Shown piece after piece: positions 1 to 24,322 of a stretch of 24,322 nt of DNA (position 1 is the first letter of the stretch; the number at the start of each line of letters is the position of its first letter). The notes under the pieces are model-generated. The model saw only the letters and a list, made by a program, of their open reading frames with translations, was not told the DNA's origin and ran no database searches. The translations under genes were made by a program, and so were the position numbers. The DNA is from a virus: positions 1 through 24,322 of IMG/VR virus record IMGVR_UViG_3300034023_000704; one strand, 5' to 3'.

Positions 1-2
1 CC

Positions 3-38
3 GTGTCCCCATTCGTCGCTTTGGCCACCCGGGCATAG
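3..38 (+). CDS. C-terminal end of an upstream structural gene (partial)
   Basis: The third forward frame is open from the window edge and ends VSPFVALATRA followed by TAG at 36-38. The stop overlaps the AGGAG ribosome-binding site of the next gene, which is typical packing in a phage late operon. In siphoviruses the gene before a small capsid-region protein is often the major capsid protein, but too little is visible to name it. The frame choice rests only on the stop/RBS overlap. Confidence 0.35.
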   Translation: MSPFVALATRA

Positions 39-47
39 GAGATACTC

Positions 48-515
48 ATGCACATCTCTCAGACTCACAAAATTGTCCAGCTCTATCAGGGTGCGGCTAA
101 CGCCGTGGCCTGTGATGTGGTGTCGCTTAAAAATTTCCACCGCGGCGCTATCGTTGTCACGCACACTGGCAGCGCTGACACTGATCTGGTGCTGACGGTC
201 AAAGAGGCGACGGCGGTAGCCGGCACTGGCAACCAGACCGTAGCCAACAACGTCGACATCTATGCCGATGTGGATGCGGGCACGACCAGCGATGTGTTGG
301 TGCGCCAGACGGCGGCCAAAACCTACACCATCGACACGGGCGTTGCCCCCAATCAGGTCGTCGTGTTCGAGATCGACCCCGATGCGCTCAGCGCTGGGTT
401 CGACTGCGTCTACCTAGATGACAGCGGCGGCAACGCCAGCAACGTCGTCAACATCACGTTCATCGGTATGCCCCGCTACCCTGGGCTCCCGCTGGCCTCT
501 GCAATCACTGACTAG
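48..515 (+). CDS. Small virion structural protein, capsid region
   Basis: This 155-residue protein starts at an ATG six bases after AGGAG. It is acidic, rich in Val, Thr, Ala and Asp, and has alternating hydrophobic strands with no transmembrane segment, signal peptide or catalytic motif. This looks like an all-beta virion protein. Phages often encode such small head-decoration or capsid-associated proteins between the major capsid gene and the head-tail connectors, and this gene holds that place. The role is inferred from position and composition. No specific family is recognised. Confidence 0.6.
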   Translation: MHISQTHKIVQLYQGAANAVACDVVSLKNFHRGAIVVTHTGSADTDLVLTVKEATAVAGTGNQTVANNVDIYADVDAGTTSDVLVRQTAAKTYTIDTGVAPNQVVVFEIDPDALSAGFDCVYLDDSGGNASNVVNITFIGMPRYPGLPLASAITD

Positions 516-520
516 GATCC

Positions 521-627
521 GTATCCACGTATCCAGCGTGTGTCGACGATTTCGACAAACTTTCTTATATACGCGTATATAAGAAAAGTTTATGAAAATC
601 TTCGACACACCGTGGATACGTGGATAC
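521..627. repeat. 107-nt near-perfect inverted repeat between two structural genes
   Basis: The arms are about 53 nt each and match with only a handful of mismatches and one bulged base. The outer 15 bp (521-535 against 613-627) are perfect, and each outer arm carries GTATCCA twice. A second block, GTGTGTCGA, pairs with TCGACACAC. The centre at 564-583 is the perfect palindrome CTTATATACGCGTATATAAG. There is no U-tract, so an ordinary intrinsic terminator is unlikely. It fills most of the 153-nt gap before the next gene. Confidence 0.9.
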
Positions 628-668
628 CGAAATCGGCGGAACCACCGCCATAACCGAGGAGGATGGAT

Positions 669-1502
669 ATGACTGTTGCAAATGTTAAATCGACCTGGAC
701 AGGCGGCAATCTGCGCTTTGGCCAAAAACATGCAAATGGCACGGCGAGCGTCCAGTTTGATGGCGTCCCCCTAGCGCTCAGCGGTGACTACTCGCTCACT
801 GGATTCAATGCGCTTTCCAGCCGCTACGAGTTGTCGTGGGCGGCCGGGCGGCGTGGCAAGCCAGGCATCAACGCTGACATCCAAAATGCGTCCGAAGCGA
901 CTCGGATGATTGCCGACCCAGACTTCGAGGTGCTCGGCACCAATGGCACCTCTGCGCTCAGCACATACTACGCTGAGGGAGGGCTCACGTTTACGACGGC
1001 CGGCGCCGACAATGATCAGATGATTCTGGTCCCGCATCTGGACGCCAACCAGTCAGCCTGGGAGCAGGTCACCTGGGGTACTGACCAGGAGACGATCTGG
1101 GAGTGTGCGCTGCGCACCACGGCTACGATTACGTCGATGACCATCTGGGCTGGGCTCAAGTTGACCAACACATCGGTCACGGCCACCGACAATGACCAGG
1201 CGTTTTTCCGATACGCTGCGGCGACCAACTCTGGCAAATGGCAGGCAATCCACAGCATCGGCGGCACCGATACGGCTACTGATACCGGCATTGCGGTTGC
1301 GGCCAGCACAACGTACCGGCTGCGTGTGGCGATTGATGCGTCGCGCATCGCTCAGTTTTACGTCAACGGAGCGCTTGTCAGCACGTCGACCGCCCTGACC
1401 AACGCAACGGACCTCAAGCCTTACATCGGCGTGCAGGCCAACACTGGTGCTGCCCGCTCGATCAATATCATCGGGCAGGCCATCAGCCGCAAGGTGGCGT
1501 AA
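669..1502 (+). CDS. Structural protein with a lectin-like (jelly-roll) C-terminal half
   Basis: Two in-frame ATGs exist. The one at 663 abuts the GAGGAGG site, while 669 has a six-base spacing, so 669 is chosen (277 residues). The C-terminal half has the strand pattern of concanavalin/LamG-like folds, with a segment reading TTYRLRVAIDASRIAQFYVNG followed by another strand pair. Such domains are common in phage head fibres or decoration proteins that bind glycans. The N-terminal part (TWTGGNLRF onward) is a beta-rich region I do not recognise. The gene is followed one base later by the next structural gene. The virion role is inferred from context and the binding activity is unproven. Confidence 0.6.
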   Translation: MTVANVKSTWTGGNLRFGQKHANGTASVQFDGVPLALSGDYSLTGFNALSSRYELSWAAGRRGKPGINADIQNASEATRMIADPDFEVLGTNGTSALSTYYAEGGLTFTTAGADNDQMILVPHLDANQSAWEQVTWGTDQETIWECALRTTATITSMTIWAGLKLTNTSVTATDNDQAFFRYAAATNSGKWQAIHSIGGTDTATDTGIAVAASTTYRLRVAIDASRIAQFYVNGALVSTSTALTNATDLKPYIGVQANTGAARSINIIGQAISRKVA

Positions 1503-1503
1503 C

Positions 1504-1845
1504 ATGGGTATCGCTCTTGTGCGCTTGGCCAGTGGTGCGATCCGTGAAGAGCCCGGCACGTTTGCCACGATTAAAACCGGCGAGCTGGCCGGCTCGGCGA
1601 CAGCCGTGCAGATGCCAGATGTCACCTGCTATCGGGTCAAATTCAAGGCGCTTTCGGACAATTCCGGAAACGTCTACATTGGTGGCGCTGGAGTGACTGT
1701 TGCCAACGGCTCTACCGATACGACCACGGGCTGGGAACTGGATTCCGGGCAGGAAACCGAGTGGCTTCAGGTTGACAACCTCAATGTGTTCTATCGGATC
1801 TGCAACAACGCCGGGGATGATTTGGTCTACATGGCGATGATCTAA
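1504..1845 (+). CDS. Small beta-rich virion protein
   Basis: The start is the ATG at 1504, one base after the previous stop, giving 113 residues. The segment GNVYIGGAGVTVANG, then a Gly/Glu-rich turn and WLQVDNLNVFYRI, is a pattern seen in many small phage structural proteins of the head region, where a short jelly-roll-like domain decorates the capsid. No transmembrane or catalytic feature is seen. The stop overlaps the next ATG (TAATG), indicating translational coupling with the connector gene. The exact position in the particle is unknown. Confidence 0.6.
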   Translation: MGIALVRLASGAIREEPGTFATIKTGELAGSATAVQMPDVTCYRVKFKALSDNSGNVYIGGAGVTVANGSTDTTTGWELDSGQETEWLQVDNLNVFYRICNNAGDDLVYMAMI

Positions 1846-2432
1846 TGGCATATGCAAGCGTGGCTCAACTGCGAGCGTACATGGGCCTGGATGTCAACGA
1901 CGACGATCCTCTTCTGGAATCGTTGTTGACCCGGGCCCAGTTCGCGATCGACAACCATACACATCGGACGTTCGAGGCTCCGGCTGATACAACCAAGTTG
2001 TTTGACGCCGAGCATGACACGTCCGACCACTACATGGTGCTGGACTGGACACCGTACGCTCTGGATCTGTGCCAGATTACGACGGTGATCAATGGAGACG
2101 GGACATCCATCTCTGCAAGCTCGTATGTCACCAACCCGCGCAACCAGACACCGTGGTACGGGCTGCGGTTCAAACTTAACAGCGGCTTGTATTGGACGTT
2201 CGATCAGGACCCAGAGAACGCCATCAGCATCACGGGCCGGTGGGCGTACAGCGTGACGGCCCCAGCAGACATCGTGCATGCGACAGTTCGCATGGCAACG
2301 TACATGTATCGGCAAAAGGACTCCAACACGTTTGACGTTACAGCGATTCCGGGCGCTGGTGTGATCGAGGTACCGCAGGGCATTCCCCGAGATGTCGGCA
2401 AAATGCTGGAGCCATATCGGAGGCTGAGATGA
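1845..2432 (+). CDS. Head-tail connector / adaptor protein (gp6-like)
   Basis: This 195-residue protein begins MAYASVAQLRAYMGL and continues with DDDPLLESLLTRAQFAIDNHTHRTF. That is the helical N-terminus typical of gp6/gp15-type adaptors, which form the ring below the portal. A beta insertion with two Trp-rich strands follows, then a helix (DIVHATVRMATYMYRQKD), and the end resembles that of other adaptors (GIPRDVGKMLEPYRRLR). Length and order fit the family. The last codons overlap the next gene's ATG (ATGA). Confidence 0.8.
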   Translation: MAYASVAQLRAYMGLDVNDDDPLLESLLTRAQFAIDNHTHRTFEAPADTTKLFDAEHDTSDHYMVLDWTPYALDLCQITTVINGDGTSISASSYVTNPRNQTPWYGLRFKLNSGLYWTFDQDPENAISITGRWAYSVTAPADIVHATVRMATYMYRQKDSNTFDVTAIPGAGVIEVPQGIPRDVGKMLEPYRRLR

Positions 2433-2893
2433 CAATCTCAACAACGATTGCTCTGGCCCAACAGCGAGCGCTGACCGTGCCCGGTGTTGTGTATGCACCT
2501 GCTGGTAGTTATCCACCATCTCTGGACAGTGCATTGCTGCCAGCAGTACTGACATTTCCCGGCCCAGCAGGAGTGCCAACGTATCAGCGTAGCGCTCGGG
2601 ACTTGTATTCCGTCACCCGCACATACTATGTGACATTTTACGTCAACGCTATCGGACAGGGACATCGCAATAACAAAATCCAAGACGCCATCGTCATGCT
2701 CCAGGAGGCTCTCGATGCATTTTTACACAACCGCCATCTCGATCCGGACGTTGTGATTATGGGCGTGACGGACGATACTGGGATCACGTCTGGCAGGGAG
2801 ACGGCAGGAGCCAACGATCAGTACCTGACGTACAATGGCCAACCATATTTCGGCTTTGTGCTGTCGGTCAATATCGAGGAGGTTAATCTATAA
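2429..2893 (+). CDS. Probable tail terminator or neck protein
   Basis: This 154-residue protein lies between the head-tail connector and the tail tube, where siphoviruses place head closure and tail terminator proteins. It has an N-terminal helix (TTIALAQQRALTVPGV), a central strand TRTYYVTFYVNAIG, a helix IQDAIVMLQEALDAFLHNR and a C-terminal strand pair (YFGFVLSVNIEEVNL). This alpha/beta layout is compatible with gpU-like tail terminators. No diagnostic motif was found, so the call rests mainly on synteny. The start overlaps the previous stop, and the stop overlaps the tail-tube start. Confidence 0.55.
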   Translation: MTISTTIALAQQRALTVPGVVYAPAGSYPPSLDSALLPAVLTFPGPAGVPTYQRSARDLYSVTRTYYVTFYVNAIGQGHRNNKIQDAIVMLQEALDAFLHNRHLDPDVVIMGVTDDTGITSGRETAGANDQYLTYNGQPYFGFVLSVNIEEVNL

Positions 2894-3357
2894 TGGCCAA
2901 GTACGTCGGCCCCAACTCTGCCGCACTGTCGTGGAATAGCGTTGTGATTGCTCAGGTTCGTGACATCTCTGGGCCGTCGATGGTCGAAGATGCAGTAGAC
3001 GTGACAACCCGCGAAAACAGCAGACGGGTGTACACCGCCGGCCTGCGGGATGGTGGCGAATTGACGTTTGATGTCATCTACGATTCCGCTTTGCCGACGC
3101 ACGACACACTACTGAATGCTTTGTTGAATGGGTCTGTAGGGTCGGCAGAACTCCAAACGGTAGATGTCGCCAACCTGTACGATGGGTTCAGGTTTCAAGC
3201 AATGGTTTCGGCCATAACGCCGGAAATGCCTCTGGAAGATGCGCTCGGGGCCAGCATCACGTTGAGGACGGTCAGTCAACCAAAACCCATTGTTTATTTG
3301 GTTGATCATGTAGGGGATTATTTGGTCGATGAATCCGGCGCATATCTGATTGAATAG
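2893..3357 (+). CDS. Tail tube protein, copy 1
   Basis: This 154-residue protein reads QVRDISGPSMVEDAVDVTTRENSRRVYTAGLRDGGELTFDVIYD, a typical major tail protein pattern in which a beta-sandwich subunit polymerises into the tail tube. The next gene is a clear paralogue. This copy carries a short C-terminal addition after about residue 130 with two similar Tyr/Asp motifs (GDYLVDESG and similar) that the second copy lacks, perhaps a surface tag. It starts four bases before the preceding stop ends. Confidence 0.85.
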   Translation: MAKYVGPNSAALSWNSVVIAQVRDISGPSMVEDAVDVTTRENSRRVYTAGLRDGGELTFDVIYDSALPTHDTLLNALLNGSVGSAELQTVDVANLYDGFRFQAMVSAITPEMPLEDALGASITLRTVSQPKPIVYLVDHVGDYLVDESGAYLIE

Positions 3358-3365
3358 AGGGGAAA

Positions 3366-3791
3366 ATGGCAAAGTACACAGCTTATGAATCTGTTTTGCG
3401 GGTCAATACGGTTAGCACAACATTCGTCGATGTCGGCCAGGTGCGTGACATCAGTGGTCCGTCCATGACACAAGACGCTGTCGAAGTAACAGCACGTGAC
3501 ACAAATAAGTGGCGTGCGTTTACGCCGGGCCTCCGCGATGGGGGCGAGGTGACGTTCGATCTGATCTACGATCCAAATCTGGCTTCGCACTCAGCGACTA
3601 ACACAACAACAGGCTTGGTTAGCTTCCTGCTGACCGGGACGGCAAAAACGTTTCGGCTGGTCATGAGCGATTCAAATTTTTTTTCGTTTAGTGGCATTGT
3701 GACGGCATTCACTCCCGAATCACCTCTGGAGGATGCAATGACGGCCAGCTGTACCATCAAAGTCACTGGCGCTGTGTCATATAACGTATAG
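3366..3791 (+). CDS. Tail tube protein, copy 2 (tandem paralogue)
   Basis: This 141-residue protein shares with the preceding gene the blocks MAKY, QVRDISGPSM, DAVEVTARD, GLRDGGEVTFDLIYDP and a closing TPESPLEDAMTASCTIKV. The two are plainly homologous but diverged, so the duplication is old. It lacks the C-terminal extension of copy 1. Both genes have good starts and an intact frame. Either both subunits build the tube, or one forms the main tube and the other a minor ring or a decorated form. Confidence 0.85.
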   Translation: MAKYTAYESVLRVNTVSTTFVDVGQVRDISGPSMTQDAVEVTARDTNKWRAFTPGLRDGGEVTFDLIYDPNLASHSATNTTTGLVSFLLTGTAKTFRLVMSDSNFFSFSGIVTAFTPESPLEDAMTASCTIKVTGAVSYNV

Positions 3792-3808
3792 AGCTGATAG
3801 CACAAAAT

Positions 3809-4186
3809 ATGCCTATACTCAACAGTAGTGTACTCAGACAAAACGTGTTGCGGCAGGTCACGATCGACGTGCCCGAATGGGGCGGATCGGTCATTCTGCG
3901 TGAACTCACTGGAGCAGAGCGCAGCGAGTTGATGGTGGACACTATCCAACTGCAAGGAGCTTTGGCCGACAAATCAAACCTGACGCCTGACGCTGCCCGC
4001 CGAGCGCTGACGTTAGCGGCCGAAATTGTCCGGCGAACATGGATTGATGAAACTGGCGCACCAGCAGTGCAGGACGCCAAAGAACTTCTGGAAGCCCCCT
4101 GGCACATCCTGTTCCGTTTGGCGACCGAGGCGATGGTGCTGTCCAAAATGGTGCCGGGGTCGCTAGAGGCTGAAAAAAAAATCTAA
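3809..4186 (+). CDS. Tail assembly chaperone, short form
   Basis: The gene lies between the tail tube and tape measure genes, the fixed position of the lambda gpG-type chaperone. The 125-residue product has an N-terminal strand region (VTIDVPEWGGSVILRELTGAERSEL) and then helices, as in this family. Its final codons are GAA AAA AAA ATC TAA over a run of nine A, a slippery site. Most ribosomes should stop here and make the short chaperone. The ribosome-binding site is weak. In lambda the short and long forms are made in a fixed ratio to load the tape measure protein. Confidence 0.8.
   Translation: MPILNSSVLRQNVLRQVTIDVPEWGGSVILRELTGAERSELMVDTIQLQGALADKSNLTPDAARRALTLAAEIVRRTWIDETGAPAVQDAKELLEAPWHILFRLATEAMVLSKMVPGSLEAEKKI
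4173..4181 (+). promoter_or_regulatory. Programmed -1 ribosomal frameshift site
   Basis: Nine consecutive A contain the slippery heptamer A AAA AAA in the zero frame (GAA AAA AAA). A slip of -1 turns the following ATC TAA stop into AAT CTA ATT GAC and opens the downstream frame. The location, at the end of the chaperone just before its stop, is exactly where this phage family uses frameshifting. Confidence 0.85.
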
Positions 4187-4527
4187 TTGACGACGCCGAA
4201 CTGCGCCTGTGGCACACGCTGGCTCTGGAAATCGGAGGGTGCACTGTGGCCGAGCTCCAGCAACGCATGGGTGCCAGCGAGTTTGCCACATGGGCAGCTT
4301 TCTTGGCGATCCAACCATCTAGCGAGCAGCGCGCAGATTTGAGAAATGCGATGATGATGACCCTGTCAGCCAATGCATCCCGAGACCGCAAGCGCCATCC
4401 AAAACCGTTTGCGGTTAGCGAATTTATGCCCGACTGGTGGAAGCCGGAAGAAAAACCTCTGACAGGCCAGCAGGTGTTGTCAAAATTCGCAGCGCTGGTC
4501 GGAGGGGCAAATGTCGGACACCCTTAA
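4183..4527 (+). CDS. Tail assembly chaperone, frameshift extension (T-like)
   Basis: This is the -1 frame continuing from the slippery site, read as LIDDAELRLWHTLALEIGGCTVAELQQRMG and ending at 4527. It adds about 115 residues to the short form, for a fused product near 240 residues. The Trp/His start and the later EFATWAAFLAIQP segment resemble the C-terminal T domain of gpGT proteins, which recruits the tape measure. An in-frame GTG at 4246 has GGAGGG upstream, so separate initiation is possible, but the frame is open back to the slip site. The end overlaps the tape measure start. Confidence 0.8.
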   Translation, partial: LIDDAELRLWHTLALEIGGCTVAELQQRMGASEFATWAAFLAIQPSSEQRADLRNAMMMTLSANASRDRKRHPKPFAVSEFMPDWWKPEEKPLTGQQVLSKFAALVGGANVGHP

Positions 4528-6415
4528 CGTACAGATTGTTGCCGATACCAGCGGGTTTGACAGCAAGATCGGTCAAAGCGCGCGTGAGCTCGACAATTTT
4601 TCCGATCAGATAAAATCCGCCGACAAATCAGCCAACAAATTCGGTTCGGTCATGGCTGGTATCGCCCAAGGCATCGGCCAAGGCATCGCCGGGATGGCGG
4701 TCTCGGCTGGTGCAGCACTGCTCCAGTTTGGAGCGGACAGCGTAAGCGCTGCCAGCGACCTTAACGAGACGCTCAGCAAGACAGACGTTTTGTTTGGCGA
4801 TGTTTCCGATACGATCAAAGAGTGGTCGCAGACGACTGCGACCGCTTTTGGCCAGAGCCAGCAACAGGCACTGGACGCCGCCGCCACGTTTGCGGGTTTT
4901 GGCCGAGCGGCTGGGGTTACCGGTGACGAGCTGGTTGACTTTTCGACAAGCCTGTCTGAGTTGGCCAGCGATTTGGCGTCGTTCGGCAACACCACACCAG
5001 AACAAGCTATCGAGGCGATCGGCGCTGCTCTCCGCGGTGAGAGCGAGCCTCTCCGCGCCTACCAAGTGCTTCTGAGCGAAGCGACCATCAAGGCTAGGGC
5101 TCTGTCGATGGGGCTGGTCAATGCAGAGGTCGACGCTCTCGCGCTGTCCAGAGCAACGGAGGCGGTGGAAAAAGCTCAGCGGGCATACAACGAATCGGTC
5201 GCCAAATTTGGCGAATCGTCAATTGAAGCATCCGATGCCAGCCGGGACATGGAACAGGCTGGATTGGCCCTCGAAAAAGTGCTCGGTGGTCAGGTGGAAG
5301 AATTGACTGCCCAGCAGAGACTGCTTGCTACCCAAGCCGAAATTTTCGCTCAGACAACTGCGGCCCAAGGAGATTTTGGAAAAACCTCGGGTGGGCTGGC
5401 CAACCAACAGCGCATTTTGGATGCGCAGATGCAGAACCTGAGCACCACGATCGGCAGCATGTTTTTGCCGGCGTGGCTGGCAATCGTTACGGCGGTCAAC
5501 ACGTTCGTGCAGGCGACGTTGCCTCCGCTACAAAACGCCATCGAAGGGCAAATCGTCCCGGCGTTCAACGCGTTTGGTGCAGTACTGGCCAGCGTGTTTG
5601 GACCGGCCATCGCCGTGATTTCTGACGTTCTGGCCGGCTTCGGACAGGGAATCATGACCGATGCCATCGAGCCGCTCAACTTTTTCAACGGTTGGATCGG
5701 GCGCAACATGCCGAGAATTCAGCAGATTGTCAGCACCGTCCTGGGGGCAATTGCGAGTTTCTGGGAGGCTCACGGCCAGACCATCGTCGATGTTGTCGAT
5801 ACATACCTCGGCTGGGTGTTTAACAATTTTGAATTTATCCTCAGGACATTGCTAAATGTCGTGGAATTTGTGCTCAGCGTCCTGACGGGAGATTTTGAAA
5901 ATGCAGGATTGGTTCTACGGGCCATTATCGGCGACTGGAAACTCTGGATTACGAGTGGAATCCAAGCAATCGTCGACACGGTCGTCAGCATCTGGACCGA
6001 GACGGACTGGGGAGCCGTCGGCAGCGCAATCATCCAAGGGATCGGAAACGGTATCCTGGCAATGATGAGCTGGATAACAAATCTGGCCAGCACCGTGAGC
6101 GGAGCCGTGGTGGACAGTTTCAAAAGCCTCCTGGGCATTTCGTCGCCATCCAAGGTGGCAGCCGAAGAGATCGGCATGCCGTTTGCGGAGGGTATCAGCC
6201 AGGGGATGCGCCAGGCGATGTCGGCTGTCAACCAGACGGTGTCAGGCGTTGTCGGTGACATGATGGCTTCACCCGCCCAATCCGCTATTGGCGCCGGCGC
6301 TGGGCTGGGCAATGTTACGATCAACCAGTACTTTAGTGGCAATGTCGATTCCGAAATGGTACGCCAGGCGTCTCGTTCTGGCGTCGCCAGCGGACTCAGA
6401 GCGATAGGCGCATAA
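4511..6415 (+). CDS. Tape measure protein
   Basis: This 634-residue protein sets tail length and acts in tail assembly and DNA passage. It starts 6-7 bases after GGAGGGG. The first 60 residues are a tape measure N-terminus (LNVQIVADTSGFDSKIGQ, then charged coiled-coil). Hydrophobic segments rich in Gly/Ala follow around 50-80, and more occur at about 350-480. A conserved SLLGISSPSKV segment lies near 540 before a helical end. By the usual relation between tape length and tail length this is a rather short siphovirus tail. Its stop overlaps the next ATG (TAATG). Confidence 0.92.
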   Translation: MSDTLNVQIVADTSGFDSKIGQSARELDNFSDQIKSADKSANKFGSVMAGIAQGIGQGIAGMAVSAGAALLQFGADSVSAASDLNETLSKTDVLFGDVSDTIKEWSQTTATAFGQSQQQALDAAATFAGFGRAAGVTGDELVDFSTSLSELASDLASFGNTTPEQAIEAIGAALRGESEPLRAYQVLLSEATIKARALSMGLVNAEVDALALSRATEAVEKAQRAYNESVAKFGESSIEASDASRDMEQAGLALEKVLGGQVEELTAQQRLLATQAEIFAQTTAAQGDFGKTSGGLANQQRILDAQMQNLSTTIGSMFLPAWLAIVTAVNTFVQATLPPLQNAIEGQIVPAFNAFGAVLASVFGPAIAVISDVLAGFGQGIMTDAIEPLNFFNGWIGRNMPRIQQIVSTVLGAIASFWEAHGQTIVDVVDTYLGWVFNNFEFILRTLLNVVEFVLSVLTGDFENAGLVLRAIIGDWKLWITSGIQAIVDTVVSIWTETDWGAVGSAIIQGIGNGILAMMSWITNLASTVSGAVVDSFKSLLGISSPSKVAAEEIGMPFAEGISQGMRQAMSAVNQTVSGVVGDMMASPAQSAIGAGAGLGNVTINQYFSGNVDSEMVRQASRSGVASGLRAIGA

Positions 6416-7188
6416 TGTCATATCAGATCACCACATTCGATGGAGTCACCCTCCCGACAATTATGTCCGTCGAAGACATGTCATCCGCTTCCATTCCCAG
6501 TACGATACAGGTGTCTATGGGTGCGGCATTCGACTGGCGAGGGAGCGGCAGGCAATTTCCGGTACAGCAACAAATTACAATTAGGGGCGCTTATGTGGGC
6601 GCAACCCATGCCGATTTAATTACCAAAATCAATCAGCTAAAAGGTTTAATTGGCAAACGGGCTACTCTCATTCGTGCGAATTTCAGCGATGGCACTACCC
6701 AGACGAGAATCGCTCGCTTGCTCAGCGTCAAAATCAATCAGGATGCAGAACAAAACACAGCGTTGTTCGCCGAGGTCGAGGCGGTTTTCGAGACCCCCAC
6801 GGGCGGCTGGAGGGCATCGACCGCAACTACTGCAAGCAGTACAGCCTCGGGCTCAAGAAGCATTTCGATCACGATGGGCGGAAATATCGAATGTCAGGAT
6901 GCAATTGTCACTGCCACTGGTAGCATAACATCACTGACTATAATCTCAGACGCCATTGGCGTCAATTTATCGTGGAGCGGGTCAGCTGCTGGATCGGGCA
7001 ATCTAACGATAGATTGCGGAGCCAAAACCATTGTGCGGGGATCAGCAAATCAATACAACTCGGGATTTATAACGAGTAACCATACGGCCAGGGGTTGGCT
7101 CCCCCTGGCGATTGGAACTAACACAATTACAGTTTCAACAACTCTCACATCTACAGTAACCATAACGGCATTTGCGGTGACAGCATAA
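6415..7188 (+). CDS. Distal tail protein (Dit-like)
   Basis: This 257-residue protein follows the tape measure and precedes the tail hub, the standard place of the Dit protein that forms the ring at the tail tip. The N-terminal 130 residues fit the Dit ring domain (a strand QITTFDGVTLP, and RQFPVQQQITIRGAYVG with a helix THADLITKINQLKGLIG). After a Ser/Thr-rich linker (about 137-150) a second beta domain of about 100 residues follows, comparable to the galectin-like domain of larger Dits. The stop overlaps the hub start. Confidence 0.75.
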   Translation: MSYQITTFDGVTLPTIMSVEDMSSASIPSTIQVSMGAAFDWRGSGRQFPVQQQITIRGAYVGATHADLITKINQLKGLIGKRATLIRANFSDGTTQTRIARLLSVKINQDAEQNTALFAEVEAVFETPTGGWRASTATTASSTASGSRSISITMGGNIECQDAIVTATGSITSLTIISDAIGVNLSWSGSAAGSGNLTIDCGAKTIVRGSANQYNSGFITSNHTARGWLPLAIGTNTITVSTTLTSTVTITAFAVTA

Positions 7189-9203
7189 TGGACTATTATG
7201 TGGAAATTTACAGGTCAGACGGAACGACTATTGTTGGCCCTGGACCGATAAGCACTGTCATTTCATGGCAACAAACTGTTCGAATCAACCGAGCAGGCAA
7301 TTTTGAATTTCGCATGCTTGCCGATGATCCCCAGGCGACAAATCTGGCTCTGCTGAATACCGTCAAATGCATTGCTTTTGTTCGTGGAGGATACAACGCT
7401 TCGACAGTGTCGGTATTTACAAACAAATACATATACATAGGCGGCGGAATCATTCAAAATATTTCTACGGAAATTGATGATTCAGGGCGAGCGATACTAG
7501 TTGTCAGCGGTCAAGATTGGCTGGGAGAGCTGGCATGGGTATCTATGGACCGAAACTATTTTGATGGCAATACTACCCCACCAGCCGGGGCCATCGATTT
7601 GATTACTGCATCTAATGCAGCATTGTTCAAAATGGCGTCGCCTCAAACGGGCTGGACCGCTACAGCTGGTGGAACCGTATTCTACGATACTTTGTATGGC
7701 CGCTGGGCCTATGAAAATGTCTTGCAGGCATTGATCAAACTCTCTGAATATTCTGGAGCTTATTTTGCGCTCTCTCCCAATTTAAGTACCGCAATCACAG
7801 GAACAGGGTTTCGAACTATTCGTTGGGAAGCGAGTTTTATTGCGACGAATATACGAGCAGTTCAGGTCGATGGCAATAGCGATGTAAGACCAGACACCGT
7901 TATCATCAAAAACATAACAATGTTTTACAGCATGCCAGATTTTGTAACACGAGTAATCCCGTTTGGCGCTGGGAATGGTGACAGTAGGTTAACTATGTTG
8001 CCATCAAGCATTACGGTAAATCCGTCTTTCGATTATGTTACTGTAGCTGGTCAATATAAAGGCATCCGTCATATAGATGATGAAACCACGTTTGGGGTCC
8101 ACACTCGTGTGATCCAATGGCCTGAGGTTGCTCCTGAATCAAACACAACCACGGCGATTGAAAAAGCTGCAGATCAGTTGTATTATTTGGCCCTCAACTA
8201 CTTAATCAAAAATCGACAGCCCATTATCCATTACGATATAGAGCTAACCAAATCTCTGGTCACGGTGAGTGATTCAACCGAGCTGCTGCTGCGGCCCCTC
8301 CACAAAATTCGGGTTCAGTACAGGGATCCAGAGCAGGGAATCTACATAGATGACTCTCTTAACATTATCGAAGCAACCCATGTAATCAATGCAGATGGTA
8401 TGCAGACAACCAAGATATTGGTTGGCACGGTAGAGACGTATCCTGCCACCGATACGGAGGCAACGGTCTCACGTCTGTCTGATGCAGACACATACAAAGT
8501 TGCCTCGCAGATGATGCCGAACACGCACACAATGACATTCTCCCGACCGGTGGGACTAACACAATCGCCGGTCACCGAAATTAGATTCCGTCTAGGATTC
8601 GATGTGGTTCAGATTTATTCCGTGTTTTTTGACTTTTTCATCAGTCCAATAATATCAACAATCAGCTCTATTACGGCGACAGCCAATGAGGTTACTGGAC
8701 ATACTCATACTGGTCCACTTCACAAGCATTCAATTCCCGATCATAACCATACAAGTCCAAGCCATGCACATGTCGAAACTGGCGGGACAACGCAACTTAC
8801 GACGGTCACAATAAATCCTAAAACAAATTTCGAAACAAACGACACTGCGGCTTCGGTAAACTCGGGTGGCTCACACACGCATACAATAACCCCGACAGTC
8901 ACTTACAACGCTTACAGGGGCGGCTCTAATTATGCCCACACGGACCTGGAATATAGACTCAACGGGTCTGGGGCAAATCCCTGGACAGCATTTGACGCTG
9001 CTGTTGTGAGCGGTGGGTCAGAGAGTATTTCCGGGAACTGGAGGAGAATAAATTTGACGAGTAGTATTCGCAACGCAAACACGCTTCGGCCAAATCAGGC
9101 GCATAACCTCATAGAAGTGCGTCGCAAATCGGCGAGCACAGAAAACACCGCTCAGCTCGAAGTCCAGATCACAATACAATCAACCGTCCAAACAATCGTA
9201 TAG
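7188..9203 (+). CDS. Tail hub / tail-associated protein with a His-rich C-terminal region
   Basis: This 671-residue protein sits after Dit. The N-terminal 400 residues have the layout of the siphovirus hub (gp37/Tal-type), with repeated beta domains (SWQQTVRINRAGNFEFRMLADDP, later DVRPDTVIIKNI). No lysozyme or peptidase motif was recognised. Residues from about 500 contain a cluster of HxH motifs (TGHTHTGPLHKHSIPDHNH and SHTHTI), as found in fibre shafts where His residues bind metal ions along a trimer. The protein therefore probably joins the hub to a receptor-binding shaft. Local base composition is more AT-rich than in the head genes. Confidence 0.7.
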   Translation: MDYYVEIYRSDGTTIVGPGPISTVISWQQTVRINRAGNFEFRMLADDPQATNLALLNTVKCIAFVRGGYNASTVSVFTNKYIYIGGGIIQNISTEIDDSGRAILVVSGQDWLGELAWVSMDRNYFDGNTTPPAGAIDLITASNAALFKMASPQTGWTATAGGTVFYDTLYGRWAYENVLQALIKLSEYSGAYFALSPNLSTAITGTGFRTIRWEASFIATNIRAVQVDGNSDVRPDTVIIKNITMFYSMPDFVTRVIPFGAGNGDSRLTMLPSSITVNPSFDYVTVAGQYKGIRHIDDETTFGVHTRVIQWPEVAPESNTTTAIEKAADQLYYLALNYLIKNRQPIIHYDIELTKSLVTVSDSTELLLRPLHKIRVQYRDPEQGIYIDDSLNIIEATHVINADGMQTTKILVGTVETYPATDTEATVSRLSDADTYKVASQMMPNTHTMTFSRPVGLTQSPVTEIRFRLGFDVVQIYSVFFDFFISPIISTISSITATANEVTGHTHTGPLHKHSIPDHNHTSPSHAHVETGGTTQLTTVTINPKTNFETNDTAASVNSGGSHTHTITPTVTYNAYRGGSNYAHTDLEYRLNGSGANPWTAFDAAVVSGGSESISGNWRRINLTSSIRNANTLRPNQAHNLIEVRRKSASTENTAQLEVQITIQSTVQTIV

Positions 9204-9211
9204 GAGGGTAA

Positions 9212-9310
9212 ATGCTCACTGAACATGTCTACATCCAACAGTTTGACATCAGCGCTGGGCTCGGTGCTGACTCGTATTATTTGGGGTTTGCTCAGCAAAC
9301 TTGGGCATAG
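9212..9310 (+). CDS. Small protein in the tail-fibre region
   Basis: This 32-residue frame (MLTEHVYIQQFDISAGLGADSYYLGFAQQTWA) has a strong GGAGG site upstream and fills the gap between hub and fibre genes. The stop TAG forms part of the next gene's AGGAGGA site. It is aromatic- and Gln-rich with no membrane segment. Similar tiny genes are common near phage fibre genes. Function is unknown, and expression is suggested only by the ribosome-binding site and tight packing. Confidence 0.5.
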   Translation: MLTEHVYIQQFDISAGLGADSYYLGFAQQTWA

Positions 9311-9319
9311 GAGGAAATC

Positions 9320-10078
9320 ATGCCATCAACAAAAACGCTAAATCAATCTCCAACAATTTCAGCAGTCGAAAATGCCGACTTGCTATGGATATGGGACTCT
9401 TCCGCATCTGAGCTCAATAAAATCAGCCGAACAAATCTGCTTACGACAACTGACGACGTCAACACGAGTTACGCCAGTCTGAATGGTCGCAGCGGAGGGC
9501 AGACGCTCATCGGCGGGACCGCAGCAAACGACGACCTGACGCTCGAAGGCACGTCCAATGCCACACGCACAACATCGTACGTCGTGCTCCAGCCTAATGG
9601 AGGCAACGTCGGCATTGGGACGTCTAGTCCTTCTTCAAAACTTCATGTTTTTAATTCAACAGCAGCTACAAATGTTATTGTCACAATTCAAAATTCATTG
9701 TCAACACACCAAGCAGAATTACGATTAGTAACTGCAACATCAAGTGCTAACTGGATCATGTATATTCCTGGATCTAGTTCTGATTTAAGATTGTTCAATG
9801 GAAATGATAAAGTAGTTTTTCTGGCTAACGGCAACGTCGGCATTGGGGAGACGAGCCCATCCAAAAAATTGCAAGTTGCCGGCACGATACTCATCGACGG
9901 CGATGAAGGTGGCTTCGCTGGAGCTATTGGGCTCACGAATGTAAACGACGCTACGCTCAGCTCAGGGAATGGGACGGTAAAGTTGAAAGGGACGACGACC
10001 CGCGATAATGCAGGATTCCTCAAAATGTACGTTGGGACAACGACTGTCTGGGTCCCATACTGGACAAGCATTTCATAA
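9320..10078 (+). CDS. Tail fibre / receptor-binding type protein
   Basis: This 252-residue protein has an N-terminal segment typical of fibre attachment (LNQSPTISAVENADLLWIWDSSASELNKISRTNL). Two copies of a GNVGIGTSSPSSKLHV-type motif follow, around residues 95-108 and 172-186. This motif is frequent in fibres and in proteins with intramolecular-chaperone-type shafts. A loop-rich insert lies between the two copies, and its DNA (about 9630-9830) is clearly more AT-rich than its surroundings, which suggests an exchanged receptor-recognition module. The stop overlaps the next start. Confidence 0.7.
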   Translation: MPSTKTLNQSPTISAVENADLLWIWDSSASELNKISRTNLLTTTDDVNTSYASLNGRSGGQTLIGGTAANDDLTLEGTSNATRTTSYVVLQPNGGNVGIGTSSPSSKLHVFNSTAATNVIVTIQNSLSTHQAELRLVTATSSANWIMYIPGSSSDLRLFNGNDKVVFLANGNVGIGETSPSKKLQVAGTILIDGDEGGFAGAIGLTNVNDATLSSGNGTVKLKGTTTRDNAGFLKMYVGTTTVWVPYWTSIS

Positions 10079-10509
10079 TGGACATCAAACGCAATCCCCA
10101 AATTGGTTCAACTGACTGGCTGCTGCGCATGGACGACGGCAACGCATTATCATTTTCAACAGAGCGGGAGGCTCAACGAGCAATGGCTACAATCGAAGCA
10201 AGCGAGAAACCGATCGAAATCGAACTGGCGGCAAAAATCACTGGTGAAATTTTGCCTGGTATGCGCAAACTGTTTTCGGAGATGTCCGCCATGCAGGTGG
10301 ACTGGCAGGACAATGGCATGGGCGACATCATTGCTCAGGCAGCGGCCAGCCAGCAACCGGTAGCGGGATTTGCGCCGGAGGTGTGGGCGCAGTGGGGAGC
10401 GACGTTTGCCGCTTGGCAGGTGTGGATGGAAACGGGGAATGCAGCACTGTCCGGTGAAACGCCCCGCTCCGTGCTGATGCGGCGCTATGTTGCGCAGGTG
10501 CCGTCGTGA
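10078..10509 (+). CDS. Phage protein downstream of the fibre, unknown
   Basis: This 143-residue protein reads LAAKITGEILPGMRKLFSEMSAM in the middle, probably helical. Its second half is Trp- and Ala-rich (EVWAQWGATFAAWQVWMETG). There is no catalytic motif or membrane segment. Its position after a fibre-like gene is compatible with a fibre-assembly or tail-associated role, but this is only positional. The start overlaps the previous stop (TAATG) and the end overlaps the next GTG. Confidence 0.5.
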   Translation: MDIKRNPQIGSTDWLLRMDDGNALSFSTEREAQRAMATIEASEKPIEIELAAKITGEILPGMRKLFSEMSAMQVDWQDNGMGDIIAQAAASQQPVAGFAPEVWAQWGATFAAWQVWMETGNAALSGETPRSVLMRRYVAQVPS

Positions 10510-10682
10510 CCGTACCGGCTGACGTGATGGTCCGGTTGATAGAGCTGGAGCGTCTGTCCGCAGAGGCTGCCCAGCGGCGGGATGATGCAATCCAACTGGT
10601 GCTGCTCATGCTGGGCGCAGCGGCCGGCTCTCGGATTGCGCTCCAACCGGACGGTACGGGCCAGGTCCAGCCACCATCATGA
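10506..10682 (+). CDS. Small protein with a short hydrophobic helix
   Basis: This 58-residue frame starts with GTG overlapping the previous TGA (GTGA) and ends with TGA overlapping the next ATG. It has an amphipathic N-terminal helix (ADVMVRLIELERLSAEAAQRRDD) and then a short hydrophobic stretch (IQLVLLMLGAAAGSRI) that could be a single membrane segment. In tail-end regions such genes can be holin-like, but the segment is short and no lysis gene is nearby. Function is unknown. Confidence 0.55.
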   Translation: MTVPADVMVRLIELERLSAEAAQRRDDAIQLVLLMLGAAAGSRIALQPDGTGQVQPPS

Positions 10683-11524
10683 CCTACACGCTGCACCGTC
10701 TCAACGATGTCGTGCTGCGGATCGAGGCCCGCGCTCGACTTGACTGGCAGCAGTGGTTTCTGGCCGCATCGGATGTCCACCTGGACAATCCGCATTGCGA
10801 CCGGGGGCTCCTGCGTGCGCATCTCGACGAGGCGGTGCAGCGTGACGCTGGCATCCTGCTGCTGGGCGACACGCTCGACCTGATGCAAGGTCGTGATGAC
10901 CCGCGGCGAGACGGCAGCTCGATGAAGCCTCAGTACCTGCTCGATTACGTGGATTCGGTTCTGGAGGATGCAGCCAAGTTTTTCACCCCCTACCGAGACC
11001 GCATCGTGATGATCAGCGAGGGCAACCACGAGTCAGCGGTTCGCAAGCGGCTCGGCACCAACCCAACCAAGCGGCTGGCGGATGCGCTTGGTGTTCAGTG
11101 CATGCCGTATTCCGGCTGGCTGATGTTCCGGCTCACGCGTGACGAGGGGCGGCGTGGCACGCACAATACCATCCGCTGCTACTACCACCACGGCTCAGGT
11201 GGCGGTGGGCCTGTCACTCGTGGCGTCATCCAGACCAACCGGCGGTCTGCGATGGTGGATGGCGCACACATCCTGCTCAGCGGGCACATCCACGAGTCGT
11301 GGACGGTCTGGACCCCTCGGGCAGCAGTCAACAGCCAAGGCACGCCGCACATTATCGACCAGCTGCACGTGTCGACCGGCACATACAAAAACGAGTATCA
11401 GGGCGGCGAGGGGTATCACGTCGAAAAAGAGCGGCCGCCCAAAGCTCTGGGCGGCACCTGGGTGCGTCTGTGGTTTGACGGACGAGCGCACGGCAGCATC
11501 CGCTACGAGGCGACACGGGCCTGA
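10679..11524 (+). CDS. Calcineurin-like metallophosphoesterase
   Basis: This 281-residue protein has the full motif set of two-metal phosphoesterases: SDVH at 31-34, GDTLD at 63-67, GNHE at 115-118, a HHG pair near 170 and GHIHE at 212-216. The family cleaves phosphomonoesters or phosphodiesters, and phage members often act on nucleic acids or nucleotides, so the substrate here is not determined. The N-terminus precedes the first motif by about 30 residues, so the frame is complete. It is the last plus-strand gene and converges with the minus operon. Confidence 0.9.
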   Translation: MTYTLHRLNDVVLRIEARARLDWQQWFLAASDVHLDNPHCDRGLLRAHLDEAVQRDAGILLLGDTLDLMQGRDDPRRDGSSMKPQYLLDYVDSVLEDAAKFFTPYRDRIVMISEGNHESAVRKRLGTNPTKRLADALGVQCMPYSGWLMFRLTRDEGRRGTHNTIRCYYHHGSGGGGPVTRGVIQTNRRSAMVDGAHILLSGHIHESWTVWTPRAAVNSQGTPHIIDQLHVSTGTYKNEYQGGEGYHVEKERPPKALGGTWVRLWFDGRAHGSIRYEATRA

Positions 11525-11551
11525 CATCTGACGGGGGACGCAGATTGACTT

Positions 11552-11608
11552 GCCTCGTCAGTGCTGGGCGGTCATCCCCAGCAGACGCCTCGGGGGAGGC
11601 GTTTCGGC
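11552..11608 (-). ncRNA. Type II hammerhead ribozyme, copy 1
   Basis: Read on the minus strand: GCC, GAAA, stem III CGCCTC/GAGGCG with loop CCCC, cleavage triplet GUC, stem I TGCTGGG/CCCAGCA with an 8-nt loop, CUGACGA, GGC. GCC and GGC close stem II, giving the circularly permuted type II form. All core residues are canonical. Predicted cleavage is between 11584 and 11583. It follows the last minus-strand gene by four bases and marks the 3' end of the operon, facing the convergent phosphoesterase gene. Confidence 0.92.
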
Positions 11609-11612
11609 TGTG

Positions 11613-11987
11613 TTATGCGGACACCTCCTTCCTCCAGTAGATGCGGTCGATGAATCCATCGTCCAGAGCCGAACCTTCTTCGTGGTGCTTGACCCACGAG
11701 GGATCAGACTCCAAAATTGATTCGATGATTGCGCTCACTGGCTGCCAGCTGGTGGCGTGATATACCACCGCTGACTTGCCCTGAGCGGCTGCCCAGCTGG
11801 TCATATGGGTTACCAGCGCTTTGGCCCAGTCGTCTGACGTGTAGCGCCCGGTTACCACGTCATACGGCTCAAAAAAGTTCACGGTGCCCGTTGCGGGCGG
11901 GCAAAACGCATGAACTTGCCCCCCGCCAGCCATGTGGCGGGAGTTGCTGCCACGAACTACTACATGCCATTTTGTGTTTGCGTTCAT
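11613..11987 (-). CDS. Unknown phage protein, last gene of the minus operon
   Basis: This 124-residue protein starts at an ATG after GGAGAACGCA. The N-terminus (MNANTKWHVVVRGSNSRHMAGGG) and a central region (YTSDDWAKALVTHMTSWAAAQGK, then SAVVYHATSW) suggest a small alpha/beta fold. No family is recognised. The last residues, KEVSA, and the following 26 bases are identical to the end of the gene at 15000-15167, so the two genes share a swapped or copied 3' end together with a hammerhead. Confidence 0.6.
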   Translation of the reverse strand: MNANTKWHVVVRGSNSRHMAGGGQVHAFCPPATGTVNFFEPYDVVTGRYTSDDWAKALVTHMTSWAAAQGKSAVVYHATSWQPVSAIIESILESDPSWVKHHEEGSALDDGFIDRIYWRKEVSA

Positions 11988-12018
11988 TGCGTTCTCCTGT
12001 GTCAGGCTGTTGCAGGGG

Positions 12019-12177
12019 TCAGTAGCCGAGCCGGGTCAAGTACTCGTCGAGCGCTTTGATCCAGAGCTGAGTGATTGTGTAGCCCGACTGATTCTGGGCA
12101 TTCTTCAGACGCACAGTCAGCTCGTCTGGGATCCGGATGTTTTTTTGAGTTGCCGCGCGCTTCGGTTTGTTCTCCAT
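12019..12177 (-). CDS. Ribbon-helix-helix DNA-binding protein
   Basis: This 52-residue protein begins MENKPKRAATQKNIRIPDEL and ends DEYLTRLGY. A basic N-terminus is followed by the strand KNIRIP, helix A (DELTVRLKNAQNQSG) and helix B (TITQLWIKALDEYL), the Arc/CopG/MetJ layout in which a dimer inserts a beta ribbon into the major groove. Start codon spacing to AAGGGG is good. RHH proteins are often autoregulators that bind short palindromes, so it is a candidate for the operator repeated at the three minus-strand promoters. That link is inferred, not seen. Confidence 0.8.
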   Translation of the reverse strand: MENKPKRAATQKNIRIPDELTVRLKNAQNQSGYTITQLWIKALDEYLTRLGY

Positions 12178-12187
12178 TTTTTCCCCT

Positions 12188-13204
12188 TCAGCCATTGGTG
12201 TTGGCCAGTATTGTGCCGGTCAGATTTGCACCGGTCTGGATTGCATAGGTTAGGTCGGCACCGGTCAGATTTGCATAGGTCAGGTCGGCACCGGACAGGT
12301 TTGCGCCGGTCAGCTTGGCATAAGTTAGGCTTGCACTGACCATTTGGGCCCCCGCCAGGTTTGCACGGGTCATGTTTGCGCCAGGTAGTCTGGCGCTGAT
12401 CAGATTTGCACTGCTCAGCTTGGCCCCGGCCAAGTCGGCAAAGCCTACGCTGGCGTTGGCCAAGTTGGCACCGGTCAGGTCAGCCATACGCAGATTAGCA
12501 TACGTCAGGTTTGCTTTGGTCAGGTCGGCGCCGGCCAGATTAGCCCCGGGCAATTCGGCCCCACCAAGGGCGGCGTTGGTCAGGTTGGCACCGGCCAGGC
12601 TAGACACCTCCAAGTCGGCACCGGCCAGGTCTGCACCGGTCAGATTGGCCCCGGTCAGGTTGACTTGGCGCAGGTAGGCGTTGGTCAGGTTTGCGCCGGT
12701 CAGGGTGGCCCCAGACATATTGGCGTTGGGCGAGTCGACCCAGCTCAAATTTGCGCCGGTCAGGTTTGCGCCGGTCAGATTGGTCATGCGCATTTTTGCA
12801 TTGGGCAGCCCGGCATTGGTCAGGTTTGCACTGGTCAGGTCTGCATCAGTCAGCGTGGCGTCGACCAGCTTGGCGTCGACCAGATTCGCATTTCGCAGAC
12901 TGGCTCCGGTCAGGTCGGCATTGACCAGGCTGGCTCCCTGGAGGATGGCCTGGTCGAAGAGCGCTCCCTGCATGCAGCACTCACCCAGGCTTGCACCGGT
13001 CAGGTCTGCACCAGTCAGGTTTGCGCCAGGCATGATGGCCCCACCAAGGGTGGCGTTGGTTAGGTTGGCTTTGGACAGGTTTGCACCGGTCAGGTTTGTG
13101 CCAGTCAAGTTGACACCGACCAGATTTGCACCGGCTAGATTTGCGCCGGCTAAGTTTTTTTTGGCCAGGTTTGCCCCGGCCAGTTTTGAGACATCAATAA
13201 TCAT
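12188..13204 (-). CDS. Pentapeptide-repeat protein
   Basis: After a short start (MIIDVSKL) nearly all of the 338 residues are A(N/D)LxG-type pentapeptides in register, over 60 in all. The family folds into a right-handed square beta helix. Bacterial members of the Qnr/MfpA type mimic DNA and protect or inhibit gyrase. Whether this protein does so is unknown, and phages could use such a mimic against host enzymes. The usual capping helix or loop insertions of Qnr are not evident. The start overlaps the previous stop by 11 bases. The DNA itself is a 15-nt-periodic tandem array, prone to length change. Confidence 0.9.
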   Translation of the reverse strand: MIIDVSKLAGANLAKKNLAGANLAGANLVGVNLTGTNLTGANLSKANLTNATLGGAIMPGANLTGADLTGASLGECCMQGALFDQAILQGASLVNADLTGASLRNANLVDAKLVDATLTDADLTSANLTNAGLPNAKMRMTNLTGANLTGANLSWVDSPNANMSGATLTGANLTNAYLRQVNLTGANLTGADLAGADLEVSSLAGANLTNAALGGAELPGANLAGADLTKANLTYANLRMADLTGANLANASVGFADLAGAKLSSANLISARLPGANMTRANLAGAQMVSASLTYAKLTGANLSGADLTYANLTGADLTYAIQTGANLTGTILANTNG

Positions 13205-13433
13205 TTTGCACCTCGGGTCGTTTCCGCAGGGTCTCTCGATAATCGATTCCCTGCACAAGGCGAACGCTGCGGTCCTCCTCAAAGGCGTCCCCCTGGGAGT
13301 ACCAGATCCACCGTGGGCCGGCCTTGACGTAGGTGGGCTCCTGCTTGTACCAGCAGGCGCTCATGTAGTCTGCTGCCCACCATTTCGCCCAGGACGGGGC
13401 ATCTGACCAGTCGGGTTGGATGTTCTCTGTCAC
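13194..13433 (-). CDS. DWSDAP-family small protein, copy 2
   Basis: This 79-residue protein starts with GTG overlapping the previous TGA (GTGA), after GGAGGAG. A longer frame from an ATG at 13469 has no ribosome-binding site, and alignment with the upstream paralogue supports the GTG. Shared blocks are DWSDAPxWAxWWAxD near the N-terminus, a Trp/Tyr-rich middle, a W(I/V) strand and a C-terminal RETLRKRP-like segment. The Trp content is very high. No function is known to me, and the family looks like a small cytoplasmic phage protein. Confidence 0.7.
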   Translation of the reverse strand: MTENIQPDWSDAPSWAKWWAADYMSACWYKQEPTYVKAGPRWIWYSQGDAFEEDRSVRLVQGIDYRETLRKRPEVQNDY

Positions 13434-13672
13434 GGTCTCCTCCTCAAAGTCTGGGAACAGTCGATGCAATCAACGTTTGACAACGCACTATCTTCCTGCC
13501 CCCTCCCCCGAGGGGACACCCAAATCCCTGAATTGTATTTGGGTTCGTTTTCGTACCAATCCGCCCAGATCGCATAATCCCCGGCCGGGAAGCGATCACA
13601 GTTTACCGCCCACCACTGGGCCCACGGCGGGGCATCTGACCAGTCGGGCCCCGGGATGTCGTGCTCAGCCAT
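13430..13672 (-). CDS. DWSDAP-family small protein, copy 1
   Basis: This 80-residue protein starts at an ATG after GGAGGAGACACA. It is paralogous to the gene that follows it: both begin with about six residues then PDWSDAPxWAxWWA, and both end SQTLRRRP or RETLRKRP. Tandem duplication followed by divergence is the simplest reading. The 5' leader is twister ribozyme copy 1, whose predicted 3' stem ends less than 20 bases before the start codon. Function is unknown. Confidence 0.72.
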   Translation of the reverse strand: MAEHDIPGPDWSDAPPWAQWWAVNCDRFPAGDYAIWADWYENEPKYNSGIWVSPRGRGQEDSALSNVDCIDCSQTLRRRP

Positions 13673-13690
13673 TGTGTCTCCTCCCTGTCT

Positions 13691-13758
13691 CCCCTCTGCA
13701 TTCTCCGGGCTTGGGACCGGCACCCAGCTCGTACTGGGATGGCTGCATTAGAGTGGGG
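13691..13758 (-). ncRNA. Twister ribozyme, copy 1
   Basis: On the minus strand the conserved twister segments occur in order: CUCUAAUGCAGCC, a variable hairpin CCCAG/CUGGG, CCCAAGCCCGG, then AUGCAGAGGGG. CUCU pairs with AGAG to form P1, extended by CCC/GGG around one bulged A. Expected cleavage is at the U-A step between 13750 and 13749. A 6-bp hairpin, GGGGGC/GCCCCC (13755-13770), precedes it and also precedes the other two copies. It lies between the stop at 13780 and the start at 13672. Confidence 0.9.
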
Positions 13759-13779
13759 GCCGCAGCCCCCTGGCACCTC

Positions 13780-14058
13780 CTACTTGTAGCCCATCATTCG
13801 ACGGGCGGCGATTCCCATGTTGCCGGGACCAATCAGGTCCCGGACCTCCACAACCCCGCTTTTGTACATCACCCGGCACACCTGCGTGCCAGCCGGGCGG
13901 GTTCGGGATTGATTCGCCCAGGTTTGGATCTCACGCCAGACATCCGGCGTGATTGACGTTGGGTGCAAGTCGTACTGTACTTCCGTGACATCCCGCCAGT
14001 TCCCCGGTTCCCCGAGGAACAGATTCCCGCCGTTGTCTTCGATAATTGTCAGGTCCAT
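13780..14058 (-). CDS. Unknown small phage protein
   Basis: This 92-residue protein starts at the ATG after TAGGAGGAACACA, 17 bases after the preceding stop. It reads MDLTIIEDNGGNLFLGEP, followed by a VTEVQYDLHPTSITPDVWREIQTWANQ segment and a basic C-terminus (AARRMMGYK). It is likely a small alpha/beta fold. There is no membrane segment and no family match that I can name. The downstream junction carries twister copy 1. Confidence 0.65.
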   Translation of the reverse strand: MDLTIIEDNGGNLFLGEPGNWRDVTEVQYDLHPTSITPDVWREIQTWANQSRTRPAGTQVCRVMYKSGVVEVRDLIGPGNMGIAARRMMGYK

Positions 14059-14075
14059 TGTGTTCCTCCTATTTT

Positions 14076-14456
14076 TTAGCAGCGAAGCCCAATGCAGCCT
14101 ACCGGCTGACCATTTGCATCTCTCAGCAACGCACCTGGGGCGTAAACATCGAATCGGGAGCCCTGGAGCGCGTCCAGAACCATTCCCGACACGATATAGT
14201 TGCGCCCCGGGCTTGGATCCGGCAGGCCAGTCACGCTGCCAAAAACATTCGTGACAACCTCGAATCCAAACTCCCGCTCGACCGGGATTGATTCTGAGCT
14301 GACCCTGGCATGCTGACCCGAGGGCGGTATGCTCAACACCAAACAATATCTAGTTTTGTCGGCAGCAATTATAATGTCTTCAGGCGGCTCTGCCGCTGCC
14401 CAAAACTTGGTTGTGTACACGTTGATTCTGTGTTGCGTCAAATTGATAAACATCAT
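14076..14456 (-). CDS. NLTxHRI-family phage protein, copy 2
   Basis: Two adjacent ATGs follow GGGAGG. The first (14456) has three bases of spacing and the second (14453) six, so the true start may be the second. The roughly 126-residue product has an N-terminal INLTQHRINVY strand, a central FEVVTNVFGSVTGLPDP block, YIVSGMVLDAL and a C-terminal DVYAPGALLRDANGQPVGCIGL block. The gene at 21409-21816 has the same order. The family is widespread in phages in my recollection, but I do not know its activity. Twister copy 2 is its leader. Confidence 0.75.
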   Translation of the reverse strand: MMFINLTQHRINVYTTKFWAAAEPPEDIIIAADKTRYCLVLSIPPSGQHARVSSESIPVEREFGFEVVTNVFGSVTGLPDPSPGRNYIVSGMVLDALQGSRFDVYAPGALLRDANGQPVGCIGLRC

Positions 14457-14470
14457 GCACCTCCCTGTCT

Positions 14471-14537
14471 CCCCTCTGCATTTTCCGGCTTGGGACGGGC
14501 GCCTGACGTTTGTCAGGTCGGCTGCATTAGAGTGGGG
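14471..14537 (-). ncRNA. Twister ribozyme, copy 2
   Basis: It has the same ordered segments as copy 1 on the minus strand: CUCUAAUGCAGCCG, a hairpin CCUGAC/GUCAGG, CCCAAGCCGG, AUGCAGAGGGG. The variable hairpin differs in sequence from copy 1 but keeps its pairing. Expected cleavage is at U-A between 14529 and 14528. The GC hairpin at 14534-14549 precedes it. It separates the gene ending at 14557 from the one starting at 14456. Confidence 0.92.
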
Positions 14538-14556
14538 GCCGTAGCCCCCGGGTGGG

Positions 14557-14910
14557 TCACCGTGGGATATCCCGCACGGTGTGCGGATGGTACCACACGC
14601 CGCTCGGACTCTGGCGGTAGTGCGGCCGTCGCCATCCGCCATCCTCGTCCCAGAGCAAAACTTCATTTCGCCAGTACTCTGGAGCGCGATCATCCTCCCC
14701 CTGGCCGTAGACGACCTGGTTCCAGCCGTACGGCTGGGTCCCGACGGGGATGGCCAGCCAGTCGTAGCCGTGGCCTCCTTTGAACCGTCTGTCGTAGATG
14801 CAGACGGACCAGAAATAGTATCCCTCTGGCACCGAGGCGACGGCATCGCCCCAGCCCCATTTTTTAATCTGTGCGACGGCCTCCTCGTAGTTGAATACTT
14901 TTGCGCCCAT
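14557..14910 (-). CDS. Unknown Trp/Tyr-rich phage protein
   Basis: This 117-residue protein starts at an ATG after CAGGGGGAACACA. The first 20 residues (GAKVFNYEEAVAQIKKWGWGDAV) look like a helix-turn unit. The rest is unusually rich in Trp, Tyr and Gly (YYFWSVCIYDRRF, DYDWLAIP-like and WRRPHYRQS segments), which suggests a beta-rich, possibly ligand-binding fold. No family is recognised. The gene is flanked by hammerhead copy 2 upstream and twister copy 2 downstream, so both ends of its message would be set by ribozyme cleavage. Confidence 0.65.
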   Translation of the reverse strand: MGAKVFNYEEAVAQIKKWGWGDAVASVPEGYYFWSVCIYDRRFKGGHGYDWLAIPVGTQPYGWNQVVYGQGEDDRAPEYWRNEVLLWDEDGGWRRPHYRQSPSGVWYHPHTVRDIPR

Positions 14911-14940
14911 TGTGTTCCCCCTGTACGTTTGTTGTGACCT

Positions 14941-14995
14941 GCCACATCAGTACCGGGCGGTCATCCCCGGCAGACGCCCCGAGGGGCGTTTCGGC
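14941..14995 (-). ncRNA. Type II hammerhead ribozyme, copy 2 (core variant)
   Basis: On the minus strand: GCC, GAAA, stem III built from CGCCC/GGGCG with a short loop, GUC, stem I TGCCGGG/CCCGGTA (one G-U pair), then CUGAUGU, GGC. The layout equals copy 1, but the core residue usually written A9 is U. Stem bases co-vary with the other copies. Predicted cleavage is between 14973 and 14972. It lies five bases after the stop of the 15000-15167 gene. Confidence 0.82.
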
Positions 14996-14999
14996 TGTG

Positions 15000-15167
15000 T
15001 TATGCGGACACCTCCTTCCCGAACACTTTTTCGATGATTTGCATCTTTTTCTCCGTGCTCATCTTGTTGAACTGTTTTTCCGTCACGACCCCCTGGGGGT
15101 CGACGTATTCGACCCAGGCCTCGTAGCTCTTAACCTGCTGTTCTGTGTTGCTGTTTTTGCTGCGCAT
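15000..15167 (-). CDS. Small Lys-rich protein
   Basis: This 55-residue protein starts at an ATG after AAGGAGAACAAACA. It reads MRSKNSNTEQQVKSYEAWVEY, then DPQGVVTEKQFNKMSTEKKMQIIEKVFG, probably a helical hairpin. It ends KEVSA like the gene at 11613-11987, and the identity continues through the stop into the hammerhead. Both flanks are ribozymes (twister copy 3 and hammerhead copy 2). Function is unknown. Confidence 0.7.
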   Translation of the reverse strand: MRSKNSNTEQQVKSYEAWVEYVDPQGVVTEKQFNKMSTEKKMQIIEKVFGKEVSA

Positions 15168-15188
15168 TGTTTGTTCTCCTTGCGTTCT

Positions 15189-15255
15189 CCCCTCTGCATT
15201 CTCCGGCTTGGGACGGTCGCCCGGCTCATGCCAGGTCGGCTGCATTAGAGAGGGG
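15189..15255 (-). ncRNA. Twister ribozyme, copy 3
   Basis: Minus-strand segments are CUCUAAUGCAGCCG, hairpin CCUGG/CCGGG (with a U-G pair), GUCCCAAGCCGG and AUGCAGAGGGG. P1 is CUCU/AGAG with further pairs. Expected cleavage is between 15247 and 15246. A GC hairpin at 15252-15265 precedes it, as in the other copies. It sits between the genes at 15272-15601 and 15000-15167. Confidence 0.92.
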
Positions 15256-15271
15256 CCGTAGCCCCCCAGCG

Positions 15272-15601
15272 CTAAAAATCGTTGTTCTCGTCGTCGCTTA
15301 CCCACGACCCGCTGGCGTCGTACCCGCCACCCGCTCGGGTGTGCGTGTACTGCTTGCGGTACCCGCTCTGGGCGGCACCCTTGCTGCTGCCCAAGTTCAC
15401 TTCTTCGGCGACCCGGCGCTTGATGACGCCCAGGTCGAGGTACTTCTGGACCGTCTGCTCGTTGACGATCCAGACTTTGCGCTCGGCGTCCCACTTGCCA
15501 TCAAGCTTGCGCTTGATGAACTCTTTGATTGGAAACGTGTTCCCGGTCAGGACGTTACCGTTAATCCGACAATCGTATTTGCGTTCGAGCACCACTTCCA
15601 T
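15272..15601 (-). CDS. Small protein with a WDxxxKxW-type domain, first gene after promoter
   Basis: This 109-residue protein starts at an ATG after CAGGAGCAGAAAA. The N-terminal 65 residues contain FPIKEFIKRKLDGKWDAERKVWIV. This pattern (helix, then GxWDxxxKxWxV) recurs in small phage and plasmid proteins and resembles HARP or DUF5710-like modules thought to bind nucleic acids. The C-terminal 40 residues are Gly/Ser/Tyr-rich and end acidic (SDDENNDF), reminiscent of the acidic tails of single-stranded-DNA-binding proteins. Function is otherwise unknown. It is the first gene after the promoter at 15647-15684. Confidence 0.65.
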   Translation of the reverse strand: MEVVLERKYDCRINGNVLTGNTFPIKEFIKRKLDGKWDAERKVWIVNEQTVQKYLDLGVIKRRVAEEVNLGSSKGAAQSGYRKQYTHTRAGGGYDASGSWVSDDENNDF

Positions 15602-15621
15602 TTTTCTGCTCCTGTGCGTGT

Positions 15622-15684
15622 GCGGGGCCGCCCCGCTTGCTTGACTGATATACATAGTATAGCAAACTCGGGGCATGATGTCAA
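15622..15684 (-). promoter_or_regulatory. Sigma70 promoter 3 with operator and 5' hairpin
   Basis: On the minus strand a TTGACA -35 box (15679-15684) and a TATACT -10 box (15656-15661) are 17 nt apart. The -10 box lies inside a palindrome (15647-15663, GATATAC/GTATAGC around three bases). The early transcript then forms the hairpin GCGGGG/CCCCGC (15622-15636). An A/T-rich segment upstream of the -35 is shared with promoter 2. Confidence 0.88.
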
Positions 15685-15695
15685 TCTGTCGAACC

Positions 15696-16142
15696 TTAAA
15701 TTTTCGAGCGATTCGCCAGCATTCGCCGGGCGTCGTGCTCGGTGTAGTACGAGCCGTCGGCGTCCACCAGAACCCAGCCGTCGGTGGGGTGATACTCGAT
15801 CGTGTGGCCGGGGAGGTGCTGGCTCAGGGCTCGCACCCTGTGGGGCGGGTTGAGCAGGACCTGCCGAGCGAAGACGGCACCGACGCTCAGCACCACGACA
15901 CCAGCCACGATCACGACGGCGACCAGAGCGTAGGTCAGGGCCAGCCTGGCGGTGGATGCACCCTCGGATGCAATCCACATGCGCGCTTCGGCGTCGATGC
16001 GGGCCCGCTCGGTCAACGCCGTCTCCCGGAGCTGGGTGCGCTCGGTGCGGCCCGCCTCGATCATCTCGACGACGCTGGCGGCCGACGGCAGCATGATGAT
16101 GGCGATACAGACGATGACTGCCAGCAAAATGACTTTGGTCAT
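15696..16142 (-). CDS. Membrane protein with two transmembrane segments
   Basis: This 148-residue protein starts at an ATG overlapping the previous TGA (ATGA). Residues 4-25 and 67-91 are hydrophobic. Between them lies a charged, helical 40-residue segment (RTERTQLRETALTERARIDAEARMW), probably coiled-coil. The C-terminal part carries a small beta motif (TIEYHPTDGWVLVDADGSYYTEHDA). Its last codons (LANRSKI) lie in a stretch shared with promoter 2, so this C-terminus may derive from promoter-cassette duplication. It closes the membrane-protein block. Confidence 0.7.
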   Translation of the reverse strand: MTKVILLAVIVCIAIIMLPSAASVVEMIEAGRTERTQLRETALTERARIDAEARMWIASEGASTARLALTYALVAVVIVAGVVVLSVGAVFARQVLLNPPHRVRALSQHLPGHTIEYHPTDGWVLVDADGSYYTEHDARRMLANRSKI

Positions 16143-16405
16143 TTGCGCCTCCGTGCCCGCTGGGGAGCAGGGAACAGTATCCGCCTCAGCCATCGCCCGA
16201 CATCCGGCATGTCGCCTGGCGGGCACTTGACGATCACGATGATTGCGCCGATGGGGGCCAGCACAACCAGCGTCCATGCCATTGCGCTGCCGGGACCCTC
16301 ACCCAGCAGGGCGGTGGGAATGCCTGTCAGCTCGTCGTATCTGGCCGCCGCCAGACATACCCCCGAGATTGTTGCCATCAATCCTGCGTATCCGATCCAC
16401 GTCAT
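16139..16405 (-). CDS. Small membrane protein
   Basis: This 88-residue protein has two hydrophobic segments (about 4-21 and 42-60) and a strongly basic C-terminus (RWLRRILFPAPQRARRRK) that should lie in the cytoplasm. It starts at an ATG after GAGAGGGGAGCAAA, in a purine-rich leader with repeated GGAG-like sites. The stop overlaps the next start (ATGA). Function is unknown. The size and two-segment topology are holin-like, but the setting is an early operon without lysis genes. Confidence 0.65.
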   Translation of the reverse strand: MTWIGYAGLMATISGVCLAAARYDELTGIPTALLGEGPGSAMAWTLVVLAPIGAIIVIVKCPPGDMPDVGRWLRRILFPAPQRARRRK

Positions 16406-16454
16406 TTTGCTCCCCTCTCCTACTACCCTCTCCTACCCTGATGTGTGCCAGTTT

Positions 16455-16522
16455 CTAGTCCCACCTCTGGACTAGGTTAGTTAGTCAGTTGACTGACTGA
16501 TAGTCTCAGTCATAGTCAGTCA
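16455..16522 (-). ncRNA. Unrecognised structured intergenic element
   Basis: The 122-nt gap between genes holds two perfect hairpins: CTAGTCC/GGACTAG (16455-16475, 7-nt loop) and TGACTGACT/AGTCAGTCA (16490-16522, 15-nt loop). Repeated TGACT words lie between and within them. No hammerhead or twister core is present and no U-tract follows. It could be an RNA processing site, an mRNA leader structure or a repeated protein-binding site in DNA. Confidence 0.5.
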
Positions 16523-16527
16523 GCCGA

Positions 16528-17262
16528 CTAGACATTTTGACCGCAATATCGGGTCAGGTGGCTCAGCGCTGCCGCCTGATCCGTGACGTTCAAAACCGTT
16601 GCCCGCCCCTCCGTGCGCCAGATGCCGCTCTCGGTCACCAGCTGGTGTGCAGCTCGCCAGCGTCCCTGTGGCCAGCCATGCTCGCTCCCCATAAAGTCCT
16701 TGGCAAACCGCTGCCCCGTGGTTGCCAACTTGACCAGCATGCGCGCGTCCTCGTAGACGTTGTCGCCTGCAAATTCTTCCGCCGGCCGCTCCGGCGCAAC
16801 GTAGCTGGGTGTCGCCGATTGGTGCGCACGGTGCAACAGCATCGTCGCTTTCTGCTCAGCCTCCTGCGCCCGGGCGAGCTGCGCCGCCAATTGCGCAATT
16901 TGAGTCTCAGCCTCTTCCAACTCGGCTTCCGCCTGCTCGGCAATCTCACGCAGGTGCATCATCTCCCCGGCCTGCTCTCGCTCGTCGAGCGAGGTGCGCC
17001 ACATCATCAGCAGGCCAAACGAGATGCCGCCGAGCGTGACGGCCAGCACCAACCAGATCAGGATGTCGCCGGGCCAGGGCGATGCAACGATGTGCAACAG
17101 GTGCCCCAAGATTTGCGCAGCAACACGCACGCAGATGACGCCCACGGTGACCCCGATCCACATGCCGAAATTATCCTGCCATGTGGCCGTGACCTGCGCA
17201 CGCGTTGGCACCGACCGCGGGGGGGCGGGCGGTGCAACGGCCGGGATAAAGTTACTCGCCAA
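16528..17262 (-). CDS. Membrane-anchored coiled-coil protein with a winged-helix-like end
   Basis: No ATG with a ribosome-binding site exists. The frame is open upstream and a TTG at 17262 overlaps the preceding gene's stop, giving 244 residues, so the start is uncertain. It has a Pro-rich N-terminus, transmembrane segments at about 34-60 and 66-87, and an Ala/Glu/Gln coiled coil at 92-145. A C-terminal domain at 163-240 (ARMLVKLATTG, RWRAAHQLVTESGIWRTEG, VLNVTDQAAALSHL) has a winged-helix-like pattern. The same order, membrane anchor then coiled coil then DNA-binding end, occurs in phi29 p16.7, which tethers replicating DNA to the membrane. That parallel is architectural only. Confidence 0.65.
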   Translation of the reverse strand: MASNFIPAVAPPAPPRSVPTRAQVTATWQDNFGMWIGVTVGVICVRVAAQILGHLLHIVASPWPGDILIWLVLAVTLGGISFGLLMMWRTSLDEREQAGEMMHLREIAEQAEAELEEAETQIAQLAAQLARAQEAEQKATMLLHRAHQSATPSYVAPERPAEEFAGDNVYEDARMLVKLATTGQRFAKDFMGSEHGWPQGRWRAAHQLVTESGIWRTEGRATVLNVTDQAAALSHLTRYCGQNV

Positions 17263-17347
17263 ACGGCACCGTCCAGATTGCGACAACCATTGCAACTGCG
17301 GTCACGGTGCCGACGACCGCTGCAATCCACTCCAGTGCATCGATCAT
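17252..17347 (-). CDS. 31-residue single-pass membrane protein
   Basis: This short frame starts at an ATG after AGGAGGCAGC, overlapping the previous TGA (ATGA). It reads MIDALEWIAAVVGTVTAVAMVVAIWTVPFGE, one hydrophobic helix flanked by acidic ends. The stop overlaps the start of the next gene. The strong ribosome-binding site and double overlap support expression. It may be a small partner of the two larger membrane proteins on either side. Confidence 0.65.
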   Translation of the reverse strand: MIDALEWIAAVVGTVTAVAMVVAIWTVPFGE

Positions 17348-18006
17348 GCTGCCTCCTGTGCACGACGCACCCAGCTGCGCACGGTTGACGGATTTGCACC
17401 GAGCGCATCGACAATCTGCGCAACGCTCATGCCCTCTGCGTGCATCTGCAACGCATGCGTGCGCACGTCGATGGTCGGCGGTGCAACATCGACCGGCTCA
17501 GCAACCTGCACCGGCTGCACGCGTGCACGTGTGCGCTGCACAGGTTCATCGTGCGCAACCGGCTCAGCCGGCGGGGCGGATAGCGCTGCAACCGGCTCTT
17601 GCGTCGACTCGTGCGTCGGCTCGTGCGCTGCATCCACAATCAGGTGGCTGTAGAGTGCAATCGCAAAAGGCAACGCAACGCTGATGAGCCAGGCCGGCGC
17701 CGCATCGATGGTAAGCAGATTTACATCGTGCAGAGCGTAGTAGGCCAGATTGATGCAGATGCTGGCCACGGCGAATACGTAACTCTCGATGTTCCGCCGC
17801 TGCACGACAAACAGCAACACTGCCAGCTCCAGCGCAATTGCATAACTGTAGCTGTGCAGCGTTGCGCCCAGTCCTTCCCCGCCGACGGCCAGGCGGAACA
17901 CGTCCGCTGCGTGCGGCAGCTGCGCAACCAGTGCGATCACCAGCACTGCCAGCGTTGCAACGGGGGAGCGCAGAAACGAGATTGCGCGAGTGCCAGGATT
18001 ATGCAC
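17344..18006 (-). CDS. Four-helix membrane protein with cytoplasmic helix-turn-helix
   Basis: This 220-residue protein starts at a GTG after GGGAGGCGAGC, overlapping the preceding stop by eight bases. Hydrophobic segments lie at about 15-33, 50-68, 75-92 and 103-124. A Pro/Ala/Glu/Val linker (127-170) leads to HALQMHAEGMSVAQIVDALGANPSTVRSWVRRAQ, a helix-turn-helix of the resolvase/HTH_23 type with the recognition helix NPSTVRSWVRR. A membrane protein with an own DNA-binding tail is unusual in a phage. It could sense the membrane, anchor DNA or regulate locally. The combination is seen directly and the purpose is inferred. Confidence 0.75.
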   Translation of the reverse strand: MHNPGTRAISFLRSPVATLAVLVIALVAQLPHAADVFRLAVGGEGLGATLHSYSYAIALELAVLLFVVQRRNIESYVFAVASICINLAYYALHDVNLLTIDAAPAWLISVALPFAIALYSHLIVDAAHEPTHESTQEPVAALSAPPAEPVAHDEPVQRTRARVQPVQVAEPVDVAPPTIDVRTHALQMHAEGMSVAQIVDALGANPSTVRSWVRRAQEAA

Positions 18007-18229
18007 GCTCGCCTCCCTTAGTCTCAAGTGCGGCGAGCACCTGGGAGAACAGTTGCACCATCTCCGTGCGCAACTGACGCACCTCGGCCAGTGCATCCGA
18101 CGCTGGCGGGTTGGCCTGTTGCATGTCAAACTGCCGTTGCAGGTTCAACATATGCATTTTGTACCAATCCGCCTCAGCTTTCATTTCTTTCAATTGTCTG
18201 TTCAGCTCTGCGATGTGTTCGTCAGTCAT
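17999..18229 (-). CDS. Coiled-coil protein, copy 2
   Basis: This 76-residue protein starts MTDEHIAELNRQLKEMKAEADWYKMHMLNLQRQFDM with clear heptads, then a Pro-containing break and a second helix (LAEVRQLRTEMVQLFSQVLAALE). It starts inside the previous gene's end (ATGACTGA). Like its upstream neighbour it begins MTDE, so the two may be diverged relatives or partners. It sits among membrane proteins and has no membrane segment itself, suggesting a soluble adaptor. Confidence 0.7.
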   Translation of the reverse strand: MTDEHIAELNRQLKEMKAEADWYKMHMLNLQRQFDMQQANPPASDALAEVRQLRTEMVQLFSQVLAALETKGGERA

Positions 18230-18584
18230 TTCCGTGCTCCCGTGTGTTGTACATGCGCCATAGTTTTACAAAATTTGCCCGCAACGCATCGATGGTGCGC
18301 TGCGCCTGTACGAGCTCGATGCGTGTGCGCTCGGCTCGTGCCCGCTCCACCTCCGTGCGTTGCGTCTGCGCCTGCACCTGAGCGTGAAGCATGCTGTTTT
18401 CGTCCACCGCATTTTGGTTGCTCGCGCGCAACACATTGATGCGTGCGTTCAGGCGTTCGATCTCTGCACGCAGCGCCTCAACTGGTTGCACGGCCAGGCT
18501 CGGGCTGAGCGCAGGTGCATTGTGCAGTGCATCAATCTCGCTGCGCACGATTTCTCGTATCGCGTTCAACATTTCGTCCGTCAT
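18222..18584 (-). CDS. Coiled-coil protein, copy 1
   Basis: This 120-residue protein starts at an ATG after GAGAGGAATGC. It begins MTDEMLNAIREIVRSEIDAL, then from about residue 35 to 105 it is a long coiled coil (ALRAEIERLNARINVLRASNQN, HAQVQAQTQRTEVERARAERTRIELV). No enzymatic motif was found. Its leader is the structured 133-nt gap. Coupled downstream to another coiled-coil gene and two membrane/DNA-binding genes, it may help assemble them. Confidence 0.7.
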   Translation of the reverse strand: MTDEMLNAIREIVRSEIDALHNAPALSPSLAVQPVEALRAEIERLNARINVLRASNQNAVDENSMLHAQVQAQTQRTEVERARAERTRIELVQAQRTIDALRANFVKLWRMYNTREHGND

Positions 18585-18616
18585 GCATTCCTCTCAATCG
18601 GTTAAAGTGACGGCTT

Positions 18617-18703
18617 CCCGGGAGTATGTGCGCAACACCTCCCGGGCATTGACTCGGCTCTACTGTCGGCACAAGAGTATGCCGTGCGCACTAACTGTGC
18701 CGA
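18617..18703 (-). ncRNA. Unrecognised structured intergenic element with possible kissing loops
   Basis: The gap 18585-18717 contains two perfect 8-bp hairpins, TCGGCACA/TGTGCCGA (18666-18703) and CCCGGGAG/CTCCCGGG (18617-18646). Their loops carry GTGCGCAC and TTGCGCAC, which can pair with each other. CTCGGC at the first hairpin can alternatively pair with GCCGAG between the hairpins, so two exclusive folds exist. No known ribozyme core was recognised. It may be a leader structure, a switch or an unknown RNA class. Confidence 0.5.
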
Positions 18704-18717
18704 GCGCCAGATGATTG

Positions 18718-18813
18718 TTATGGTACAGGTACGGTCGACATCATGCCGGCGAGCGCCAGGACGATGATGACGATTGTGCTGGCGATCAGCGAAAAGCAGC
18801 TGAATTTATCCAC
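18718..18813 (-). CDS. 31-residue single-pass membrane protein
   Basis: It starts with GTG after GAGGGGGTGCGCC, overlapping the previous stop. The peptide DKFSCFSLIASTIVIIVLALAGMMSTVPVP has one hydrophobic helix with a Cys just before it. The overlap and the ribosome-binding site support expression. Function is unknown. It is one of three tiny membrane proteins in this block. Confidence 0.62.
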   Translation of the reverse strand: MDKFSCFSLIASTIVIIVLALAGMMSTVPVP

Positions 18814-18985
18814 GGCGCACCCCCTCGTATCGCTCCCGGCTGTGGCATGCGCAGGTTGCATCGTTGCAAATGTGCAACGTGTGGCGCACGTCGCTGTTGC
18901 AGCAGCACGGTTGCGATCGTGGGCACTCGCTGCGGCACCGCTCGCTGTCACGGCGAGTTGGCTCCGGCATGATAATCGCCTTCAT
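18806..18985 (-). CDS. Small cysteine-rich protein
   Basis: This 59-residue protein starts at an ATG after GGAGGGGCGT. It carries nine Cys and several His in a compact middle (CRSEC, PCCCN, HTLHIC, CACH), a density typical of small zinc-binding folds. An Arg-rich start and end suggest nucleic-acid or protein contact. No named zinc-ribbon pattern fits exactly. It overlaps the next gene by eight bases. Since the surrounding DNA is rich in TGC, part of the Cys content may reflect composition, but the ribosome-binding site and overlap favour a real gene. Confidence 0.55.
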   Translation of the reverse strand: MKAIIMPEPTRRDSERCRSECPRSQPCCCNSDVRHTLHICNDATCACHSRERYEGVRRG

Positions 18986-19025
18986 ACGCCCCTCCGTGTC
19001 GGGGGCTTGATTCCTGAGCCGCCCA

Positions 19026-19136
19026 TTACAGACCCCCTTCCGCCATCATGCCGACGGCCAGCAGTCCAACGACCCCGACGATGCCCAGAATAATCATCAC
19101 GTAGAACAAACCCGAATAGCCGTTACCCTCGTCCAT
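19026..19136 (-). CDS. 36-residue single-pass membrane protein
   Basis: It starts at an ATG after AGGAGGGCAAC, nine bases downstream of the preceding stop. The sequence opens MDEGNGYSG and continues as one hydrophobic helix (LFYVMIILGIVGVVGLLAV) to GMMAEGGL. A further ATG overlaps its stop (TAATG) and would encode a 13-residue leader-like peptide before the Cys-rich gene. Function is unknown. Confidence 0.65.
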   Translation of the reverse strand: MDEGNGYSGLFYVMIILGIVGVVGLLAVGMMAEGGL

Positions 19137-19145
19137 GTTGCCCTC

Positions 19146-19538
19146 CTATTTGTTGGCGGTGATCCGCACCGTTCCAGCGCGGTAAGTTTCTTTGCGAAAA
19201 TTGACAAACCGTTCTGCCAAAGCAGGGTCATCTCGGTACAGGATGTCCAGCGCTTTGGTGTCCCATGACACGGTGGGCGTCGGCTCGGTGACCGTGACCC
19301 GGCCGGCCGCTGTTGCCAGCGACGCCACCCCGATCCGTTCCATCGCCGCAACGATGGCGGTTTTGAGCTCGTCTTGCTCTGCGCCCAGGCGCTTGATTTC
19401 AGCGGCCAGGGACAGGTATCTCGCGATATGCTGCTCGACAGTTGTTTCGGCTGTCGGTTCAACTGTCTCCTCGGTCGTAGCGTGTTCCATGCGTGCCCAG
19501 GCTTCCAACGCGGGTTTGAGGTTTTCGTAAATCTCCAT
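19146..19538 (-). CDS. Recombination-module accessory protein (coiled-coil, RecT-associated type)
   Basis: This 130-residue protein is read from the ATG at 19538, about six bases after AGGAG; another ATG at 19562 lacks such a site. A helical stretch (HIARYLSLAAEIKRLGAEQDELKTAIVAAMERIG) is followed by a beta segment (GRVTVTEPTPTVSWDTKALDIL) and an end RAGTVRITANK. This plan (coiled coil, short strand pair around conserved DTKxL, SVRI-like end) is common in small phage proteins found next to RecT or Gam-type genes. The role is probably in recombination or nuclease control, inferred from layout and neighbour. Confidence 0.65.
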   Translation of the reverse strand: MEIYENLKPALEAWARMEHATTEETVEPTAETTVEQHIARYLSLAAEIKRLGAEQDELKTAIVAAMERIGVASLATAAGRVTVTEPTPTVSWDTKALDILYRDDPALAERFVNFRKETYRAGTVRITANK

Positions 19539-19582
19539 GCATCTCTCCTGCGCGTGTACCATGCGCGCCCCGGTGTGGGTGG

Positions 19583-20479
19583 TTAGTGCGACAGCTCGGT
19601 AGCTGTCGCCATGTCGATGTTGGCCGCAGCGAGTTTGGCCATTTGCTCAGCGTGGAATGCACTGAGCGCTTGGATTTTGTTCCCGGCGGTTAACTTGCCG
19701 AACCGGGTGGTGACCAGCCGCTGGAACGATGATCGAGCGGTTTCGATGTCCGTTGACGCACCGATATTGACAGCCCACTCGTATGCGTCTCGGGGTCCCT
19801 CCCAAAACGACACCTCGGCTGGCACATCGGACATGTCGACAGGCTCAGCCGGGGCAGAGGCTGGTGCAGAGGCTGGTGCAGAGGTTGGTGCAGAGGTTGG
19901 TGCAGAGGTTGGTGCCGATGCCAGCGGCTTGGTGGCGGCTGGCAGCTCGATGACGTTGCCTTCGCCATCGACCACGGCCCCCAGCTCCTCGGGCACGTAG
20001 ACGGCGTTGCCCGAGAACAAATCCGGGCAGTACCAGCGGGCAGCGTTGCTGTTTGCCCGAGCAAACAGCATGTTGCGGGGGAACGCTTGCATGTTTTTCG
20101 TGCCCGCTGCTCGGGCGTCGGCAGCGGTAAAACGAGATTTTCCGATCAATTCGAGCTTGCCGTTGATGCGCTCAAAAATCTCAATCTCGCACGCCTCGTT
20201 GGAGAGCTCCAGCACCCGGTAGTCGTATTTTGGGGACGCTTTGATCGCCGCGGCGATCAGGTTTGCGCTTATCGCCGGCCGGCCGTTGATGATATGAATC
20301 CCCTGCACCGCAGCGAACGGGCCGATGCCCAGCTCACGGCCGGCCATAATTTTTGTGGCCACCTGGGCGATGGCCTGCTCGCTTATCCCCTTGGCGTCGA
20401 AATAACCCGACGCCGCCAGCAAACGTGCGATCCCCGTGAGTTCGGCCAGGTCGTTCTGGCGGGGCATGATGTCGTTCAT
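19583..20479 (-). CDS. RecT-like single-strand annealing protein
   Basis: This 298-residue protein starts at an ATG overlapping the previous TGA, after GGGAGGCACA. The N-terminal 180 residues contain the block MAGRELGIGPFAAVQGIHIINGRPAISANLIAAAIKAS, then FTAADARAAGTKNMQAFPRNMLFARANSNAARWYCPDLF and YVPEELGAVVDGEGNV, shared by phage proteins that are sometimes annotated as RecT-type recombinases. A Ser/Ala/Pro linker from 12-nt repeats follows. A C-terminal 75-residue helical region (DAYEWAVNIGAS to the end) may bind a partner. The activity, annealing single strands during replication and recombination, is inferred from family. Confidence 0.72.
   Translation of the reverse strand: MNDIMPRQNDLAELTGIARLLAASGYFDAKGISEQAIAQVATKIMAGRELGIGPFAAVQGIHIINGRPAISANLIAAAIKASPKYDYRVLELSNEACEIEIFERINGKLELIGKSRFTAADARAAGTKNMQAFPRNMLFARANSNAARWYCPDLFSGNAVYVPEELGAVVDGEGNVIELPAATKPLASAPTSAPTSAPTSAPASAPASAPAEPVDMSDVPAEVSFWEGPRDAYEWAVNIGASTDIETARSSFQRLVTTRFGKLTAGNKIQALSAFHAEQMAKLAAANIDMATATELSH
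19851..19922. repeat. 12-nt tandem repeat inside the RecT-like gene
   Basis: Six imperfect units of GGTGCAGAGGYT (plus strand) encode on the minus strand a run of Ser-Ala-Pro with an alternating Ala/Thr. This is the flexible linker between the two domains. Three adjacent units are identical, so recent unit gain or loss is likely and linker length may vary between relatives. Confidence 0.9.
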
Positions 20480-20682
20480 TGTGCCTCCCTTTGGATTACA
20501 TAGGCCGCAGCCCGATTGTCCTTCGAAAATGCAGCCCGGTCAGCGGCCCGAGCCGTCATCCGCCACCCCCTGGACTGGCGGAGGCGAACCGCCATGTCCA
20601 GGGCCGTCATGCACTGGTCAAGGTTGCCGGACAGTACTGGGTACTGCCGATCTCCCTCGACCAGCCATAGAGTGCATTTCAC
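20476..20682 (-). CDS. Small unknown protein
   Basis: This 68-residue protein starts with GTG overlapping the previous TGA (GTGA); an out-of-frame ATG nearby is ignored. It reads VKCTLWLVEGDRQYPVLSGNLDQCMTALDMAVRLRQSRGWRMTARAAD, a strand-helix-strand pattern with a basic region, and ends just into the RecT-like start (ATGA). The tight coupling to the RecT-like gene suggests a role in the same recombination or replication module. Confidence 0.65.
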   Translation of the reverse strand: MKCTLWLVEGDRQYPVLSGNLDQCMTALDMAVRLRQSRGWRMTARAADRAAFSKDNRAAAYVIQREAQ

Positions 20683-20903
20683 TGCCCCGCCTCCTCTGCG
20701 GCGTACCACTCCCGCCGCAGGATTTCCCGGGCCCGCTTGGCCTCCTGCCGGTACCCCTGCTGTTGAGCAGCGGTGCGGCAGTACTGCATGCTGTCGCCCT
20801 GGCCGTACAGGGCCGCCCCGATCTCCTCGTCGGAGATGTGGGCCACAAAATTTTTGCTGGCTGCGTTTTCGGCGATTTTCCGCAGCCGTTCGACGGAATT
20901 CAC
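20679..20903 (-). CDS. Small helical protein
   Basis: Two in-frame GTGs exist. The one at 20903 has a five-base spacing to GGAG and overlaps the previous TGA, while the one at 20909 lies within the ribosome-binding site. The 74-residue product (NSVERLRKIAENAASKNFVAHISDEEIGAALYGQGD, then a charged helix) is entirely helical and soluble. No family is recognised. Its place in a chain of overlapping genes suggests equal expression with its neighbours. Confidence 0.65.
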   Translation of the reverse strand: MNSVERLRKIAENAASKNFVAHISDEEIGAALYGQGDSMQYCRTAAQQQGYRQEAKRAREILRREWYAAEEAGQ

Positions 20904-21085
20904 AGCCACTCCGACGGGGGGAACCCGTTGAATGCGATGGGCATGCCGTCGCCGATCTCCGTCTCAAACTCCCATTCGGGGAGGTTGAGTTCCTCGGCTG
21001 TCAGGACGATGAGCTCGATCGGCTCGTCGTCCCATTTGCACAATTCAATGTTTTCAAATACAATATCTTTCATATCTTTGCTCAT
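20900..21085 (-). CDS. Small acidic protein
   Basis: This 61-residue protein starts at an ATG after AAGGAGAAATGTC. It is markedly acidic (many Glu and Asp: DDEPIELIVLTAEELNLPEWEFETEIGDG), with a hydrophobic and Trp-containing C-terminus (FNGFPPSEWL). Small acidic phage proteins often mimic DNA or inhibit host nucleases or sigma factors, but nothing specific is visible here. The stop overlaps the next GTG. Confidence 0.65.
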   Translation of the reverse strand: MSKDMKDIVFENIELCKWDDEPIELIVLTAEELNLPEWEFETEIGDGMPIAFNGFPPSEWL

Positions 21086-21103
21086 GACATTTCTCCTTTT
21101 GCG

Positions 21104-21126
21104 GCGCCCGGTTTCCCCCCGGGCGC
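21104..21126 (-). other. Perfect 8-bp GC hairpin between genes
   Basis: GCGCCCGG and CCGGGCGC flank a 7-nt loop, directly after the stop of the gene at 21135 and before the AAGGAG of the next one. There is no U-tract, so a terminator is unlikely. It is more plausibly a message-stabilising or processing hairpin. Confidence 0.7.
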
Positions 21127-21134
21127 TGCTATTT

Positions 21135-21326
21135 TTACCGGCGAAACAGTTTGGATTCCCGCTCGTCCCAGCGAGCCGTCTCTTGGCGGAGGTACTCAGC
21201 CTCCGCCGTGGTTGTCTGCCCACGGCTGATCACCTGCTCAGCCGCAGACGCGTAGGTGCGGTACCATCCCTCGCCGATTGTGGCCTCAACGTCGGCCACC
21301 AGGTTTTCCTTGCGCTTGTTGTCCAT
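21135..21326 (-). CDS. Small charged protein
   Basis: This 63-residue protein starts at an ATG after AGGAGGTTTTG, chosen over the long upstream frame, which runs through the hammerhead and the previous gene. It is helical and charged (MDNKRKENLVADVEATIGEGW, then EAEYLRQETARWDERESKLFRR). Its leader contains hammerhead copy 3. No family is recognised. Confidence 0.68.
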   Translation of the reverse strand: MDNKRKENLVADVEATIGEGWYRTYASAAEQVISRGQTTTAEAEYLRQETARWDERESKLFRR

Positions 21327-21352
21327 CAAAACCTCCTGTGTTTGCGTGACCT

Positions 21353-21409
21353 GCCACATCAGTGCTGGGTGGTCATCCCCAGCAGACGCCTCGGGGGAGG
21401 CGTTTCGGC
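21353..21409 (-). ncRNA. Type II hammerhead ribozyme, copy 3 (core variant)
   Basis: On the minus strand: GCC, GAAA, CGCCTC/GAGGCG with loop CCCC, GUC, stem I TGCTGGG/CCCAGCA with an 8-nt loop, CUGAUGU, GGC. As in copy 2 the A9 position is U. The first base pair of stem II lies next to the upstream stop (TAGCC), so the ribozyme begins inside the stop codon's last base. Predicted cleavage is between 21385 and 21384. Confidence 0.82.
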
Positions 21410-21816
21410 TAGATTCCTCGGAGGCCGATGCACCCCCTTGGCTGTCCGTCCGGGCCCCGCAGCAATTCGCCCGGGGCGTAGACGTCATGGCGGTCTGGCT
21501 GTTTCTTGCCCACCGCATCGAGCACCATGCCCGACACGATGTACACGACCCCGTCTTTGGACTCGGGGAGGCCTGTGACCTCCCCGAATACGGTCCGCAC
21601 GGTCGGGAACCCGTACTCCGCCGACAGGGCGGATGCCTTCGGGGATGTCGTTGCCGACACCCGAGCAATAGAGCCCGAGGGCTCAACCTCCACAGATGAC
21701 TCGGCAGCGTCTGCCGAGGCGAAAATAACGATCCGGTGGGGGGTCAAATTGACGAGCTTGATATGCTCGCCATTGCTTTCCCTTTCCCACCACATCATCA
21801 AACTGCTTGCGTCCAT
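21409..21816 (-). CDS. NLTxHRI-family phage protein, copy 1
   Basis: This 135-residue protein starts at an ATG after AGGAGGAACGTA. It shares with the gene at 14076-14456 the order LVNLTPHRIVIF, a Ser/Ala-rich middle, TVFGEVTGLPE, YIVSGMVLDAV, DVYAPGELLRGPDGQPRGCIGL. This copy has an N-terminal addition with a WW pair. The conserved C-terminal block GQPxGCIGL with one Cys may be functional. The family is common in phages as I recall, without a role I can name. It is framed by hammerheads on both sides. Confidence 0.75.
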   Translation of the reverse strand: MDASSLMMWWERESNGEHIKLVNLTPHRIVIFASADAAESSVEVEPSGSIARVSATTSPKASALSAEYGFPTVRTVFGEVTGLPESKDGVVYIVSGMVLDAVGKKQPDRHDVYAPGELLRGPDGQPRGCIGLRGI

Positions 21817-21843
21817 TACGTTCCTCCTGTAGTTGCGTGACCT

Positions 21844-21902
21844 GCCTCGTCAGTGCTGGGCGGTCAGTCCCAGCAGACGCCATCTGGGGATGGCGTTTCG
21901 GC
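21844..21902 (-). ncRNA. Type II hammerhead ribozyme, copy 4
   Basis: On the minus strand: GCC, GAAA, stem III CGCCATC/GATGGCG with loop CCCA, GUC, stem I TGCTGGG/CCCAGCA with loop ACTGACCG, CUGACGA, GGC. Stem III is one pair longer and differs in sequence from the others while keeping all pairs. The core is canonical. Predicted cleavage is between 21876 and 21875. It lies between the genes at 21909-22052 and 21409-21816. Confidence 0.92.
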
Positions 21903-21908
21903 TGTTGG

Positions 21909-22052
21909 TTAGGACATATTCCACAGCTCGCATTGGAGCCCTTTGCGTTCCCACGCCACCAATGCTTCGATGGCTTCGGCGTAGCGCATGTACGCTCCAC
22001 CGATAAACCACTCGTTGCTTGTGGATTTGACCATTACTTGGTAGGTATACAT
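21909..22052 (-). CDS. Small unknown protein, first gene after promoter 2
   Basis: This 47-residue protein starts at an ATG after AGGAGG with a six-base spacing. It reads MYTYQVMVKSTSNEWFIGGAYMRYAEAIEALVAWERKG, a strand-helix-strand pattern like that of small phage proteins that adjust a host factor. No known family. The longer frame upstream of this start runs through the promoter and is not used. Function is unknown. Confidence 0.7.
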   Translation of the reverse strand: MYTYQVMVKSTSNEWFIGGAYMRYAEAIEALVAWERKGLQCELWNMS

Positions 22053-22074
22053 CTCATGCCTCCTGTTTGATTGT

Positions 22075-22142
22075 GGGGGCTTGCGCCCCCGCTTGCCGTC
22101 GACTGATATACATAGTATAGCGCACATTGAGCATGGTGTCAA
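22075..22142 (-). promoter_or_regulatory. Sigma70 promoter 2 with operator and GNRA hairpin leader
   Basis: On the minus strand TTGACA (22137-22142) and TATACT (22114-22119) are 17 nt apart, a near-ideal promoter. The operator palindrome GATATAC/GTATAGC (22105-22121) overlaps the -10 box. The transcript then folds GGGGGC/GCCCCC around a GCAA tetraloop (22075-22090). The upstream 40 nt (to about 22180) match promoter 3 closely. Confidence 0.9.
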
Positions 22143-22210
22143 CCCGTCTAACCTTAAATTTTTGAGCGATTCGCCAGCTCTGGTACACTGTCTGTGTACA
22201 GGATATGATT

Positions 22211-22244
22211 GACGGGGCTGACCTGCCGGCGGGTCAGCCCCGTC
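22211..22244 (-). terminator. 13-bp hairpin after the helicase gene, possible terminator
   Basis: A perfect 13-bp inverted repeat (GACGGGGCTGACC and its complement) with an 8-nt loop lies just after the helicase stop and before promoter 2. No U-tract follows, so it is not a standard intrinsic terminator. The position still suggests it separates the helicase transcript from the next unit or protects its 3' end. Confidence 0.5.
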
Positions 22245-22250
22245 GTGCAT

Positions 22251-23771
22251 CTACTCCTGCACGAAATAGAGGTCTGACTTGGCCCGGGTCAGGCCAACGT
22301 ACCGCAGATTCTGCTCCTGCTCAGCCTGCCAGGCCCGCATCCCCGGCCGCCCCAGCGACATCTTGTCGGGCTCCAACACGAACACCCGGTCTGCTTCCAG
22401 CCCTTTGGCCCGGTGGATGCTGGACAGCCACACGCTGGCCCCCGCATCGGCGAACAGGGCGGTCAAACCGCTCTTGATGTCCGCCAGCGACTGGATGTTT
22501 GGTTGGCCCTCCAGAAACGCCTGGAGGCATGCGATGCTGTCGTCCAGCGTCTGGATGGCCGTCTCCGAGTGTGGCTTCTGGGCCAGCTCTGCCCGTCTGT
22601 TCTCCCCGTAGCGCTCCATCCGCTGCGTAAACCCGGTGCGCCAGGGCTGGTCCTGCCCAAGCTTGAGCTTGTCGATGCTGACGGCCAACTTGGCCAGGCT
22701 GTCGCCCACGTTGCGCCCACGGATTCGGGCCTGGATGCCAGCGCCGATCAGCCGCAGGGCAGCGCCCACCAGCGGGGCGTTGCGCCGGCAGATGATCAGG
22801 TCCCCGGCGTGGGGCATGCTGGAGAATTCCTCTTTCGTGACTTTCAGGACCCGGCCTTCCGGGGCGTCCTTCCGGGCCTCGATGTGGGGCACGATACCCT
22901 GGGCCAGACGCAGGTGGCTGGTCGGGCACCGGTAGCAAACCGACAGTGGCAACTCCACCGCACCGGTCCGCTCGACCAGATTTGCGAATGCCCGGTTGTC
23001 GGCACCCGCAAAACCCTGAATTGCCTGCGCCGGATCTCCGACGGCGATGATGCGCTCGCCGGCGGCGATTACCAGTGCGAGCTGCGCAGCGCTCAGGTCC
23101 TGCGCCTCGTCCACCAGGACGGTGCCAAACCGCTGGGGGGCGATTCGCAGAGCGTACGGCAGGTAGAGCATGTCCGTGAAATCGATTTTGCCACTGCTGC
23201 GGAACTCTTGGATCCCCTCCGAGACGACCCGGGTCGACAAGGACACAACCCGGTCGTACACCTGCCCATACGACCACGGGCCGTCCGGGTCAATTTCGCT
23301 GAGCTCCTCGACCGCCTCAGCAATCTGCGCCGAGATGGCGTGATGGGAGATGAGCTCCCCGACGCTGTCTGAATCGTTCAGGCTGGTCAGCGTCAACCGG
23401 GCCAGGTCGACCAGGCGGCTGACCGAGCGCTTGAACGCTGCACTTCGCCCGACCATTGTGCGGTTCAGGAGCGCATCGATGATGTCGGCGTGCTTGTACT
23501 CCGCCATGTTCAGGCGTCGGGTCTGGCGGCGCAGCGCCTGATACCCGAGCGAGTGGATTGTCATCGCCCGGACGTTGCTGGGCAGGCGGCGCTCCAGCTC
23601 GCCGACGATATGCTTGTTGAATGCCAGGAAGGCCACATCGCCTTCCAGAAGCCGAGCGGCTTCGACGATTGTGGTCGTCTTGCCACTGCCAGCCACGGCG
23701 TTGATGGCCAGGTTGTCGCTCGTGTTTGCGACGGCGTTGAAAATGGCGTTTTGGTAGGTTGACCAGTTCAT
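22251..23771 (-). CDS. UvrD/Rep-type superfamily 1 DNA helicase
   Basis: This 506-residue protein starts at ATG 23771 after AGGAGAGCAAC. A longer frame upstream runs through hammerhead copy 5 and is rejected. Motifs in order: Q-motif region STYQNAIF near residue 4, Walker A AGSGKTT near 26, TIHSLGYQAL near 71, DEAQD near 221, GDPAQAIQGFAGA near 246, YRCP near 281, HRAKGLE near 450 and VGLTRAK near 491. All ATPase motifs are intact. It is shorter than cellular UvrD (about 720) and lacks the long accessory subdomains, as in other phage helicases. It should unwind DNA 3' to 5' in phage replication or recombination. Confidence 0.93.
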   Translation of the reverse strand: MNWSTYQNAIFNAVANTSDNLAINAVAGSGKTTTIVEAARLLEGDVAFLAFNKHIVGELERRLPSNVRAMTIHSLGYQALRRQTRRLNMAEYKHADIIDALLNRTMVGRSAAFKRSVSRLVDLARLTLTSLNDSDSVGELISHHAISAQIAEAVEELSEIDPDGPWSYGQVYDRVVSLSTRVVSEGIQEFRSSGKIDFTDMLYLPYALRIAPQRFGTVLVDEAQDLSAAQLALVIAAGERIIAVGDPAQAIQGFAGADNRAFANLVERTGAVELPLSVCYRCPTSHLRLAQGIVPHIEARKDAPEGRVLKVTKEEFSSMPHAGDLIICRRNAPLVGAALRLIGAGIQARIRGRNVGDSLAKLAVSIDKLKLGQDQPWRTGFTQRMERYGENRRAELAQKPHSETAIQTLDDSIACLQAFLEGQPNIQSLADIKSGLTALFADAGASVWLSSIHRAKGLEADRVFVLEPDKMSLGRPGMRAWQAEQEQNLRYVGLTRAKSDLYFVQE

Positions 23772-23791
23772 GTTGCTCTCCTGTGTGACTT

Positions 23792-23848
23792 GCCTCGTCA
23801 GTGCCAGATAGTCAGCTCTGGCAGACACCTCGGGGGAGGCGTTTCGGC
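23792..23848 (-). ncRNA. Type II hammerhead ribozyme, copy 5
   Basis: On the minus strand: GCC, GAAA, stem III CGCCTC/GAGGTG (one G-U pair), loop CCCC, GUC, stem I TGCCAGA/TCTGGCA with loop GCTGACTA, CUGACGA, GGC. Stem I differs at several positions from the other copies with compensating changes. The core is canonical. Predicted cleavage is between 23824 and 23823. It lies nine bases after the upstream stop and about 20 bases before the helicase start. Confidence 0.92.
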
Positions 23849-23857
23849 TCAGGATGA

Positions 23858-24097
23858 TTATGCCAGCTCAATCCAGGCCTTGGCCTGCAAATTGCTGCCT
23901 TTGACATTGAAAACGACCGTCGTCTTGTTTGGCGCCGGCGCCGGCACCAACGACGGGCATAACTCTGCACTCTTTTTCCAGCAGAGCAGCTGAGACCGCG
24001 CTTCCCGAATGCTTGTGGCGAAGACGAGGTTTCCAACATTTTCTGATCCATCCGGCTGGGTGAAACTGGTTACGACTTTGTGCGTGTAGCGGTTCAT
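23858..24097 (-). CDS. Small unknown protein, first gene after promoter 1
   Basis: This 79-residue protein starts at an ATG after AGGAGCACGGAAC. It has a strand-rich start (NRYTHKVVTSFTQPDGSENVGNLVFATS), a helix (IREARSQLLCWKKSA) and a C-terminal strand (KTTVVFNVKGSNLQAKAWIEL). No motif is recognised. The first gene of an early phage transcript often modifies host functions, which is only a guess here. Confidence 0.68.
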   Translation of the reverse strand: MNRYTHKVVTSFTQPDGSENVGNLVFATSIREARSQLLCWKKSAELCPSLVPAPAPNKTTVVFNVKGSNLQAKAWIELA

Positions 24098-24119
24098 GTT
24101 CCGTGCTCCTGTGTGGTTG

Positions 24120-24185
24120 GGGCTATTCGCCCGTGACTGTCTTGACTGATATACATAGTATATCACTCTGGGGGTGTAATGCCAA
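24120..24185 (-). promoter_or_regulatory. Sigma70 promoter 1 with perfect operator palindrome
   Basis: On the minus strand TTGGCA (24180-24185) and TATACT (24157-24162) are 17 nt apart. The operator GATATAC-ATA-GTATATC (24148-24164) is a perfect palindrome over the -10 box, whereas the other two promoters carry one mismatch. The transcript begins with the hairpin GGGC/GCCC (24120-24132). Confidence 0.88.
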
Positions 24186-24204
24186 ATTTGATGGGCGCTC
24201 GATC

Positions 24205-24235
24205 AATAAAAACACCCGGGCTGGGGACCCGGGTG
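24205..24235 (-). terminator. Intrinsic terminator
   Basis: On the minus strand an 8-bp stem CACCCGGG/CCCGGGTG with a 7-nt loop is followed by TTTTTATT. It stops transcription coming from the gene that ends at 24256 and insulates promoter 1. Confidence 0.92.
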
Positions 24236-24255
24236 CAGTGTTGGCGGTGGACGGC

Positions 24256-24321
24256 TCAGGCTGTTCGCACCTCCCCTCGGTACGGCTCGCGGGTGGCGGG
24301 GATGATCCATTCATCTTCCCA
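24256..24321 (-). CDS. C-terminal end of an upstream minus-strand gene (partial)
   Basis: The only frame that runs open from the window edge to a stop just before the terminator encodes WEDEWIIPATREPYRGEVRTA, ending TGA at 24256-24258. The sequence has normal protein composition. The competing minus-strand frame across 24123-24314 passes through the terminator and promoter 1 and is rejected. Identity is unknown because the rest lies outside the window. Confidence 0.6.
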   Translation of the reverse strand, partial: WEDEWIIPATREPYRGEVRTA

Positions 24322-24322
24322 G

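What the first reader, a model, noticed from the sequence alone, without database searches (positions are those of the whole stretch)
15696..19136. Block of membrane, coiled-coil and DNA-binding proteins
Ten consecutive genes include two larger membrane proteins with DNA-binding-like C-termini, two smaller membrane proteins, three tiny single-pass proteins, two coiled-coil proteins and a Cys-rich protein, many translationally coupled. The order anchor, coiled coil, DNA-binding end resembles phi29 p16.7. This could be a membrane-attached organiser for phage DNA or a superinfection/defence device. I know of no described system with this gene set.
Basis: partly seen in the sequence, partly recalled or inferred. 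Interest (0 to 1): 0.7.

Follow-up and report, generated by a model that had tools for sequence, protein, structure and literature searches.

The report
Phage membrane and DNA-binding gene block
A group of ten small phage genes, two of which make membrane proteins that carry a DNA-binding domain inside the cell, is kept together in two related phages and may fasten phage DNA to the cell membrane, although no experiment shows this yet.

Summary
Ten genes lie head to tail on the minus strand at 19136-15696: three tiny one-pass proteins, a Cys-rich protein, two coiled-coil proteins, two larger membrane proteins with C-terminal DNA-binding folds (g6: four TM helices plus HTH_23; g8: two TM helices, coiled coil, winged helix) and two smaller two-TM proteins. 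One relative, a 45-kb phage contig, keeps the same order behind recT, with purifying selection on every gene compared (dN/dS about 0.14-0.45). Tail genes and most neighbouring early genes differ between the two phages, so the block is a retained unit. No relative was found in phage, plasmid or bacterial genome collections; more distant phages examined lack it. The families appear undescribed.

Best reading (inferred, about 0.4): an early, membrane-anchored module that holds or organises phage DNA. It works like phi29 p16.7 or RocS but belongs to neither family. Membrane-tethered regulation and superinfection exclusion remain open. A main lysis role is unlikely, because the relative has its own holin elsewhere.

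In passing: the early strand carries eight predicted self-cleaving ribozymes (five type II hammerheads, three twister-P1), with none inside recT or the block.

The parts
19583..20479 (-). recT: RecT-like ssDNA annealing protein, 298 aa; lies directly upstream of the block in the relative, and one gene (gA) upstream here
   Evidence: phrog_561 4e-22; 64-70% identity in L005
19146..19538 (-). gA: 130 aa, weakly like the C-terminus of RecE-like exonucleases; present here, absent from the relative, so not part of the conserved core
   Evidence: phrog_434 3.8e-8; no match in G001
19026..19136 (-). g1: 36-aa single-pass membrane protein
   Evidence: TM 10-28; 58% identical in L005, dN/dS about 0.25
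18806..18985 (-). g2: 59-aa Cys/His-rich protein, possibly zinc-binding
   Evidence: conserved pattern SERC-x3-CPR-x3-C-x-C-x2-DVRHTLHIC-x4-CACHSRERYEG; no Pfam or PHROG match
18718..18813 (-). g3: 31-aa single-pass membrane protein, GTG start overlapping the end of g2
   Evidence: TM 4-22; 66% identical in L005
18585..18717 (-). structured g3-g4 gap: hairpin CCCGGGAG-GTGTTGCGCACATA-CTCCCGGG inside a predicted multi-stem RNA
   Evidence: inverted repeat in both phages; 5 compensatory pairs in a two-sequence RNAalifold consensus; no Rfam match
18222..18584 (-). g4: 120-aa soluble coiled-coil protein
   Evidence: weak coiled-coil profile matches only; matches the C-terminal part of the single L005 protein, 37%, E 6e-19
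17999..18229 (-). g5: 76-aa coiled-coil protein
17344..18006 (-). g6: 220 aa, four TM helices, Pro/Glu-rich linker, C-terminal HTH on the cytoplasmic side (predicted)
   Evidence: HTH_23 6.1e-10, residues 177-217; HTH pLDDT 82-87, TM part poorly modelled; loop charges fit N-in/C-in; 72-74% identical in L005
17252..17347 (-). g7: 31-aa single-pass membrane protein, ATGA-coupled to g6 and overlapping g8
   Evidence: TM 8-26; 45% identical in L005
16528..17262 (-). g8: 244 aa, two TM helices, long coiled-coil-like helix, C-terminal winged helix
   Evidence: AF2 pLDDT about 75-86 for residues 169-240, order H-H-H-E-E-H; VIA-align Z 5-7 to winged-helix proteins such as BusR, GntR regulators, RTP and FtsK gamma; 77% identical in L005
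16463..16530 (-). g8-g9 gap element: inverted repeat of TGACT units, TAGTCAGTTGACTGACT-N15-AGTCAGTCAGCCGACTA; candidate operator, tether site or RNA hairpin
   Evidence: contains 36 identical bases, the longest identical run of the block alignment; inverted repeat in both phages; TGACTGACT found nowhere else in either phage, and the 24-base core in no viral contig besides the relative
16139..16405 (-). g9: 88-aa two-TM protein with a strongly basic C-terminal tail (9 K/R, 2 D/E)
15696..16142 (-). g10: 148-aa two-TM protein with a charged, highly conserved helix between the TM helices and a 55-residue C-terminal domain
   Evidence: TM 4-22 and 73-91; 75% identical in L005; no Pfam match
15656..15684 (-). 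sigma-70-like promoter TTGACA-N17-TATACT directly after g10; marks the downstream end of the unit
   Evidence: same position in L005 (TTGACT-N17-TATACT)

Best explanation
The block is an early-expressed module, made as one transcript behind recT, that builds a membrane-attached assembly on phage DNA. Shown from sequence: a conserved gene unit; several membrane proteins; two membrane proteins with C-terminal DNA-binding folds. Inferred: g6 and g8 sit in the inner membrane with HTH and winged-helix domains in the cytoplasm; g8 pairs through its coiled coil; g4, g5 and the tiny membrane proteins help oligomerisation; g9 adds a basic tail. Together they would hold replicating or recombining phage DNA at the membrane, perhaps through the TGACT inverted repeat inside the block. 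It would work like phi29 p16.7/p1 or RocS without being related to them.
For: Block conserved in order and under purifying selection. The unit is retained although the tail genes and most flanking early genes differ between the two phages. It lies behind recT in both, with a primase-like gene in the same early region of the relative. HTH in g6 and winged helix in g8. Loop charges put both DNA-binding ends in the cytoplasm. Anchor, coiled coil, DNA-binding order in g8. A unique conserved inverted repeat inside the block is a possible binding site. The module is bounded by ribozymes and a promoter but not interrupted by them, which fits one polycistronic message.
Against: No DNA binding or membrane localisation has been measured. 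The winged helix is a moderate-confidence model from two sequences, and its fold matches are middling (Z about 7, Foldseek E 0.1), so only the fold class can be claimed. The repeat sits in a gene gap where an operator or an RNA hairpin would also sit. More distant phages with a recT-type gene lack the block, so phage replication does not generally need it. Only two phages carry it, and they are related.
Confidence: 0.4

Rival explanations
1. Superinfection exclusion or host-membrane takeover: the small membrane proteins change the host envelope or block incoming phage DNA, and the DNA-binding membrane proteins act on invading DNA or on host genes.
For: Many small membrane proteins in an early unit; the block is restricted to one phage group, as accessory modules are.
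Against: No credible match in PADLOC; no receptor-blocking or lipoprotein signature seen; two DNA-binding domains and the place behind recT are not needed for it.
Confidence: 0.22
2. Membrane-tethered gene regulation: g6 and g8 are membrane-bound transcription regulators that bind the conserved elements in the g8-g9 gap (and perhaps g3-g4) and tune the block or the early-late switch.
For: The two conserved non-coding elements lie just upstream of g9 and g4, where operators are expected; the g8 winged helix resembles transcription factors; g6 has a classic HTH.
Against: No sensor domain (predicted outer loops of g6 and g8 are 11-18 residues); the promoter-like site within the repeat is on the opposite strand and scores only 9 of 12; the g3-g4 element looks more like RNA.
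Confidence: 0.2
3. Lysis cassette: the one- and two-TM proteins are holins, antiholins or spanins.
For: Sizes and TM counts fit holins; g8 gave a weak Rz-like spanin match, E 0.002, over its TM and coiled-coil region.
Against: The relative has its own holin elsewhere, on the other strand (phrog_6918 5.5e-9); no endolysin in the block; early operon behind recT; DNA-binding ends have no place in lysis.
Confidence: 0.06
4. A loose collection of unrelated small early genes that happen to stay linked because the two phages share recent ancestry.
For: Only two phages are available and they are related (head genes 84-89% identical).
Against: Both flanks and the tail genes were exchanged while the block stayed whole; overlapping genes and a shared unit end at the same promoter.
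Confidence: 0.12

Closest known systems
phi29 p16.7 (Phi-29_GP16_7, PF06720) and p1, membrane organisers of phage DNA replication
   Same: Early operon, membrane anchor, a coiled-coil stretch and a C-terminal DNA-binding end in g8; proposed role in holding phage replication at the membrane (PMC4974454).
   Different: No sequence or profile similarity; two TM helices in g8 and four in g6; predicted winged helix and HTH_23; ten genes rather than one or two.
RocS of streptococci, and the related RacA and pSK1 Par
   Same: A winged helix joined to a coiled coil, and in RocS to the membrane; used for DNA segregation (PMC11500499).
   Different: In RocS the winged helix is N-terminal and a C-terminal amphipathic helix binds the membrane; in g8 the order is reversed and the anchor is two TM helices.
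ToxR/CadC-type transmembrane transcription regulators
   Same: Membrane-bound protein with a cytoplasmic DNA-binding domain.
   Different: Those have an N-terminal winged helix, one TM helix and a periplasmic sensor domain (own knowledge; PMC5430869 abstract for CadC combining input and effector domains); g8 has a C-terminal winged helix and an 11-residue outer loop.
DUF2637 (PF10935) membrane proteins
   Same: Multi-TM protein followed by a linker and a C-terminal segment (own recollection).
   Different: The family model finds nothing in the window even at E 10.

Membership tests
phi29 p16.7 family (PF06720) | Match to the PF06720 profile | tested here: not met
   p16.7 itself scores 1.7e-35; g2, g4, g5, g6, g8, g9 and g10 do not match at E up to 1 (tiny g1, g3 and g7 were not scanned against Pfam); hhalign probability 0.1-0.2% for the g8 and g6 profiles
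phi29 p16.7 family (PF06720) | Single N-terminal TM anchor | tested here: not met
   g8 has two TM helices; I read four in g6 (three by the scan)
phi29 p16.7 family (PF06720) | Coiled coil followed by a C-terminal DNA-binding domain | tested here: met
   g8 only, as architecture in a predicted model; no binding measured
phi29 p16.7 family (PF06720) | Binds ssDNA and terminal protein of a protein-primed genome | not testable with these tools
   Needs biochemistry
RocS/RacA/Par family | N-terminal winged helix, central coiled coil, C-terminal membrane helix or tail | tested here: not met
   Order reversed in g8
ToxR/CadC-like regulators | N-terminal winged helix, one TM helix, periplasmic sensor domain | tested here: not met
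   C-terminal winged helix, two TM helices, 11-residue outer loop
Phage lysis cassette | Holin next to an endolysin in the late region | tested here: inconclusive
   Block is in the early strand behind recT without an endolysin, and the relative's holin is elsewhere; the lysis genes of this phage itself were not found in the fragment
Known anti-phage defence systems (PADLOC-DB) | Credible match of any block protein to a PADLOC model | tested here: not met
   Only coiled-coil or HTH-level matches, E 0.002-0.02
DUF2637 membrane proteins | Match of g6 to PF10935 | tested here: not met
   No match in the window at E up to 10

The most novel reading that the evidence does not exclude
The block is a self-contained membrane-attached DNA tethering or partition device of a new kind for a tailed phage: two unrelated DNA-binding membrane proteins, their coiled-coil and tiny membrane partners, and a cis-acting TGACT inverted repeat that serves as its centromere-like site, all in one unit behind recT.
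Probability: 0.13. Interest if true: 0.75.

Novelty: new variant of a known kind. Interest (0 to 1): 0.42.

Why it matters
How tailed phages place their DNA and replication machinery inside the cell is known for very few phages, with phi29 the main case at the membrane. A compact, conserved ten-gene module with two different membrane-bound DNA-binding proteins would be a second, unrelated solution, and its candidate binding site makes it directly testable. If instead it is a superinfection or regulatory module, it is still a set of undescribed families. Without experiments the function stays open.

Tried and rejected
Homology to phi29 p16.7: rejected by Pfam and profile comparison. Main lysis cassette: made unlikely by the separate holin in the relative. 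DUF2637 for g6: no match. Known defence systems: no credible match. NCBIfam: only HTH or coiled-coil matches below cut-off. Wider distribution: g6 and g8 against phage and plasmid records found nothing beyond HTH-level matches, g10 against phages nothing; viral-contig scans with g8, g9 and g10 found only the one relative and with g6 alone none; genome-contig scans with g8 and g6 found none. These pattern scans reach close relatives mainly (the g6 scan missed the known relative), so distant homologues could be missed. Whether recT relatives carry the block: L007 and L023, and the related phage L025, do not in the stretches held. Fold search with g6: the TM part is not modelled well (pLDDT under 60), so its matches are uninformative. 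The g3-g4 and g8-g9 elements as known RNA families: no credible Rfam match. Host not identified: no tRNAs, and no block relative in bacterial genomes. Literature searches for a phage module of this kind returned nothing fitting; most subscription journals are not in that library.

Full report
What the window is. The 24,322-base window is a virus record in IMG/VR, probably a fragment. Tail genes run on the plus strand to about 10.5 kb, then a DNA repair exonuclease-like gene at 10679-11524. From there to the end the early genes run on the minus strand: small genes, the block, recT (phrog_561 4e-22), and a UvrD-like helicase at 22251-23828. No near-identical phage is in the public phage collection.

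The observation. Six of nine junctions overlap. Starts of g3 and g6 (GTG) and g8 (TTG) were chosen from overlaps and from agreement with the relative.

Is it real? A 45-kb phage contig, IMGVR_UViG_3300035670_012729 (L005; G001), carries the same genes in the same order directly behind recT. Protein identity is 77% (g8), 75% (g10), 72-74% (g6), 72% (g9), 58-66% (g1, g2, g3), 45% (g7) and 37% (g4). dN/dS lies between about 0.14 and 0.45 for every block gene compared, including those of 29-36 codons, so these are genuine genes. g5 has no separate counterpart: the relative has one longer protein whose N-terminal part matches g5 and whose C-terminal part matches g4. gA, between recT and g1, is missing from the relative.

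A retained unit. Between the two phages, head genes are 84-89% identical, the tail genes are mostly unrelated, and most early genes outside recT and the block have no counterpart or only a weak one. The block stayed whole while its neighbours changed. It ends at the same place: a strong promoter-like sequence follows g10 in both. More distant phages that share the exonuclease-like gene (about 40% identity) or a recT relative lack the block in the stretches held. No other relative turned up in phages, plasmids, bacterial genomes or the remaining viral contigs. These searches favour close relatives, so absence is not proven.

What the proteins look like. g6 ends in a helix-turn-helix (HTH_23, 6.1e-10, above the curated cut-off), modelled confidently; its TM part is modelled poorly. 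I read four TM helices from the sequence, of which the simple scan found three; loop charges fit both ends inside the cell. g8 is modelled as two TM helices, the second running into one long helix, and then a compact H-H-H-E-E-H domain at pLDDT about 75-86. The best structural matches are winged-helix proteins (BusR, GntR regulators, replication terminator protein, FtsK gamma; Z 5-7; Foldseek best E 0.1). Those values are middling and support the fold class, not a family. g9 ends in a basic tail; g10 has a conserved charged helix between its TM helices.

Non-coding elements. The longest identical run in the block alignment is 36 bases in the g8-g9 gap. Against an overall identity of 70% that is unlikely by chance (roughly 0.003 by a simple estimate of mine that treats columns as independent). 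It forms part of an inverted repeat of TGACT units present in both phages, found once in each and in no other viral contig. It could be an operator, a tether site or an RNA hairpin. The g3-g4 gap holds a conserved hairpin inside a predicted multi-stem RNA with five compensatory pairs, from only two sequences.

Mechanism. My best reading is a membrane-attached assembly on phage DNA, made early as one message behind recT. Shown: conserved unit, membrane proteins, two DNA-binding folds, place in the early operon. Inferred: cytoplasmic placement of the DNA-binding ends, g8 pairing through the coiled coil, use of the inverted repeat, and the tethering itself. Rivals are membrane-tethered regulation, which the position of the elements upstream of g4 and g9 fits equally well, superinfection exclusion, and a loose set of genes. 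Main lysis is unlikely because the relative carries a holin elsewhere.

Comparison. The resemblance to phi29 p16.7 is one of layout only. p16.7 itself matches PF06720 at 1.7e-35, the block proteins tested do not, and profile comparison gives nothing. RocS has the same three parts in reverse order (PMC11500499).

Unexpected. Rfam shows that the repeated intergenic sequences of the early strand are self-cleaving ribozymes: five type II hammerheads above the curated cut-off and three twister-P1 below it but with E 6e-7 to 2e-10. Near-identical contigs and, for twister-P1, the relative carry them too. None lies between 15251 and 21345, that is within recT, the block and its nearest neighbours, in line with a single uncut message there. 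Hammerhead and twister ribozymes are already reported to be enriched near phage-related genes and near each other (PMC10085705).

Verdict. Function rests on inference from architecture and context.

Noticed in passing
window 11544-11609, 14933-14996, 21345-21410, 21836-21903, 23784-23849 (minus strand): Five type II hammerhead ribozymes (42.7-54.6 bits, cut-off 37), mostly just upstream of small early genes; the core CUGANGA, GAAA and GUC are intact in the one displayed. Near-identical contigs L014 and L015 carry hammerheads too.
   Followed up: partly
window 13688-13754, 14468-14533, 15186-15251 (minus strand); L008 8912-8977 and 9611-9676; L009 2844-2910: Three twister-P1 ribozyme-like elements in the window and three in the relative (44-58 bits, below the cut-off of 67.2 but E 6e-7 to 1e-10), interspersed with hammerheads along the window's early strand. 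The recT-block stretch is free of ribozymes in both phages.
   Followed up: partly
window 15640-15684, 22098-22142, 24141-24185 (minus strand): Three copies of one promoter-like sequence, TTGACA-N17-TATACT followed by ATGTATATCAGTC, heading early transcription units.
   Followed up: partly
window 18585-18717 (minus strand): g3-g4 gap: conserved structured RNA candidate with five compensatory pairs between two phages and an invariant hairpin loop GTGTTGCGCACA; no Rfam match.
   Followed up: partly
window 17999-18584; L005 6809-7255: g4 and g5 correspond to the C- and N-terminal parts of one protein in the relative, in swapped order, which suggests duplication followed by partial loss.
   Followed up: partly
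window 12188-13282 (minus strand): Pentapeptide-repeat protein made almost wholly of A(N/D)L repeats, in the early strand; present in L015 (89%) but not in the relative G001.
   Followed up: no
window 10679-11524 (plus strand): DNA repair exonuclease-like metallophosphoesterase at the end of the tail genes, 84% identical in the relative and about 40% in other viral contigs.
   Followed up: partly
window 19854-19915: 12-base tandem repeat inside recT, giving an Ala-Pro/Ser-rich linker that the relative lacks.
   Followed up: no
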